Below, in pieces: positions 1-64,000 of a DNA stretch of 64,000 nucleotides (the stretch's first letter is position 1; each line of letters starts with the position of its first letter). This DNA is from Candidatus Competibacteraceae bacterium. Its GTDB lineage: Bacteria; Pseudomonadota; Gammaproteobacteria; Competibacterales; Competibacteraceae. The DNA is taken from NCBI GenBank assembly GCA_003989085.1, contig RXIV01000005.1:124001-188000 (forward strand), given 5' to 3'. The notes beneath the pieces are model-generated. The model was not told the DNA's origin and did no database searches. It worked only from the letters and a program-made list of their open reading frames with translations. Made by a program: the position numbers and the translations under genes.

Positions 1-402
1 ACTGCCATGCCGGTTTGCGCCCCGTTCCTGTTCGACGATCTGATTGATCATCATGTCGTAAGGCGTGGTGACCGGGCTGTCCGGATCGACATAGACCGTG
101 GGTCGGACGCCCTGAGCGATCAACGTGTCCCACTCCTTCAGGAACAGCAGCGGGTGGGACACGAAAAATCGCGACAGGAAAGTGGCGGCGCCGGCAAAGG
201 TTCCGCTGCCGACATGGCTAAAGACGTGACGCCGACCCTCTGGTGTCACCACGGTGTGGCCGGCCTGCGCCCCGCCGTTGAACCGCACCACGATCCCGTC
301 GCGCCCAACCGCAGCGGCATAAGCGGCGGTCATCCGGCCCTTGCCTTCATCGCCGAACTGAGCGCCGATGATAACTTGGGCGGTCGGATTCAGAGACATC
401 AT
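1..402 (-). CDS. PurA-like (adenylosuccinate synthetase family) protein, 3' part beyond the window
   Basis: Reading from 402 towards 1 gives 134 codons with no stop, so the gene runs off the left edge. Residues 17-22 are GDEGKG, the IMP/GTP-binding signature of adenylosuccinate synthetases, and AGHT follows about 30 residues later in GGAQAGHT (GGxNAGHT in the family). PurA joins IMP and aspartate using GTP. The start is one of two adjacent ATGs (402 or 399) behind ACAAGGAGTGCG, a good ribosome binding site. It lies 16 bp downstream of the vWA gene and is probably co-transcribed with it and the J-domain gene. This context is not typical of a housekeeping purA, so I infer a paralogue with a special role, but the missing C-terminal two thirds prevent a decision. 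The family call is firm; the reaction is not proven. Confidence 0.8.
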   Translation of the reverse strand, partial: MMSLNPTAQVIIGAQFGDEGKGRMTAAYAAAVGRDGIVVRFNGGAQAGHTVVTPEGRRHVFSHVGSGTFAGAATFLSRFFVSHPLLFLKEWDTLIAQGVRPTVYVDPDSPVTTPYDMMINQIVEQERGANRHGS

Positions 403-418
403 CGCACTCCTTGTCGCC

Positions 419-1333
419 TCAGAACCGCACAACGCCGGTATTCCGTGGGGGCGCCGGTTGCAGCGCCCCCACGGCGCGACGCACCACCGCAGCAGTTTTT
501 CCCGACCAGCTCTTGACGACCCGATCCCGGTCGCGGCCCTCGTTGACTTCCATCGCGGACACGATCACTTCAGCTAGCTTGCTGTGATCCGACAAGCCGA
601 TCACCCGTTGCCCCAGCAGATCAGTCCAGCGATTCCGCACCCCACGCGGATCATGGCGGGCGTGAGAACCTTCCTCCACGATGATGTGAAAGACATGGTA
701 TTGGCGACTGACCAGTGTGAGTAATTCGCGGGAATCGAAATCCCGCGTCACCTGGTCGCCGATGAACCGGGTGATGGCGGCAGCCGGCAAATCGACGGGC
801 GGTTCCTCATCGCCCACCGTGAAGAGATAACCCTTCTTGCCGCGCTTTTCAAAGCAGTCGGTCGCGGTATGCATCGCCGCGAAATACCACGGCAGGGTGT
901 AGGACTCGCAGGCGTTGCCGCCGCCGCCCTTTTCCAGCCACAACTTTTCCAATTGCCGGGCGATGCGAATATCGGCTTCAAACTGGGTCACCTGAAGCGG
1001 CGCTCGGTCGTACAACACATCACCGATGCCCGCAATCAGGATATGTGGGTCGGACACCGGCTTGCGAGCCAGGATTTCCTCCACCATTGTGCCGAGACCC
1101 TGGCGGGCCAGCGTATCGGCGATCATCCCCATTGAACCGGTTACATCCAGCCCGACGATGATGGCGGTCGATGCCGGATTCAGCACCGAGTCACGGGATT
1201 CGCGCAGGGCGACCCCCAGCGGATTCAGTTCCGGATCGATGGCGCGGGCGGTAAACACCGCGTCAGTCGTTTTGTGTGTTGTCGAAGCGGCGTAAGCGCT
1301 CCAGTCAGTCGCGTCCCAACGAGCGGTACCCAT
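419..1333 (-). CDS. von Willebrand factor A domain protein
   Basis: A 304-residue protein, predicted cytoplasmic because no signal peptide or membrane segment is visible. Residues 57-69 read AIIVGLDVTGSMG, a beta strand followed by the MIDAS metal site DxTGS. Such domains bind divalent metal and usually mediate protein-protein contacts, often with AAA+ ATPases or chaperone-like partners. A GGGGNACESY segment and a later VGDEEPP segment are conserved-looking loops I cannot assign. The ATG at 1333 is chosen over an upstream in-frame ATG at 1369 because AAGGAG lies just before it and because the longer start would overlap the preceding gene. It sits 10 bp after the J-domain gene and 16 bp before the PurA-like gene, so one operon is likely. 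The domain is clear; the function is unknown. Confidence 0.85.
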   Translation of the reverse strand: MGTARWDATDWSAYAASTTHKTTDAVFTARAIDPELNPLGVALRESRDSVLNPASTAIIVGLDVTGSMGMIADTLARQGLGTMVEEILARKPVSDPHILIAGIGDVLYDRAPLQVTQFEADIRIARQLEKLWLEKGGGGNACESYTLPWYFAAMHTATDCFEKRGKKGYLFTVGDEEPPVDLPAAAITRFIGDQVTRDFDSRELLTLVSRQYHVFHIIVEEGSHARHDPRGVRNRWTDLLGQRVIGLSDHSKLAEVIVSAMEVNEGRDRDRVVKSWSGKTAAVVRRAVGALQPAPPRNTGVVRF

Positions 1334-1343
1334 GAAATTCTCC

Positions 1344-2396
1344 TTACTTGCTTGGTGAGTAGAGATCATCTGCAGAGAGATCCAGCTTCATGAACCGGCG
1401 TTCGCCGAAGCTGGCGGTGAGCACCTGGCGTTGCCAGGTGTGGTAGTCATCAATAGCGGATGGGGGAGCCGGGAGCCTCAGCCAATCCAGCATCGGCGGC
1501 GGGGTGGCCTTTTCCCGCACCAGCCGCGCCCCGCTGATGTCGCCCAGCAACTCCCGACCCAGCGCACGGATTAGCTCCAGGTCAGTACGGATGTCGCCAC
1601 ATTTGCGGGTGATGACTTCGCCGGGCGCGTATTGGAGGGTGGCGGCCGGTGCGGCGCGCATCCGTTCTCCTTGCCGCACCGCATACCACCAACCGCCGAG
1701 CAGTGCGTAGCAGTGCTGTGGGGGCGAAATAAACCCGGTATCGACCCCGATGGCGTTGTGCGCGAGCCGGGCGTAATCGAGGTAGCACGCCAGGTTAAGC
1801 AGCGAGCTGAGGATCCAGGCCACTTGGCGGGCGTCCAGCCGACCGTTGAAATGATCAAGAACATCGCGTAGCAACAGCAAATCCGGGGTTTTCCGCACCA
1901 CCAGAACCCGGCTGTCTTCGGTTTCGATGTGGCGAATAATATCGGGCAGCGCAGGCTGGATTTCTGCCGCCATCTGCGGGTTAGCGCAAGGCAGGCGTTC
2001 GATGGCCTGAAGCGCGTTCTGAAATAGATCGGAATGGGCCTTATCAACCACATAGGCGACGATCCGGTCGCCCAGGAACATCCGCCCCAGCTCGAACTCC
2101 CGCATCTTGCGGTAGTAAATGTGATAGGTGGCGCCGTCGGTGGCGTGTACCCTCAACTGACCGGGGAGATTCCAGAGACCACCGCGCAGTTTTTGCGCCG
2201 CCGCATCATAAAGTCGGCTGAGGTGCTGGAATACTTCGGGGGTTCCGGTCTCGGGGCGGCGATCCGGATGCCAGATCGCGGCCAGCGCTCGGAACTCTTG
2301 TTTGGCCTGCTGCGCGTCGCCGGTGAATAGCCGTTCCGGTTCAAGCAGCGGGATCGCAAGCAAGGTTTCAGCAGATAACGCAGTGATCGGGTTCAT
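1344..2396 (-). CDS. N-terminal J-domain protein with a kinase-like C-terminal region
   Basis: A 350-residue protein. Residues 10-75 form a DnaJ-type J domain with the Hsp70-stimulating HPD tripeptide at 43-45 (IWHPDRRP). There is no Gly/Phe or zinc-finger region, so it is not canonical DnaJ. The rest has features of a protein-kinase fold: a VVDK strand where the ATP-binding lysine would sit, LAHNAIGVD at the catalytic-loop position instead of HRDxKxxN, LLGGW instead of DFG, then a segment like helix F (DIRTDLELIRALG). The missing catalytic motifs point to a pseudokinase; this is my inference. The ATG at 2396 is preferred to a GTG at 2402 because AGGAGG lies 5 nt upstream. It is the first gene of an operon divergent from the NrtR-type regulator. 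Confidence 0.75.
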   Translation of the reverse strand: MNPITALSAETLLAIPLLEPERLFTGDAQQAKQEFRALAAIWHPDRRPETGTPEVFQHLSRLYDAAAQKLRGGLWNLPGQLRVHATDGATYHIYYRKMREFELGRMFLGDRIVAYVVDKAHSDLFQNALQAIERLPCANPQMAAEIQPALPDIIRHIETEDSRVLVVRKTPDLLLLRDVLDHFNGRLDARQVAWILSSLLNLACYLDYARLAHNAIGVDTGFISPPQHCYALLGGWWYAVRQGERMRAAPAATLQYAPGEVITRKCGDIRTDLELIRALGRELLGDISGARLVREKATPPPMLDWLRLPAPPSAIDDYHTWQRQVLTASFGERRFMKLDLSADDLYSPSK

Positions 2397-2432
2397 AGCC
2401 ACCTCCTGGGCAGAAACATTAGCCTAGTTAAT

Positions 2433-2450
2433 TGTAATTTGCAAGTAACA
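2433..2450. promoter_or_regulatory. Operator-like inverted repeat proximal to the J-domain operon
   Basis: TGTAATTTGCAAGTAACA, an imperfect inverted repeat, matches the 18-bp element at 2503-2520 at 14 of 18 positions. It ends about 36 bp before the J-domain start codon. Two related boxes in one divergent intergenic region next to an NrtR-type regulator suggest binding sites for that regulator. Neither site was compared with known NrtR motifs. Confidence 0.5.
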
Positions 2451-2502
2451 TTTAAAATAATTTTTCATAGACTCTGCAATGTATCTAAGTCATACTAATT
2501 AT

Positions 2503-2520
2503 TGTTATTTACTAATAACA
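2503..2520. promoter_or_regulatory. Operator-like perfect inverted repeat proximal to the NrtR-type gene
   Basis: TGTTATTTACTAATAACA is a perfect inverted repeat with 7-bp arms and a 4-bp spacer. It ends 24 bp upstream of the regulator start codon, so binding there would probably repress the gene itself. It begins exactly 70 bp from the start of the related element at 2433. Confidence 0.55.
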
Positions 2521-2544
2521 TTGAACTATGACGGAGAATTTTGC

Positions 2545-3204
2545 ATGGAACCCAGCATGCGGCAACCTCTGGTTATGGTGGATACGGCGCTGTTCACCAT
2601 CCGTGATGAGCGTCTTTGCCTGATTCTGGCGCGGCGTCAGGAACCGCCGTTTGCCGGGGTGCTTGCCCTACCGGGTGGATTTGTGCATGTCGAAGAAGAC
2701 GCGGATACCGCAATGGCGGCGCGGCGGGTAATCCGCCACAAGGTCGGCTTTGACGCGCCGTATCTGGAGCAGTTATTCACATTTTCCGGCCCCGCCCGCG
2801 ATCCGCGTGGTTGGTCGGTGAGTGTCGCCTACTACGCGCTGATTCCTTTATCGCTGCTGGATCAGAGTCAGGTCGCGGAAACATGGCCGGCGGAGGCGCT
2901 GCCACCGCTGCCGTTTGATCATTCGCAGATCGTCGCCCAGGCGGTCGAGCGGCTTCGCAGCAAGGCGACCTATTCGTCACTGCCGGCCTTCCTGCTGCCG
3001 GGAGAATTCACGATGAACGAGCTGCATCGTATCTATGAGCAAAGCATCGGCGCTCGCCTCGACAAAGCATCGTTCCGACACAAAATCCTGGAGCAAGGTA
3101 TCATCGAAGCGCTCCCGGATCGGTTCCGGGTCGGTGCGCACCGACCGGCTCAGCTTTATCGTTTGGCGAGTACGGCGCTCACGCCGTTCGAGCGGAAAAT
3201 CTGA
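2545..3204 (+). CDS. nrtR: NrtR-family transcriptional regulator (degenerate Nudix domain plus winged helix)
   Basis: A 219-residue protein with an N-terminal Nudix fold (about residues 5-140) and a C-terminal helix-turn-helix region (about 150-215, LPGEFTMNELHRIYEQ onward). The Nudix box starts normally with LPGGFV, but the catalytic RExxEE is replaced by RVIRHK, so hydrolysis is unlikely. That matches the NrtR family, in which the Nudix domain senses ADP-ribose or related NAD metabolites and controls DNA binding. The ATG at 2545 follows GGAG by 9 nt; a longer in-frame start at 2479 would lie across the operator at 2503-2520. The gene diverges from the J-domain/vWA/PurA-like operon, its likely target. 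No NAD biosynthesis gene is visible nearby. Confidence 0.8.
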   Translation: MEPSMRQPLVMVDTALFTIRDERLCLILARRQEPPFAGVLALPGGFVHVEEDADTAMAARRVIRHKVGFDAPYLEQLFTFSGPARDPRGWSVSVAYYALIPLSLLDQSQVAETWPAEALPPLPFDHSQIVAQAVERLRSKATYSSLPAFLLPGEFTMNELHRIYEQSIGARLDKASFRHKILEQGIIEALPDRFRVGAHRPAQLYRLASTALTPFERKI

Positions 3205-3376
3205 CTTCTACCGGCTTCTATGGAAGGAAGAAAACAACGCAGGAATGAGGGGCAGGGAGACCATCGGGCAACAGAAGCAGGCGTTTCGCTTCTGGTTTAA
3301 ACGCTGTCTGGGCTGAGCGGGTTGCCGCCGGTTCTACGGCGGTGAATGGCGTTTCGAGCGGGGAGTATGGACAAAC

Positions 3377-3408
3377 GGCTGCCCGCAGCCTGAACGCTGC
3401 GGGCAGCC
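3377..3408 (-). terminator. Probable rho-independent terminator of the pyrophosphatase gene
   Basis: A perfect 13-bp GC-rich stem (GGCTGCCCGCAGC and its complement) with a 6-nt loop lies 12 bp after the stop codon of the gene at 3421. On the minus strand it is followed by GTTTGT, only a weak U tract. The 3205-3420 stretch holds no other recognisable feature. Confidence 0.6.
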
Positions 3409-3420
3409 AAGGGGCGATGC

Positions 3421-5979
3421 TCAGGCCGATTCGGTAACGGTCTGGCCTTCGTCCGGGTCGCTCTCATCCGGCGTTTCAGAGTTAATTCGCATCCGGTAGA
3501 AGCTGCGGAATACAAACACGAGGTTGATAACCAGGAACAGAGCAGCCATGTTCAAGGCCAGGGCTTGTTGACCCTGGGCGGCGAGGCCGACCGCCATTTC
3601 AACCGCCAGCAGACCAAACAGGGTGGTGAACTTGATGATCGGGTTCATGGCGACCGAGCAGGTGTCCTTGAACGGGTCGCCCACGGTGTCGCCGACCACC
3701 ACGGCAGCATGCAAATCAGTGCCCTTGGCCCGCAGTTCGGTTTCCACGATCTTCTTGGCGTTATCCCATGCGCCGCCGGCGTTAGCCATGAACACAGCTT
3801 GATACAGCCCGATAATCGCCAGTGAGATCAGATAGCCGATGAAGAAGAACGGCTCGATGAAGGCGCAGGCCAGGGTGCCGAAGAACACCGCCATGAAGAT
3901 GTTGAACATCCCTTTTTGCGCGTAGATCGTGCAGATCTCTACCACCTTCTTGCTGTCCTGGGTGGAGGCTTTGGTCGCCCCGTCAAGCTTCATGTGCGCC
4001 TTGATGTATTCCACGGCGCGATAAGCGCCGGTGGATACCGCTTGGGTGGATGCGCCGGAAAACCAGAAGATGGTCGCGCCGCCAGAAACCAGACCCAGCA
4101 GGAAGGGTGGGTAAAGCAGCGATAGCTTGTCGAGATTTTCGGTCAAGCCACCTGTCAGCAGCATCACGATGGAAAACACCATGGTCGCCGCGCCGACGAC
4201 TGCGGTGCCGATCAGCACTGGCTTAGCGGTAGCCTTGAAGGTGTTGCCAGCGCCGTCATTTTCTTCCAGCAAATCCTTGGCGACCGTGAAGTCGGGTTTG
4301 AAGCCGAAATCGCGCTTGATCTCGGCCTTGATGCCGGGCAGTTGCTCGATGGTGGAAAGTTCGTAAACCGACTGGGCGTTGTCGGTGACCGGCCCGTAAC
4401 TATCGACCGCGATGGTCACTGGTCCCATGCCAAGGAAGCCAAAGGCGACCAGACCGAAGGAGAATACAGCGGCCATGATCGCCGCTTTGGCCGGCACCGG
4501 ATTAATGACGGCGGCCAGGTCATGTTGCGATACCAGGTAGGCTCCGGACATCAGGCTGACGATGACGACGCCCATCCAGAAAGCAGAGAAGTTGCCGGCG
4601 GTCAGGCCGGCCAGGATGTTGAGGCTGGCGCCGCCCTCGCGGGAAGCGGTTACGACTTCGCGTACATGGCCGGAACGGGTCGAGGTGAAGACCTTGACCA
4701 CTTCGGGGATGATCGCGCCGGCCAGGGTGCCGAAAGTGATGATCAACGACAACTGCCACCATAGATTGCCGTAGCTCTTGCCGCCGATGGCAATGTCGCC
4801 GATCAGCAAGTACGACACCGCGAAGGTCAGTACGAGCGACACGCCGGAGGTGATCCAGACCAGCGAGGTCAGCGGGGCCTCGAAATCGAAGTGGGCCAGA
4901 GCGCCATAGCGACGCTGGGCAATGGTGGCATTGGCCAGATAGGACGCGCCGGAGGCGACGATCATCATAACCCGCATGGCGAAAATCCAGACCAGCAATT
5001 GCACCTGCACAGCGGCTTCGGGCACCGCCAGCATGATGAAGCTGATCAGCGCCACGCCGGTCACGCCGTAGGTCTCGAAGCCGTCGGCGGTGGGGCCGAC
5101 CGAGTCGCCGGCGTTGTCGCCCACGCAGTCAGCAATCACGCCAGGGTTGCGGGCATCGTCTTCCTTGATCTTGAAAACAATCTTCATCAAGTCGGAGCCG
5201 ATGTCAGCAATCTTGGTGAAGATGCCGCCGGCAATCCGCAGCGCTGCCGCGCCGAGCGATTCACCAATGGCGAAACCGATGAAACACTTGCCGGCCAGCG
5301 CGGGCGATACGAACAGCAGGATCGCCAGCATGATGAGCAATTCAGTAGAAATCAGCAGCATGCCGATGGCAATGCCAGACTGGAGCGGAATCGCGTAGAC
5401 CGGATAAGCCTGACCCCGCAGCGAGGCAAACGCGGTTCGGCTGTTGGCCAGCGTATTGATCCGGATGCCGAACCAGGCAACCCCAAAGGAGCCGGCAATG
5501 CCGATCAGCGAGAACGCCAGGATCAGCACTACTTCCGCCAGGTTCATGTGTTGAACCCAGCCAAAGTAGGCAACCATGATGACGGCGATGAACGCTTCCA
5601 GGATCAGCAGGAATTTGCCTTGCGTGATCATGTAGGTTTTGCAGGTTTCATAGATCAGTTCGCTGACTTCGGCCATCGAACGATGTACCGGCAGCCGGCG
5701 GATCTGGCCGTAGATCACTGCGCCAAAGATCAGTCCGCCGATACAAATGAGCAAGCCGTAAGAGAGCAGAGTCCAGCCCGTCACGCCACCTAGAAAGGTG
5801 GCTAGCGATCCGTCGCTGAGCTTGGGCAATACCAGATTAGCTTCGCTGACATGGGCCGGTGCGGCGAATGCTGGGAATGCGCTCAATCCAAGCGCGGAAA
5901 GCAGGAACAGCAGCGATAGAAACCAACGCGCCATGCCCTGGCACCAAGTGGGCATGCGGACTAATCTTGCGAGCGTCAT
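3421..5979 (-). CDS. hppA: Membrane-bound ion-translocating pyrophosphatase, divergent clade
   Basis: An 852-residue, strongly hydrophobic protein with many membrane segments. It couples pyrophosphate hydrolysis to H+ (or Na+) export across the inner membrane. Family signatures are GDNAGDSVGPTADGFETYG in the middle and VGDTVGDPFKDT near the C-terminus, both carrying the acidic residues that bind Mg-PPi. The usual DVGADLVGKVE substrate motif is altered to DIGSDLMKIVFK, and the GNTTAA segment to GNFSAF, so this is a divergent branch and I do not assign the ion or potassium dependence. The first 40 residues look like a signal peptide ending AFA-APAH, making it longer than most relatives. The ATG at 5979 follows GGGGAAG. 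It appears to be a single-gene unit with its own hairpin terminator. Confidence 0.9.
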   Translation of the reverse strand: MTLARLVRMPTWCQGMARWFLSLLFLLSALGLSAFPAFAAPAHVSEANLVLPKLSDGSLATFLGGVTGWTLLSYGLLICIGGLIFGAVIYGQIRRLPVHRSMAEVSELIYETCKTYMITQGKFLLILEAFIAVIMVAYFGWVQHMNLAEVVLILAFSLIGIAGSFGVAWFGIRINTLANSRTAFASLRGQAYPVYAIPLQSGIAIGMLLISTELLIMLAILLFVSPALAGKCFIGFAIGESLGAAALRIAGGIFTKIADIGSDLMKIVFKIKEDDARNPGVIADCVGDNAGDSVGPTADGFETYGVTGVALISFIMLAVPEAAVQVQLLVWIFAMRVMMIVASGASYLANATIAQRRYGALAHFDFEAPLTSLVWITSGVSLVLTFAVSYLLIGDIAIGGKSYGNLWWQLSLIITFGTLAGAIIPEVVKVFTSTRSGHVREVVTASREGGASLNILAGLTAGNFSAFWMGVVIVSLMSGAYLVSQHDLAAVINPVPAKAAIMAAVFSFGLVAFGFLGMGPVTIAVDSYGPVTDNAQSVYELSTIEQLPGIKAEIKRDFGFKPDFTVAKDLLEENDGAGNTFKATAKPVLIGTAVVGAATMVFSIVMLLTGGLTENLDKLSLLYPPFLLGLVSGGATIFWFSGASTQAVSTGAYRAVEYIKAHMKLDGATKASTQDSKKVVEICTIYAQKGMFNIFMAVFFGTLACAFIEPFFFIGYLISLAIIGLYQAVFMANAGGAWDNAKKIVETELRAKGTDLHAAVVVGDTVGDPFKDTCSVAMNPIIKFTTLFGLLAVEMAVGLAAQGQQALALNMAALFLVINLVFVFRSFYRMRINSETPDESDPDEGQTVTESA

Positions 5980-6239
5980 AGATGTTCTTCCCCTGAAAGC
6001 AACCCGAGCGGTGAACTCACCAAGAGCGGTCCTGATCCGCTACCACCCGGAAACGGGCGGCGTCCGGTCGCTAGCAATCGCCGTGCCTGATTTATTTGTA
6101 ATTTAATTTATTGTTTAAGCTTGTTTTTTTTGGGGGGCATGCAAGATTACACCGTGGCTATCGCTACGTAGCAGCGGTGATTGTCGGTAACGGCACAAGT
6201 TATTTAGCTCATCGGCGCTGTCGCATTAGCACGACCGAC
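5980..6239. other. Intergenic region upstream of hppA
   Basis: This 260-bp gap lies between the pyrophosphatase start and the stop of the spermidine synthase-like gene, both on the minus strand. It includes an AT-rich tract around 6088-6130 containing an eight-T run, which could hold the hppA promoter or the 3' end of the upstream transcript. No convincing gene, hairpin or named regulatory site was seen. Confidence 0.4.
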
Positions 6240-7736
6240 TCATGGGGTGACCTGCCGCCATTCATTTTCGTAGTAGCGCACCAGGATTTGGTTATTCAGC
6301 CGGTTAATTTCGGCGGCAACCGGGCTCATGTCCGGTGGGAACTGCAACAGCGTGGGCAGGAGGTCTGGCGTTACAAAGCGCAGACCGGGCGGATAGTGAT
6401 CCGGCGCTTGCCACGGTTGGCGGGTCGCCAGAGCAAAGCCCCATTCACCAAAGGCCGGGACATAGGCGTGATAGGGCGTGACGTTCAGCCCAACGCTCTC
6501 AAGGGTGCGGACGATGCACCAGAACGACTGGCGGGCGTACAGTGGCGAAGTGGTTTGCACCACCGCCGCGCCGTACGCCGCCAGCCGCTTTTCCAACAGC
6601 CGATAGAACACGTTGCTGTACAGCTTGCCCAGCGAATAATTACTCGGGTCGGGAAAGTCGACCACGATAAAATCAAACACGCCGGGATTTTCCTCCAGCC
6701 AGCGAAACGCATCAGCGTTGATCACGTTGACCTTGGGTGAATTGAGAGAATTGTTATTGATCCGGGTGAGCAAGGGGTGTTCGGCAAACAGCCGGGTCAT
6801 TTCCGGATCAAGATCAACCAGGGTGATCGATTCAATCGAGGTGTAGCGAAGGATTTCACGCACCGCCAGTCCGTCGCCCCCACCCAGCACCAGCGCCCGC
6901 CGTGCGCCTGGCGTTGCACTTAATCCCGGATGCACCAGCGCTTCGTGGTAGCGGTATTCGTCGCGGGAGCTGAATTGCAGGTTATTGTTGAGGAACAGTC
7001 GCAGGTCGTCTTTCCAGCGGGTAAGCACGATCCGCTGATAGGGTGAGCTGCGGGCCAGCACGATCTCGTCGGCGTAAAGATTCTCTTCGGCCAGCGCGGT
7101 GATCCGGTCGGCGGCGATGAACCCGGCAGTGAGCGCCACAATGGCGGCCAGACATTGACCGCGCAGCCAGCGCTGTTGCGGCAACTGATTGCGGAACAAC
7201 CACAGCGCCCAGGCTGCCACCAGCGTATTGAGCAGGCCAAACAGCAGGCTGGTGCGGTTCAGCCCTAGATGCGGAGCCAGCAGAATCGGAAACAGCAGCG
7301 ACACCGCCAACGCGCCCAGATAGTCGAAGGTCAGCACTTGCGCCACCAGATCCTTGAAGGCGAACTGCTGCTTGAGGATGCGCATCACCAGCGGGATTTC
7401 CAGCCCGACCAGGATGCCGATGATCAGGACCAGTCCATACAGGGTCGGGCGGAATGCGCCGCCCCAGGCGAAGATCAGGAACAGCGCCGGGGCGGAGAAG
7501 CCGCCCAATATCCCGACCGCCAGTTCGATCTGGACGAACCGGGCCACCAGTCCCCGGACGACATAACGCGACAGCCAGGAACCGATCCCCATAGCGAACA
7601 GGTAGCTTCCGATCACAGTGGAAAACTGGGTGACGGAATCACCAAGCAGGTAGCTGGCCAAAGCGCCGGCGATCAGTTCATAGACCAGGCCGCAGGAAGC
7701 GATGATGAAAACAGAGAAGAGTAGGGCGTGGGTCAT
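6240..7736 (-). CDS. Membrane-anchored spermidine synthase-like aminopropyltransferase
   Basis: A 498-residue two-part protein. The first 200 or so residues contain several hydrophobic membrane segments, including the tracts around LFSVFIIASCGLVYELIAG and LYGLVLIIGILVGLEIPLV. The remainder is a spermidine synthase (SpeE) fold with the nucleotide-binding motif VLVLGGGDGLAVREIL, the acidic VDLDPEM strand end and the catalytic-region segment VVDFPDPSNYSLGKLYS. SpeE enzymes transfer an aminopropyl group from decarboxylated S-adenosylmethionine to a diamine. Membrane-fused relatives are widespread and mostly uncharacterised, so the true substrate is uncertain. The gene diverges from mobA across a 134-bp gap. 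Confidence 0.85.
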   Translation of the reverse strand: MTHALLFSVFIIASCGLVYELIAGALASYLLGDSVTQFSTVIGSYLFAMGIGSWLSRYVVRGLVARFVQIELAVGILGGFSAPALFLIFAWGGAFRPTLYGLVLIIGILVGLEIPLVMRILKQQFAFKDLVAQVLTFDYLGALAVSLLFPILLAPHLGLNRTSLLFGLLNTLVAAWALWLFRNQLPQQRWLRGQCLAAIVALTAGFIAADRITALAEENLYADEIVLARSSPYQRIVLTRWKDDLRLFLNNNLQFSSRDEYRYHEALVHPGLSATPGARRALVLGGGDGLAVREILRYTSIESITLVDLDPEMTRLFAEHPLLTRINNNSLNSPKVNVINADAFRWLEENPGVFDFIVVDFPDPSNYSLGKLYSNVFYRLLEKRLAAYGAAVVQTTSPLYARQSFWCIVRTLESVGLNVTPYHAYVPAFGEWGFALATRQPWQAPDHYPPGLRFVTPDLLPTLLQFPPDMSPVAAEINRLNNQILVRYYENEWRQVTP

Positions 7737-7870
7737 AGGTATGGGATGGTGGTGGAGACGAACCTTTACAGCGAGCGCGAAGGAGCATGAGATGAGGGAT
7801 GATAACCCGCAACCCTGAATCCTGCGGATAGCCGATGTCCGTAGGCCAAGTTATCAACGGGAACATTGAT

Positions 7871-8530
7871 ATGGCGCTTATTTCATCTTTGACCGATCAC
7901 GCAAAGCGCTCGGATTCTTTAGCGCCTCCCCTCGCGGTGACCGGCGTTATTCTTGCCGGGGGCCGCGCCACCAGGATGGGCGGGCGCGACAAGGGCTTGC
8001 TACCGCTGGCTGGTGAACCACTGATTGCACATAGCATCCGCCGGTTGCAACCTCAAGTAGCGGAATTGCTGATCAGCGCCAACCGTCATCTGGCGTTTTA
8101 TCAGCAGTTTGGCTGCAGGGTGATCCGGGATAGCGAGCGCGGTTTTCGCGGGCCATTGGCTGGAATCCTGACCGCATTGCAGGCCGCCGGGACGCCGTAT
8201 GTCTTGACTGTACCTTGCGATTCGCCCCGGTTGCCGCCGGATTACGCCCGGCGCATGGTCGCCGCCTTGGCGCGGGATCAGGCGACTGTCAGCGTGGCCT
8301 GCTACGCGGGTGACTGGCAACCGGTGTTTGCCTTGCTGCCGGTCGCGTTGCAGGACGATCTGGCCCGCTATCTAGCGGCGGGGGAGGGCGGCGTCCACCG
8401 TTGGTTGCGGCGTCATCAGCCCGCGGTCGTAGCGTTTGCCGACAGACCACAGTGGTTTTGTAACATTAATACCCCGGACGATTTGGCGTGGCTGGAAGCA
8501 ACCTGGGGCAACGGGAGGAGTGAACCTTGA
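7871..8530 (+). CDS. mobA: Molybdenum cofactor guanylyltransferase MobA
   Basis: A 219-residue cytoplasmic enzyme that attaches GMP from GTP to molybdopterin, producing the guanine dinucleotide cofactor needed by NarG-type reductases. The signature GVILAGGRATRMGGRDKGLL near residue 25 is the nucleotidyltransferase GTP-binding motif, followed by VLTVPCDSPRLP and the C-terminal FCNINTPDDL, all typical of MobA. The ATG at 7871 is chosen because similarity begins shortly after it; an in-frame ATG at 7835 is possible, and the Shine-Dalgarno (GGGAA) is modest. It overlaps mobB by 4 bp, indicating translational coupling, and converges on the nar-moaA operon whose product uses its cofactor. Confidence 0.95.
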   Translation: MALISSLTDHAKRSDSLAPPLAVTGVILAGGRATRMGGRDKGLLPLAGEPLIAHSIRRLQPQVAELLISANRHLAFYQQFGCRVIRDSERGFRGPLAGILTALQAAGTPYVLTVPCDSPRLPPDYARRMVAALARDQATVSVACYAGDWQPVFALLPVALQDDLARYLAAGEGGVHRWLRRHQPAVVAFADRPQWFCNINTPDDLAWLEATWGNGRSEP

Positions 8531-9042
8531 AAGTTCTTGGCGTTAGCGGCTGGAGCGGTTGTGGCAAAACCACCCTGATCATCGCGCTGATTCCCCGCTT
8601 GCAGGCGCGAGGCCTAACGGTTTCGACCCTCAAGCACACCCACCATGACCTTGATCTGGAAATACCCGGTAAGGATACCTGGCGGCATCGCGAGGCGGGC
8701 GCGCATGAAGTGATTCTGGCAACGGGACGGCGCTGGGCGTTGCTACACGAGCGGCGTGAACAGCCGGAGCCGACATTGTGCGAGCTGCTGAACCGGCTGC
8801 AACCGGTCGATTTAGTGTTGGTGGAGGGCTGGAAAACAGACCCGCACCCCAAGCTGGAAATCTGGCGACCGGCTGGGGGAGATCAGTCGCTGCGCTTCCC
8901 GGAGGACCCCAGTGTGATTGCGGTTGCCACCGAACCGCAGCTGGAGCCGGCCCAGTACGGTCGGCCCGATCTGCCAGGATTTGCGCTGGCTGATCTGGAC
9001 GGCATCGCTGATTTTATCGTGCGCTTCGCCTGCTCCGCCTGA
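8527..9042 (+). CDS. mobB: Molybdopterin-guanine dinucleotide biosynthesis adapter MobB
   Basis: A 171-residue GTP-binding protein. The P-loop WSGCGKTTL lies at residues 8-16, followed by STLKHTHHDLDLEIPGKDTWRHREAGA, the conserved MobB region, and by VEGWKTDPHPK. MobB is an accessory factor that improves MobA-dependent guanine dinucleotide formation. The start is a TTG at 8527 that overlaps the mobA stop (TTGA); GGGAGGAG upstream and the immediate start of similarity support it. The 3' end lies only 9 bp from the end of the convergent moaA gene, leaving no room for separate terminators. Confidence 0.93.
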   Translation: MKVLGVSGWSGCGKTTLIIALIPRLQARGLTVSTLKHTHHDLDLEIPGKDTWRHREAGAHEVILATGRRWALLHERREQPEPTLCELLNRLQPVDLVLVEGWKTDPHPKLEIWRPAGGDQSLRFPEDPSVIAVATEPQLEPAQYGRPDLPGFALADLDGIADFIVRFACSA

Positions 9043-9051
9043 CCCGGTTTT

Positions 9052-10062
9052 TCAGCCGCCGGTGTGGTTCATGTGGCGCAAAATAATCGGTTGCCCACCC
9101 AGTTGAAACTCGTGGCCGTGCGGCTTGAGATGCATCGCGGCGATAATGGCTTGTTGCAGCCGGTCGCGGTCGCCGGGATGAGCACGCAGCACCCGACGCA
9201 AATCCACCGAATGCTCCTGCCCCAGACAAAGCAGCAGCCGGCCCTCGGCAGACACCCGCACCCGATTGCAGTCACCGCAGAAGTTGTGGCTGTGCGGCGC
9301 AATAAAGCCAATCCGGCTGTCGGTTCCGGGAATGCGGTAATAACGGGACGGGCCGCCGGTGGTTTCGGTGCTGGGCGTCAGGGTGAAGACCCGCGCCAGG
9401 TCAGTGCGAATCGCCTCACTGGAGTAATACGCCTCGGCGCGGTCATGATCGCTGATCACTCCCAATGGCATTTCCTCGATGTAGCTGAGGTCCAGCCCGT
9501 TCTTGATGGCGAACCGGGCCAGATCAACCACTTCATCGTGATTGCGGCCTTTCAGGATGACCGCATTTAGCTTGATGCGCTGAAAGCCGGCAGCTTGGGC
9601 GGCGCGAATGCCGCGTAAAACTTGCTCCAGCTCTCCAGTGCGGGTCAGGCGGCGGAACCGGTCGGGTTGCAGGCTATCTAGGCTGATATTGATGCGGGCG
9701 ACCCCGGCGGCGTGGAGATCGCCGGCCAGCCGCTCCAACTGCGAACCGTTGGTGGTGATGACCAGTTCCGTCAACCCGTTTTCCCGCAGCTGGCCCAGCT
9801 CGCGACACAGCCACAGAACATTTTGCCTGACCAGCGGTTCGCCGCCGGTGAGGCGGATTTTGCGAACGCCCAGCGCCACGAATGCCCGGCCCAGCGCCGC
9901 CAGTTCTTCCAGGGTAAGGACGCGGGCGCGGGGCAGAAAGCTCATCCGCTCGCTCATGCAGTAGACGCAGCGGAAATCGCAACGGTCGGTTACGGAAAAC
10001 CGGACATAATTGATCCGACGTCCGAAGCGATCCACGAGAGAAGCAGCGGGGGAAGGGTTCAT
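9052..10062 (-). CDS. moaA: GTP 3',8-cyclase MoaA (radical SAM)
   Basis: A 336-residue radical SAM enzyme that starts molybdopterin synthesis by converting GTP to 3',8-cyclo-GTP. The SAM cluster motif is C28-x3-C32-x2-C35 within [13 protein letters not shown] second cluster binds the C-terminal cysteines of [21 protein letters not shown], and the protein ends in Gly-Gly, which in MoaA is needed for activity. It begins 6 bp after narI on the same strand, so it is probably the last gene of the nar operon and cofactor supply would be expressed with the reductase. Confidence 0.96.
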
Positions 10063-10068
10063 GTTGGC

Positions 10069-10749
10069 TCAGCGTTGCCGCACTACTTGATAAGGCCGGA
10101 CTGGATAAGTGACCGGGGCGCTCCAGATATGCACCAGCCGGCTGAATGGGAACAGCAAAAAGATCGTCAAGCCCAGCGTGATGTGCAGTTTGAACAGGAA
10201 GCCCAGCGGGCCAATCGCCGCGACCGCCTCTATCGGATTGAAGGTCACCACATTCCGCGCCCACTGCATTAACAGTAGCATGTTGTGGCCGTCCAGATGC
10301 ATCAGCGATGCCGGCACGGTCAGCAAGCCGAGAATCAGTTGAGCGTAGAGCAGCAGCAGGATCACGATGTCCATCCGGCTGCTGGTGGCCCGGATGCGTG
10401 GATCGGTCAGCCGCCGCTTGACCAGCAGGGTCAGCCCGGCGAAACACATCAGGCCAAAGATACTCCCCGCAACGACCGCCAGCACTTGCTTGGCACCGGC
10501 GGAAACACCAATGGCGTGCAAGATCTCCGGCGGGGTCAACATGCCGAAGAAGTGGCCGAAGAACAGCAGAATGATCCCGATATGAAACAGATTGCTGGCC
10601 AGCCGCATATTCTTGTTGCTCAGCATCTGACTGGAATGGGCTTTCCAGGTGAATTGGTCGCGATCAAAGCGAATCAGACTGCCGATCAGAAATACCGTTC
10701 CGGCCAGATAGGGATAAACGCCAAACAACAGGGTATCCAGGTAATTCAT
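10069..10749 (-). CDS. narI: Respiratory nitrate reductase gamma subunit NarI (cytochrome b)
   Basis: A 226-residue inner-membrane protein with about five hydrophobic segments. It carries the two b-type hemes that oxidise quinol and pass electrons to NarH. Likely heme-ligand histidines are in FHIGIILLFFGHFFG and in the C-terminal KLHITLGLTIFLLFPFSRLVH. The ATG at 10749 fits the typical NarI N-terminus (MNYLDTLLFGVYPYLAG); a 52-residue upstream extension overlapping narJ has no family support. It lies 20 bp after narJ and 6 bp before moaA. Confidence 0.95.
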   Translation of the reverse strand: MNYLDTLLFGVYPYLAGTVFLIGSLIRFDRDQFTWKAHSSQMLSNKNMRLASNLFHIGIILLFFGHFFGMLTPPEILHAIGVSAGAKQVLAVVAGSIFGLMCFAGLTLLVKRRLTDPRIRATSSRMDIVILLLLYAQLILGLLTVPASLMHLDGHNMLLLMQWARNVVTFNPIEAVAAIGPLGFLFKLHITLGLTIFLLFPFSRLVHIWSAPVTYPVRPYQVVRQR

Positions 10750-10769
10750 GATGGTTTGCCTCGAAATGT

Positions 10770-11483
10770 TTAGAGGGAACGGGCGGATTGGCGAGTCGAA
10801 TCGGGTGGCGGAACCCATTGCACCGGTTGCGCCACACCCGGCAGTGGACGGTTGATGCCGCAACCCTCCTGATTCGCCAGAAAGGTCACCGCCTCTTCCT
10901 CCCAAATCTGATCCATATTCACCACGGTTTGATCCGGCCCTTCAGTAGCGGCCTGGCGGCGAATTTCGGCGATGCTGGCCGGTTCGCCGACCAGAGCCGC
11001 GAGCGCATCAAACACCACGTAATAATCGCTGCCGCGTTCCGCCAGGCGAGCGCCGATCAAGGCGATCACCGGCATGGCGTCGGTCAATAGACTCAATGCC
11101 TCGTCGGCGGGCCGCTGCGCCAGATACTCCAGAAACAGCGGCAGGTAATCGGGCAACTCGCGGGCGCTGAGTTCAAAGCCATGCCGGCGATAGGTTTCCA
11201 GCAGGTCAACCATCGCCTGCCCGCGATCCCGCGACTGGCCGTGAATGTGTTCAAACAGATGCAGCGACAGCGCCCGGCCCCGGTCAAATAACCCGATATA
11301 GCTTTCCTGCAAGTCCATTAAATCAGTGCGCTGCATCTGATGAATGAACGTTTGCAAGGCCCAGCGTTCTGCTTGCGGCAACTGGTTTTCCCGTTCCAGC
11401 GCCGTTGCCATTTCAGTCAGCGCCGCCTGCATTTCCGGTTGTGGATAGCACAACAGCGCCGACAAGATCTTCAAGGTTTTCAT
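10770..11483 (-). CDS. narJ: Nitrate reductase assembly chaperone NarJ
   Basis: A 237-residue cytoplasmic chaperone of the TorD/NarJ type, needed for molybdenum cofactor insertion into NarG and for membrane attachment of NarGH. The N-terminus (MKTLKILSALLCYPQPEMQ) and the LSLHLFEHIHGQSRDRGQAM segment are characteristic. Its ATG shares one base with the narH stop codon (TAATG), so the two are translationally coupled. The C-terminal tail after about residue 215 is proline-rich and probably disordered. Confidence 0.95.
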   Translation of the reverse strand: MKTLKILSALLCYPQPEMQAALTEMATALERENQLPQAERWALQTFIHQMQRTDLMDLQESYIGLFDRGRALSLHLFEHIHGQSRDRGQAMVDLLETYRRHGFELSARELPDYLPLFLEYLAQRPADEALSLLTDAMPVIALIGARLAERGSDYYVVFDALAALVGEPASIAEIRRQAATEGPDQTVVNMDQIWEEEAVTFLANQEGCGINRPLPGVAQPVQWVPPPDSTRQSARSL

Positions 11484-13033
11484 TAACCTTTCTCCCGATC
11501 CGCCCGAATTGGCGCAGCCCGACGGATGTTGATCTTCTTGCCCCCAAACAGATTAGTTTTTTCAGTTCCCGGCGAACAACCGTTGCCGAAGCTGAATCCG
11601 CAACCACCGCGTTCACCAAAGGCGTCATAAGTCGCACTGGCGTATTCACGGTGACTGCTGGGAATAACAAAGCGATCTTCATAATTGGCAATCGCCAGAT
11701 AACGGTACATCGCTTCAACCTGATCAATCCGCAGATTAACCGCTTTTAATACCTCATCACGGATTTCGCCATCGACCGTCTTAGCCCGCATATAAGCGCG
11801 CATCGCCAGCATTCGTTCCAAAGCCAGTTTCACCGGTTTTTCATCCCCGGCGGTCAACAGGTTGGCGAGATATTGGAGCGGAATTCGCAACGATCCAACA
11901 TCAGGAATAATGCCGTTCATACCGATTTGACCGGCTTCGGCGCGGGCCTGGATCGGCGACAGCGCCGGCACATACCAGACCATCGGCAAGGTGCGGTATT
12001 CAGGGTGCAAGGGGAAGGCGATCTTCCAGTCAATCGCCATTTTGTAAACTGGCGAGTCCTGAGCCGCTTTCAGCCACGCTTCGGGAATGCCCGCTTTGCG
12101 GGCTTCGGCTTGCACCATCGGGCTGAATGGATCGAGAAACATATCCAGTTGCGCCTGATAGAGACTCTTCTCATCAACTACACTGGCGGCTTGCTCGATT
12201 TTATCGGCGTCATACAGCAACACGCCGAGATAGCGAATCCGGCCCACGCAGGTTTCCGAACACACCGTTGGCTGGCCTGACTCAATCCGTGGATAGCAGA
12301 AGATGCACTTTTCCGATTTGCCGGTATTCCAGTTGTAGTAAATTTTCTTATACGGGCAACCCGATACGCACATCCGCCAGCCCCGGCATTTGTCCTGATC
12401 GATCAGCACAATGCCGTCTTCTTCACGCTTGTAAATCGCCCCACTGGGACAGGAGGCGACACAGGCCGGATTCAGGCAGTGTTCGCACAGACGCGGCAAA
12501 TACATCATGAAGGTATTTTCAAATTCGCCGTAAATCTCCTTCTGCACGTTCTCAAAGTTGTAGTCTTTGGAACGCTTGGCGAATTCGGTGCCGAGAATTT
12601 CTTCCCAGTTTGGCCCCCAATGAATCTTCTCCATCCGCTCGCCGCTAATCGCCGAACGGGGCCGGGCCACTGGCATGGCTTTGGACTCTGGCGCATTCTG
12701 CAAATGGGCGTAGTCGTAATCCCACGGCTCGTAATAATCATCAATCGCCGGCAAATCAGGATTGGCGAAGATGTTGGATAAAATTTTCAGCTTGCCGCCC
12801 TGTTTCAGCTCAATTTTACCGTCCTTGCGCCGTTTCCAGCCGCCATTCCATTGTTCCTGATTCTCCCAGTTCTTGGGATAGCCAATGCCGGGTTTGGTCT
12901 CGACATTGTTAAACCAGGCGTATTCCATGCCGTCGCGGCTGGTCCAGACATTCTTGCAGGTCACTGAACAGGTATGGCAGCCAATGCACTTATCCAGGTT
13001 CAGGACCATGGCGATTTGCGCGCGTACTTTCAT
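11483..13033 (-). CDS. narH: Respiratory nitrate reductase beta subunit NarH
   Basis: A 516-residue iron-sulfur protein on the cytoplasmic side of the membrane, carrying electrons from NarI to NarG. Cysteine clusters are visible at CIGCHTCSVTCKNVW near the N-terminus, CEHCLNPACVASCPSGA around residue 185, CRGWRMCVSGCPYKK soon after (a tryptophan at a usual cysteine position marks the 3Fe-4S cluster of this family) and CIFCYPRIESGQPTVCSETC. These account for three 4Fe-4S clusters and one 3Fe-4S cluster. The gene starts 1 bp after the narG stop codon and overlaps narJ by one base. Confidence 0.97.
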   Translation of the reverse strand: MKVRAQIAMVLNLDKCIGCHTCSVTCKNVWTSRDGMEYAWFNNVETKPGIGYPKNWENQEQWNGGWKRRKDGKIELKQGGKLKILSNIFANPDLPAIDDYYEPWDYDYAHLQNAPESKAMPVARPRSAISGERMEKIHWGPNWEEILGTEFAKRSKDYNFENVQKEIYGEFENTFMMYLPRLCEHCLNPACVASCPSGAIYKREEDGIVLIDQDKCRGWRMCVSGCPYKKIYYNWNTGKSEKCIFCYPRIESGQPTVCSETCVGRIRYLGVLLYDADKIEQAASVVDEKSLYQAQLDMFLDPFSPMVQAEARKAGIPEAWLKAAQDSPVYKMAIDWKIAFPLHPEYRTLPMVWYVPALSPIQARAEAGQIGMNGIIPDVGSLRIPLQYLANLLTAGDEKPVKLALERMLAMRAYMRAKTVDGEIRDEVLKAVNLRIDQVEAMYRYLAIANYEDRFVIPSSHREYASATYDAFGERGGCGFSFGNGCSPGTEKTNLFGGKKINIRRAAPIRADREKG

Positions 13034-13034
13034 G

Positions 13035-16000
13035 TCAATGCGCCTCTACGGTAGTGGTTTCAGCCGACACTTCGCCGTCCAGCCAGTCAATCTTCGCCAT
13101 CTTGCGAACGATGATGAATTCATCGCGATTGGCGCCGACCGTGCCGTAATAGTTGAAGCCGTAGCTTTGCTGGGCGTAACTGCCGATCATGTGGGTGGGT
13201 TTTAACACGGTGCGCGTCACCGAGTTGTGAATACCGCCGCGAGTGCCGGTAATTTCGGAACCGGGCGTATTCACGATCTTCTCCTGAGCGTGGTACATCA
13301 TGGACATGCCCTCAGGCACCCGCTGACTCACGATCGCCCGCGCCGCAATCGCGCCATTGACGTTATAAGCCTCGATCCAGTCGTTATCGACAATCCCGGC
13401 TTTTCTAGCGTCCACTTCGGAAATCCAGATCACCGGGCCGCCCCGCGACAGGGTCAGCATGATCAGGTTGTCGGTATAAGTGCTGTGAATCCCCCATTTC
13501 TGGTGCGGGGTAATAAAGTTCAGCACGATTTCCTTATTGCCATTGGGGCGCTGGCCAATCATCGGCGCGACGGTTTTCATATCCACCGGTGGCCGATAAG
13601 CGCACATCGCCTCGCCAAAGCCCAGCATCCACAGATGATCTTGGTAGAACTGCTGGCGGCCAGTGACGGTGCGCCACGGGATCAACTCATGGACGTTGGT
13701 GTAGCCGGCGTTGTAGCTGACCTTCTCATCTTCCAGCCCGGACCAGGTGGGCGAGGAAATGATCTTGCGCGGCTGGGCCTGAATATCCCGGTAGCGGATC
13801 TTCTCGTGTTCCTTGGGCAGGGCCAGATGGGTATGGTCACGACCGGTGATCTTGCCCAGCGCCGCCCAGGCTTTCACCGCGACGTGGCCGTTAGTCTCCG
13901 GGGCCAGCATCATGATCATTTCAGCAGCGTCGATGTCGCTGTTGATGCAGGGCCGACCCTTGGAAACCCCGTCCTCCTGCACCGTGTAATTCAGCGTCGC
14001 CAGCGCCTCGACCTCGTGTCCGGTATTCCAGTTGATGCCTTTGCCGCCGTTGCCGAGCTTGTCCAGCAGCGGCCCGACCGAGGTGAACTTCTTGTAGGTG
14101 TTCGGGTAATCGCGCTCGACCACGATCAGGCTTGGCGCGGTTTTGCCCGGAATCAGGTCGCATTCGCCCCTCTTCCAGTCCTTCACGTCCGGCATCGCCA
14201 GTTCGGTTGGCGTGTCGTGATGGGTGGGCAGGGCGATCAGGTCTTTCTCGACACCGAGGTGACCGACGCACACCTCTGAAAAGGTCTTGGCGAGACCTTT
14301 GAAGATGTCCCAGTCCGTCCGCGCTTCCCAGGCCGGATCGACCGCCGCGCTCAGGGGATGAATGAACGGGTGCATATCGCTGGTGTTGAGGTCGTTTTTC
14401 TCGTACCAGGTCGCGGTCGGCAACACGATGTCGGAATACATGCAGGTGGTGGACATGCGAAAGTCCAGCGTCACCAATAGATCGAGTTTGCCATGCGCCG
14501 CGTCGCGCCACTTGACTTCCAATGGTTTCTCACCGCCTTCCTCGCCCAGGTCTTTACCCTGTACGCCGTGGGTCGTGCCGAGCAGATATTTAAGGAAGTA
14601 CTCGTGGCCCTTGCCGGAAGAGCCGAGCAGATTGGAGCGCCACACGAACATGTTGCGCGGGAAGTTGACCGGATTATCCGGGTCTGCAAACGCAAAGTTG
14701 ACTTTGCCGGCCTTCAGCTTTTCCGCCAGATACGCGGCGGGAGCCTGACCAGCCGCCTCGGCATCCTTCACCAGTTGCAGCGGATTGGCGTCGAAATGCG
14801 GCGCAGTCGGTAACCAGCCCATCCGGGCGGAGCGCAGGTTGTAGTCGATCTGCGTGCCTTGCCACTGCTTAGGATCGACCAGCGGCGAAAGAATTTCGGT
14901 CATGGCGACCTTCTCGTGCCGCCACTGGCTGGAGTGGATGTAGAAAAACGAGGTGGAGTTCATGTGCCGGGGTGGGCGGTGCCAATCCAGCGCAAAGGCC
15001 AGCGCCGTCCAGCCGGTTTGGGGCCGCAGCTTCTCCTGACCGACGTAATGCGCCCAACCACCGCCACTCTGGCCGATGCAGCCGCACATCATCAGCATAT
15101 TGATGACGCCCCGGTAATTCATGTCCATGTGATACCAGTGGTTCATCGCTGCGCCGATGATGATCATCGACTTGCCGTGAGTCTTGTCGGCGTTCTCGGC
15201 GAACTGGCGGGCGACGGTGATGATCTGGGCGCGGGGTACGCCGGTAATTTTTTCCTGCCAGGCTGGGGTGTAAGGCACGTCGTCGTCATAGGTTTTAGCA
15301 ACGTTGCTGCCGCCCAGACCCCGATCCAGACCATACTGCGCCAAGGTCAGGTCATAGACCGTGGCGACCAGCGCCTCGGAACCATTAGCCAGCCTGACCT
15401 TTTTGGCCGGCACATTACGGACTTGAATCTCGTCGTGACTGGTGCAGGCAAAGTGCGGGTGCTGGGTTGAACCAAAGTAGGGGAAGGCGACCGGAACCAC
15501 TTGGTCCCTGATTTCGTTCACCGACAACCGTAACTGGGTTTCAGCGCCGTTTAGAGATTCTTTCGGCTCCAGATTCCACTTGCCGACCATGCTGTCTTTC
15601 TCGCCCCAGCGGAAGCCGATGGAGCCGTTCGGCACGATCAGGTTGCCGCTCTTCTCATCGAAAGCCAGGGTTTTCCATTCCGGATTATTGGCCTGACCGG
15701 CGCTGTCGCTCAAATCGGAGGCGCGCAGGAACCGGCCGTTGACATAGCGGCCATCCTCGCGGGCGTCGAGTATGACCAAGTAGGGGAAATCAGTGGTTTC
15801 GCGCACATACTGATTGAAGTAGTCCGATTTCCCGTCAAGGTGAAACTCGCGCAGGATGACATGGCCCATCGCCATCGCCACGGCGGCGTCCGTGCCCTGT
15901 TTGGGATGCAGCCAGATGTCGGCGAATTTCGAGGCTTCGGAATAATCCGGGCACACCACGACTATCTTGGTCCCCTTGTAGCGCACCTCGGTCATGAAGT

Positions 16001-16796
16001 GGGCGTCGGGTGTGCGCGTTTGCGGCACATTGGAACCCCACATCATTAAAAAGGTGGAGTTGTACCAGTCAGCGGATTCCGGCACGTCGGTTTGCTCGCC
16101 CCAAATCATCGGGCTGGCCGGCGGCAGATCGCAATACCAGTCATAAAAACTGCCGCAAGCCCCGCCAATCAAGGACAGATAACGGGAGCCGGCGGCATAA
16201 GAAACCATCGACATTGCTGGAATCGGCGAAAAGCCATAAATCCGATCCGGACCGTATTGTTTGGCGGTATAAACATTGGCGGCGGCAATCAGCGGATTCA
16301 CTTCTTCCCAGGTAGCGCGGACGAATCCGCCCAAGCCCCGCTGAGTCTTGTATTCCGCCGCTTTGGCCGGGTCTTCAACAATGAACGCCCATGCATCAAC
16401 CGGGTCTTTTTTCAGTGAAAGCGCATCGCGCCACAGTTTTAACAGCTTGCCACGAATCATTGGGTATTTCACCCGATTGGCGCTGTACAGATACCAGCTA
16501 TAGGACGCCCCGCGTTGACAACCGCGCGGCTCATGATTCGGCAAATCGTCACGGGTTCGTGGATAATCAGTCTGCTGGGTTTCCCAGGTCACCAGCCCAT
16601 TTTTGACATAAATTTTCCAGCTACAGGAGCCGGTGCAATTCACACCGTGGGTCGAACGCACGATTTTATCGTGCTGCCAGCGGGCGCGATACGCATCCTC
16701 CCAGCCGCGATCTTCATTGGTGACAATGCCGTGATCGCCGGAGAAGGTATCAGTGACTTTCTTAAAAAAATTCAGTCGGTCGAGAAAATGACTCAT
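13035..16796 (-). CDS. narG: Respiratory nitrate reductase alpha subunit NarG
   Basis: A 1253-residue catalytic subunit that reduces nitrate to nitrite at a bis-MGD molybdenum centre in the cytoplasm. The N-terminal HGVNCTGSCSW segment with a later GCQRGASYSWYLYSA cysteine holds the FS0 iron-sulfur cluster, with histidine as one ligand as in NarG. The length matches the family. MSHFLDRLNFF at 16796 is the usual NarG start; the 15-codon in-frame upstream extension is less likely. It is 59 bp downstream of narK and 1 bp upstream of narH. It needs MoaA, MobA and MobB products, all encoded nearby. Confidence 0.98.
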   Translation of the reverse strand: MSHFLDRLNFFKKVTDTFSGDHGIVTNEDRGWEDAYRARWQHDKIVRSTHGVNCTGSCSWKIYVKNGLVTWETQQTDYPRTRDDLPNHEPRGCQRGASYSWYLYSANRVKYPMIRGKLLKLWRDALSLKKDPVDAWAFIVEDPAKAAEYKTQRGLGGFVRATWEEVNPLIAAANVYTAKQYGPDRIYGFSPIPAMSMVSYAAGSRYLSLIGGACGSFYDWYCDLPPASPMIWGEQTDVPESADWYNSTFLMMWGSNVPQTRTPDAHFMTEVRYKGTKIVVVCPDYSEASKFADIWLHPKQGTDAAVAMAMGHVILREFHLDGKSDYFNQYVRETTDFPYLVILDAREDGRYVNGRFLRASDLSDSAGQANNPEWKTLAFDEKSGNLIVPNGSIGFRWGEKDSMVGKWNLEPKESLNGAETQLRLSVNEIRDQVVPVAFPYFGSTQHPHFACTSHDEIQVRNVPAKKVRLANGSEALVATVYDLTLAQYGLDRGLGGSNVAKTYDDDVPYTPAWQEKITGVPRAQIITVARQFAENADKTHGKSMIIIGAAMNHWYHMDMNYRGVINMLMMCGCIGQSGGGWAHYVGQEKLRPQTGWTALAFALDWHRPPRHMNSTSFFYIHSSQWRHEKVAMTEILSPLVDPKQWQGTQIDYNLRSARMGWLPTAPHFDANPLQLVKDAEAAGQAPAAYLAEKLKAGKVNFAFADPDNPVNFPRNMFVWRSNLLGSSGKGHEYFLKYLLGTTHGVQGKDLGEEGGEKPLEVKWRDAAHGKLDLLVTLDFRMSTTCMYSDIVLPTATWYEKNDLNTSDMHPFIHPLSAAVDPAWEARTDWDIFKGLAKTFSEVCVGHLGVEKDLIALPTHHDTPTELAMPDVKDWKRGECDLIPGKTAPSLIVVERDYPNTYKKFTSVGPLLDKLGNGGKGINWNTGHEVEALATLNYTVQEDGVSKGRPCINSDIDAAEMIMMLAPETNGHVAVKAWAALGKITGRDHTHLALPKEHEKIRYRDIQAQPRKIISSPTWSGLEDEKVSYNAGYTNVHELIPWRTVTGRQQFYQDHLWMLGFGEAMCAYRPPVDMKTVAPMIGQRPNGNKEIVLNFITPHQKWGIHSTYTDNLIMLTLSRGGPVIWISEVDARKAGIVDNDWIEAYNVNGAIAARAIVSQRVPEGMSMMYHAQEKIVNTPGSEITGTRGGIHNSVTRTVLKPTHMIGSYAQQSYGFNYYGTVGANRDEFIIVRKMAKIDWLDGEVSAETTTVEAH

Positions 16797-16855
16797 GGTA
16801 ATTAACCTCGTTTTTAAGCAGCTGCTAACCGCAAACTTCAACCTGTAACCTTATT

Positions 16856-18208
16856 TCAGCACGGCTTTTCCGCTCCGGTGCGGGCGTAGAACCACCAGTT
16901 GATGGCAATGTTGAAGGCATAAAACAATGCTGCGCCGTAGAAAAAGGCATTGGGTGAACCAGTGGCAGCAAATGACCAGCCAATTAGCATTCCAAAGATG
17001 AAGGGGCCAAATGAAGCCATTGCCGCAGTCCAGCCGATCATACCGCCAGCCCGACGTGGCTCGAAAATCATTGGCATTTGCTTAAAAGTACTGGCATTGC
17101 CAACCCCGCTGAAAAAGAATACGCCCAGCATCAATCCGACGAATAATGGAAAGTCGCTCATTGAGGCAGGATGGGTATAAAAGGTTACGCCAACCGCACA
17201 AGCCAGCAGGCCAAGGCCAGACCAATGGGTGACAATCGCGCCGCCCAGCTTGTCCGAGATCGGGCCGGCCAGTACCCGGGCGGCGGCGCCAACCAATGGG
17301 CCGAGGAAGGCATAAGCCAATGGATCAGGGCCGCCCGGTAATACGGTGTACATCTGCTTGATCATCAGCGGGAAGGTGGCGGCAAAGCCGGAGAAGGAAC
17401 CGAAGGTCATGATGTACAGCGAAGTCATCCAAAAGCCGTGAAGATTGCTGAAATGAAAGATGTCCAGTTGCTCACGGAAATTGGCCCGCACCGGTACCGA
17501 CTTCAGCATGAGCCAGGCGACGATAGCAAAGACCACGATGAATGGCACATAAACCAGGGCGGCGTTTTGTAGCCAGATGGACTTGGTGACTGCCCCCGGC
17601 GCAGTAGGAACAAAAGTCAGCGGATCGCCAGCCAGCGTTCCAAACAGAGCAAAACCAATAATCCACGGCGTCACAAACTGCACGACGCTGACGCCGAAAT
17701 TGCCAATGCCTGCCTGAATCGCTAGCGCTGTACCTTGCAGCCGTTTTGGAAAAAACAGGCTGGTTGATGGCATGAATGAGGAGAAATTACCACCGCCCAG
17801 TCCAGCCAGAAACGACAGCGTGAGTAGAATCCAGTAAGGCGTCGTCGGATCTTGCACCGCATAAAACCAACCGAGCGCCGGAATCAGCAGCGATAGTGTG
17901 GAGAAAGCCACGACATGCCGAGTGCCATAAACCGGCACCAGAAAAGTATGGAGAGTGCGCAGAATGCCAGCTGCGAGACCTGGCATGGCTGCCAGCCAAA
18001 ACAGTTGGTTCGCCGACAGCTTGAAACCGACGTTCGGCAAGCGCACCACCAGCGCCGATACGACAAACCAGACAATGAAAGCCATGGTCAGATTCAGAGT
18101 GGTAATGGTTAAGGTACGCCACGCAATGGATTTGCCGGTTTTCTCCCAGAACTCCGGGTCTTCTGGAGTCCATGTGCTTAACCAGGTGCGGGGATTATGC
18201 TCAGTCAT
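16856..18208 (-). CDS. narK: Nitrate/nitrite transporter NarK (MFS)
   Basis: A 450-residue inner-membrane MFS protein with about 12 hydrophobic segments. The N-terminus (TWTPEDPEFWEKTGKSIAWR) is the soluble lead-in typical of NarK2-type nitrate/nitrite antiporters. GLGGGNFSSFMPSTSLFFPK and FFFSGVGNASTFKQMPMIF correspond to the two glycine-rich nitrate signature regions. It probably exchanges nitrate for nitrite. Its sequence resembles the second half of the fusion protein encoded next to it, suggesting duplication. It lies between that fusion gene and narG; a dispersed 5'-leader repeat sits about 47 bp before its start. Confidence 0.93.
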   Translation of the reverse strand: MTEHNPRTWLSTWTPEDPEFWEKTGKSIAWRTLTITTLNLTMAFIVWFVVSALVVRLPNVGFKLSANQLFWLAAMPGLAAGILRTLHTFLVPVYGTRHVVAFSTLSLLIPALGWFYAVQDPTTPYWILLTLSFLAGLGGGNFSSFMPSTSLFFPKRLQGTALAIQAGIGNFGVSVVQFVTPWIIGFALFGTLAGDPLTFVPTAPGAVTKSIWLQNAALVYVPFIVVFAIVAWLMLKSVPVRANFREQLDIFHFSNLHGFWMTSLYIMTFGSFSGFAATFPLMIKQMYTVLPGGPDPLAYAFLGPLVGAAARVLAGPISDKLGGAIVTHWSGLGLLACAVGVTFYTHPASMSDFPLFVGLMLGVFFFSGVGNASTFKQMPMIFEPRRAGGMIGWTAAMASFGPFIFGMLIGWSFAATGSPNAFFYGAALFYAFNIAINWWFYARTGAEKPC

Positions 18209-18254
18209 CAGGAATGCGCTCCAGTCGCTGAAATTCAGTTTTAGCCAAAAATAG

Positions 18255-18276
18255 CCACGGAAAATACGGAAAAATG
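18255..18276 (-). repeat. Dispersed 5'-leader repeat, copy 1 (short)
   Basis: On the minus strand this reads CATTTTTCCGTATTTTCCGTGG, a shortened version of the elements at 28454 and 61769. It lies between the narK1K2 fusion and narK, in the leader of narK. All three copies have the same orientation relative to the downstream gene. Confidence 0.5.
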
Positions 18277-18313
18277 TAAGGCAGCTGTCGGGTTTTTAAC
18301 CTTTAGCCTCGAC

Positions 18314-21004
18314 TCAGCAAGGCACTCCCGCTCCCTTGCGGGCATACCATTGCCAGGTAATCAACAGGCAGCTCAGATAAAACACGCTGAAGAAAATCAA
18401 TGCGCCTTGTGGGCTGCCGCTCAGATCGAAAGAGGCGCCGTAGGCAATCGGGATGAAGAACCCGCCAAACGCCGCGACTGCTGAACTGAAGCCGAGCGTT
18501 GCTGCGGCTTCGGTCACGCCGTCGCGCCGGGCCTGCGCCAGGGCGGCTTCGCCCTGACCAGCGGCTTGCTGTTCGCGCAGGCTGCGGAAAATGGTGGGGA
18601 TCATGCGGAAGGTGGAGCCGTTGCCCACGCCCGCCGCCAGAAACAGGATCAGGAACATCAGCACGAAGCCAACCACGCTGCCGTCGCTGGTCGCGCTAGG
18701 CAGAAACGGAATGGCTGCCACCGGGGCGGCGGCCATGATTGCAAAGCTCCAGAAGGTGATCCGCGCTCCGCCCCGCTGATCCGCCAGCCAGCCGCCAATC
18801 GGCCGCACCAGCGCCGCCAGCAACGGGCCGATAAAGGCGAATTTGAAAGCGTCCACCGTCGGGAACTCGGTGTTGACCAGCATCGGGAAACTGGCCGCCA
18901 GACCGATGAACGAGCCGAAAGTGCCGGTATACAGCCAGCTCATCAGCCACTGGTGCTTATGCCGGAAGATCGCCACTTGCTCGGCGAATCCGGCCTTGAC
19001 TGTGGCGATGTTATCCATTCCGAACCAAGCGGCGACGGCGGCGGCGACAATGAAGGGGACCCAGATAAACCCGGCGTTTTGTAGCCAGATGCGGGTGTCG
19101 GAGCCATCGCCCAGGGTTTGCGCTTCGCCGCCGAGAACCAGCAACGCCCCGCCATACACCGCAATCGGTGTGACCAACTGCGCCAGCCCGACCCCCAGAT
19201 TGCCAACCCCGGCGTTCAGCCCCAGCGCGGTGCCTTGCAGCCGTTGCGGGTAGAAGAAGCTGATGTTGGCCATGCTGGAGGAGAAGTTGCCGGCGCCCAG
19301 TCCGCACAACAGGGCAATGACCACGAACACTGGATAGTTGGTGCTAGGGTCTTGCACCGCGACCCCGATCCACAGGGTCGGCAACAGCAACAGTGCGGTG
19401 CTGAACACGGTCCAGTTACGCCCGCCGAAGATTGGCACCACGAAGGAATACAGTACTCGGAATAACGCCCCGGACAGCGCCGGCAGCGCCGCCAGCCAGA
19501 ACAACTGGTTCGGGGTGAACTGGAAGCCGACCAGCGGCAGCTTGACCACGATCACGCTCCACACCACCCACACGGCGAAGGCCAGCAGCAGCGCGGGCAT
19601 CGACAGCCACAGATTGCGGTTAGCGATGGCGCGGCCGGTCTGTTCCCAGAAGCCTTGATCGTCTGGCCGCCAGTCAATCAGCAAATGACGACGCGGGCGG
19701 GAATGCTCGATCAGTTCGGCCTGTTCCAGCTCGGCGCGGGCGGCGGCATGTTTACCGAGAATGACTTCGCGCTCATGGTTCTCGGCCACCCAGGTCCAGA
19801 TCATGGTGACCACCACCAGCAGGAACATCAGCATGAAACAACTGCTGCGAACCCCGACCGCATCGGCGGCAACGCCGAACATGATGGGCATGACGAAGCC
19901 GCCTAACCCGCCGATTAGGCCGACAATGCCGCCGACCACCCCCATTTGCCCTGGAAAATGATCGGCCAGACTGCGATAGACGCTGGCCTTGCCAAAGCCC
20001 TGCGCCATGCCAATCACGAACACCAGGGCCGTAAACAACACGATGCCTAGACCAAGATGGACCGCAATGTCGCCCTTGATGCCATGAATAACCAAGGTGG
20101 TCGGTGGATAGCTGAGCAGGAACAGGCAGATCAGGCTGACCCACAGCACCCACCAGGTCACGGTGTTACCGCCCCATTTGTCCGAGGCCCAGCCACCGAG
20201 GGCGCGGATCGCCCCGGATGGCAGATCGAAGAAGATGGTCAGAAAGGCTGCGGTCGCCAGTGGCAAGCCGTATTCACCGACATAGTATTTAGGCAACCAC
20301 AGCGCCAGCGCCACGAACCCGCCAAACATGAAGGCGTAGGCCAAGCCGAAGCGCCACACTCGCGCATCAAGCAAGGGAGTCAATTGCTGACCGAGACTGG
20401 GCCGGACCCGGTTCTCAGCCATGCCTTTTTCATGCAGCGGGTCGGGATAGGTGAAGAACCAGAACAGCGCCGTCATTACGAGCAGCGCCACCGCGTAGAC
20501 CTTGGGCACCACCTGCCAGGCTCCGAAGGCGCCAATGATCAGCGGGGCAATGAACTTGGTCAGCGAGGAACCGGCGTTGCCTGCGCCGAAAATCCCCATT
20601 GCGGTGCCTTGCCGTTCCTTGCTGAACCAGGCTGAGGTGTAGGCGATGCCGACTGCGAAGGAGCCACCTGCCAGGCCGATGAACAGGCCCAAGGTCAGGT
20701 AGTGCCAGTAGGCGGTGGCGTAGGACAGCAGCCAGGTGGGAATTGCCACCAGCAGCATTTGAATGAAAAACACGATCCGGCCGCCGTAACGGTCGGTCAG
20801 AATCCCCAGCGGCAGCCGCACCAGCGAGCCGGTCAGAATCGGGGTCGCCACCAGCAGGCCGAATTCGGTTTCGTTAAGATTCAGTTCCGCTTTGATTTTG
20901 ATGCCGATGACCGAGAACATGACCCAGACGGCGAAATTCACCGCGAAGGCCAGGGTGTTCATGGTCAGGACCGAGACTTGTTTTTGCTGGAACGTCATAG
21001 CCAT
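18314..21004 (-). CDS. Fused NarK1-NarK2 nitrate/nitrite transporter
   Basis: An 896-residue protein made of two complete MFS transporters. Residues 1 to about 430 are NarK1-like (nitrate/proton symporter type) with the signature GLAGGSFAVGIAYTSAWFSKE. Residues from about 450 are NarK2-like: RPDDQGFWEQTGRAIANRN mirrors the N-terminus of the neighbouring narK product, followed by GLGAGNFSSSMANISFFYPQ and AAGVGNGSTFRMIPTIF. Fused NarK proteins are known from Paracoccus and other denitrifiers, where NarK1 drives initial nitrate import and NarK2 the exchange with nitrite. It is the first gene of the minus-strand cluster leading into narK-narGHJI. Confidence 0.93.
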   Translation of the reverse strand: MAMTFQQKQVSVLTMNTLAFAVNFAVWVMFSVIGIKIKAELNLNETEFGLLVATPILTGSLVRLPLGILTDRYGGRIVFFIQMLLVAIPTWLLSYATAYWHYLTLGLFIGLAGGSFAVGIAYTSAWFSKERQGTAMGIFGAGNAGSSLTKFIAPLIIGAFGAWQVVPKVYAVALLVMTALFWFFTYPDPLHEKGMAENRVRPSLGQQLTPLLDARVWRFGLAYAFMFGGFVALALWLPKYYVGEYGLPLATAAFLTIFFDLPSGAIRALGGWASDKWGGNTVTWWVLWVSLICLFLLSYPPTTLVIHGIKGDIAVHLGLGIVLFTALVFVIGMAQGFGKASVYRSLADHFPGQMGVVGGIVGLIGGLGGFVMPIMFGVAADAVGVRSSCFMLMFLLVVVTMIWTWVAENHEREVILGKHAAARAELEQAELIEHSRPRRHLLIDWRPDDQGFWEQTGRAIANRNLWLSMPALLLAFAVWVVWSVIVVKLPLVGFQFTPNQLFWLAALPALSGALFRVLYSFVVPIFGGRNWTVFSTALLLLPTLWIGVAVQDPSTNYPVFVVIALLCGLGAGNFSSSMANISFFYPQRLQGTALGLNAGVGNLGVGLAQLVTPIAVYGGALLVLGGEAQTLGDGSDTRIWLQNAGFIWVPFIVAAAVAAWFGMDNIATVKAGFAEQVAIFRHKHQWLMSWLYTGTFGSFIGLAASFPMLVNTEFPTVDAFKFAFIGPLLAALVRPIGGWLADQRGGARITFWSFAIMAAAPVAAIPFLPSATSDGSVVGFVLMFLILFLAAGVGNGSTFRMIPTIFRSLREQQAAGQGEAALAQARRDGVTEAAATLGFSSAVAAFGGFFIPIAYGASFDLSGSPQGALIFFSVFYLSCLLITWQWYARKGAGVPC

Positions 21005-21118
21005 CGCCGCAATCCTCGCTTTTATGCTGCAAGTGCGATGCTACGTCCGGCCAGGCGGTGGAAAATAGACCCTTCATCGGGGTTTCTTCACTGAGAGCCG
21101 GCGGTTGCGCCGGATGGA

Positions 21119-21134
21119 TACCTCTTTGGTAGTA
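21119..21134. promoter_or_regulatory. NarL/NarP-like 7-2-7 site upstream of narK1K2
   Basis: TACCTCTTTGGTAGTA has one perfect TACYYMT heptamer and a second inverted heptamer matching 5 of 7 positions, in the 7-2-7 arrangement. It lies about 115 bp upstream of the narK1K2 start, a plausible place for nitrate control. No narXL genes are in the window, and a single site found by eye can be chance. Confidence 0.35.
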
Positions 21135-21596
21135 GTAGGATTAACTGATTCAAGATGCTGTTTTTAATTATTTAAATTAAAAAATTGCAACTAAGGTACA
21201 GACTAGATGACCCGTTTGGATCAGTCGGTAGAGGTAATCCGAAAAACCGGGTGGTATTTTGCTGCTCCCCGTGCCGTTGAACGAATACCGTTTCCCGATA
21301 GCTTTTGTCTTTTCCAGGTCAAAAGTCGCTGACTTTGCCATCCCCGCGAGAATGAGTATCCAGCTTTTCAGCGGCTGATTGGATTTCAGCATTCACAGGG
21401 ATGTTGTCGTGCGCCTGATCGAGGAGCTTGGATGCTTGAGACAGAGGCAATGCCAATAGGGTAGAAGTCTCCCGAAATGAGGAAGCTATTCTTTGACACA
21501 CGTCTGTATAAACTACTGTTGTTTTTTGGATAATCCTGAAATTCGAGTGATATTATGATAAAATGAGCTGATCGAAAATCCCGAAGAGACTTAACG
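21135..21596. other. Intergenic stretch upstream of narK1K2, no recognisable gene
   Basis: About 460 bp that is more AT-rich than its surroundings. Short open frames on the minus strand (for example 21177-21392 and 21319-21501) lack family features and good ribosome binding sites. Given the decayed insertion sequences that follow, this is probably mobile-element debris or promoter DNA. I see nothing further that can be named. Confidence 0.4.
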
Positions 21597-21985
21597 ATAA
21601 GTTGTCCAAATTGCTCTTCTAATGACATCGTCAAAAATGGTAGTTTTGGCAACGGAAAACCTAAATTTAAATGCAATTCTTGTGGCAGGAAATTTGTAGA
21701 AAATCCTAAAAAACAGCCGATTTCTGAGGCGACAAAATAATTCATCGATAAACCCTTGCTTGAAAAAATCCCTTTAGCAGGTATTGCCCGGGTCACTGGT
21801 GTATTGGAACGCTGGTTGCAGGGTTATGTGAATGATAAGTATTCAAAAATACCCCAAGAAGTGAACGTAAAAAACAGTAACCTCTTAATAGTCCAGCTAG
21901 ATAAACTGTGGTGTTTTCATTGGTGATCGGAGTCGACAAGGCGCCTAAAGGCTTTGGAATTCTTTACCACAGGTTTATCGTCATT
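21597..21985 (+). pseudogene. IS1-family transposase remnant
   Basis: One plus-strand frame from 21600 reads CPNCSSNDIVKNG, then CNSCGRKFVENPKKQPISE, then KIPLAGIARVTGVLERWLQG, the zinc-finger and helix-turn-helix N-terminus of IS1 transposases. It is interrupted by an in-frame TAA at 21738 and a TGA at 21924. A shifted frame continues with IGDRSRQGA, a stop, then [13 protein letters not shown], which is the later IS1 segment, so the region between has been deleted. The likely original ATG is now ATA at 21597. This is a dead element. Confidence 0.8.
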
Positions 21986-21988
21986 CGT

Positions 21989-22149
21989 TGCGATTGATCA
22001 GATCGCCGCCCATTGCGACTCGTGCTCGCCTCGGTGTTCAAACACCATCCGAACAGCCCGCTCCCGAATCTCGGGTGAAAACTTTGTTGGCTTTCTCATG
22101 GCTCCATCTTCTCAAGAGTAGGAGCCTCTGGGAAAGCCGGGGCGGTTCA
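21989..22149 (-). pseudogene. IS3-family left end with truncated OrfA
   Basis: On the minus strand the fragment begins TGAACCGCCCCGG, an IS3-type terminal sequence, at 22149. OrfA starts at ATG 22099 and gives [20 protein letters not shown] then [13 protein letters not shown], the start of an IS3-family OrfA helix-turn-helix protein, before a stop at 21998. Similarity (SIA) continues for three codons past that stop and then ends abruptly at the IS1 remnant. The element end is only 8 bp from the yceI stop codon. Confidence 0.8.
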
Positions 22150-22157
22150 CTATCGCG

Positions 22158-22742
22158 CTATTGCTTGATCGCCTCAACGGCGATGTCGAGGCGCACCTCG
22201 TCGCTCACATTTGGCGCGTACTTGCCGGCATTGAAGCCAGAACGCTTAATCATGGTGTAGGCGTTAGCGCCAATCGCATCCTTTTTCATAATCGGATTTG
22301 GCATGGCTTGGAACGAGGTTACGGTCAGCGTCACCGGCTTTGTTACCCCTTTTAAGGTTAGATTGCCCTTCACCGCAACTGGTTGGTCGCCCTTGAAGAC
22401 TACCTGAGTGGATTTGAATGTAGCGGTCGGGTATTGGGCCGTATCAAGAAAATCCTCGCCCTGGATGTGCTCGTCGAGAATCGAGCCAGTGTCCACCGAT
22501 TTAGTATCGATCACGACATCGACCGCACCGGTCTTTGCCTCCTTGTCCAAGGTGATTGTGCCGGTGGTCTTGTTGAAACGGCTCAGTTGCGTCGAAAAGC
22601 CAAAGTGGTTGTACGAGAACCGAGGGAAGGTATGGGCTTCATCCAGCACATAAGTTTCTGGCGCAGCCTGGGCGGGTGCGGTAGCGGCGGCTGTCACAGT
22701 GGCTAGCGCCAAGGCAGTTGAAAGTACAGTTAGTTTCTTCAT
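22158..22742 (-). CDS. YceI-family periplasmic protein
   Basis: A 194-residue secreted protein. Residues 1-27 form a signal peptide (MKKLTVLSTALALATVTAAA onward, likely cut after AQA). The mature part starts ETYVLDEAHTFPRFSYNHFG, the standard YceI opening, and contains LDKEAKTGAVDVVIDTKSVDT and FLDTAQYPTATFKST, typical strands of the lipocalin-like barrel that binds polyprenyl lipids such as ubiquinone-8. The ATG at 22742 follows GGAGAATTGCC. YceI often pairs with a cytochrome b561; none is visible here. A small open frame and a dioxygenase gene lie directly upstream on the same strand. Confidence 0.92.
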   Translation of the reverse strand: MKKLTVLSTALALATVTAAATAPAQAAPETYVLDEAHTFPRFSYNHFGFSTQLSRFNKTTGTITLDKEAKTGAVDVVIDTKSVDTGSILDEHIQGEDFLDTAQYPTATFKSTQVVFKGDQPVAVKGNLTLKGVTKPVTLTVTSFQAMPNPIMKKDAIGANAYTMIKRSGFNAGKYAPNVSDEVRLDIAVEAIKQ

Positions 22743-22930
22743 GGCAATTCTCCGGTGAGGGTAGGAAAAGTGATCCGCCCGCTTGGGCGGTGATACGGAA
22801 CGAAAGGAATGGCGATCATCAGCAGATACGGCGGCGCACGACCGGTATAGGCCGCAAACAGCAGCGCCTTCAGCAGTTGACTGGGCAGGAAGCGCAACGC
22901 TTTTGCGAGCGGGGTGTCGTGCGGCGTCAT
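22739..22930 (-). CDS. Possible small membrane protein between the dioxygenase gene and yceI
   Basis: A 63-codon frame whose ATG overlaps the dioxygenase stop as ATGA and whose end overlaps the yceI start by 4 bp. The product has one hydrophobic stretch (LLKALLFAAYTGRAPPYLLM) with a cluster of prolines afterwards. I recognise no family. The two tight overlaps suggest coupled translation, but the frame is short and could be chance. Confidence 0.3.
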   Translation of the reverse strand: MTPHDTPLAKALRFLPSQLLKALLFAAYTGRAPPYLLMIAIPFVPYHRPSGRITFPTLTGELP

Positions 22931-23736
22931 GCATAACCGCCGTCTCCCAGCAGAAAAGCGTAGGCATCCATAGCAAGCACATAATCATCGATGCCGGCAT
23001 GGAAGCGTTCGATCTGAGCCGGGTTCCCGCTAGCGCCGAGCGCTACAAACAACGGCAGTAGATGCTCATCGGTTGGATGAGCCCGGACCGCGCCCGGCGC
23101 TTGCTGGCGGTAATTCAGCAGGGCGGGCAAGTCGCGAGCCGCCAGGCGGGCGGCGATCCAGTCGCTAAATTCGCGCACGTAAGCCGGGGTCTGACCACCG
23201 TGGCGCCAAGCAATCTGAACATCGCCCAGGTTATGCGTCACGTTGCCGGATGCGATGATCAGGAACCCTTGGGTAGCCAGCGGCGCGAGCGCCTGACCCA
23301 GTCGCCAGGCGGTGACCGGACCGCCCCGACTTTGAATCGACAGGGGAATGACCGGCACATCGGCGTCGGGAAACATCAGCCGCAACGGAACCCATGCGCC
23401 ATGATCGAGACCACGCTGCGGATCCGTTTGGACGGGCAAGCCAGCGGCCTGAATCGCCGCGACGACTTCTTGGGCGGCCTCCCGGCAGCCGGTGGCGGGG
23501 TAATGCAGCGCGTAAAGCGCTTCAGAGAATCCCCAAAAATCATGGATCGTGTCTGGCCGGTCGGCGAATCCGACGGTTGGCGTCGCGGTATCCCAATGGG
23601 CGCTAACGATCACGATGGCCCGGGGGCGCGCCAAGGTGCGGGCAGCGGCGGTGAGCGCCGCACCAGCAGCGCCGGGGCGTAGTGCGAAGGTTGGCGCGCC
23701 GTGTGGAACAAACAGAATCGGTTGGGTTGAAAACAT
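22927..23736 (-). CDS. LigB/DODA-type extradiol dioxygenase family protein (YgiD-like)
   Basis: A 269-residue cytoplasmic protein. The N-terminus FVPHGAPTFALRPG and IVIVSAHWDT contain the histidines that bind the catalytic metal in the DODA/YgiD branch of class III extradiol dioxygenases. Further conserved pieces are CREAAQEV, LDHGAWVPLRLMFPDADVPV and IIASGNVTHNLGD. YgiD relatives open catechol rings such as that of DOPA; the natural substrate here is unknown. The ATG at 23736 follows GGAGAACCCGCA, and an upstream in-frame extension towards 23802 is not supported. It diverges from a LysR regulator that is its likely controller. Confidence 0.9.
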   Translation of the reverse strand: MFSTQPILFVPHGAPTFALRPGAAGAALTAAARTLARPRAIVIVSAHWDTATPTVGFADRPDTIHDFWGFSEALYALHYPATGCREAAQEVVAAIQAAGLPVQTDPQRGLDHGAWVPLRLMFPDADVPVIPLSIQSRGGPVTAWRLGQALAPLATQGFLIIASGNVTHNLGDVQIAWRHGGQTPAYVREFSDWIAARLAARDLPALLNYRQQAPGAVRAHPTDEHLLPLFVALGASGNPAQIERFHAGIDDYVLAMDAYAFLLGDGGYA

Positions 23737-23833
23737 TGCGGGTTCTCCAAAAACCAGATAGCCGCAGTTTAGTCTTCCCGATTGGTGCGAAATAGCTGAC
23801 AATCGGCAAATCTTTATTGCTAAAACAGCAACA

Positions 23834-24754
23834 ATGGATCGGTTAGAGGCGATGCAACTGTTTGTGCGGGTGGCGGAACGAGGCAGTTTTGCCGCTGCCG
23901 CCGCGCAACTTGGCGTGGCGCGTTCTGTAGTAACGCGCCAGATTGCAGCGCTGGAAACTCATCTCGGCGTCAAATTGATGGCCCGCAGCACCCGCCGGCT
24001 GACGCTGACCACCACCGGCGCGGCTTATTTGGAACAGTGCCGAGTGATTCTGAATCTGGTGGAAACGGCGGAAACTGATGTGGCGGAACACCACCTGACG
24101 CCACGTGGTCTGCTCCGCCTTGGTCTGCCCCTTGTCTTCGGCTTGAAGCGCCTGCTGCCTATATTGCTGGAGTTCGCGCAGCGTTACCCGGAGATTCGCC
24201 TGGACATGGATTACACCGACCGGCGGCTGAATCTAATCGAGGAAGGGTTCGATCTGTCCATCCGCATTACCGATCGTCTGGAACCGGGCGATATTGTGCG
24301 TAAGCTGGGAGTTTGTCGGTTGTTCACGGTGGCTTCCCCGGATTACCTCGCCCGGTATGGACGCCCTGCCCATCCCGGCGAGATCAAGCACCACGAATGC
24401 CTGGCCTACACCGGCGACGCCGGCGCCGTGACCTGGTGGTTCCAGGTGGAGGGGCGCTTGGAGCCAGTCGCAGTGCGCGGTCGGCTCAGCGCCAATAACG
24501 GCGAGGCGCTGATGGCGGCAGCGGTTTCCGGGATGGGGATCGCTCTGCAACCAGACTTTATCGTTGAGCCATTTCTGGCGGCGGGGACTGTCGAAACCCT
24601 GCTGGAACCGTTCGCTCCGCCAGCGCTGGGCGTTTATGCCGTGCTGCCCAGTAATCGCTCTCTGCCTTATCGAGTCCGGATTTTCATCGACTTCCTGGCT
24701 GCCCGGCTGCAAAAGCCGACTACGCCGCCCTTGACCGTGACTCGTTCCCGTTAG
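23834..24754 (+). CDS. LysR-family transcriptional regulator
   Basis: A 306-residue regulator. Residues 1-60 are the winged helix-turn-helix (MDRLEAMQLFVRVAERGSFA, then AAAAQLGVARSVVTRQIAALE), and the remainder is the periplasmic-binding-like effector domain of the LTTR family. It is transcribed divergently from the dioxygenase gene across 97 bp, the usual arrangement for a LysR protein and its target. The effector is unknown. The ATG is the only sensible start at the family N-terminus. Confidence 0.92.
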   Translation: MDRLEAMQLFVRVAERGSFAAAAAQLGVARSVVTRQIAALETHLGVKLMARSTRRLTLTTTGAAYLEQCRVILNLVETAETDVAEHHLTPRGLLRLGLPLVFGLKRLLPILLEFAQRYPEIRLDMDYTDRRLNLIEEGFDLSIRITDRLEPGDIVRKLGVCRLFTVASPDYLARYGRPAHPGEIKHHECLAYTGDAGAVTWWFQVEGRLEPVAVRGRLSANNGEALMAAAVSGMGIALQPDFIVEPFLAAGTVETLLEPFAPPALGVYAVLPSNRSLPYRVRIFIDFLAARLQKPTTPPLTVTRSR

Positions 24755-25434
24755 CACTGATCGCGGTATCTTATGACGGCGTCAGGGCAATCGCGCTATT
24801 GAGCGCAGCACAATAGTTTTCGGCGGCGGAGGCTGTTATGTGGAGGACCATTGTGGTGCTAGATGTTCAAGGCGATTTGACAAATAGCGCCAGATTCTCT
24901 CCAGAGTGATCGAGCCGCGCCCGATACGCATCTTCCCAAAAAATTATGAAATCCTGTAGGGTTTCAAGTGGCGCGTGCGCACCGCAAACACGATGTGTCT
25001 GATGAAGTATGAGGATTATACTGGAGCCACATATACCTGGACGCGAGAGCGTGTGGGATAGCGTGGCAGAAGACAATCGCCGTTTCCGCCGATGGGAAAA
25101 ATGCTTGAAATCCTGATTGACGAGCCGGACTGTGGGTGGCAGATAATCCACGCTAGCTACTGCGAAGCTCACTAGCTGGACATAAAGGGGATTTACCAAG
25201 ATCGGATGCGCAGGGTCTTCTGCCGGCTGGAATCCTGTCCACTTGAGCAGGTGCGGGCTGCACAATTCCGGTATCTGGTCGAAAACGGTTTTCTCCACCG
25301 CAAAAAGGTGGTGTGTCAGCACCGCACGATACGCCACCAAAAACATCGCTGCCTTCCTCGCCGCCGTCCACATCAGGTGTATCGCCTTTTGGGCTAACGC
25401 CTCGTGACTACCGTATTTTAAGGATCAATCTCCA
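24755..25434. other. 680-bp stretch without a recognisable gene
   Basis: The longest frame is 24867-25373 on the minus strand (168 codons, starting MWTAARKAAMFLVAYRAVLT). It has no recognised domain, no good ribosome binding site and overlapping short frames on the other strand (25206-25397), as expected for decayed or non-coding DNA. It contains WEDAYRAR, which also occurs near the NarG N-terminus, but the match is only about 20 bp. The right end should hold the promoter of the aminotransferase gene. Confidence 0.4.
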
Positions 25435-26661
25435 ATGCAAGCTATTTTGAAGTCCGACAAGCTGCTCAACGTCTGCTATGACATTCGCGGGCCAGTGCTG
25501 GCCCACGCTAAACAGATGGAAGATGAAGGTCACCGGATCACCAAGCTCAATATCGGTAATCCGGCTCCGTTTGGGTTTCTTGCCCCCGAAGAACTGGTGC
25601 AGGACATGATCCGCAATCTGCCGGAGGCTTCCGGCTACTGCGATTCCAAAGGCTTGTTCGCCGCCCGCAAGGCAATCATGCACTACACCCAGCAAAAGCA
25701 GATTCACGATGTGCGGATCGAGGATATTTATATCGGCAACGGTGTATCCGAGCTGATCGTGATGGCGTTGCAAGCCCTACTGAACAACGGTGACGAAGTG
25801 TTAATTCCGGCTCCAGACTATCCGCTGTGGACGGCGGCAGTCAGTTTATCGGGCGGCAATCCGCGCCATTACCGCTGCGATGAGCAAGCCGGTTGGTTCC
25901 CTGATCTGGACGATATCCGCAGCAAAATTACCTCTAATACCCGAGCCATCGTTCTGATCAATCCTAACAATCCAACCGGGGCGTTGTATCCGCCGGAACT
26001 GCTGGAGGAGATCATAGAAATCGCTCGTCGGCATCAGCTCATCATTTATGCCGATGAAATTTATGACAAGGTGCTTTACGACGGCGTCGAACACACCTCT
26101 ATCGCCTCGCTGGCGGATGATGTGTTGTGCGTGACCTTCAACGGTCTGTCGAAAAACTATCGGGCGTGCGGCTATCGGGCGGGCTGGCTGGTGTTGTCAG
26201 GAGAAAAGAGCCACGCCCTGGATTACATCGAGGGCCTCGATATTCTGGCGTCGATGCGATTATGCGCCAATGTACCGGCGCAGTACGCGATTCAAACTGC
26301 GCTAGGCGGCTACCAGAGCATCAATGATCTGGTGCTGCCGACCGGACGCCTGGGTAAGCAGCGTGATGTGGCGTGGCAATTGTTGACGGCGATTCCTGGG
26401 GTCAGTTGTGTCAAACCACGGGCGGCGCTGTACCTGTTCCCGCGCCTTGATCCCCGGATTTATCCCATCGCCGATGATCAGCATTTTGTGCTGGAACTGC
26501 TCTTGGAAGAGAAGGTGTTGCTGGTGCAAGGCAGTGGTTTCAACTGGCCTGAGCCAGATCATTTGCGGGTGGTGTTTCTGCCTCACGAGGACGATCTCAC
26601 CAACGCGATTGAACGACTGGCTCGGTTTCTGGATCGTTACCGCCGGCGGCATGAATCCTGA
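25435..26661 (+). CDS. alaA: Alanine aminotransferase (AlaA-type, PLP-dependent)
   Basis: A 408-residue fold-type I aminotransferase that forms alanine from pyruvate and glutamate. The opening MQAILKSDKLLNVCYDIRGP and NIGNPAPFGFLAPEE are characteristic of AlaA (YfbQ). Conserved elements include PNNPTGALYP, the YADEIYDKVLYDG segment, and GLSKNYRACGYRAGW, where the lysine binds pyridoxal phosphate. A terminator-like hairpin follows within 25 bp. It appears to be transcribed alone, converging on the RiPP precursor gene. Confidence 0.93.
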   Translation: MQAILKSDKLLNVCYDIRGPVLAHAKQMEDEGHRITKLNIGNPAPFGFLAPEELVQDMIRNLPEASGYCDSKGLFAARKAIMHYTQQKQIHDVRIEDIYIGNGVSELIVMALQALLNNGDEVLIPAPDYPLWTAAVSLSGGNPRHYRCDEQAGWFPDLDDIRSKITSNTRAIVLINPNNPTGALYPPELLEEIIEIARRHQLIIYADEIYDKVLYDGVEHTSIASLADDVLCVTFNGLSKNYRACGYRAGWLVLSGEKSHALDYIEGLDILASMRLCANVPAQYAIQTALGGYQSINDLVLPTGRLGKQRDVAWQLLTAIPGVSCVKPRAALYLFPRLDPRIYPIADDQHFVLELLLEEKVLLVQGSGFNWPEPDHLRVVFLPHEDDLTNAIERLARFLDRYRRRHES

Positions 26662-26683
26662 CCTCGCGAAAGGTGAGATCCCG

Positions 26684-26717
26684 ATGCCGGCTGAATTTCG
26701 TCTGGACCAGCCGGCAT
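26684..26717. terminator. Bidirectional terminator-like hairpin
   Basis: A perfect 10-bp inverted repeat, ATGCCGGCTG and CAGCCGGCAT, encloses a 14-nt loop. It lies between the aminotransferase stop and the end of the convergent RiPP precursor gene. There is no strong U tract on either side. Confidence 0.5.
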
Positions 26718-26751
26718 GGTAGTTATCACTATGATAATTTTTGATCTTTCG

Positions 26752-27072
26752 CTAGCGGTTATACCAGCCGCCATGTCGGTTGTACCAACCACCACCGCCG
26801 CCATGCCGGTTATACCAGCCGCCATGTCGGTTGTACCAACCACCACCGCCGCCATGCCGGTTATACCAGCCGCCATGTCGGTTGTACCAGCCGCCAGGCC
26901 GGTTGTACCAAGCCTCGGCTGGGTCAGCGATGGTCAGCGCGCCACCAGCGACCACGCCGCCAATGACCGCCTGTGACCACTTGCCCAGACTGCGCAGAAA
27001 ATCACGCCGTTCCAGTTCGACAGGGGCGTCGCCAGTCATTTCGGGTTGTTGCTCGCCATGATGATCGGTCAT
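26752..27072 (-). CDS. grrA: GrrA-type Gly-rich RiPP precursor with seven WYNR motifs
   Basis: A 106-residue peptide in two parts. Residues 1-54 are a leader ending in a Tat-like export signal: ERRDFLRSLG, a hydrophobic stretch AVIGGVVAGGALTIA, then a signal-peptidase-like site PAEA before W55. The 52-residue core holds seven WYNR units separated by PGG, HGG or HGGGGG and stops directly after the last WYNR. Such Gly-rich repeat peptides beside a radical SAM/SPASM protein belong to the GRRM/GrrA type, in which an aromatic residue is linked to the residue two positions later as a three-residue cyclophane; here W-Y-N is the likely target. The ATG at 27072 follows GGTGGAG. The frame stays open upstream to 27258 without family features. 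Confidence 0.8.
   Translation of the reverse strand: MTDHHGEQQPEMTGDAPVELERRDFLRSLGKWSQAVIGGVVAGGALTIADPAEAWYNRPGGWYNRHGGWYNRHGGGGGWYNRHGGWYNRHGGGGGWYNRHGGWYNR
26755..26889 (-). repeat. 51-bp tandem repeat encoding the RiPP core
   Basis: The core contains two complete 17-residue units (WYNRHGGWYNRHGGGGG) plus an 11-residue partial unit, a 51-bp tandem repeat of about 2.6 copies. The copies are nearly identical at the DNA level, differing mainly at third positions such as ggttataccagcc versus ggttgtaccagcc. This suggests recent expansion by slippage or unequal recombination. Confidence 0.85.
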
Positions 27073-27306
27073 GTTTGCTCTCCACCTCATTTGCGTTTGC
27101 TTAATCAACGGTCTTTGGCTGTGAGTGAAAAATGTTATCCCGCTTGCAAGCAGAGTTGCCGCTTGCCGGAACAGCCCTCGGACGATAACACTGCCGACTG
27201 TGGGAAATAGTAGCTGAATCTGACCTGAAACCCCGCGAGATAGTCCGGGTTTTGTCAAGGGATATTAATCACGAATCACGGTTTATCCGTTACGCCGGGT
27301 TCCGGT
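27073..27306. other. Intergenic region between grrM and grrA
   Basis: The 234-bp gap separates the maturase stop from the precursor start, both on the minus strand. It is long enough for a separate grrA promoter, which would allow the precursor to be made in excess over its enzyme. I found no convincing terminator or operator. Confidence 0.4.
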
Positions 27307-28452
27307 TCAGGCTGCCCGGCGGGTTGCCACCGCCGCTTGCGCCAGATCGCGGGCGGCCCGTTGCATCCGCTCAAACAGCGCTTTGTACAGTTCGCAGTAG
27401 GGGTCTTTCTCAAAGAGCGAGCCATGCACGGTGTAGGTGCGCACCGGACAACCGCCGTGACAGAGCGCCAGATAGTCACATTCTAGGCAATCATGCTGGA
27501 CCAGGTGGATCGGACGCTGGTTGAATTGCTGACGGGCGGCGCTGGTTTTTAGCAATTCGCCAAAGTTGTCGCACTCGAAAATGTTGCCGTAGTGGTAATC
27601 CGGGTAGCTGGTGACCCAGCAATCGCATTGCGCCACCTGACCACGCGGGTCGATGGAAACCAAGGCGTTGGCGCAGTTTTCGCCCCAGATGCACGGCAAG
27701 GTCGCCGGTTCATAGCTGAAGTGGCGGAGCAGGGCATCAAACGGGCCGATGCTCACTCCGCGCCCGTGACCACGCTCCAGCCAGACCTCGGCCAGATCGA
27801 GATAAAAACGGGTGAGTTTTTCGACCTCCGCCACCGGCAGTTCTCGCTTGGCAGCCGTCGCTTCGCCACCAGGAAACGGGGTGTTGACCTGGAAATCACT
27901 AACCCCCAGTTCATCGGCGAAGTAGGCGTAGAACCGCTCGGCGCCGACTTCCAGCGTGGCCTGGTTGGGGACGGCAATGACCTGCACCTCGATGCCCGCC
28001 GCCCGGGCTTCCTGCACCCGCTGCCCCCAGATGGCGTTGTAGTTGTCCGGGGCTTGCCCCAGCAGTTTACGGTGGCGGTTAGGATAGTCCAGCGAGGTAC
28101 CGACGCTGTTGCCGAACATATCAGCGATCACCCGGTTCCAACGCGCGTTGTAGGCCAGCATGTTGCTTTGCAGGCTGTGAAAGACCTGTTTGCCGCGTAG
28201 TTCAGCCTCGCGCTGAATCAAGGTATGCGCCTGTTCATACCAGGTCGGCGGCAGCAGCATTGCCTCGCCGCCCTGCCAGTAGATGGTGAGCGAGGCCAGG
28301 GATTTCTCCACCATGTAATCCAGCACCTTGCGGATGATTTCGCCGAGCCGGTCTAGCGTGAGCCGGTCATCGCTCTTGATCTCGAAACAGTATTCACAAT
28401 CGGCGTTGCATTGCAGGGTGGACAGCAGAATCAGCGAGAAATGGCTTTTCAT
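27307..28452 (-). CDS. grrM: Radical SAM/SPASM maturase, GrrM type
   Basis: A 381-residue enzyme. The SAM cluster motif C15-x3-C19-x2-C22 lies in LQCNADCEYCFE, followed by IYWQGGEAMLLP (the GGE SAM-binding motif). The SPASM region near the C-terminus has CIWGENCANALVSIDPRGQV, CDCWV and CLECDYLALCHGGCP, ligands for two auxiliary 4Fe-4S clusters. GrrM enzymes modify Gly-rich precursors and are among the reported three-residue cyclophane-forming radical SAM proteins. The precursor gene lies 234 bp downstream. The start has no clear Shine-Dalgarno sequence; a dispersed repeat occupies the leader immediately before the ATG. Confidence 0.85.
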   Translation of the reverse strand: MKSHFSLILLSTLQCNADCEYCFEIKSDDRLTLDRLGEIIRKVLDYMVEKSLASLTIYWQGGEAMLLPPTWYEQAHTLIQREAELRGKQVFHSLQSNMLAYNARWNRVIADMFGNSVGTSLDYPNRHRKLLGQAPDNYNAIWGQRVQEARAAGIEVQVIAVPNQATLEVGAERFYAYFADELGVSDFQVNTPFPGGEATAAKRELPVAEVEKLTRFYLDLAEVWLERGHGRGVSIGPFDALLRHFSYEPATLPCIWGENCANALVSIDPRGQVAQCDCWVTSYPDYHYGNIFECDNFGELLKTSAARQQFNQRPIHLVQHDCLECDYLALCHGGCPVRTYTVHGSLFEKDPYCELYKALFERMQRAARDLAQAAVATRRAA

Positions 28453-28453
28453 T

Positions 28454-28490
28454 TTTTATCCACGGAGTACATGGAAAGCACGGAAAAATT
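28454..28490 (-). repeat. Dispersed 5'-leader repeat, copy 2
   Basis: In gene sense this reads TTTTTCCGTGCTTTCC, then ATGTACTCCGTGGATAAAAA, ending directly before the grrM start codon. It matches the element at 61769-61808 at about 30 of 36 positions. The element is in the place where a ribosome binding site would be expected. Confidence 0.6.
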
Positions 28491-28642
28491 AAAGACAGAC
28501 TTCTCTCAATCTTTTTTTGCCGGACTTTCGCTCTTGTTTCAAAAACCGCTCAGGGCGAAGGGATGGGCGAAAAACCCTGAAATCTGGAAAGCCCTTCCCC
28601 CTGGGAGCCGGGGGAGGGGTTTGAGCGGGAGAATGCGCCGGG

Positions 28643-30076
28643 TCAATCTGCCGGCGTTGTGGGTTTGACCGGCGGCGCCGTCATTTGCTCCGCCTGATTG
28701 ACCCAGCCACCACCCAACGCGGCGTACAGGCTGATCGAGGCGGTGTACAGCGTTCCCTGATCCTGCACATACTGGAGTTGTGCGGTATACAGGTTGCGCT
28801 CGGCGTCCACCACCGTTAGATAGTCGGAATAGCCGTTCTGGTAGCGCAAGGTCGCCAGGTCCAGAGAACGCTGCAAGGCATTGATCTGGGCCTGCTCATC
28901 CTTCAACTGGCTGCGCAGCTTGCTGATCGCGATCAGACTATTATCCACTTCGGCAAAAGCTTTCTGAATTACCTGCTGGTAATTTAACAGCGCCTGCTGT
29001 TGCACCGCCTCGGCAGCCTGCAACTGGCCTTCCAGCTTGCCGGCGGTAAAGATCGGCTGGGTCAGTTGGCCGGCGAACTGCCAGGCGTGCGATGGCCCGC
29101 TGAACAGATCGGATAGATCGGTACTGGCCACGCCCAGCAGGCCGGTGAGCGAGATGGCCGGGAAAAACGCCGCCTTGGCGACCCCAATCTCGGCATTAGC
29201 GGCGATCAACTGCTGCTCCGCCTGACGGATGTCGGGACGGCGTTCCAGTACATCGGAGGGCAATCCCGCTGGTGGTTGTGGCATCACCAGTCGATCCAGG
29301 TTCACGCCCCGCCTGATCGGGCCGGGGTTGCGTCCCAGCAACAGGCTGATGGCGTTCTGCTGCTGGGCGATCTGCCGCTCCAGCAGCGGCACTTGCACCG
29401 CCGCATTCTGGTATTCGGCTACCGCCTGCTGATAATCCAGCTCTCCGATCAAGCCTGCCTTGAAGCGCAGCCCGTTGATCCGCACCGACTCGCTACGGGT
29501 TTTCAGCGTCGCCTTGGTGACGGCCAATTGCTGGTCATAGTCGAGCAACTGCACATAGCTGTTCGCCACCTGACTGACCAGGCTCAGGATCACGGTGCGT
29601 TTAGCTTCCTCGGTCGCCAACAGTTGAGCGCGGGCGGACTCGGTCGCCCGGCGCAACTTGCCCCACAAATCCAGCTCGAACGACACGCCCAAATCGACCT
29701 GATAGCTGTCGTTGGTCAGTTCAGATCCCGGTGGCAGGGTGCTTTCACCGCTGCGGGTTCGCGATCCGGCGGCGTTCGCCCCGACCTGAGGGAACTGTGC
29801 GGAACGGATTACGCCATAGCGGCCCATGTACTCTTCAACTCGCGCCGCCGCGATTTTCACATCCTTGTTTTCCTGCAACGCAGTCTGGATCAGCCGATTC
29901 AGTTCCGGATCGCCAAACTGTTCCCACCAAGCGGTATTGGCGAGATCATTGGCGGCCTGGATGCTGACCTCCCACTGCGACGGGATGGGAACCTCCGGAC
30001 GCTGATAGTCCGGTCCGACGGCACAGCCGCCGAGCGCGAGGCCCAGCGCAACAGCCAGCAAGCGCTTACGCATCAT
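28643..30076 (-). CDS. RND efflux outer-membrane channel lipoprotein (OprM/NodT family)
   Basis: A 477-residue outer-membrane factor. The N-terminus is a lipoprotein signal with lipobox LGGC (ALGLALGGCAVGPDYQRP), followed by two repeated outer-membrane efflux domains. Typical pieces are GVSFELDLWGKLRRATESAR and PADVLERRPDIRQAEQQL-like PSDVLERRPDIRQAEQQL. It forms the trimeric tunnel through which the pump empties outside the cell. The ATG at 30076 overlaps the permease gene by 11 bp and follows AGAGG. It is the last gene of the RND operon. Confidence 0.93.
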   Translation of the reverse strand: MMRKRLLAVALGLALGGCAVGPDYQRPEVPIPSQWEVSIQAANDLANTAWWEQFGDPELNRLIQTALQENKDVKIAAARVEEYMGRYGVIRSAQFPQVGANAAGSRTRSGESTLPPGSELTNDSYQVDLGVSFELDLWGKLRRATESARAQLLATEEAKRTVILSLVSQVANSYVQLLDYDQQLAVTKATLKTRSESVRINGLRFKAGLIGELDYQQAVAEYQNAAVQVPLLERQIAQQQNAISLLLGRNPGPIRRGVNLDRLVMPQPPAGLPSDVLERRPDIRQAEQQLIAANAEIGVAKAAFFPAISLTGLLGVASTDLSDLFSGPSHAWQFAGQLTQPIFTAGKLEGQLQAAEAVQQQALLNYQQVIQKAFAEVDNSLIAISKLRSQLKDEQAQINALQRSLDLATLRYQNGYSDYLTVVDAERNLYTAQLQYVQDQGTLYTASISLYAALGGGWVNQAEQMTAPPVKPTTPAD

Positions 30077-33000
30077 GGCGATCATCCTCTTTCGGTGGGG
30101 TCGCCAAAGGCGTGGTGTTGAGCGTCTCGAGCCGCCGCATCAGGGTGTCGTCAAGACTGCCCAGTGTGGGCGTCACCGGAGGCGGGGCGTTTTCAACCGG
30201 AGCGGTAGCCAAAGTATCGAGCCGCCGCATCAGGGTATCGTCGAGACTGCCCAGTGCGGGCGTCACCGGAGGCGGAGCGTTTTCAACCGGAGCGGTAGCC
30301 AGGGTATCGAGCCGCCGCATCAGGGTATCGTCGAGACCGCCCAGCGTTGGTGTAGTCAATGGCGGGCTGATCTGCTCCGGGGGAACCGTCTCAAGGGCGT
30401 TTAAGCGCTGCGCTAGGGTATTACTGAGATCGACGGCTGTTGCCGAAGCGGTGGACGGCGGTGGAGCAATGTTCGGTAACATTCCACTTCCATCATTGCC
30501 ACTATTGCCACTATTGCCACCATTGCCACCACTTCCTTCCGTGGATACCGGTTTTTTGCCCTTCTCGCTTAATCCTTCAAACAGCCGGAAGAACATCGGT
30601 ACGAAGAAGATCGCCAGCACGGTGGCGGCGGTCATGCCGCCGACGATGCCGGTGCCGATGGAATGGCGGCTGTTGGCGCCGGCGCCGGTGGCGATGACCA
30701 GAGGAATCGCGCCGAGAATGAAGGCCAGCGAGGTCATCAGGATCGGCCGGAAGCGCAAGCGCGCTGCCTCCACTGCTGCTTCCAGTACCGGCATCCCTTC
30801 TTCATGCTTCATCACCGCGAACTCCACGATCAGGATGGCGTTCTTAGCCGCCAGCCCAACTAGAGTCAGCAACCCAATCTGGAAATACACGTCGTTCTCC
30901 ATCCCGCGCAGCCAGACCGCCAGCAACGCGCCGAACGCGCCGAACGGCACGGCCATCATCACACTGAACGGCAGCGACCACTTCTCATACTGGGCCGCCA
31001 GGATTAGGAACACCATGATTAGGCCATAGATAAACACCATCGCCGAATCACCGCCGACCTTCTTCTCCTGATAGGCTTGGCCGCTCCAGCCGAAGGAATA
31101 ACCCTGCGGCAGCACCTCGCGAGCCACTGCTTCCATGGTAGCCAGCGCTTGGCCGGAACTGTAACCCGGCGCGGCGCCACCGGTGACCTTGGCAGCGGGG
31201 AAGGTATTGAAACGGGTGATCAGATTCGGGGCGCTGGTGTATTCCAGCTTGGTGACCGCCGCCAGCGGCACCATGCCGCCGTTGGTCGAGCGTACGTAAA
31301 TCTGCTTGATGTCGTCGGGGCGGGAACGGTATTCCGGGGCCGCCTGCACGATGACTTGCCACACCTGGCTGTACAGGTTGAACTGGCTGACGTACAGCGA
31401 GCCGAACAGCGCTTGCAGGGTACCAAATACATTGTTGACCGGCACCCCCAGAGTGTTGGCCTGTTCGCGATCCAGGGTCACATACAACTGCTGCGAGGCA
31501 GCGTTGATGGTGGTAGTCAAGCCCCGCAATTCCGGGCGCTGGCTGGCCTTGGCGACGAAATCCTTGGTCACCTTCGCCAGTTGCTTGATGTCGCTACCGC
31601 CGCGACTCTGAATCCAGAACTCGAAACCGCCGGTGGTGCCCAGACCGGGAATTGACGGTGGGTTGAACACTAGGGCGATGGCCTCGCCGATGTGGGCGAA
31701 TTTCCCCATCACTTCACGGATGACATTCGGGGCGCTCTCTTTCGGATCCTTCCGCTCTTCGTAGTCCTTGAAGGACACAAATAGCGTGGTGTCGGTGGTT
31801 TTCTGCTGCGAATCCAACAGGCTATAGCCGTTGATCGCAACCACGCTACCGACCGCCGGATTAGCGCGGAAAATGTCGGTCATTTGCGTGGCCGCCGCCT
31901 CGGTGCGATCCAGGCTGGCGCCATCCGGCAGGATGCCCACCCCGAACACATAACCCTGGTCTTCATCCGGCACGAAACTGCTGGGCACTTTCTGGAACAG
32001 GCCATACGTCGCCGCCAGCATCACCGCGAACAGGGTCAGCCCCAGCAACACCCGCTTGGTGACAAAGCGCACGCTTTTGGCGTAGCCGCCGGTCAACCAG
32101 TCGAAGCCGCGATTGAACGGGCCGAAGAAGAACCGATACAGCAGATCGGTCCGCTGGTCGCCATGTTCGCCCGACTTGAGCAGCAGCGCCGCCAGCGCCG
32201 GACTGAGGGTCAAGGCCACCAGGCCGGAAATCGCCACTGAGATCGCGATGGTGATGGCGAACTGCTTGTATAACTGCCCGGTCATGCCGCCCAGGAACGC
32301 GACCGGCACGAACACTGCGCTTAGCACCAGCACGATGGCGATCACCGGCCCGGTGACTTCTTCCATCGCCCGATGCGCAGCCTCCTTGGGCGGTAGATGG
32401 AATTCCGCCATGTTGCGCTCGACGTTCTCCACCACCACGATGGCGTCATCCACCACGATGCCGATGCACAGCACCAGGCCGAACAGGGTCAGCATGTTGA
32501 TCGAGAAGCCGAGCAGGTACATTCCACTGAAGGTGGCGATCACCGAGACGATCACCGCCACGATAGGAATGATCGTGGCCCGCCAGCTTTGCAGGAAGAT
32601 AAAGACCACCAGGATAACCAGCACGATGGCTTCCAGCAGGGTATGCACCACCTCGTCAATCGAGGCTTTGACGAACTTAGTGGTATCCAGGGCGATGGAG
32701 TAGTCGATGCCAGCCGGGAAGCTCTTCTTCAGCTCCTCCAAAGTCGCCCGCACCTGTTTAGAAACCTCCAGGGCGTTGGCACCCGCCTGCTGGTAGATCG
32801 CGATGGCGGTGCCCACCTTGCCGTTGAAGCGGCTGCGCAGGTTATAGCTTTGCATCCCCAGGGTCACGTAGCCGACATCCTTGAGCCGCAACACGCCGGC
32901 GCCGGTGGAACTGGCGCGCAGGATGATGTTCTCGAACTCCTCCGGCGTACTCAGTCGCCCTTGGGTAGAGACCGGAAAGGTCAGTTCCACCGGCCCATTG

Positions 33001-33677
33001 GTCGGCGACTGACCGATCTGGCCAATGGCGAACTGCTGGTTCTGGGTCTGGATGGCGTTGATGACTTCGTCGGTGGTCAAGCCCAGGTCGCTCATCCGAT
33101 CCGGTTTCAGCCAGATCCGCATGGCGTAATTGGGAACGCCGAAGATGCTGGCCTGATTAGCGCCGGGAATTCGTTGCAAGGCGTTGAGCACATACAGGTA
33201 GGCGTAATTGCCGACATAGGTTTCATCCTGGCTTCCATCCGGTGAATAGATCGCGATCACCATCAGGAAGGTGGATGATTTGGTCTGGACCTGCACCCCC
33301 TGTTTGGACACCGCCTCCGGCAACTGCGGCAAGGCCAGACTCACCTGATTTTGTACATTGACCTGGGCGATATCGGGATCGGTGCCAATGTTGAAGAACA
33401 CGTTCAGATTCATGTTGCCAGTCGAAGAACTCGACGAGTACATGTACATCAGGTTGTTTACGCTGTTGACCTGCTGCTCGATGGGCGCGGCCACGCTTTG
33501 CGATACCACGTCGGCGCTGGCGCCGGGATAGGTGGCGCTCACCTGCACCTGCACCGGCGTGATGTCGGGGTACTGGGCAATCGGCAGCACGCCCATTGCC
33601 GACAGCCCGGCCAGGGTTAGAATGATGGAAATAACCGCGGCGAATACCGGACGGTCGATAAAGAAATGGGAAATCAT
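30066..33677 (-). CDS. RND multidrug efflux permease (AcrB/MexB family) with repeat C-terminal tail
   Basis: A 1203-residue inner-membrane proton-drug antiporter. The start MISHFFIDRPVFAAVISIIL and the later GLVLCIGIVVDDAIVVVENVERN (with the paired acidic residues of TM4) and VPVAFLGGMTGQLYKQFAIT are diagnostic of the HAE-1 subgroup. The usual length is about 1050 residues. The extra 150 residues begin with a Gly/Asn/Ser linker and then contain 30-residue repeats of the form LGSLDDTLMRRLDTLATAP plus a proline-rich spacer, predicted to be cytoplasmic. The gene lies between the adaptor and channel genes of the same operon. Confidence 0.95.
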   Translation of the reverse strand: MISHFFIDRPVFAAVISIILTLAGLSAMGVLPIAQYPDITPVQVQVSATYPGASADVVSQSVAAPIEQQVNSVNNLMYMYSSSSSTGNMNLNVFFNIGTDPDIAQVNVQNQVSLALPQLPEAVSKQGVQVQTKSSTFLMVIAIYSPDGSQDETYVGNYAYLYVLNALQRIPGANQASIFGVPNYAMRIWLKPDRMSDLGLTTDEVINAIQTQNQQFAIGQIGQSPTNGPVELTFPVSTQGRLSTPEEFENIILRASSTGAGVLRLKDVGYVTLGMQSYNLRSRFNGKVGTAIAIYQQAGANALEVSKQVRATLEELKKSFPAGIDYSIALDTTKFVKASIDEVVHTLLEAIVLVILVVFIFLQSWRATIIPIVAVIVSVIATFSGMYLLGFSINMLTLFGLVLCIGIVVDDAIVVVENVERNMAEFHLPPKEAAHRAMEEVTGPVIAIVLVLSAVFVPVAFLGGMTGQLYKQFAITIAISVAISGLVALTLSPALAALLLKSGEHGDQRTDLLYRFFFGPFNRGFDWLTGGYAKSVRFVTKRVLLGLTLFAVMLAATYGLFQKVPSSFVPDEDQGYVFGVGILPDGASLDRTEAAATQMTDIFRANPAVGSVVAINGYSLLDSQQKTTDTTLFVSFKDYEERKDPKESAPNVIREVMGKFAHIGEAIALVFNPPSIPGLGTTGGFEFWIQSRGGSDIKQLAKVTKDFVAKASQRPELRGLTTTINAASQQLYVTLDREQANTLGVPVNNVFGTLQALFGSLYVSQFNLYSQVWQVIVQAAPEYRSRPDDIKQIYVRSTNGGMVPLAAVTKLEYTSAPNLITRFNTFPAAKVTGGAAPGYSSGQALATMEAVAREVLPQGYSFGWSGQAYQEKKVGGDSAMVFIYGLIMVFLILAAQYEKWSLPFSVMMAVPFGAFGALLAVWLRGMENDVYFQIGLLTLVGLAAKNAILIVEFAVMKHEEGMPVLEAAVEAARLRFRPILMTSLAFILGAIPLVIATGAGANSRHSIGTGIVGGMTAATVLAIFFVPMFFRLFEGLSEKGKKPVSTEGSGGNGGNSGNSGNDGSGMLPNIAPPPSTASATAVDLSNTLAQRLNALETVPPEQISPPLTTPTLGGLDDTLMRRLDTLATAPVENAPPPVTPALGSLDDTLMRRLDTLATAPVENAPPPVTPTLGSLDDTLMRRLETLNTTPLATPPKEDDRHDA
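30121..30432 (-). repeat. 90-bp tandem repeat in the permease tail
   Basis: Three close copies start at about 90-bp intervals (near 30121, 30211 and 30301) and encode LxDDTLMRRLxTL followed by an alanine/proline-rich linker. A fourth, diverged copy (DLSNTLAQRLNALE) lies at about 30391-30432. Each unit contains a short probable amphipathic helix. Confidence 0.85.
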
Positions 33678-33688
33678 CGGGCGCCCTC

Positions 33689-34897
33689 TCAGGGTTTAAG
33701 CGGCGTGGCGCTAGGGACTTTCGCTGGCTCGGGTGCAGGCGCGGCGGCGGGCTTGATCTGCACCGGAACACCCGGTTGCAGCCGCACCGCGCCATCGACT
33801 ACCACCCGGTCGCCGGTTTCCAGCCCGGAATTGATGATCCACTGATCGCCGTACCAGTCTCCGACCTGAACCGGTTTCGGTTGCGCGGTATTGTCCGGGC
33901 CGACCACGAATACGAATTTACCGTTCGGCCCCTGCATCACCGCCACTTGCGGCACCATGATGGCGTTGGGCCGGAACGCACCTTTGAGTTGTACGCGCAC
34001 GAACTGGCCGGGGCTAAGTTGATTTCCTGGATTAGGCACCACAGCGCGGATGTTGTAAGTGCCGGTCTGCGCGTTGACTACCGGGTCCACGAAGGTGATC
34101 TGGCCCTTCTGCGGGTAGGTTGCTCCGTCGGCCAGGACGAGGTCTACTTGCACCTTGTCCAGCCCCGGTTTACTTAATTGTCCCGCCTCCTGCTGAGTCT
34201 TGATCTTCAAAACTTCGTTTTCGCCGACCCCAAAGTTGACCCACATCGGATCGATCTGGACGATGGTGGTCAACTGGGCGTTTTTACCGGCTGGCGTAAT
34301 CAGGGCGCCCTCGCGGAAATTGGCGCTGCTGGACAGGCCATTCAGCGGCGACTTGATGGTGGTGTAGCCCAGATTCAATTGCGCTGTCTCCACCTGCGCC
34401 TTGGCGGCCTGCACCTGTGCCTCGGACGTCAGGACGCCGGCGGTGGCGTTGTCCAGATCTTGCTGGCTGACCGCGTTTTGCTTGGCCAGCGGTTTGACCC
34501 GAGCCAGGGTCTGACGGGCGCGGGTCAACAGCGCCTCCTGCTGGGCTAGGTTGGCCTTGGCGCTGTCCAGCGTGGCCTGAAAAGGTTTGGGGTCGAGTTG
34601 GAACAGCAGTTGCCCGGTTTTGACCAGACTGCCCTCGACGTAGGCGATCTTGTCGAGATAGCCCTCGACCCGGGCGTTGATTTCCACTTGCCGGGAGCTA
34701 GCGGTCTTGCCGGTGAATTCAAAGGTCGCTGGGGTGTTCTCCGGTTTGATCTCGACCACGCTGACCGGAGTCGGGGGGCGGGACGCGGCGGGCGTTTGTG
34801 CGAGCGCAGCGGGACTGATAAGCCCCGCTGTTAGAGCCAGTGCTAGCCCGACGGCGATGCGCCTTGGCGAGGTCAGTGGTTGTTGTTGGTTATACAC
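33689..34897 (-). CDS. RND efflux periplasmic adaptor (membrane fusion protein, MexA/AcrA family)
   Basis: A 402-residue periplasmic adaptor joining the permease and the outer-membrane channel. A signal peptide ends near AALAQTP, the lipoyl-like halves are at INARVEGYLDKIAYVEGSLV and LNLGYTTIKSPLNGLSS, and the helical hairpin contains LAQQEALLTRARQTLARVKP. A GTG at 34897 behind GGGGAATTGACC is my preferred start; the 27-codon in-frame extension from 34978 lacks signal-peptide features. It is the first gene of the three-gene pump operon and lies 11 bp before the permease. Confidence 0.92.
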   Translation of the reverse strand: MYNQQQPLTSPRRIAVGLALALTAGLISPAALAQTPAASRPPTPVSVVEIKPENTPATFEFTGKTASSRQVEINARVEGYLDKIAYVEGSLVKTGQLLFQLDPKPFQATLDSAKANLAQQEALLTRARQTLARVKPLAKQNAVSQQDLDNATAGVLTSEAQVQAAKAQVETAQLNLGYTTIKSPLNGLSSSANFREGALITPAGKNAQLTTIVQIDPMWVNFGVGENEVLKIKTQQEAGQLSKPGLDKVQVDLVLADGATYPQKGQITFVDPVVNAQTGTYNIRAVVPNPGNQLSPGQFVRVQLKGAFRPNAIMVPQVAVMQGPNGKFVFVVGPDNTAQPKPVQVGDWYGDQWIINSGLETGDRVVVDGAVRLQPGVPVQIKPAAAPAPEPAKVPSATPLKP

Positions 34898-35147
34898 GGT
34901 CAATTCCCCATGGTAATGATGGCCTACAGGAGCCGTTCGCCATGCCTGGATCGGCCAGGCTGGTGCGGACCAGCCCACACCATAAATTTAAAGAATACTT
35001 GTTAAAGAATACGCGATCCGGTTAACAAATGGCGTTCCGGAAACGGGATGGCAATCCACCGCACCGGCTAAGCAATGGCTTTCCACGATGTTGCCCGATT
35101 TGCAGGCGGTTGGCCTACTCTGGACCCAAAAAAGCAGATAAAAACCG

Positions 35148-36527
35148 ATGAAACTCTCGTTGAATACTTCGATTAACCCGCCGCTGCGCGAACCTGGCTC
35201 AGCCAACTTATTCGTTTTGGCATTGATCGCGTTAATCAGCGGGGCATTGGTCGGTCTGGTGGGCGCTGCATTTTGCCTGGCGCTCCGCCAAGCGGATCAG
35301 AGTCGTGATGTAGTGATTGGCTGGGCGCGGCAGTGGCCGGAATTTGGCTGGCTGATTCCGGTGGTCGCCGCGTCTGGCTTGGTGATGGTCGCCCGCTGGC
35401 TGGTGCAGCGTTTCGCGCCGCTCGCTTCCGGCAGCGGGGTACAACATGTCGAGGCGGTGATGCAGGGCGAAGCTGAGCCGGCGGCGGGCATGGTGCTACC
35501 GGTCAAGTTTATCGGCGGAACTCTGGCTATCGGATCGGGGTTGGCGCTCGGGCGTGAGGGACCGACGGTGCAGATGGGCGCAGTGATTGGCGCCTTGGTC
35601 GGCAAAAGCTTCTCCGCCATCCGGGCTGATGTGCAAGTCTTGCAGAGCGCGGCAGCTGGCGCGGGTCTGGCTGTTGCCTTCAACGCACCAATGGGTGGCG
35701 TAGCGTTTGTTTTCGAGGAACTGTCGCGCCATTTCGAGGCGCGGTTGATGATAGCGACCCTGGCGGCTTGCGGGGCGGCGATGGTGGTGGCGCGGGCGCT
35801 GTTGGGCGATCCGCCTGAGTTTCGGTTGGATGCGCTGCCGACACCAACTCCAGCCAGCCTCATATTTTATCTGATCCTCGGCGCATTGCTCGGTATCTTG
35901 GGCACGGCATACAACCGGGCGGTCATCCGTTGGCTCAATCTATTCAACCGGTTCGAGCGGATCCCGATCCTTTTACGCGCTGCTGGGGTGGGTGGCGTGG
36001 TGGGGCTGGTGGCGTGGTTCGAGCCACGCTGGACGGGTGGCGGAGAACGCATCGTCCAAGGTGTTCTTGATGGGCAGTTCACGCTGATGGGACTGTCTGG
36101 GTTGTTCGCGGCGCGGTGGCTGTTGGGAACCTTCTCCTATTCAGCCGGTGCCCCCGGTGGGCTGTTTTCACCGCTGTTGCTGGTAGGCGCGACGTTCGGT
36201 GCGCTATTAGGCGGGACGCTGGGCGAGTTGCTCAGTAAAACGGTTAGTGGGTGTTTCGGCGAGGTGTTGGGTCCGCTGTTACCGGGCTTGATCCCGTCAA
36301 CTCCGGCACTGGCAGTGGTCGGGATGGCGGCGTTTTTTACCGCAGTCGTCCGTGCGCCGCTTACCGGCTTGATCTTGATCATGGAGATGACTGCGAGCAC
36401 CACGTTGCTGCTGCCGATACTGGCGGCTTGCCTGAGCGCCAGCATCGTCCCCCCCTTGCTGGGCAGTGCGCCGATTTACGACACATTGCGTCAACGGATG
36501 CTGCATCCTGATCAGCGTCGAGCTTGA
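35148..36527 (+). CDS. ClC-family chloride/proton antiporter
   Basis: A 459-residue inner-membrane protein. The ClC selectivity-filter regions are visible: GSGVQHVEAVMQGEAEP near residue 90, GSGLALGREGPTVQMGA with the gating glutamate in GREGP, and SAGAPGGLFSPLLLVGATFG later. FVFEELSRHFEARL retains the internal glutamate pair that marks proton-coupled exchangers, so antiport is more likely than a channel. Bacterial ClC antiporters help acid and osmotic stress survival. It appears to be a single gene and converges on the PPK2 gene. Confidence 0.9.
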   Translation: MKLSLNTSINPPLREPGSANLFVLALIALISGALVGLVGAAFCLALRQADQSRDVVIGWARQWPEFGWLIPVVAASGLVMVARWLVQRFAPLASGSGVQHVEAVMQGEAEPAAGMVLPVKFIGGTLAIGSGLALGREGPTVQMGAVIGALVGKSFSAIRADVQVLQSAAAGAGLAVAFNAPMGGVAFVFEELSRHFEARLMIATLAACGAAMVVARALLGDPPEFRLDALPTPTPASLIFYLILGALLGILGTAYNRAVIRWLNLFNRFERIPILLRAAGVGGVVGLVAWFEPRWTGGGERIVQGVLDGQFTLMGLSGLFAARWLLGTFSYSAGAPGGLFSPLLLVGATFGALLGGTLGELLSKTVSGCFGEVLGPLLPGLIPSTPALAVVGMAAFFTAVVRAPLTGLILIMEMTASTTLLLPILAACLSASIVPPLLGSAPIYDTLRQRMLHPDQRRA

Positions 36528-36628
36528 GATCAAATCACAGTGATCTGATTTGGTGGTGTTTTAGGAGTGGCGATAACCTCTCTTTGCACACCACCGAAAT
36601 TTGCCGCTACTGAAGAAATACGAACCTC

Positions 36629-37450
36629 TCAACCGGTCTCTGGAACAAATTTGAACGGATAGTTTGGCTCCCGATAATCGCCAGCTTTCTGTCGTTTCGG
36701 CAGCTTGATCTTTTCACGGGGCGCGTCTTCGTAGGGAATCTGGCTGAGCAGGTGGCGAATGATGTTGAGTCGCGCCCGTTTTTTGTCGTCGGATCGCGCC
36801 ACATACCACGGCGCCCAAGCGGTGTCCGTCGCTGCGAACATCGCGTCGCGCGCCCGCGAGTAGTCGTACCAACGGCTGTAGGACAGCAGGTCCATCGGTG
36901 ACAGCTTCCAGATCTTGCGGCCGTCCTCAATCCGCGCTTCGAGCCGGCGGGTCTGCTCCTCGGGACTGACTTCAAGCCAGTATTTGAGCAGAATAATGCC
37001 GGACTCGACCATCGTCTTCTCAACCAGTGGGACCAGCTCCAGGAAACGCTTGGCCTGCTCTTCGGTGCAGAACCCCATCACTCGCTCGACCCCGGCGCGG
37101 TTGTACCAACTGCGATCGAAGATGACTACCTCGCCGGCTGCCGGAAAGTGCGACATATAGCGCTGGACGTACATCTGGGATTTCTCGCGCTCGGTCGGGG
37201 CCGGCAGGGCGATCACCTGGAAGATGCGCGGGCTGACCCGTTCGGTGATGGCCTTGATCACGCCGCCCTTGCCGGCGCCGTCCCGGCCCTCGAACACGAT
37301 GCAGACCTTGAGTCCCTTGTGTTTGACCCACTCTTGCAGCTTGACCAGTTCGACGTGCAGCTTCGTCAGTTCCCGCTCGTAGTCCTTGGCCTTCAGCTTT
37401 TCGGGGGTCTGGGTATCGTTTGGTTCTTGTATGTCTTTGGTTTTAGTCAT
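36629..37450 (-). CDS. ppk2: Polyphosphate kinase 2 family protein
   Basis: A 273-residue cytoplasmic enzyme that moves phosphate between polyphosphate and nucleotides. Walker A is FEGRDGAGKGGVIKAITERV, Walker B lies in VIFDRSWYNRAGVERVMGF, and the lid segment is KYWLEVSPEEQTRRLEARIE. The length and these motifs fit single-domain PPK2 enzymes, which usually favour NDP or NMP phosphorylation from polyphosphate; the exact class cannot be set by eye. The ATG follows GGAGTGACAAAGTC. It lies 7 bp after a gene for an unknown membrane protein, so the two are probably co-transcribed. Confidence 0.93.
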   Translation of the reverse strand: MTKTKDIQEPNDTQTPEKLKAKDYERELTKLHVELVKLQEWVKHKGLKVCIVFEGRDGAGKGGVIKAITERVSPRIFQVIALPAPTEREKSQMYVQRYMSHFPAAGEVVIFDRSWYNRAGVERVMGFCTEEQAKRFLELVPLVEKTMVESGIILLKYWLEVSPEEQTRRLEARIEDGRKIWKLSPMDLLSYSRWYDYSRARDAMFAATDTAWAPWYVARSDDKKRARLNIIRHLLSQIPYEDAPREKIKLPKRQKAGDYREPNYPFKFVPETG

Positions 37451-37457
37451 GACTTTG

Positions 37458-38138
37458 TCACTCCAATGTGGTGGTCGCTGTTGGCGAAGGCCGGTGCAGA
37501 TTATCGATCAGGATGTAGAGGCTGATCAGGAGCACCCACAGCGGGAAGACCAGCAGGATTCCCTCAATGTAGCGGCTGCTGAGCAGGAGCAGCAGCGCCA
37601 CCGCATAGCCAAGGAACGCGATCCAGCGGGCGAGGAATCCAGTGCGGAGCGCGAGGGTGGAGGTCGCGATCATGAATACCCCCGCCATTTTTATCGCGTA
37701 GATATTCATGACTTCATAGGCGATGGCGCGGGCGGAAGTGAAGGTAGTGGAGCCGACGATCCGGCCGGGGTCCGCCGTGTAGGCGATGATCAGGCCGCCC
37801 ACCATCGCCGCTGACATGAACAGCATGGCGAGGAACAGCAGCCCGCTGCCGAGAAAGACCGTGGCGAAGAAGCGGTCTTCCCGTTCCCCCAGCCGGTCGC
37901 GCAACACCCCGATGAACCACAGGAAGGCGATGCCGGCGAACGGCAGCAGGTTCAGCGCCATCGTCACGCTGTTCGCATTCGTCTCCAGCCACGCCCCGGC
38001 TTCCAACGGGTCGGCCGGGATCGAGCGGCGCAGCAGCAGAAAACTGGCGATCAGCAGGACCGCGAACAGAATGCCGGCGATAGCGGCGGCGCGGGGCGCT
38101 CGTAAGTGTTCGGGGGTCAAGATCGATTCTGGCGGCAT
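37458..38138 (-). CDS. Unknown six-segment membrane protein upstream of ppk2
   Basis: A 226-residue protein with about six hydrophobic segments, including AIAGILFAVLLIASFLLL, FLGSGLLFLAMLFMSAAMVG and YAVALLLLLSSRY. I recognise no named family. Two adjacent ATGs (38141 and 38138) follow GGAGGAC; the second has the better spacing. Its short distance to ppk2 suggests one transcript and a possible shared role, but nothing in the sequence states that role. Confidence 0.75.
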   Translation of the reverse strand: MPPESILTPEHLRAPRAAAIAGILFAVLLIASFLLLRRSIPADPLEAGAWLETNANSVTMALNLLPFAGIAFLWFIGVLRDRLGEREDRFFATVFLGSGLLFLAMLFMSAAMVGGLIIAYTADPGRIVGSTTFTSARAIAYEVMNIYAIKMAGVFMIATSTLALRTGFLARWIAFLGYAVALLLLLSSRYIEGILLVFPLWVLLISLYILIDNLHRPSPTATTTLE

Positions 38139-38362
38139 CATGTCCTCCGTAGCGCTGAATATGAATGGGTTGCCGGCGACGCGCACGATGAACAGCTCGC
38201 CGAAGCCGGCGTCGAAAATCAGTTCCAGGAAACCCGCGAATCGCTACAGCCCAGGATCGTGGCATAAAAGGCTGCTGACCCTGGGTGAGATTAGCCAGGA
38301 TTTCCTTCGCAGTCAGAACAGGTTCGTGGGTGTTCAGCGTGGCCGTAGGGGAATCTCGGCAT

Positions 38363-38857
38363 TTATCGATTCCAGCCGGACGGTGGCGAAACCACTTCAT
38401 ATACGACGTTCGGGCCATCGTAACGGGGCGCGTAATAAGTGCCGCCACAATTCTGATAAGTCATGCCGTCGGCGACGAACGTGCTGCAGCTTGGGGGCAG
38501 CGTAGACACGATGGCGCCCACTGCGACCGCAGTGCCCACCGCGACCGCTGCTGCCCCTACTGGATAACCCCAGTTGCGGTCGACGTCGACATTCACATTG
38601 CGATTAACATTCACGTCCCGGTGATTGACGTTGACGTCCCCGCGATTGACGTTGCTCTGGTTGAAGTCACGGCCATCCCCGACATTAGCTCTCGGCGCCC
38701 TGACTTCATGGCCGCCGCCGCTGAAACCACCCCCACGGCCACCGCCCCCGCCGCCACGGCGCGCTTCCGCCTCGACGCTGACCAGCGCCAGCATCGGTCC
38801 TACGATCAGGGCAACGATCATCGCCCATTTCAAGTGTGTCCAAAATGAAGAGTGCAT
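38363..38857 (-). CDS. Secreted glycine-rich protein with VNVN repeats
   Basis: A 164-residue protein with a signal sequence or N-terminal anchor (LKWAMIVALIVGPMLALVSV). A Gly-rich block (RRGGGGGGRGGGFSGGGH) and a low-complexity run of RDVNVNRN-type units follow, then a hydrophobic Ala/Val segment (VGAAAVAVGTAVAVGAIVS). The C-terminus has CSTFVADGMTYQNCGGTYYA, a two-cysteine motif common in small exported proteins of unknown function. It lies 18 bp after the DUF2092-like gene and is probably in its operon. Confidence 0.75.
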   Translation of the reverse strand: MHSSFWTHLKWAMIVALIVGPMLALVSVEAEARRGGGGGGRGGGFSGGGHEVRAPRANVGDGRDFNQSNVNRGDVNVNHRDVNVNRNVNVDVDRNWGYPVGAAAVAVGTAVAVGAIVSTLPPSCSTFVADGMTYQNCGGTYYAPRYDGPNVVYEVVSPPSGWNR

Positions 38858-38875
38858 GGTGAAACCCTCCCGGGG

Positions 38876-39703
38876 TTACTGAGCGGTTTTAGCGGGCCGG
38901 ATCGCTGGCGCTGATTCCAGGAACGTGATCTTCTGCGCGTTCTGCGGCGGTTTGAAGGTAAAGAAATCGGCGGAGAATTGCGGGGCGAGGTTCCAATCGC
39001 TCAGGTTAGCGATCATTTGAGGCGAGCCTTTCACGCTCTTGTCGGTCAGCGCCAGACGGTGTGGCAAGGGCTTGGGGCCGTCCTCGATCCAGATTTCCCA
39101 ATCCACCTCCGGGGTGCGGAAACCGAGATGGTGACAGGGAACCCCGCGCACCAGAATCCGGCCTACGTAGGTTTCCGAAGTCAGATTTTGCGCCAGGCGG
39201 CTATCGGGGTTGGCGACCAACAAGTCGGTGACCGGCAGCGAAATCCGATATTGCTTGGCCAACAGGTCCAGGGTCTCGTCAATGGTCGGCGCGGCGGCGG
39301 CGCGGGCGTAGACGTTCGCCTCCGGGGTGTAAAGCGAGAAAGTGGCGCCATCATAAAACAGTTGGCGGCCACCGCTGAGATTCAGGTAATTAGCTCGCAG
39401 GCGGTTAGGCTTTTGAATCGCAATCTCCATCGTTTGATCGGAATGCAACCGCTGGTCGGTAGGTAAAATCAAGTCCGTGGTCTTCTCGACCCGCACTGTA
39501 AAGCGGTCGAGAGATCGGAGATAAGCCGCCATCTGTTTCAACACCGCCATGGGTTGGGGTTTGACGGCTGGCGCTGGGCTGACCGCTGACGCCGAGAACA
39601 TCATCGAATCCGCCGGTTGCTCGGCGGCAGTGGGTGGACTGGCGCAACCGATCAGCGCCACAGTGGGTAAGAGCATTGCGGATAGCAACGGCAACATCTT
39701 CAT
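38876..39703 (-). CDS. DUF2092 family lipoprotein
   Basis: A 275-residue exported protein with a lipobox-like LIGC at residues 18-21 of the signal peptide. The mature part (VLKQMAAYLRSLDRFTVRVE, then RLRANYLNLSGGRQLFYDGA) matches the pattern of DUF2092 proteins, which resemble LolA-type beta folds for hydrophobic ligands in the periplasm. The C-terminal FFTFKPPQNAQKITFLE is also typical. Function is not established. The ATG follows AAGGAGACGACCCAGA. Confidence 0.8.
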   Translation of the reverse strand: MKMLPLLSAMLLPTVALIGCASPPTAAEQPADSMMFSASAVSPAPAVKPQPMAVLKQMAAYLRSLDRFTVRVEKTTDLILPTDQRLHSDQTMEIAIQKPNRLRANYLNLSGGRQLFYDGATFSLYTPEANVYARAAAAPTIDETLDLLAKQYRISLPVTDLLVANPDSRLAQNLTSETYVGRILVRGVPCHHLGFRTPEVDWEIWIEDGPKPLPHRLALTDKSVKGSPQMIANLSDWNLAPQFSADFFTFKPPQNAQKITFLESAPAIRPAKTAQ

Positions 39704-39934
39704 TCTGGGTCGTCTCCTTTAAATTCGACTAACCACACAAGCTGAAAGGAACCGTCGGAATCCGCTGCGACGTCAGCGTCGAAGGGGGTGTAAGCCGCCG
39801 GGTTCCATTACCAGCACATTGACCGGAACACTTTGCCAACCGGTTTCATCAAGGGAAAGCGTGACTACAACCTAACAGTGAACGAACGCGCACAAAATGG
39901 AAGCTCATCAGGGGTTCCCGCCTATTCAATGCGG
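39704..39934. other. Intergenic region upstream of the DUF2092 gene
   Basis: These 231 bp presumably contain the promoter of the minus-strand DUF2092 and glycine-rich genes. No clear hairpin, operator or small gene was recognised. Confidence 0.3.
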
Positions 39935-40384
39935 CTACCGTCCGGGCGGAGCGTCCTCATTGGTGATGATGAACACGTCATCGACTTCGGTGATTCGGAA
40001 AATTTGTGGCTTACGTGCCACCGCAAGCTCGCTTTCGCTCAAACCGGCGCTCTGTAGTAGATGTGCGCGAACGGTCGGATCGTTTAACGCCACCCGGTCA
40101 TCCTCCAGCCATTCCCGGACTTTTGGATCTTGCGGCTGGAAAATGTGAACCTCCTCATGGCCGCGCCCCAGCATGGCGTAAACCGGTGGATCGCCGACCT
40201 GCATGTACCGGGTGTAACCGCGCCCTTCGTACCTCTTTGCCGTCTCAGCCACGCTGGCAGGGGTTTTGCCTTGGCCCTCGTAGATCGGCCCACGCTCAAA
40301 GCGGTGGCCCTTTTCCAGCAGATAACCTTTCAGGGATTTGATGATGGCGGCCAGATCAGTCGCTGGTTTCGCTTTATTGCTCAT
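39935..40384 (-). CDS. Hypothetical protein of 149 residues
   Basis: A soluble, charged protein starting MSNKAKPATDLAAIIKSLKG. It has no signal peptide or membrane segment. GYTRYMQVGDPPVYAMLGRG and FRITEVDDVFIITNEDAPPG look like a compact folded domain, but I do not recognise a family. The ATG follows GGAGGGTTTCCC. It comes 69 bp after the coiled-coil gene at 40454 on the same strand. Confidence 0.7.
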   Translation of the reverse strand: MSNKAKPATDLAAIIKSLKGYLLEKGHRFERGPIYEGQGKTPASVAETAKRYEGRGYTRYMQVGDPPVYAMLGRGHEEVHIFQPQDPKVREWLEDDRVALNDPTVRAHLLQSAGLSESELAVARKPQIFRITEVDDVFIITNEDAPPGR

Positions 40385-40453
40385 GGGAAACCCTCCAGAT
40401 CAACAATTGCAAAGAATTCAACCAATGCTGCCACAAGACAGTGTCGTTAACCC

Positions 40454-41497
40454 TCATCGAGTCGAGTACAGCAGGCGATTGGCCTCCTTGAAGAAATCCG
40501 GTTGCGGCAGCAGTTGGTTGCTGGGAAACCGCACGAACAGCGCCGTAACCCGGCGGTCTTCCCCCATTACGATTTCCTGGAAGGTCATCGAGTTGGCGAC
40601 CCTGGGCGAATCGTGGGGCACTTTGGTGTTGATGTGGTCCAAGGTAAGCGAGACCGGTTCCAGTTTCAGATACTTTTCCGGTTCGCTGAGCGTGGCGGCA
40701 ACTTTGGCGAGGTGCTGGTCGAGCGTAGCCGAATCGGTGCGCAGTTGGCCCAGTTCGGTTTCAAGTTCCTGAAGCTGCTGTTCAAGGGCGCTCAAATCGA
40801 CTGGCTCCATCGTCGCCGGTTCCACCAACGAGGCTAGACCGACTTGGGCTTTTTTTAGCAGATTGGCTTTTTGCAGAAGCAGCTTTCGCTGCTGCTGTTC
40901 CAGTTGGGTCTTTTGGACGCGGCTGGCAGTCAGGCGCTGCAAGGCGGTTTCGATCAGGTAATCCGCCGCACGCCTCATGAGTTCCCGGCGAGTGTCCTGT
41001 TCGTTGTCGGTGAGGAAAGCCAGCCGATGGTCGCGGAAGTTGACGACGGTTTGCGGCACGTCCCGGCGGAGGATTTCCCCCTCCATCTCGATGCCAAGCA
41101 CGTTCTTTTCGACCCGAACCGCGCCGAGTCCAGCGAACAGTTCCACCGGCAAGGGATCGGGCGCTTGTTTAAGGTAGTTGCGGGTGCCGTCGCTGAAACT
41201 CAAAACTTCCCGCAAGCTATCCGGTGAGGCAAACAGGGCGCGTAACCGTGGATCGGCCATATAACCTTGCTGGTCGGCCACGATGGCGGGCGGCAGGGTA
41301 TTGACGAAGGTCACCACGAAGTCGATGGCGTGCTCCACCGGTTCCCACAACTTGCGCCGGTAGTGGCTCACTGCCCGCAGGCGGACATCGGTGCCGTCCA
41401 CTACCCGTTCGATGCCTCTTAGCATCAAGTCTTTGTCGAATTTTCCGGGCTGAATGGGGGCCGCAGTGAAGATGGAGTGCAGGAAGCGGAAGACCAT
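40454..41497 (-). CDS. Hypothetical protein with coiled-coil region
   Basis: A 347-residue soluble protein. Residues about 185-265 are rich in Gln, Glu, Leu and Lys (KTQLEQQQRKLLLQKANLLK, then ALEQQLQELETELGQLRTDS), a strong coiled-coil signal. The N-terminal part (FRFLHSIFTAAPIQPGKFDK) and the C-terminal FQEIVMGEDRRVTALFVRFP show no motif I know. The ATG follows GGGGAGAATGTT. It lies between the phosphotransacylase-like gene and the 149-residue gene, all on one strand with short gaps. Confidence 0.7.
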   Translation of the reverse strand: MVFRFLHSIFTAAPIQPGKFDKDLMLRGIERVVDGTDVRLRAVSHYRRKLWEPVEHAIDFVVTFVNTLPPAIVADQQGYMADPRLRALFASPDSLREVLSFSDGTRNYLKQAPDPLPVELFAGLGAVRVEKNVLGIEMEGEILRRDVPQTVVNFRDHRLAFLTDNEQDTRRELMRRAADYLIETALQRLTASRVQKTQLEQQQRKLLLQKANLLKKAQVGLASLVEPATMEPVDLSALEQQLQELETELGQLRTDSATLDQHLAKVAATLSEPEKYLKLEPVSLTLDHINTKVPHDSPRVANSMTFQEIVMGEDRRVTALFVRFPSNQLLPQPDFFKEANRLLYSTR

Positions 41498-41540
41498 AAC
41501 ATTCTCCCCGGCAGTTCGCCGTGTTAAGCCATTTAGAACA

Positions 41541-42485
41541 TCAGCCGGCTATCGCCCTTTTTGCCTCTTCGCGCCGGGCCTGAACCACCAGTGCAGCGAC
41601 TGCGCAGGAAGCCAGCCGAGTGGTTACCGAATCGGCGCGACTGGTCAGGATAATCGGCACCTTGGCGCCCAGCACGACGCCAGCGGCATCGGCGTCGGCC
41701 AGAAAAGTCAGGCTCTTGGCCAGCATGTTGCCCGCTTCCAGATCCGGCACCACCAGAATGTCGGCATAGCCGGCGACCGGTGAGTTGATGTGTTTAATCT
41801 GGGCGGCGGTCAGGTTGATGGCATTATCCAGCGCTAGCGGCCCGTCCAGAATGCCGCCGGTGATCTGGCCCCGGTCCGCCATTTTGCATAGGGCAGCCGC
41901 TTCGACGGTCGATTGGATCTTGGGGTTGATGGTTTCTACAGCGGACAGGATCCCGACTTTGGGCTGCTTGAACCCCAGCGCCTGTGCCAGATCAATGGCG
42001 TTCTGGATGATGTGCTGTTTGTCGTCCAGGGTCGGGAAAATGTTAATCGCGGCGTCAGTAACGATGATCGGACGATCCAGCGCCGGTACGTCCATGATGA
42101 AGGCGTGGCTGATCCGCCGCTCGGTGCGTAGTCCGGTTCCCGTCCGAACCACTGCACCCATCAGTTCATCGGTGTGGAGGCTGCCCTTCATGAGCATTTC
42201 GGCCTTGCCTTCCCGGACCAGTTGCACCGCCAGGTCAGCGGCGGCGTGACTGTGCGGGGCATCGACGATCTCGTAGCCAGTAATATCAATTTGAAACTGT
42301 GTTGCCGTCGCCTCGATCCTGGCGCGTGGCCCAACCAGGATCGGTTTGAGAATACCCAGTTCAGCCGCTTCGACCGCGCCTTTGAGCGAAGTCTCATCGC
42401 AAGGATGAACGACAGCGGTGGGAACGGGCGACAAGGCCTTGCAATGGGCAATCAATTCTTCATATTTCTGGTGCTTGCGGTGCAT
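41541..42485 (-). CDS. Phosphate acetyl/butyryltransferase family protein
   Basis: A 314-residue cytoplasmic enzyme of the Pta/Ptb family, which transfers acyl groups between coenzyme A and phosphate. Diagnostic segments are LVREGKAEMLMKGSLHTDEL, FIMDVPALDRPIIVTDAAIN, GILDGPLALDNAINLTAAQI and ADILVVPDLEAGNMLAKSL. The last two thirds fit the two-lobed Pta fold. Its lack of a P-loop DRTGG N-terminal domain separates it from long Pta proteins. No acetate or butyrate kinase is visible within the window, so the in vivo acyl group is open. Confidence 0.88.
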   Translation of the reverse strand: MHRKHQKYEELIAHCKALSPVPTAVVHPCDETSLKGAVEAAELGILKPILVGPRARIEATATQFQIDITGYEIVDAPHSHAAADLAVQLVREGKAEMLMKGSLHTDELMGAVVRTGTGLRTERRISHAFIMDVPALDRPIIVTDAAINIFPTLDDKQHIIQNAIDLAQALGFKQPKVGILSAVETINPKIQSTVEAAALCKMADRGQITGGILDGPLALDNAINLTAAQIKHINSPVAGYADILVVPDLEAGNMLAKSLTFLADADAAGVVLGAKVPIILTSRADSVTTRLASCAVAALVVQARREEAKRAIAG

Positions 42486-42594
42486 GAGCGTAGTCCTTGA
42501 TTGGATTGTGTAGATTGCGAAATTCGACGTAGCAGAAGCAGGATACCCATGCTACATCTCTGCTGGGGAGACTGCCCACTTAGACGAATGCCGC

Positions 42595-44433
42595 TCACGG
42601 TGAGGGGGCGGGACACCAACTGGAGGCGGCGAACGCGGGATCGGCCGGATCGTAGGGTGGGGCGTATTTGTAGTCGCAATTCGTGACTGTGATATTGGTC
42701 CCGGCGGGCGTCAGCTGATTCGAGGTCAGGTCGCGGCAAACCAGTGCGCCCGGTGTGGCTTTCAGCGCCTGAACCTGCGCCCAGGTATAGCCATTTTTCG
42801 CGGTCGCTTTAGGATCGGCTTTCCATCGGGCGCTGGAGAAAGGCAGGCTGCCCGCAACGGGTTGATGCGCGGTGTCGGTCAACTGGTCGCAGGTGAACAG
42901 CACCGCGTTGCCGGGATCAGTCAGACAGGCAAACAGCGATGAGTAGTTCCCGCTTGGGCTGACCGCACATGTGCCAGTAGTCGAATCGAAAGCCCATTGC
43001 TGCGTTGAGTCATAGGGTTTGCCGCCATTGGGACACAGCGTGACGGTCATTGTCGCTCCCCAGTCGCATACTTGGCCGCCCACCGCGTCGTCATATTGGG
43101 AGGTGTAGCCGGTATAGCCCATCGCGTACAAATTCTGGGTCCAGTTGGTGTTCTGGATGGCGTAAGTCCCATCATGCGCGGCTGCCGGTCCAACTCGTTG
43201 TTGGGGGCCGGAGCCATTGGGGCAGGCGATGGCGGCGTGTTCAGGCGTATCGTCGAGGCATCCTGCCGCCGCGTAGTAGCTATAGGGCGTACAGCCAGCA
43301 GCGCTACAAGTGGAATCAATGCTGGGGCTTGCGTTCTTCGGATTCCCGAAACTGCCGCTTCCCAGCCATTTATACGGCGCAGCGCAAGCCTGGTTGATGC
43401 TCCCGTTGCTCGTCAGCAGGCTGATGTCCGGCCCACTGATCGGCCAGGGATAAAGCGTCGTGGCGTTTTCTTCGGGGCAACTCGCCAGATCCAGCATCGA
43501 CGCATCGATGATCGAGCTGCTGCACCCGTTGCCAGCCACCTCGACTTTCATGGCGATGGTATAGCCATCCACCGCGCTGACATCAAAGTAATCGCCGCTG
43601 CCTAACGGCCCGCAGTTGGTCGCGTTGGGATTGGCCTGACAGTTGGGGTAGTCCGGGGCATCGTCAGCGGCGTTGAAAGCGCAATCAGCGACGCCTGGCT
43701 TGCAGCCAAAGGTTGGTTCAAACAGTGTGTTGACGCTGGCCCGATCGCCGGCAATAGCGCCGATATTGCAGCCCTGATTGGCGAAGGGATCATTGTTCGG
43801 GCAGACCATGAAGAAGCTGAAGTTGCCGCTGGGGGCGCCTTGATCCGGGATGCAAAAGGATTGGCTGGTGGTGGCGGCGATGGGAACCGCCCCTTTTAGC
43901 GTGTTGTACCAAACTGCCGCGTTGGTTACTGCCGATAGCAGCGGATCAGCGAGCGTCAGCGCATTGGTGCTGACTGCGGTAATTTCGGTGGGCAGGTCAG
44001 CGCCTGCGCTGCCGCCGCCGGTGATTTTGATGAACTGGCCGGGATGAAAGTAAGTGGTGGTGTCGCTCGGCAGCGTCGTCAAGTTTAGGATTGTGCTGTT
44101 GATCGAGGCGCTGCCTTGCGCCCCGGTGTTGATGTAGTTTTCGCCGCTGCCTTGTGCCGCATAGGCGCGAAACCACGCGCCGGAATTGCTGAGCGCTTGA
44201 GGCTGGGTGGGATTCCCGCCCGGCGTGAAGACTGCGAAGACCTCATCACTGCAATGGTTGATGATGGTCAGCCGCCGCGTAGAGCCGGTTGCACAATTTG
44301 GACCGCCAACTCCGGGAACGGCCCCGCCGGCATTGTCGCCCGCCGATGCTGCGGCATCCCCCAGCAAGTTGCCGGCCAGCGCCATCAGTGGCGCACATGC
44401 TGCGAGTAGTGCGAACAGGAATCGGTTGTTCAT
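42595..44433 (-). CDS. Secreted thaumatin-like protein
   Basis: A 612-residue exported protein with signal peptide MNNRFLFALLAACAPLMALA. RRLTIINHCSDEVFAVFTPG opens a thaumatin-like domain (compare the plant form xFxIxNxCxxxVW), and DYFDVSAVDGYTIAMKVEVA matches the conserved DFYDVSLVDGFN region, followed by LDLASCPEEN. About 20 cysteines are present, implying many disulfides formed outside the cytoplasm. A roughly 70-residue insert near residues 95-170 splits the N-terminal part, and the C-terminal 200 residues are unassigned. The ATG follows GAAAGGAGGCCAA. The target is unknown; plant relatives act on beta-glucans or fungal walls. Confidence 0.75.
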   Translation of the reverse strand: MNNRFLFALLAACAPLMALAGNLLGDAAASAGDNAGGAVPGVGGPNCATGSTRRLTIINHCSDEVFAVFTPGGNPTQPQALSNSGAWFRAYAAQGSGENYINTGAQGSASINSTILNLTTLPSDTTTYFHPGQFIKITGGGSAGADLPTEITAVSTNALTLADPLLSAVTNAAVWYNTLKGAVPIAATTSQSFCIPDQGAPSGNFSFFMVCPNNDPFANQGCNIGAIAGDRASVNTLFEPTFGCKPGVADCAFNAADDAPDYPNCQANPNATNCGPLGSGDYFDVSAVDGYTIAMKVEVAGNGCSSSIIDASMLDLASCPEENATTLYPWPISGPDISLLTSNGSINQACAAPYKWLGSGSFGNPKNASPSIDSTCSAAGCTPYSYYAAAGCLDDTPEHAAIACPNGSGPQQRVGPAAAHDGTYAIQNTNWTQNLYAMGYTGYTSQYDDAVGGQVCDWGATMTVTLCPNGGKPYDSTQQWAFDSTTGTCAVSPSGNYSSLFACLTDPGNAVLFTCDQLTDTAHQPVAGSLPFSSARWKADPKATAKNGYTWAQVQALKATPGALVCRDLTSNQLTPAGTNITVTNCDYKYAPPYDPADPAFAASSWCPAPSP

Positions 44434-44475
44434 TTGGCCTCCTTTCTCAATTTCGGGCGGGTTGGCAATGGAGCT

Positions 44476-45105
44476 TCAGAACAGGTACTGCACGCTGACC
44501 GACCACAGATTGACGTCGGCGTCGGCATTGCCACCCAACCGGTAGTAATCCCAGTCGCCCCGGAGGCTGACATGATCAGTAAAGGCGTAACTGATGCCGA
44601 GGCCATAGCTGAAATCCACGCCGTTGTCTTTTTGGTTCGAGCTTCCCGAACCCGTACTCAGGTCGGCTCTGGCGGTTGCTTCGGCATTCCAGATAAACGC
44701 GCCCAGTTTGGCGAAAGCGAGGAAATCTTCATCGAATGGATAGTTGAGCTTGAGGCCGAGATTGACGCCGCTCATATCCATCGTGGTGTTGATACGCCCC
44801 GGAGCGCGACCGCCAATAATGATCTCCGCGCCGGTTTGCCCCAAATCGACGTAGCTCAACTCGGCGGCAAGGTAGGGGTTAAGGACATAGCCGGAAAACA
44901 GTTTCCAGCCGGTATCCGTATCGTTCAGCGAAAGGCTGAGGACGGAAAAGCCCTCGTCCACTAACGGCTTGTGAATTTCGCCGGTGAGATTGGCATCAGT
45001 CTGTCCAACCCCGGCCCCGACATAAAAACCGGTTTCAGCGGCGAGGGCGGTGCTGGTGATGGACAGCAGCGTCATGAACACCGCCGAACGAATAGGTTGA
45101 TGCAT
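44476..45105 (-). CDS. Outer-membrane beta-barrel protein
   Basis: A 209-residue protein. The signal peptide ends at ALAAETG, and the mature chain alternates polar and hydrophobic residues in beta strands (GFYVGAGVGQTDANL, SYVDLGQTG, HVSLRGDWDYYRLGG) before the terminal strand LWSVSVQYLF, which ends in phenylalanine as outer-membrane barrels do. It resembles small OmpA-like or opacity porins. The ATG at 45105 is preferred over 45171 because the signal peptide starts there and CAGGAGCGGATCGCG precedes it. Confidence 0.85.
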   Translation of the reverse strand: MHQPIRSAVFMTLLSITSTALAAETGFYVGAGVGQTDANLTGEIHKPLVDEGFSVLSLSLNDTDTGWKLFSGYVLNPYLAAELSYVDLGQTGAEIIIGGRAPGRINTTMDMSGVNLGLKLNYPFDEDFLAFAKLGAFIWNAEATARADLSTGSGSSNQKDNGVDFSYGLGISYAFTDHVSLRGDWDYYRLGGNADADVNLWSVSVQYLF

Positions 45106-45160
45106 CGCGATCCGCTCCTGTGCCGAGTATTTTAGTTGTGAAGTCGCCCACGGCTTAAAG

Positions 45161-48100
45161 TTAGGCTCCAAACCGCCCGCCGTCTATCGCCCGCGCCCGA
45201 CCTAATGCCGCCAGCGTTTCCAACAGCGCAGTCAATGGCTTGAGTTTCGCACCTCGAAACCGGGCGGCCAATTCAGCGGGGGTTTGCGGTTTGCCCGCTT
45301 CGGCCAAAACTTCAGCCACGGCGCGGGCCTGTTCCGCCAGAGTTTTCGGCCAAGCCCGTAAGGTCGGCGACGGGCCGCTGGCCGCTGCGCCGGTGGCGTC
45401 CAGTTCGGTTTGCAGCGATGGAGCCGGTTGATCAGGCGCTTGAAAGGCCGGACGCAGCCAGCGAATCAAACCTTGCCGTTCCTCGGCGGCGCGTTCGGCG
45501 TTCAACGCCACCAGCCGCTCCAGCACTGGCGCGACAAAGGCGTCTCCGGCCTCCGGCAGCAGGATCAAGTCATTCCAGCCGTAAGCCGCCAGCACCGCTC
45601 GATCAATCTGGTCGTGCAGCTCGCGCAGTATCGTGACCAAACCCTGTTCATGAATTTTTAGCTCTGCCGGGGTCAGGGTTTCGCCGATGCGGAGCTTGAC
45701 CAGCACGTTATATAGGCCGGTCAGGGTCAGGCCGGGATGCAGGGTTTGCCGCTGTTTACGGTGCGCGTCCAGCCGCTCGCCCAAGACGCGAAGTTCGGCC
45801 TGTTGGGCGGGACTGGCGGTGGGAAAAGGGAATTTCTCGAAACAGGCGCTTTTAACGTAAACCGGTCGATCTTCCAGCGTACTTCCCGCCGCCAGCGCCC
45901 AGACGACATGCACCCGCGAGGACAGCACCGCCAGATGCCAGGCGTCATCGCTGGCAATGGCAACCAGTTTGTTGTCCGGCAAAATGGCTGCATCCAGAAA
46001 TTGAAAAACCCGGTACTTGGCCGTTTCGACGGTGGCGATGTAGCGGGGCAGGCCGTTCAGCGCCTTGCGTAACTGTGAGCGCGGTTCGCCAAAAATCCAC
46101 CAATGATCACGATAAGTCGCACGGCGATTCTGATCCCGTTCCGGCTTTACCCGTTCGACGATCCATTGATAAATCTCCGGGAAGCGGTCGCGCACCTGAT
46201 CAATGCTCAGGCCCAACAAATCAATGACCATGACGTTGCGCGGGGTCGCGGTTAAATCCTTGCCGTTGCGGTACGGGCGGATGTGCTGTTCCAGACCGGG
46301 AATGCGCCCCAAGCCGAGAGTAGTGGCCTGTTCTTGGGTGACGATAAAACCGCCGCCAAACAGTTGTACGCCGCGATTACTCAAATCGCCATTCGCCCGC
46401 AATGAAACCGCGCTCGCCACATCCGCGCCGATGGTTAAATCAGCGTTAATCCGCCCATAACGGGACGTTAAAGCCACCTTGATCGCATCGCCATCTGCGC
46501 CGCCTTCGCGGGCGACTGTTTGTAAGCAGCCCGGCACTTCGCCAGCCGTGCCTACCGTCATGGCAATCCGCACCGCCGCGCCGTCGCTGGCATCGACCCA
46601 GGGATGATCGGGAATGGCGAAAGTGAGGGAAAGAGAATCCCCTCGGCGCTCCGCATCACCCCCCGGCAAACTTTGGTGGGAGGGATTTCCCCCCAGATGC
46701 TCGGCCACCACCCGCCGGTTGAAGGTCTGGCGTAGGCTGTTGGTGGTAATGAAGCCAAACCGCCGGATTGCGCCGCGTTGCACCAGCGTTGCCGCTTGAT
46801 GCCACCAGTACATCACGAAATCCGCCGACTCCGGGACTTCCGGCCAGGCCGCCCGCACCGCCTCGGCGTAACCCTCGCCCAAGGCCGTCCGCATCCAGCC
46901 CGCGCCGATAAACGGCGGGTTGCCGATCACGAAATCTGCCGCCGGCCAAGTGGCGCGCCGCGGATTGACGTAGCGTTCCACCGCAACCCGTGCGCTCTCA
47001 TCGGGTACTGATTCACCGGTCACGGGATGAGGCTGGCAGGTCCACCCATCCCAACGGGTCAACGGTTGACCACGCTTGTCCAGTGCCCGCTCCGCGCCAT
47101 CATGGGCCAGCACTGCATCGCGGCATTCGATATTGCCGAAATCGCGCAACACCGGCTCTGGCGGCAAGGCCTGGCCGCGGGTGCGAAAGTGCCATTGCAG
47201 ATAACCGATCCACAGCACCAATTCGGCAATCGCCGCTGCACGGGGATTGATCTCCAGTCCGAGTAATTGGTGCGGATCGACCGTCACCCCGGCCAGTTCC
47301 AGCAAACCCTGCCGGTCGCCCAGTTCCTCCAACTGGTTCAGGGTTTCGCCCTCCAGCCGTTTGAGATGTTCCAGGGTGACGTAGAGAAAATTGCCCGATC
47401 CACAGGCCGGGTCCAGCACCCGCACCGCGCACAGCCGGCGGTGAAAGGCGCGAATTTCGGCGCAGGCGGCTTTGAGCTTGCCCTCGGCGGCCAGGGTCAG
47501 CGCCGCCGCCCGCGCATCATCCCAATCCGCCCGCAACGGCTCGATCACCGTTGGCAACACCAGCCGTTCCACATAGGCACGGGGGGTGTAATGCGCGCCC
47601 AGCCGGCTGCGTTCGCCGGGACTCAAGGCCCGCTCCAGCAGCGTCCCGAAAATCGCCGGTTCCACTTCCCGCCAGTCGGCGCGCGCCGCTTCCCGCAATA
47701 ATTCAATCTGGGCGCGATTCAGCGGCAAGGCGTCCGGCTGTTTGAACAGTTTGCCGTTGAAGCGGGGCAGCGCCGCCCGAATCGCCACTGAAAACCGCCC
47801 GGTATCCATCGCCCGCCACAACTCCCTGACCAGCGGCGCGAACGGTTCCGGGTTTTGAATCAGGCTGTCCAGCAGATCGGTGAAAGCGCGGGCTGGCAAC
47901 AAACCCACGTCCTCGGCAAAGCAGGTGAACAGGCAGCGGGTCAGAAATCCAGCCACCGCCGCCGGATTGTGACCGGCTTCTTCCAGCGTCCGCGCCAACT
48001 CGGCCAAATGCTGGGCGATTTCAAACGTCACTCGCGCCGAACGCCGGGTGGGGTCGAGATTCAGCGGGTCCAGCCACACCGCCCGCAATCGCTCCCGCAC

Positions 48101-48616
48101 CGCCGGATCGCGCAACTCTTCCAACCAAATCCGGTGACTGCGCGGATCGGGAAAAGGAATATAGGTCGCGCCGCTGCGGGTGAAATCAGCATACAGCTCG
48201 ATCACCCGCCCGACCTCCACCACGATCACAAATGGCGGACGGCCCTCGCTGACCGGCAAAGCGCGGGCGTAACCTTCGCCCTGAGTCCGCGCCCGCAACA
48301 GCGCCGCATCAAAACCCGGGGTAGCCAGGCCCGGCTTGAGCTTCTTGGCTTCCAGCACAAAGGCCGCCCGTCGATACAGATCGATAAAACCGACGGATTC
48401 CGAACCGTCGCCATGCCGGAAATGAACCCGCCGCTCGAACACATAGCCATCCTGCTCCGGCTGACCGGTGGCAGGTTCCGGCAACGGCAAGTCCAGCAGG
48501 GTGCAGAGTTGGGTCAGAAACAGTTGATAATTAGCGCGTTCCGAACCGTCGGCTTTGCGCCAATCGGCCAGAAAAGTAGCGAGATCGTCAGAAATTGGGG
48601 CGAGGGCGGTGTCCAT
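45161..48616 (-). CDS. MmeI-like single-chain restriction-modification enzyme (type IIL)
   Basis: A 1151-residue protein combining nuclease, methyltransferase and target recognition. Residues 79-91 contain D79-x9-E89-x-K91 in [16 protein letters not shown], the same spacing as the MmeI nuclease site. Around residue 399 is [20 protein letters not shown] (SAM-binding motif I), and near residue 565 [13 protein letters not shown] holds the NPPF catalytic motif of adenine-N6 methyltransferases. The long C-terminal part should choose the DNA target. MmeI-type enzymes modify only one strand of their site and need no partner genes, consistent with the single gene here. It may protect against phage. 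Confidence 0.88.
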
Positions 48617-48660
48617 GCGGGCGGGTTTCCTGGGTAGCCCATCAGCCGGTCGAGGATTGC

Positions 48661-48727
48661 CATATTCCGGGTGAAATTATGCCACGTGGCATATTCCGGG
48701 CGAGGTGAAATTATGCCACGTGGCATA
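48661..48727. repeat. Tandem copies of a 16-bp palindrome upstream of the restriction gene
   Basis: TATGCCACGTGGCATA, a perfect palindrome, occurs at 48678-48693 and 48712-48727, 34 bp apart, each preceded by the same GTGAAAT and a shared ATATTCCGGG block. The array lies 45-111 bp upstream of the restriction-modification gene start and just past the end of the PAS/EAL gene. It is well placed to be an operator pair; no regulator gene is visible nearby. Confidence 0.75.
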
Positions 48728-48752
48728 TTGCGCATGAAGCGAAGCGATGCGG

Positions 48753-51700
48753 CTACGGCGGAACCGCCGGATCGTCCGGTCTCGCTGACAGAATGGCTTG
48801 GATAAACTCCGCAGCGGGCTGCGGTTTGCCGTAGAAATAGCCCTGGAAAAGGCGGCAACCATGCTTCTTGAGGAAATCAATTTGCTCAATGGTTTCTACC
48901 CCTTCCGCGACGACCGCCAGATGCAGGTGCCGCGCTACCGCCAGAATGGTTTCAACCAACGCCGCATCGTTTGGATCGGTCGGCGCATCCTGCACGAAGC
49001 TCCGATCGATTTTCAGTTCATCAAAGGGCAGCCGTTTGAGATAGGCCAGCGAGGAATAACCGGTGCCGAAATCATCAATGGACAGATGGAAACCCAACGC
49101 CTTGAGTTCAGTCATCTTGGTGATCGTCATGGACAAATCTTCAATCGCCAGGCCCTCGGTCACTTCCAGCGTCAGCATCGCCGGGTGAACGCCGGTTGCA
49201 GCCAAAATCGCCTTGATCCGGCTGACGAAATCAGGCTGGCGAAACTGACGGGGGCTGACGTTGACCGCCAGCCGCAACGGGCAACCGGCCATCGCCAGTT
49301 GGGCCAGGGCGCGGCAAGTTTCGGCCAGCACCCATTCACCTATCGGCACGATGATCCCGGTTTCCTCCGCCAGTGAGATAAAAACGATCGGTGGAACCAG
49401 ACCTTTGCTTGGATGCTGCCAGCGGATCAGCGCTTCAGCGCCCATAATCCGACCCTCCGTGTTGACCTGCGGCTGGAGATAAAGCCGCAGGTCATCCCGC
49501 ACCAGCGCACTGCGCAGTTCTCCCTCCAGCGCAAAACGGGACTCCACCTGGGTTTGCATGGCGGACTCGAAAAAGCGGATACAGTTGCGTCCGTCGGCCT
49601 TGGCCTGATGCATCGCGGTATCCGCCTGCTTGAGCAGCTCAGTCGCTGTATCTCCACCGTTTGCAAACAGGGTAATGCCGATGCCCGCGCCCAATAGATA
49701 GCCGCCTCCCTGCGACAGGAACGGTATGGATAGAATGCTGCGGATCTTCTCCGCCACCGACCGGGCCAGCCGGGCTGCTTCTGCTTCCGGTTTCGCCAGA
49801 CTGTTCAGCAATACGGCAAACTCATCACTGCTCAGGCGCGCTACGGTGTCTTCTGCACGCAGGCTTTGGATCAGCCGTGCTGCAACTTCCCGCAGCAACT
49901 GATCGCCGGTCTCATGGCCGCATGCGTCATTGATCCACTTGAACGCATCCAAATCGACCAGCAACAACGCTCCATGCTGGCCTTCGCGGCGGGCCGTCGC
50001 CTGGGCGCTGCTCAGACGATCCAGCAGTAGCCGCCGGTTCGGCAGTTGAGTCAGTGGGTCATAGTAGGCCAGCTGGTTAATGGATTCTTCTGCGGCCCGG
50101 CGCTCGGTTAAATCAAGGAAGGTAGCGACGAAGTGAGTCACTTCTCCTCGGTTATCGCGCACCGCTGTAATCGATTCCCATTGCAGATAAATCTCGCCGT
50201 TTTTGCGTCGGTTCCAGATTTCTCCAGCCCAGTGGCCGTCGGTTAGCAGTCCCTGCCACAGTGCGGTATAGAACTCTGGAGGGTGTTGGCCTGATTTGAG
50301 CAATCGTGGATTCTGGCCGATGGCTTCTTCAGCGGTATAACCGGTCAACTGGGTAAACGCGTGGTTGATCCGCACCAGGGCGCCATCCCGGTCCGTGATG
50401 AAAATAGCTTCGGAGGTTTCAAAGGCAGCGGCGGCCAATCGTAACTGCTCTTCCGCTTCTCGCCGTGCGGTGATGTCCACACAGGTGCCAGCGTAGCGCC
50501 GGGGTCGGCCTGTTTCATCCCGGTCAAAACTCTTACCCCGATCCAGCACCCAGATCCAGGCGCCAGACCGATGGCGGACCCGGTATTCCGCTTCAAACCG
50601 ATCCCGTTGCTGCTGCCGGTATTCTTCGCTGATCTGGATGACCCGCGCCTGATCCTCAGGATGAATCCATTCCAGCCAGTCGGACATCGCGATCGCGATC
50701 TCGCCGGGGCGATAGCCCAATATCCGCAGATAGCGCTCATCCACCACCACCTGGCCGGTTTGCAGATCGGCGTCATATAACCCCGCATCCGCGCCCTCCA
50801 ACGCCAGTTCCAATCGTTCCCTGGCTTGTTGCAAGGCATCCTCAGCCCGTTTGCGCTCGGCGACATCCATCACCATCGACGCTAGTTGATGGACAATTTC
50901 GATGTCTTCGACGGTGTAATCGACCGGCTTGTTGCCCACGCCGATCACCGCAACCACCAAGCCGTTGTGCAGCACTGGGACCGTTAGTTCCCGAATCAAC
51001 GATGCGTGACCTTCCGGCAGGTCTTTGCGCTGGGGTAGATGGGCATAGTCGTTGTGGATCACCGGCGCACGGCGGTGGATGCACTCCGCCCATACCCCCA
51101 CTTCGCTGACCGGATAATGCTGGTTCTGGCTGGCTGCTGCGGTACATGCCTTGCGCAGAGTGCGGGTGGACCAGGTTTGCAGGGTGACTGTTTCCTGATC
51201 TGGATCGATAAAGTGAAAGAAGCCGATCTGGCTGCTGGTAAAACACTCGGCAGTATCCAGCGCCTCCTGCAACAGGTCGTTGAGACTACCTTGGAGTGCG
51301 ATTTCTGAAAGTTGCAACCGGGCTTTGAGCAAGGCTTGAGAGCGTTGGCGCTGACGCACGTCGCGAATGAAGCAGAACAGCCGTCCATCGGCGATAGGCC
51401 AGTAGGCAACATTGATCTCCACCGGCCAGATCAGGCCGTTTTTAGTGTGGTGCAGGGTCTCGAACAGATCGCCGCCCTGATGAAGGATGTGGGCAATGCG
51501 GGCCGCCGTTGCCGCCGGTTCTTCCCGGGCTTCCAAATCGGTGATCTGCATTCCCAGCAGTTCTTGCCGTGAATAGCCGGATTTACGGACATAGGCGTCG
51601 TTTACTTCCAGCAGGCGCCCTTGCAGATCCAGCATCCAGAAACCGTCCAGCGAGGTATCGATGGCGGCTCGATAGCGGGCTTCCCGGTCACGCAACATTT

Positions 51701-52655
51701 GATCGGCTTCAATCTGTTCCGTCACGTCCTGGCAAAAGGCCAAGAAGCGTTCAGGCGTTAATCGCACCGTCCGCATCGATACCCAGGAGAATTCCCCGTT
51801 CTGCCGCTGGATGCGTAGCGTTCCTTCGGTAAATTTCTCATGGATGACCTTATCCAGATAGCGTCGCCCACCGTCCAGGTCGTTGTTGGCAATGAGATCG
51901 GGAATACCCATGCGCAGCAGGGCCGCCGATTCATAACCGGTCAGTTGGGCGGCGGCGGTGTTGACCTCAACAAAACCGCCGGTTTGATTCACGACGAACA
52001 CGCCCAGCGGGGCATATTCGATATAGGAGCGAAACCGGGCTTCGCTGTCGCGCAGGGCGTCTTCCGTAGCCTTGTGAGCGCTGATGTCGGTGACGATTAT
52101 TAGCAGCAGGGGCAAGGCGGGTTGCCGGGGGAGGGATAACATGTCCGTTGCCCCCCGAGCGGTCAGATGAGCCAGAAAATAACGGCCCCCCTTTTTGTGG
52201 AGCCGCACCTCGATATTCTTGCCCTCCGGGTTCTTGAAAAAGGCCTTAAAACGGCCCAGAAAAGCATCTCGATCCGGTCCGACCATGAAGTCGGCCAGTG
52301 CTTTCCCGACTAGATCAGCACCATTCTGATCCAGCATGTCGGCGAAGGTCTGATTGGTTTGGCGGATGATGCCGCTGATGTCCAGACTCAGATAACCGAC
52401 CGGGGCTTGATGGTAGAGCCGGGCATAGCTATCGCGGGTATGCTCCAGCTGGTTTTGGATATTGCGTAATTCTTCGTTCTGAAGTTCCAGCTCAATCTGG
52501 TGTACTGATAGATCATGGACCAGATGCGCGATTTCAACCGGGGAGAATTCAGCTTCTCCTGCACGGGATTGCGCGAGCAGCGCCTCGCCCCGCTCGCGTA
52601 GCGATAATTTCGGACCCTGCTCAGGGTTTTTAACCGGGGAGCTGCGATTCATCAT
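48753..52655 (-). CDS. Multi-PAS/GAF diguanylate cyclase-phosphodiesterase hybrid with altered GGDEF
   Basis: A 1300-residue signalling protein. Several PAS domains occupy most of the first 800 residues (QAPVGYLSLDISGIIRQTNQ is the first), a GAF domain lies near 450-620 (ECFTSSQIGFFHFIDPD, ELTVPVLHNGLVVAVIGVGN). At about residue 940 the GGDEF site reads SSDEF, so cyclase activity is doubtful. EALIRWQHPSKGLVPP at about 1071 and DDFGTGYSSLAYLKRLPFDE are an intact-looking EAL phosphodiesterase. It probably hydrolyses cyclic di-GMP, perhaps with the GGDEF-like part binding GTP. The leader contains a hairpin. Confidence 0.93.
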   Translation of the reverse strand: MMNRSSPVKNPEQGPKLSLRERGEALLAQSRAGEAEFSPVEIAHLVHDLSVHQIELELQNEELRNIQNQLEHTRDSYARLYHQAPVGYLSLDISGIIRQTNQTFADMLDQNGADLVGKALADFMVGPDRDAFLGRFKAFFKNPEGKNIEVRLHKKGGRYFLAHLTARGATDMLSLPRQPALPLLLIIVTDISAHKATEDALRDSEARFRSYIEYAPLGVFVVNQTGGFVEVNTAAAQLTGYESAALLRMGIPDLIANNDLDGGRRYLDKVIHEKFTEGTLRIQRQNGEFSWVSMRTVRLTPERFLAFCQDVTEQIEADQMLRDREARYRAAIDTSLDGFWMLDLQGRLLEVNDAYVRKSGYSRQELLGMQITDLEAREEPAATAARIAHILHQGGDLFETLHHTKNGLIWPVEINVAYWPIADGRLFCFIRDVRQRQRSQALLKARLQLSEIALQGSLNDLLQEALDTAECFTSSQIGFFHFIDPDQETVTLQTWSTRTLRKACTAAASQNQHYPVSEVGVWAECIHRRAPVIHNDYAHLPQRKDLPEGHASLIRELTVPVLHNGLVVAVIGVGNKPVDYTVEDIEIVHQLASMVMDVAERKRAEDALQQARERLELALEGADAGLYDADLQTGQVVVDERYLRILGYRPGEIAIAMSDWLEWIHPEDQARVIQISEEYRQQQRDRFEAEYRVRHRSGAWIWVLDRGKSFDRDETGRPRRYAGTCVDITARREAEEQLRLAAAAFETSEAIFITDRDGALVRINHAFTQLTGYTAEEAIGQNPRLLKSGQHPPEFYTALWQGLLTDGHWAGEIWNRRKNGEIYLQWESITAVRDNRGEVTHFVATFLDLTERRAAEESINQLAYYDPLTQLPNRRLLLDRLSSAQATARREGQHGALLLVDLDAFKWINDACGHETGDQLLREVAARLIQSLRAEDTVARLSSDEFAVLLNSLAKPEAEAARLARSVAEKIRSILSIPFLSQGGGYLLGAGIGITLFANGGDTATELLKQADTAMHQAKADGRNCIRFFESAMQTQVESRFALEGELRSALVRDDLRLYLQPQVNTEGRIMGAEALIRWQHPSKGLVPPIVFISLAEETGIIVPIGEWVLAETCRALAQLAMAGCPLRLAVNVSPRQFRQPDFVSRIKAILAATGVHPAMLTLEVTEGLAIEDLSMTITKMTELKALGFHLSIDDFGTGYSSLAYLKRLPFDELKIDRSFVQDAPTDPNDAALVETILAVARHLHLAVVAEGVETIEQIDFLKKHGCRLFQGYFYGKPQPAAEFIQAILSARPDDPAVPP

Positions 52656-53014
52656 GATTTAATCAAAGTTTTTCCTAAAAGTCACATTTAAATAACAATG
52701 TTTTTTTATTGTTATTATTAACATGATTCCATTATAGGCCTTATTTCCAGAAAGGTTCGAAGGTTGATTTTCACTGCTGTTTTTAAAAAAGCAAAAAGGC
52801 GGCGTAGTGATTTTGCCAGCGAGTGACTCAAAGCGTATTGCGAGGGGCTGTTGGGGACGAAGGGGCGCAAGAGCGCAAGGCCTCTGGCGGCGGTTACAGC
52901 GCTGGCGTGGGTATCAACGCAACATCAGAAGCTGCTGCATTTTGTAGGGCGGTCGACATGGTTGGATGCGGCTGTGTTGGCTGAGGTCGGTCGGAAAGAG
53001 AGGACGCCAAGGAA
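52656..53014. other. AT-rich intergenic region upstream of the PAS/EAL gene
   Basis: The first 80 bp are AT-rich and include the hairpin at 52691-52716. The remaining stretch to the IS3-family remnant contains a 60-codon plus-strand frame (52851-53033) without recognisable features. It is probably insertion-element debris or promoter DNA. Confidence 0.4.
52691..52716 (-). promoter_or_regulatory. Hairpin in the leader of the PAS/EAL gene
   Basis: A perfect 9-bp inverted repeat (AATAACAAT and ATTGTTATT) encloses an 8-nt loop, 35 bp upstream of the start codon at 52655. Its AT-rich arms argue against a strong terminator and allow an operator. It vaguely resembles the NrtR-proximal boxes, but only through AT-rich TGTTA/TAACA ends. 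Confidence 0.35.
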
Positions 53015-53119
53015 TCAGGTTTTGCCGAGTTGAGATTGACGGAAGCGCTGTTCGAAGGTGATGGGCGACAAATAGCCCAGCCGCCGGGCTTGGAGGCGCT
53101 GACGATTGTAGTCTTGGCC
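53015..53119 (-). pseudogene. IS3-family OrfB C-terminal remnant
   Basis: The minus-strand frame ending at the TGA at 53015-53017 reads DYNRQRLQARRLGYLSPITF then EQRFRQSQLGKT. This is the last segment of IS3-family transposases (YNxxRxHxxLGYLSPxxFE). No upstream catalytic DDE region is present, so only the 3' end of an element remains. Confidence 0.75.
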
Positions 53120-53288
53120 TCTACTTTTTTCAGCCTACCTCAGTTTTCGCGGTCGATGTTTTTCCCGGTAAAGACGCCTACACTCAGAAAAATATGACGC
53201 GCCCAAGTTCTGGAAACGGTGCAGTTGAAGCGCTAGATGGTGTTGAACGATAGTCAGTCGATTGAATTCAACCTTATGAGAAACGGCC
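53120..53288. other. Intergenic stretch upstream of the GFA gene
   Basis: About 170 bp between the IS3-family remnant and the GFA-family gene on the plus strand. It presumably carries the promoter of that gene. No recognisable gene, hairpin or regulatory site was seen. Confidence 0.35.
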
Positions 53289-53708
53289 ATGCCTCCCTAT
53301 GAAGTACGCGGTCACTGTCTCTGCAACAAGGTGAGTTACGTCATTACCGGTCACCTGGGCATCTTTCAGTATTGTCATTGCTCACGTTGCCGGAAGTTTA
53401 GCGGTAGCGCCTTCGCCGCTAACTTGCTGGTGTCTCCTGCTGATTTTCAGTGGCTGAGCGGCGAAGAGTTCGTGGGCCGCTATGAAATCGAGGACGCCAA
53501 GCACTTTGCCACATCCTTTTGCAAACAGTGCGGGTCTTCTTTGCCGTGGCTCGGAAAAAGCGGTAAAGCCGTGGTTGTCCCAGCCGGTTCGCTGGATGGA
53601 GACCCGGAAATCAAGCCGGTTCAAAACATCTTTTATGGCTCACGCGCCGTTTGGTATCAGCCACCGGGCGTACTGCCGGAATATGATGAACTGCCGCCGA
53701 AATCGTAG
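53289..53708 (+). CDS. GFA family (CENP-V/formaldehyde-activating) zinc protein
   Basis: A 139-residue zinc-binding protein. HCLCNKVSYVITG, QYCHCSRCRKFSGSAFAANL and FCKQCGSSLPW contain the paired cysteines of the GFA fold. The founding enzyme couples formaldehyde to glutathione, but most relatives are of unknown role. It has a plain ATG with GAGAAACGG upstream. It stands alone between a transposase remnant and the DUF2145 gene. Confidence 0.88.
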   Translation: MPPYEVRGHCLCNKVSYVITGHLGIFQYCHCSRCRKFSGSAFAANLLVSPADFQWLSGEEFVGRYEIEDAKHFATSFCKQCGSSLPWLGKSGKAVVVPAGSLDGDPEIKPVQNIFYGSRAVWYQPPGVLPEYDELPPKS

Positions 53709-53881
53709 TAAATCGGAGTTCATCAGATCACTGGCTGGATTCGCAAAAGCAGTCTACAGATTCCATTAAAAATAAAGACTTGCTGAATAATCCGGTCAGC
53801 CATTTCCCAATGGCCCACACCGTGTAAAAAGCGATTGGAGCCACGAATAGAGTTCATGGGTCTCGGTGGAGGAGAAGAACG

Positions 53882-54739
53882 GTGCGAAGCGGATTTCTGC
53901 ATTGGCTTGGTTTGGCGCTGCTTGGGATCGGATTGCTGATGCCGATGGCGGCAGGGGCCGGAACCGCCTGTAGCCAAACGCCGCTTACCCCGGATCGACT
54001 GGCAAATGCCACCCGGTTGGGCTTCAAGGTTTTTCAGACCCTGGAAGCGAGCAAGGCTCAGGTCGTGGCGATCGGTCGGGTAGGAACAAATTTGGCGAAG
54101 TACGGGCTGCATTTCAGCCATGTCGGTTTTGCGGTGCGTGACTATCCACAAGGTCGTTGGACCGTGGTCCATTTACTCAACCGTTGTGGAACGGATAGTT
54201 CCTCACTATACGACGAGGGTCTGATCAACTTCTTTCTGGATGATCCGTTCGCTTACGAGGCGGTAATTGCCGTGCCGAGTCCTGCCGCGCAACAAGCCTT
54301 GGGGAAAGCCTTGCGGAGTCGTCTGGTTTGGCAACTTCACCAACCGCACTACAACACGATTGCTCGCCCGCAATCGCCAGATTTTCAGAACAGCAATCAA
54401 TGGCTGCTGGAATTGATGGTGGCGGCGCTGGCGAATGGGGCGATTGATCGTCGTAGTCAGGTGTGGGAATACCCGTTGATGCAGAATTATCAGCCGGATG
54501 TGGTGCGCATTGACCGGTTAAGCCGAATTGGCGGCGGTTTATTCAAGGCAAATCTGACGTTTACCGATCATCCCTTGGCCGATCGGCTGAAAGGCGAATA
54601 CCCGACAGTGACGGCGCGTTCGGTGATTCGCTTTATGTACCGGGCAAAACAACTGAATCAGCTCCAGTTTGTCGAGTTACAAGGCGCTCCGCGCAGTGTG
54701 ACCGGGGCTGATTTACCCTTGGCGATAGAGCGGTTGTAA
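53882..54739 (+). CDS. DUF2145 family exported protein
   Basis: A 285-residue protein with an N-terminal signal or anchor (WLGLALLGIGLLMPMAAGAG). The mature part has LHFSHVGFAVRDYPQGRWTV, HLLNRCGTDSSSLYDEGLIN and FQNSNQWLLELMVAAL, conserved pieces of DUF2145, a predicted papain/NlpC-like fold, with C, H and N candidates for the catalytic site. Function is unknown. The start is a GTG at 53882 preceded by GGAGGAGAAGAACG. The reading frame stays open for another 64 codons after its TAA. Confidence 0.82.
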   Translation: MRSGFLHWLGLALLGIGLLMPMAAGAGTACSQTPLTPDRLANATRLGFKVFQTLEASKAQVVAIGRVGTNLAKYGLHFSHVGFAVRDYPQGRWTVVHLLNRCGTDSSSLYDEGLINFFLDDPFAYEAVIAVPSPAAQQALGKALRSRLVWQLHQPHYNTIARPQSPDFQNSNQWLLELMVAALANGAIDRRSQVWEYPLMQNYQPDVVRIDRLSRIGGGLFKANLTFTDHPLADRLKGEYPTVTARSVIRFMYRAKQLNQLQFVELQGAPRSVTGADLPLAIERL

Positions 54740-54956
54740 TCTCTCGATTTCTCCTTCAATAACCCTAAAAACATCGCGATCCCCCTGCCGGAAGATTGGC
54801 CCATTCGGGAAGGCTTCCATGCCTTCCTGTTCTTCAATATCCTGTTTTGCGTAAGCCCCAGGCTTTTGATCAGGCGATCGTGGCGCTACGAACGAGTCAG
54901 GGACGAAAGACGGCGGTTAGTGGCAAAATAACCGGCCCCGTCCAGTGAATCCTCTC

Positions 54957-57605
54957 ATGACTATTCGCAATCTCGACTCCCTGTTCAAACCCGACAAAAT
55001 TGCTCTGATTTGCGGTGGCGGTAACCGCGACGAGATCATCGCCCATAACCTGATGAGCGGCGGCTTCAAGGGGCCCATCATGCCGGTTGATCCGAAACGG
55101 TGGGCGCTGGAAGGCGCGCTGGCTTATCGCCACATCGCCGACCTGCCTCTACCACCGGCGCTGGCGATCATTGCCCGGCCCCTGCCAGAGGTTCCAACCC
55201 TGATCCAGCAACTTGGCGAACGCGGGACGCGGGCGGCGGTGCTGGTCAATGATGCGCGAGACCTCCCGCCCCAGCAACGTAAGGCGCTGTTTCAAATTAT
55301 CCTTGACGCCGCCCAGCCCTATTTGCTCAGAGTGCTTGGCCCCGGCTCACAGGGTCTGACCGTCCCGCAATCCAACCTCAATATCAGTCTGAGTCACCAG
55401 GCGTTGCTGCCCGGTCAGGTCGCCCTCATCACTGAATCTGGCACTATCGGCCAAACTGCCCTTGACATCGGCAATCACTACGGTTTCGGCTTCAGCCACT
55501 TGATTCATCTCGGCGAAAGCCTCGACATCGATCTGGCCGATATCCTCGATTATCTGGCCGGCGACTACCGGGTCCAGGCGATCCTGCTGTATCTCGAACA
55601 GATCGGCGATGCCCGTAAGTTTATGTCGGCAGCGCGGCGGGCGGCCCGCACCAAGCCGGTCATCGTGCTAAAACCCTGTCGCTTCCCCAAAGAACCGGAT
55701 GATGCGGTCTATGCCGCCGCCTTTCGCCGCGCCGGATTGCTGCGCGTGGATGACAGCGACGAACTGTTGCAAATGGTCAAGGTGCTAAAGGCCGCCAAAC
55801 TGGTGAACAACGATCGGTTGGCCTTGCTCAGCAACAGTTCCAGCATGAGCCTACTGGCGACTGACACCCTGTACCAGTTCGGCGGGCGACTGGCGCAACT
55901 GTCTGAAGCAACTCAACAGGGTCTGGAGTCGCTGACTGGCCCGGACGCGCTGCCCAATCCGGTCGATCTTGGCGATGAAGCCGGGGCAGCCGCCTATAGC
56001 CGGGCGCTGGATTTACTGATCGCCGACCCAGGGGTAGACGGCATCCTGGTGATCAAGACGCCCAGCGCCGTCAGTGACGCCACCGCAGTCGCCGACGTGA
56101 TGATCGAACGCCTTGCCAAAAGCCGCTGCTGTCTGATTGCCAGTTTTCCCGGCCCGCAAACCGGAGCGGAGGCGCGGCGGCGATTGCTCGAACGGCAGAC
56201 CCCGACCTATGAAACCGCCGGCGGCGCGGTGCAAGCCTTCATGCGGATCGTCCAATACAAGCGCAACCAAACCCTGTTAATGGAAACTCCGCCGTCGCTG
56301 CCGGAGCAATTCACCGCCAACCCGGCAGCGGCCCGAACCCTGATTACCCAGGCGTTAGCCGAGGGCCGCAGTTATCTTAACGAATACGAGGCAATGCAAT
56401 TGTTGGCGGCTTACGGCATCCCGGTCGCCGATACCTGGATGGCGCGTTCTCCTGCTGAGGCCGCCGCTATTGCCGCTCGCCTCAACCAGCCGGTCGCGCT
56501 GAAAATCATCTCGCCGAACATCGTCAGCAAATCGCAAATCGGCGGCGTTATCCGTTACCTGAACACCCCGGAAGCTGTGCAGCAAATGGCGGAGACCTTA
56601 CTGGCGCAATTGCCCGGACTGGCCCCGACCGCCACGGTGGACGGCTTCGTGGTGCAACCCATGATTGCTCGCGAGGGGGATTACGAACTGGTGATAGGAG
56701 TGCGTCACGGCGGCGGGTTTGGCCCGATGATCTACTTTGGTCAGGGCGGGGTCGAAGCCGATGTTATCAATGATCTGGCTTACGGACTGCCGCCGCTCAA
56801 TATGCATTTGGCTCGTGAGATCATGGCGCAAACCCGGATTTACCAGCGACTGCGCTACAGTCTGCTGCGCCGCGCCAATCTGAATGCCCTGGCACTGACC
56901 CTGGTCAAGATTTCACAAATGGTCATCGATCTGGCCGAACTGACCGGGTTGCAGATCAATCCGTTGCGGGTCAACGCTCAGGATGTAGTGGCGCTGGACG
57001 CCCGGGTGCAACTGACGCCCATCGCCCACGTCCTGGCCCAGCGGCTGGCGATTCGCCCCTACCCCAAAGACTTGGAAGAGCCGATTACCCTGCCCAACGG
57101 ACGGGAACTGTTGCTGCGCCCGGTGCTGCCGGAGGATGAGCCGTCGTTACAAGCGTTGGTGTCGCGCGCCTCACCTGAAGATTTACGGCTGCGGTTTTTC
57201 CAGCCGATCAGGGAATTATCACATCACGTCGCGGCGACCCTGACCCAGATTGACTACAATCGGGATATGGCGCTGGTCGCAGCTGATCCTGGTCTGCCCG
57301 GTCAAACCGAGATTTACGGCATCGTCAATCTCAGCGCCGACCCGGACAATGAACGGGCCGAGTACTCGATCATTGTCGATCGGGCCATGATCCGGTTGGG
57401 GCTGGGCAATTTGCTGATGCGGCGGATCATTGATTACGCCCGCGCCCGGGGGGTCGGCGAAATCTACGGCGAGGTGTTGCAGGAAAATAAACCCATGCTC
57501 CGGCTCAACCGGACGCTAGGCTTTGCTATTCATGCAGATCCCGATGATCCGGGCTTGAAGCATGTTATTTTGAAATTGCACGACATCGCGTTATCCGCAG
57601 GGTGA
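54957..57605 (+). CDS. Protein lysine acetyltransferase Pat (YfiQ/PatZ type)
   Basis: An 882-residue protein, close to the 886 of E. coli YfiQ. It combines a CoA-ligase-like N-terminal part (DSLFKPDKIALICGGG, LITESGTIGQTALDIGNHYG), an ATP-grasp region in the middle (LNEYEAMQLLAAYGIPVADT, then VALKIISPNIVSKSQIGGVI) and a C-terminal GNAT domain (RLGLGNLLMRRIIDYARARG). Such proteins acetylate lysines, notably of acetyl-CoA synthetase, using acetyl-CoA. The ATG at 54957 is chosen; a GTG at 54945 in the same frame is also possible and no clear Shine-Dalgarno is visible. A receiver gene follows after 6 bp. Confidence 0.9.
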   Translation: MTIRNLDSLFKPDKIALICGGGNRDEIIAHNLMSGGFKGPIMPVDPKRWALEGALAYRHIADLPLPPALAIIARPLPEVPTLIQQLGERGTRAAVLVNDARDLPPQQRKALFQIILDAAQPYLLRVLGPGSQGLTVPQSNLNISLSHQALLPGQVALITESGTIGQTALDIGNHYGFGFSHLIHLGESLDIDLADILDYLAGDYRVQAILLYLEQIGDARKFMSAARRAARTKPVIVLKPCRFPKEPDDAVYAAAFRRAGLLRVDDSDELLQMVKVLKAAKLVNNDRLALLSNSSSMSLLATDTLYQFGGRLAQLSEATQQGLESLTGPDALPNPVDLGDEAGAAAYSRALDLLIADPGVDGILVIKTPSAVSDATAVADVMIERLAKSRCCLIASFPGPQTGAEARRRLLERQTPTYETAGGAVQAFMRIVQYKRNQTLLMETPPSLPEQFTANPAAARTLITQALAEGRSYLNEYEAMQLLAAYGIPVADTWMARSPAEAAAIAARLNQPVALKIISPNIVSKSQIGGVIRYLNTPEAVQQMAETLLAQLPGLAPTATVDGFVVQPMIAREGDYELVIGVRHGGGFGPMIYFGQGGVEADVINDLAYGLPPLNMHLAREIMAQTRIYQRLRYSLLRRANLNALALTLVKISQMVIDLAELTGLQINPLRVNAQDVVALDARVQLTPIAHVLAQRLAIRPYPKDLEEPITLPNGRELLLRPVLPEDEPSLQALVSRASPEDLRLRFFQPIRELSHHVAATLTQIDYNRDMALVAADPGLPGQTEIYGIVNLSADPDNERAEYSIIVDRAMIRLGLGNLLMRRIIDYARARGVGEIYGEVLQENKPMLRLNRTLGFAIHADPDDPGLKHVILKLHDIALSAG

Positions 57606-57611
57606 TATTGA

Positions 57612-57980
57612 ATGAGTGAAAAACGTCTGCTGGTCGTCGACGACGAACCAGAATTTTGCGAACTGGTGCGCAAGGTTGCCGCTGATCTGGGTTATGAAGT
57701 GCTAGTCGCCACCAATGGCCGCAGCTTTCAGGAGGCCTATCTGACCTTGCAACCGACCATGATTGTGATGGACATGGTCATGCCGGAAATGGACGGCAAC
57801 GAACTGGTGCTGTGGCTGGTGGAACAGCATTACGCCGCTGACCTGATCATCATCACCGGCTATAACCCTGATTACGCCAAGGATGCCCGGCTGCTGGCCG
57901 GGTTCAAGGGCCTGCATTCGGTGGTTACGCTCACCAAGCCGATCCGGATCGCCCGGTTGCGCGAAGCCCTGGGCGGTTGA
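57612..57980 (+). CDS. Single-domain response regulator
   Basis: A 122-residue receiver domain. LLVVDDEPEF provides the acidic pocket, MIVMDMVMPEMDG the phospho-accepting aspartate, IIITGY the threonine position, and TLTKPIRI the conserved lysine. There is no output domain, so it works by protein-protein contact or as a phosphate sink. It is 6 bp after the Pat gene and 40 bp before the CheB-CheR fusion, so co-transcription is likely. Confidence 0.92.
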   Translation: MSEKRLLVVDDEPEFCELVRKVAADLGYEVLVATNGRSFQEAYLTLQPTMIVMDMVMPEMDGNELVLWLVEQHYAADLIIITGYNPDYAKDARLLAGFKGLHSVVTLTKPIRIARLREALGG

Positions 57981-58020
57981 CCGCAGCCCCTCTCTGTACC
58001 TGCCCTTTCGAGTACCTGCC

Positions 58021-61000
58021 ATGCACGACGCCATTTTGCTACCGGAGATGACTGGAACCGTCCCGCTGTACTATGTCGGGGTGGGCGCTTCGGCGGGCGG
58101 CTTGGAGGCGCTGGAAGCGTTTTTCACCGCCATGCCGGCAGACAGCGCGATGGCCTTCATCGTCATCCAGCACCTCTCGCCCGATTACAAGAGCATGATG
58201 GTTGAGCTGCTCTCCAAGCGCACCGCCATGCCGGTGCGCCGCGCCGAAGAGGGAATGCTGGTCGAGGCCAATTCGGTTTATCTGATTCCGCCCAAGAAGA
58301 ACCTGACGATCTTCCACGGCAAACTGTTGTTGAGTGAATCGGATCATTCGCGAGGGATCAATCTGCCGATTGACATATTTCTGCGCTCGCTGGCCGATGA
58401 CCAGGCCGAAAAAGCCATTGGCGTCATTCTGTCGGGCACCGGCAGCGATGGGGTGCGCGGCATCCGGGCGATCAAGGAAGCCGGTGGCATGGTGACGGTA
58501 CAGAGCGAGGAATCAGCCCGCTTCGACGGGATGCCCCGCGCCGCTATCGGCACCGGGCTGGCCGATTTCATCCTGCCGCCCGATGAAATGCCGCCGAAGC
58601 TGATCGCCTTCAGCCGGCATCCCTACGCGGTCAAGGCGGATCGCCCGATCCTGCTGTCCGACGAGGATGGCCTGACCCGCATCTTCGCCCTGTTGCGCGA
58701 GCGGACCCGGGTAGATTTCACCTTCTACAAGCCCAGCACCATGGTCCGGCGCATTGAGCGGCGCATGACGTTGAACCAGATGCACGAGCTGCGCGACTAT
58801 GTAAAATTCATGGAGAGCTATTCCGGCGAAGTGACCGCGCTCTACCGCGAACTGCTGATCGGCGTCACCAGCTTTTTCCGCGATCGCGAAGTTTTCGAGG
58901 AGCTGGAAACTCTGTATTTGCCGCAGTTGTTTAACCGGTTGGAAACCCGTGAGGTGCGATTCTGGGTGGCGGGCTGCTCGACCGGCGAAGAAGCCTATTC
59001 ACTGGCGATGATGAGCCGCGAAGTGATGAAGGGGCTGGGCAAGCGACTGGAGGTCAAGATTTTCGCAACCGACCTGGATCGCGACGCCATTTTGCGGGCC
59101 AGCAGCGGCATTTATCCCGAAAGCGTCGCCGCCGATCTGCCGCCGCGCCTGTTGAGCCAGTATTTCCACCGCAAGGATGATCAATACCAGATCGACCGCT
59201 CGATTCGGGAAATGGTGGTGTTTGCCCAGCACAATCTCATCAAGGATCCGCCGTTTACCAACATTGACCTAGTCAGTTGCCGCAACCTCCTGATTTACCT
59301 GCAACCGGTATTGCAACGCAAGTCGCTGGAACTGATGAACTTCTCGCTGAATCCGCAAGGATTGCTGCTGCTGGGCACCAGCGAGACCACCGGCGATTTG
59401 GCCGATCTGTTCGAGCCGCTGCACCAGAAGTTCCGGATTTACGCCTCGCGGGGCAAGCGCTGTCCGGTCAGCAACGGCCAGGAATTAACCACCCGTCCGG
59501 AGCCGCGCCCGTGGCAGAACCGCATCCGGTCCAGCAGCGTCGCCCGTCAACGCAGCTATGAGGAAGAACGCCTGCTCGACCGGTTTATGCAGGCGCTGGC
59601 CGGTGACTATGTGCCGCTGGCGGTGGTGGTCAACGAGCAGATGGAAGCCTTGCACATCCTTGGCAACCCTGATGGCTACTTTCAGTTGCAGTCCGGAAAG
59701 CTGATGAACGACATCACCAAGATTGCCGTCAAGGAACTGGCGATTCCTCTGGCGACCGGTCTGCAAAAAGTGTTCGCCACCGGTCAGGAACTGAAATATG
59801 CCGGCATCCGGGTCCAGCGGCGCGGTGAACCAAAGATCGCGCAAATCCGCATCCGGTTGCTGCCAGAGGTCAAAGGCCAGGAGCCGCTGGCGGCGATCTT
59901 TATCGAGGAACTCGTTCAGCCAGCCAAGGCGACTAGCGGAGGGGTGCCGGTCTACGATGTCAATCAGGAAGCTGAACAGCGGATCCACGATCTGGAGCAG
60001 GAACTGCAATTCTCGCGGGAGAACCTGCAAGCCACTATTGAAGAACTGGAAACGTCCAACGAAGAGTTGCAGGCCACCAACGAAGAACTGTTGGCCAGCA
60101 ATGAAGAACTGCAAAGCACTAATGAGGAGCTGCAATCGGTCAATGAGGAGCTGCACACAGTCAATGCCGAGCATCAAAGCAAAATTATCGAGCTGACCGA
60201 GTTGAACAACGATCTGGACAATCTGATGGAGAACACCCGGATCGGCACCCTGTTTCTCGATGAAAATCTGGCGGTGCGACGTTTTACCCCAGCGATCCGA
60301 CAGGTGCTGAAGATTTTGGAAAGCGACATTGGCCGCCCGATCAATCATCTGATGCATACTCTGGTGGACATTGACCTGTTCGCCTGTATTCACGAAGTCG
60401 CCCTGACTACTATCGAACAGGAGCAGGAAGTTTGCACCCGGGATGGCGCGTGGTTGTTGATGAGGATTTTGCCTTACCATGTTGGGATGGGCGCGGTGTC
60501 CGGGGTAGTGCTGACTTTCACCGATATCGGTCTGCTCAAAACCACTCAAGATGCCCTGTCAGACCGCGAAATCCGGTTATCCAGCCTTTATCACGCCGCG
60601 CCGGTCGGGATTTGCCGGGTCATCAACCGCACCCTTATCGAAGTCAACGATCAGATGTGCCGGATGGTGGGCTACGGGCGTGAGGAACTGATCGGCCAAA
60701 GTTCGCGCTTACTCTATCTCACCGACGAGGATTTCGAGTCGGTGGGTCGAGAGAAATACGCGCAGATTCAGCAGCACGGTGTAGGCACGGTTGAGACTCG
60801 CTGGCGGCGCAAGGACGGCGTTATTGTGCCAGTGTTGCTTAGCTTTGCGCCCCTGAACCAGGTCAAGCCGGATGAAGGCGTGACTTTTACCGCGATGGAC
60901 AAGCAGGCCTTGGCGCAAGCGCAAGTCAACGAGGAGCGCTATCGTCGCTTGTTTGAGACGATGGCCGAAGGGGTTGTTTATCAGAATGTCCAGGGTGAAA

Positions 61001-61731
61001 TCATTTCGGTCAATCCCGCCGCCGAGCGCATTCTGGGGTGGTCAGTCAATGATCGGACGGGGAGAGTGTCAGCCCATTCCTGCTGGAAGGTTATGGGCGA
61101 GGATGGGATCGCTCTACCCGACGATCAGCATCCTTCCATGATCGCCCTGCACACCGGCCAGCCGGTGATGGGAGCCGTGGTGGGTGTTTTCAACCCGCAG
61201 CGCGGCCAAATCCGCTGTTTGAAGATCAATGCCATACCGCTGTTTGAACCGGGCAGCGAAACGCCTAATCAGGTTTACGCGACCTTCAATGACATCACCG
61301 ACATTACCAACGCCGAGCGAGAACTGACCCGCGCCCAACATGACTTGGGCGAGTCGGAACGGATTGCCCACGCTGCGCTAAACGCCTTGACCGCCCAAGT
61401 GGCTATCCTTGACGAAAGCGGCGCAATCCTGATGGTTAATAAAAGTTGGCGCGACTTTGTCAACGAAAACGGAGCGATGGCTGGCGCATTGATCGAGGGT
61501 GCCAATTATTTGCAGGCCTGCGACTGTGCTCAGGGCGATGATGCCGAAGGAGCCTCGGCTTTTGCCGAAGGCATTCGTGCGGTGATCCGTGGGGAGCGTG
61601 AACTGTTCAAGTTGCAGTATCCCAGCTATTCGCCGCAGCAAAAACAGTTGTTCACCGCCCGGATAACCCGGATGCCGGGCGAAGGCCCATTGCGGATCGT
61701 GATCGTCCGCAAGCAGGTGGCGGTGGACTAA
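58021..61731 (+). CDS. CheB-CheR fusion with coiled coil and C-terminal PAS domains
   Basis: A 1236-residue signalling protein. Residues about 15-190 are a CheB methylesterase: [17 protein letters not shown] (Ser), [13 protein letters not shown] (His) and [20 protein letters not shown] (Asp) preserve the catalytic triad. A CheR methyltransferase follows ([31 protein letters not shown], then [28 protein letters not shown]). A long coiled coil of repeated [14 protein letters not shown]-type heptads begins near residue 665, then three or so PAS domains to the end. No histidine kinase domain is attached, unlike many such fusions. The ATG at 58021 follows only a weak ribosome binding site. Confidence 0.92.
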
Positions 61732-61768
61732 ATAAAGGTTAAAAAACCTGGCTTTTTTGGACTTTGAT

Positions 61769-61808
61769 TTTTTTCCGTGCTTTCTGTGGATTTCGTGGAC
61801 AAAAATTA
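61769..61808 (+). repeat. Dispersed 5'-leader repeat, copy 3
   Basis: In gene sense the element reads TTTTTTCCGTGCTTTC, then TGTGGATTTCGTGGACAAAA, ending 28 bp before the histidine kinase start. It matches the grrM-leader element at about 30 of 36 positions and has the same orientation to its gene. Confidence 0.6.
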
Positions 61809-61835
61809 AATAATTTTGAGCGAGAGAGAAGCAAC

Positions 61836-63593
61836 ATGGCCCAAGACGATCAGGATGGAGCAAAGCTGCTCAGGGAAAAGGCGGAAGCGGAAGCGGATGC
61901 GGCGCGCCGCCGTCAGGAACTGGTGGCTCTGGCCGGCGAGCAGTCCAGCAAACTGGTTCATGAGCTCCAAGTACATCAAATTGAGTTGGAGATTCAGAAC
62001 GAAGAATTGCGTCGGGTCATGACGGAACTGGAGCAATCCCGCAACCAGTTTTCCCTGTTGTTCCACCAGGCTCCGATTGGCTACCTGGTACTCAATGATG
62101 TCGGGCTGATTCAGGAAATTAACGAAACCTTTTGCCGGATGGTCAGCCGCACCCGCGATCAACTGATGGGCAGTCCATTTTCGGAGTGCATGGAAGGCGA
62201 CGATCGCGGTGTGTTCTTGGCGCGCTACCGGGCATTTTTCATGGCGCCCGCTGGCAAGAGCCTGGAGGCGCTGATCCTGCGCTCGCAAGGGCCGGCGTTT
62301 TTCGCGCACATGGAGGGCACAGTCATCCGCCTGACGCTGGGTCGGCAACCCGCGACCAATGCCCCGCTGTTGCTGCTCTCGGTGACGGACATCACCGAGC
62401 GCAAGTGGGCGGAGGAAAAGCGTTTGCAGATGGAGCGCCAGATGCAGCAAACCCAGAAGCTGGAAAGCCTGGGGGTGCTGGCCGGCGGCATTGCGCATGA
62501 TTTTAATAACCTGCTGACGATCATTCTCGGCAACGCCAGTCTGGCGCTGGATGAAATGCCGTCATTGTCTCCGGCCCGCGATAGCCTGAAGGCGATTGAA
62601 GCCACTTCGCTGCGCGCCGCCGAACTGTGCCGGCAAATGCTGGCGTATTCAGGCAAGGGCCGCTTTGTCATCGAAAATATCCGGATGAACGATCTGATCG
62701 GGGAGATGATCTCGTTACTTAAAGCCTCAATCTCGAAGAAAGCAATCCTGAATCTGAACCTAAAAGAACCGCTGCCGCCATTGCGCGGCGACCCGAGTCA
62801 GATCCGCCAGGTACTGATGAACCTGGTGTTTAACGCATCGGAGGCGATTGGTGAACACGGAGGAGTGATCACGATCTCGACCGGCATGATGGAATGTTCG
62901 AACGAAGACATTTCTGAAATCTACCTGGATGACAATCTGACCGAAGGGTTGTATGTGTGGCTGGAAGTGTCGGATACCGGCTGCGGGATGGATCACGAAA
63001 CCCAGCGCCGCATTTTCGAGCCGTTCTTCACCACCAAATTCACCGGGCGCGGCTTAGGCCTTTCTGCTGTACTGGGCATTGTCCGGGGTCATAAAGGCGC
63101 GCTGAAGGTCTACAGTGAGCCAGGGCGAGGCACCACCTTCAAGGTGCTATTCCCTGCCGCAGAGAGCGATAGACCTCTGGTTCCGCAGAGCAGCAGCAAT
63201 ACCCAACATAGCGACTGGAAAGGTGCAGGGACGGTTCTGCTGGTGGACGATGAAGAATCTGTCCGAAACCTGGGTAACCGGATGCTGGAACGCTTGGGCT
63301 TCAAGGTGCTGATTGCGGTGGACGGTCAGCAGGCGTTGGAGACCTTCCGCGAGTTGCACAACGAGATCGTGCTGGTGATTCTGGATTTGACCATGCCTTA
63401 TATGGATGGTGAAGAGACCTTCCGTGAATTGCGCCGGATCGATCAAAAAGTACGGGTCATCATGTCCAGCGGTTACACCGAAAGCGAAATCACCCCCCGC
63501 TTCGCCGGTAAACGGCTGTCAGGCTTTCTGCAAAAACCTTACACCCTGGACACCCTGACCCAACGTCTGCGTGATGTACTGGATCTGGAGTGA
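61836..63593 (+). CDS. PAS hybrid histidine kinase with C-terminal receiver domain
   Basis: A 585-residue soluble protein. The N-terminus has an alpha-helical HQIELEIQNEELRRVMTELE segment, shared with the PAS/EAL protein, and a PAS domain (QAPIGYLVLNDVGLIQEINE). GGIAHDFNNLLTIILGNASL contains the phospho-accepting histidine. The ATPase part has VLMNLVFNASEAIGEHG (N box), VSDTGCGMD (G1) and GRGLGLSAVLGIV (G2). The receiver at the C-terminus includes LLVDDEESV and VILDLTMPYMDG. The ATG at 61836 is preferred because AGAGAGAAG precedes it and the longer frame from 61764 has no family match. Confidence 0.93.
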   Translation: MAQDDQDGAKLLREKAEAEADAARRRQELVALAGEQSSKLVHELQVHQIELEIQNEELRRVMTELEQSRNQFSLLFHQAPIGYLVLNDVGLIQEINETFCRMVSRTRDQLMGSPFSECMEGDDRGVFLARYRAFFMAPAGKSLEALILRSQGPAFFAHMEGTVIRLTLGRQPATNAPLLLLSVTDITERKWAEEKRLQMERQMQQTQKLESLGVLAGGIAHDFNNLLTIILGNASLALDEMPSLSPARDSLKAIEATSLRAAELCRQMLAYSGKGRFVIENIRMNDLIGEMISLLKASISKKAILNLNLKEPLPPLRGDPSQIRQVLMNLVFNASEAIGEHGGVITISTGMMECSNEDISEIYLDDNLTEGLYVWLEVSDTGCGMDHETQRRIFEPFFTTKFTGRGLGLSAVLGIVRGHKGALKVYSEPGRGTTFKVLFPAAESDRPLVPQSSSNTQHSDWKGAGTVLLVDDEESVRNLGNRMLERLGFKVLIAVDGQQALETFRELHNEIVLVILDLTMPYMDGEETFRELRRIDQKVRVIMSSGYTESEITPRFAGKRLSGFLQKPYTLDTLTQRLRDVLDLE

Positions 63594-63603
63594 ATTCAAA
63601 CCT

Positions 63604-63627
63604 GAAAGCCAAAATGTTCTGGCTTTC
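63604..63627 (+). terminator. Terminator-like hairpin after the histidine kinase gene
   Basis: GAAAGCCA and TGGCTTTC form an 8-bp stem around an 8-nt loop, 10 bp after the stop codon. A short T run (ATTTTTC) follows some 10 bp later. The stem is short, so this is tentative. Confidence 0.45.
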
Positions 63628-63727
63628 GGCCCTAAATTTTTCAGTATTTTACAGTGGATCAACGGCTTAAAACCCGCTTGGCTATCTTCCGCCCTTCTTT
63701 CTTGTTTACCGCTTGGAACCCAACTTG

Positions 63728-64000
63728 ATGCCTGAACTTACGATCTACTTCCAGAAACCTGCCGACTGGGCAGATACTATCCATATCCATTATTGGGATG
63801 CGCAACCGGGTGGGCGTGCTTCTGCTTGGCCGGGTGTACCAATGATCGCGGAAAGCAATGACTGGTTCATCTACCGCTTTGAAAGTATTAGCGTGGTCCA
63901 TCTGCTATTTAACGATAACCAGGGCTGCCAAACCAGCGATTTGCAGAGGGATCGGGATGGGTTTTATCGGGACGGTCAATGGTACGACCAGCGCCCGGAC
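63728..64000 (+). CDS. Start of a probable starch-binding protein (CBM26-like), cut by the window edge
   Basis: A plus-strand frame of 91 codons from ATG 63728 with no stop. The product begins MPELTIYFQKPADWADTIHI and contains HYWDAQPGGRASAWPGVPM and FNDNQGCQTSDL, the beta-sandwich pattern of family 26 starch-binding modules (aromatics around W and Y, DNQG turn). Such modules occur on amylases and related glucan enzymes. What follows lies outside the window, so the catalytic activity is unknown. Confidence 0.6.
   Translation, partial: MPELTIYFQKPADWADTIHIHYWDAQPGGRASAWPGVPMIAESNDWFIYRFESISVVHLLFNDNQGCQTSDLQRDRDGFYRDGQWYDQRPD

Follow-up and report, generated by a model that had tools for sequence, protein, structure and literature searches.

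A radical SAM/SPASM maturase locus and a dispersed family of Trp-x-Asn repeat peptides with Tat-like leaders in Candidatus Competibacteraceae

Among the described formers of three-residue cyclophanes, XncB links Trp C6 to the beta-carbon of Asn by a C-C bond from position i to i+2, and OscB links Trp C7 to the beta-carbon of Asn or Asp, likewise from i to i+2 (PMC11002830). The motif of such strained cyclophanes has been named Aro-Xaa-Asn (PMC9062424). Sec signals on RiPP precursors are highly unusual, and use of the Sec machinery in the natural host has been shown for the bufferins only (PMC12452194). Literature searches on WYNR, on cyclophanes with twin-arginine, and on GrrA with GrrM returned nothing relevant. 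Here, we describe a locus in a 64,000-nucleotide stretch of DNA, referred to below as the window, from a 3.5-Mb Candidatus Competibacteraceae assembly (G000). In the reading that we favor and consider probable, it encodes the maturase of a RiPP family of Candidatus Competibacteraceae whose members are scattered over the genome, carry Trp-Asn cyclophanes, and are exported by Tat.

The preliminary description of the window had placed a SPASM radical SAM enzyme upstream of a small peptide. Both genes are indeed found there, on the minus strand, and the motifs of the enzyme are complete. The maturase gene (27307..28452) opens with an ATG and encodes 381 aa. The protein has no N-terminal extension; its CxxxCxxC motif begins at residue 15 and is intact on inspection of the sequence (C15-x3-C19-x2-C22). 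Against the SPASM pattern Cx9-15Gx4C ... Cx2Cx5Cx3C ... C, the signature is full, comprising C260-x10-G-x4-C276, C322-x2-C-x5-C-x3-C335 (cysteines 322, 325, 331, and 335), and C353. These cysteine motifs, together with a score of 50.9 bits on TIGR04085 (SPASM; cut-off, 27), place the enzyme in the radical SAM/SPASM superfamily. The Pfam SPASM model gave 14.7 bits, below its cut-off of 21.5, so that Pfam-based mining would overlook the maturase. The sole match to that Pfam model in the genome is another protein (L001, G000:C2:125491-125694). An AlphaFold model of the maturase (mean pLDDT of 75) has anSME as its nearest PDB fold (Foldseek E value of 1.7e-14). There is no sulfatase gene at the maturase locus, and a scan of it for promoters and terminators gave no signal exceeding chance.

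The precursor gene follows at an intergenic distance of 234 nt (26752..27072, minus strand; ATG at 27072, stop at 26752) and encodes a class 1 peptide of 106 aa. A longer, TTG-started reading frame (from 27258, 168 aa) was rejected, as the homologs begin at the Met encoded by the ATG at 27072. We prefer this ATG as the start because the homologs share that Met and because a purine-rich GAGGTGGAG stands just upstream of it. The leader (26911..27072, minus strand; residues 1 to 54) contains an RRDFLR twin-arginine motif (26992..27009, minus strand; residues 22 to 27), a hydrophobic stretch, and an A-E-A sequence that is a predicted signal peptidase I site (26911..26919, minus strand; residues 52 to 54), directly before the first Trp. 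The remaining 52 aa form the core (26755..26910, minus strand) with its seven W-Y-N(-R) units, whose W-Y-N codons lie at 26902-26910, 26881-26889, 26860-26868, 26830-26838, 26809-26817, 26779-26787, and 26758-26766 on the same strand.

The preliminary description had counted seven WYNR core motifs in this peptide. The count is exact (residues 55, 62, 69, 79, 86, 96, and 103), and the spacers consist of Pro/His and Gly only, but the motif was drawn too narrowly, as the conserved unit is W-x-N. We compared 80 distinct homologous cores; a few of them are truncated by the end of a contig or locus, and some of these truncated cores are shorter copies of a gene that is also present whole. They contain 590 W-x-N units, which take in 80% of all Trp and 81% of all Asn residues, versus a mean of 79 and a maximum of 109 units in shuffled cores. 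The repeat is thus not due to chance, although repeats inside one peptide are not independent and the shuffle figure shows constraint rather than a count of evolutionary events. More telling is that the W-x-N pattern recurs in each of four precursor classes.

The middle position of the unit is free, with 15 different residues (Y 202, V 114, I 78, H 44, A 40, G 38, and also N, F, S, L, and T, among others). Arg follows 412 of the 590 units (70%), and counted from the core Trp residues, it stands at +3 in 60%, versus 80% with Asn at +2. For the roughly 20% of core Trp without Asn at +2, that position is mostly Gly, Trp, or Asp, with Asp, which OscB accepts as well, replacing Asn in 29 cases. As far as sequence conservation indicates, then, the fixed pair is Trp(i) and Asn(i+2), and WYNR is one local version of the broader W-x-N(-R). 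Because Trp and Asn are co-conserved around a free middle residue, a Trp-Asn cyclophane is the best prediction, and the pattern speaks against a Tyr-Arg link. The ring between Trp and Asn that had been proposed for each WYN is accordingly retained as a prediction, with XncB and OscB as precedents (PMC11002830).

The maturase reached none of the NCBIfam equivalog cut-offs. Its best single HMM match was anSME (TIGR03942), at 141.3 bits against a cut-off of 349. Its HMM relatives include many RiPP maturases, and among the models compared, with cut-offs in parentheses, DynA (NF041298) gave 133 bits (450), DarW 112 (650), DarE 93 (650), YhhB (NF041707) 41 (445), and FxsB (TIGR04269) 36 (370). As the best match is anSME, its kinship with the known cyclophane formers is weak. 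The link to GrrM made in the preliminary description did not survive comparison. The enzyme scored 87.7 bits on the GrrM/OscB model (TIGR04261) against a cut-off of 310, that model matched nothing in the genome at an E value of 1e-60 or lower, and identity to a true GrrM was 23%, a comparison that rests on one locus (L163, positions 1171-2661), a genuine GrrM locus of another proteobacterium whose enzyme scores 381 bits on TIGR04261. On the peptide side, the GrrA model (TIGR04260) matched neither the window precursor, nor the 17 class 1 precursors, nor the 3 other classes at an E value of 1 or lower.

The resemblances to described systems are thus partial. Like GrrM/OscB with GrrA/OscA, the window has a radical SAM maturase beside a repeated aromatic-x-Asn peptide, and the precursor at the GrrM locus also has a secretion-signal-like N terminus, ahead of a tail that reads FPNFPNF.... 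However, the enzyme there lacks the first SPASM cysteine pair, which is complete in the window maturase, and its precursor leader is Sec-like, whereas in the system described here the leader is Tat-like, the precursors are several and dispersed, and there is a partner protein. XncB/XyeB (TIGR04496) shares the Trp-x-Asn substrate and the C-C bond from i to i+2 (PMC11002830), which is here a prediction, but the maturase scored only 32 bits on that model against a cut-off of 450, and the XyeA-like precursor models went unmatched. In AmcB/AmcA (NF041718 and NF041721), as here, many rings are predicted per precursor, and AmcA weakly matches the window precursor; both scores are low, however, with 68.7 versus 425 bits for the enzyme and 11.6 versus 40 for the precursor. 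The bufferins offer a parallel of another kind, as their leader also serves as the signal for export, they have a partner protein, and in some genomes one enzyme pair goes with more than one precursor (PMC12452194), although their enzyme is an MNIO acting through Cys chemistry and their signal is Sec rather than Tat-like. Finally, anSME (PDB 4k36-4k39) is the best match by both HMM and fold and shares the domain arrangement of the maturase, likewise lacking an N-terminal extension, but the maturase falls far under the curated cut-off, and what accompanies its gene is a W-x-N repeat peptide and not a sulfatase. Membership among plain sulfatase maturases was rejected on that score, and we keep it as a rival reading only. 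With a radical SAM/SPASM enzyme and an aromatic-x-(Asn/Arg/Asp/Ser) precursor, the locus has the gene pairing of triceptides, whose C-C bond from the aromatic ring of residue i to the beta-carbon of residue i+2 is a prediction here, and by its likely mode of action, judged from these sequences, we file it as a triceptide-like RiPP variant outside every named maturase family.

The leader deserves attention of its own. The class 1 consensus is [QE]RRxFLRSLGKWSQAVIGGV, followed by a short hydrophobic run and by A-x-A or A-x-S directly before the first Trp. These features are conserved in alignments of 17 class 1 leaders and 15 leaders of classes 2 to 4, the latter having in common RRxFL, [KR]WS, and VI. 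RR is invariant in both alignments (A1 and A6) and FL nearly so, with A-x-A/S ahead of W; in the class 1 alignment (A1), A52 is invariant and residue 54 is mostly A or S. The hydrophobic stretch has a GRAVY value of 2.0. The leaders thus show the elements of a Tat signal ([ST]RRxFLK-like motif, short hydrophobic stretch, and A-x-A), with the residue before RR usually being E, not S/T. The Tat signal model TIGR01409 gave 13.8 to 14.1 bits with the window leader, under its cut-off of 16.7, and matched 9 of the 17 class 1 leaders at an E value of 1 or lower (best, 1.3e-4). TatC is encoded in the genome.

Judged by its residues, the leader resembles a Tat signal that signal peptidase would cut at A-x-A. 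The residues conserved beyond what Tat export calls for (GKWSQAVI) probably let the maturase or its partner recognize the leader. The preliminary description had pointed out that no dedicated transporter or protease lies beside the gene pair, which is incomplete as an account of export, since a Tat-like leader with an A-x-A site, in a genome with TatC, would explain why none is there.

An RND efflux operon (outer membrane factor, pump, and adaptor; 28643-34978) lies just upstream of the maturase, and orthologs of it (pump 59 to 96% identical) occur near the maturase or a class 2 precursor in six or seven genomes. We rejected it as a dedicated transporter, since it is absent from that place in most genomes, and keep it as a lead; its proximity could reflect a functional link or shared synteny. 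In about 15 genomes (L051, L044, and others), the region upstream of the maturase contains, in divergent orientation, a small lipoprotein-like gene and one for an envelope protein of 600 aa, a pair that is absent from the window locus.

The system is larger than first described: genes for three further precursors and for a SPASM-like partner protein lie at other sites of this genome. A leader profile search found four precursor genes in G000, on contigs C5 (the window), C8, C14, and C1, and genomes usually hold 2 to 5 scattered copies falling into four classes. Class 2 tails read WVNRYGGGG and usually stand behind a SnoaL-like secreted protein, an order kept at about 20 loci. The class 2 precursor of this genome (G000:C8:219570-219731; L095, 7361-8345) directly follows a SnoaL-like (SgcJ/EcaC) protein that seems to carry a signal peptide. 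Class 4 tails contain two cysteines and stand behind a membrane coiled-coil protein; the copy here (G000:C14; L096, 105-500) has the conserved cysteines in WNDC...GWTNRQGC, after a transmembrane coiled-coil protein, and the class occurs in 5 genomes. Class 3 tails (WGNRGGG...WVNLGGG...WYNRPWYNR) are encoded upstream of the partner, a SPASM-like protein of 270 aa. In G000, precursor and partner together occupy G000:C1:282968-284177 (L097, 6879-8181; partner at 7369-8181), and a patatin-like phospholipase/Omp85 gene lies divergently upstream of the two, an arrangement kept in about 22 genomes.

The one partner sequence searched had no Pfam match. Most of the 21 aligned members give weak SPASM signals, and the C terminus aligns with the region of the last SPASM cluster of the maturase (hhalign E value of 1e-4, probability of 57%). 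Partner and maturase genes are far apart in most genomes. One genome, however, has a compact operon of precursor, partner, and maturase genes in that order (G008:C28; L134, 4729-6244), which is cut by the contig end and in which the partner and maturase genes overlap by 4 nt (ATGA). This operon, together with the co-occurrence described below, makes it very likely that the partner cooperates with the maturase, even where it is encoded elsewhere. A role in leader recognition is a plausible guess, as the maturase has no N-terminal extension.

The preliminary description had named the absence of such a pair from related genomes as a ground for abandoning its proposal, a ground that the survey did not supply. 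Across 39 Competibacteraceae genomes, we found the maturase in 28, precursors in 30, and the partner in 29, with 7 genomes lacking all three. Fisher tests gave P values of 6e-4 for enzyme and precursor, 2e-3 for enzyme and partner, and 6e-6 for precursor and partner, in a set whose genomes are related and some of whose assemblies are incomplete. The maturase occurs once per genome, the close relatives that carry it being mostly named Candidatus Contendobacter or Competibacteraceae, and its orthologs are 78 to 90% identical across the family; many adjoin a peptide that shares the leader but ends in another repeat tail. A precursor adjoins the maturase in 14 genomes by sequence, in two by coordinates (G059 and G060), and in G008, and none was found beside it in 11 enzyme-bearing genomes, in a few of them owing to a split gene or contig end. 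Precursors stand without a maturase in G004, G014, G023, and G025, and a maturase stands without precursors in G035 and G036, which tells against the pairing; incomplete assemblies are the likely cause, but G014 is rated 99% complete.

Outside the family, the maturase had no match in 271 other genomes of the class (E value of 1e-40 or lower) or in 397 other genomes of the phylum (1e-30 or lower), and the partner was not found in the class sample. The only outside find was an acidobacterial contig (L042, 1-945) encoding a 53 to 55% identical enzyme with an in-frame stop, beside which no precursor was seen. Among the plasmid matches listed, enzymes were just 26 to 27% identical. Within what was searched, then, the system is essentially specific to Competibacteraceae.

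Taken together, these observations suggest the following course of events. In the cytoplasm, the maturase, probably with its SPASM-like partner, would recognize the shared leader RRxFLxSLG[KR]WS[QK]xVI and join each Trp indole to the beta-carbon of the Asn at i+2, with loss of 2 H per unit. This would give three-residue cyclophanes, up to seven in the window peptide and typically 5 to 17 in other precursors. The same leader would then act as a Tat signal, the cross-linked peptide would be exported, and signal peptidase would cut at A-x-A just ahead of the first Trp, so that a dedicated transporter or protease would be unnecessary. One maturase may in this way serve two to five scattered precursors of four conserved classes. 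As these classes are conserved across genera, a standing envelope or extracellular role is suggested rather than a fast-changing toxin. More tentatively, the maturase and partner may form a housekeeping-like stapling system, and not a classical natural-product cluster, that sets chains of strained Trp-Asn cyclophanes on scattered envelope or secreted peptides and hands them to Tat; this is a possible extension in which we place limited confidence.

It is also important to weigh what else the maturase could be doing. It may act on the precursors by other W-x-N chemistry, such as daropeptide-type Trp-Trp or ether links, epimerization, or some other oxidation. Its HMM neighbors DynA and DarW make other cross-links, anSME is an oxidase, and every model of a cyclophane former is far from its own cut-off. 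Still, the variable spacing of the units disfavors links between them, and Trp and Asn tightly paired around a free middle residue are what three-residue cyclophane formers are known to act on; we regard other chemistry as unlikely. The ring might alternatively close on Tyr-Asn-Arg instead of Trp-Tyr-Asn, from Tyr or His to Arg at i+2, as YhhB does when it cross-links Tyr-Arg and His-Arg (PMC11002830). Y-N-R is contained in WYNR and H-N-R in WHNR, a Tyr-Asn-Arg/His-Asn-Arg repeat family has been described (PMC9062424), and the maturase weakly matches YhhB. But that match is far off its cut-off, only 273 of 733 core Trp (37%) precede Tyr, His, or Phe, the frequent Val, Ile, Ala, and Gly cannot donate an aryl group, and Arg at +3 is less regular than Asn at +2. 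We rejected YhhB-like Tyr-Arg rings as the general product, since the middle residue is mostly nonaromatic and Arg is often absent, and give a ring on Tyr-Asn-Arg very little probability.

A further alternative separates enzyme and peptides altogether: the maturase would be sulfatase-maturase-like and act on an unrelated substrate, with the Gly/Trp/Asn-rich peptides being unmodified envelope proteins that are near it by synteny. The best HMM and fold matches, both to anSME, point that way, as do the precursors themselves, most of which are not beside the maturase. Yet the anSME score is far below its cut-off at a locus without a sulfatase, enzyme, partner, and precursors are correlated over the 39 genomes, the genes of the G008 operon overlap, and the leader invariants (KWS and VI) exceed the needs of Tat export. 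We hold this alternative to be distinctly improbable and return to the Trp-Asn cyclophane as the preferred reading.

If that reading is right, the maturase represents a cyclophane-forming lineage that current curated family models leave unnamed. The middle residues of its precursors, varied naturally hundreds of times, would be a ready substrate library for enzyme studies, and the leaders suggest that a RiPP leader may double as a Tat signal. What emerges appears to be a family of peptides that has not been catalogued, exported and stapled by predicted rings. Its conservation in Competibacteraceae, which are common in wastewater flocs, points to a role in the envelope or the extracellular space.
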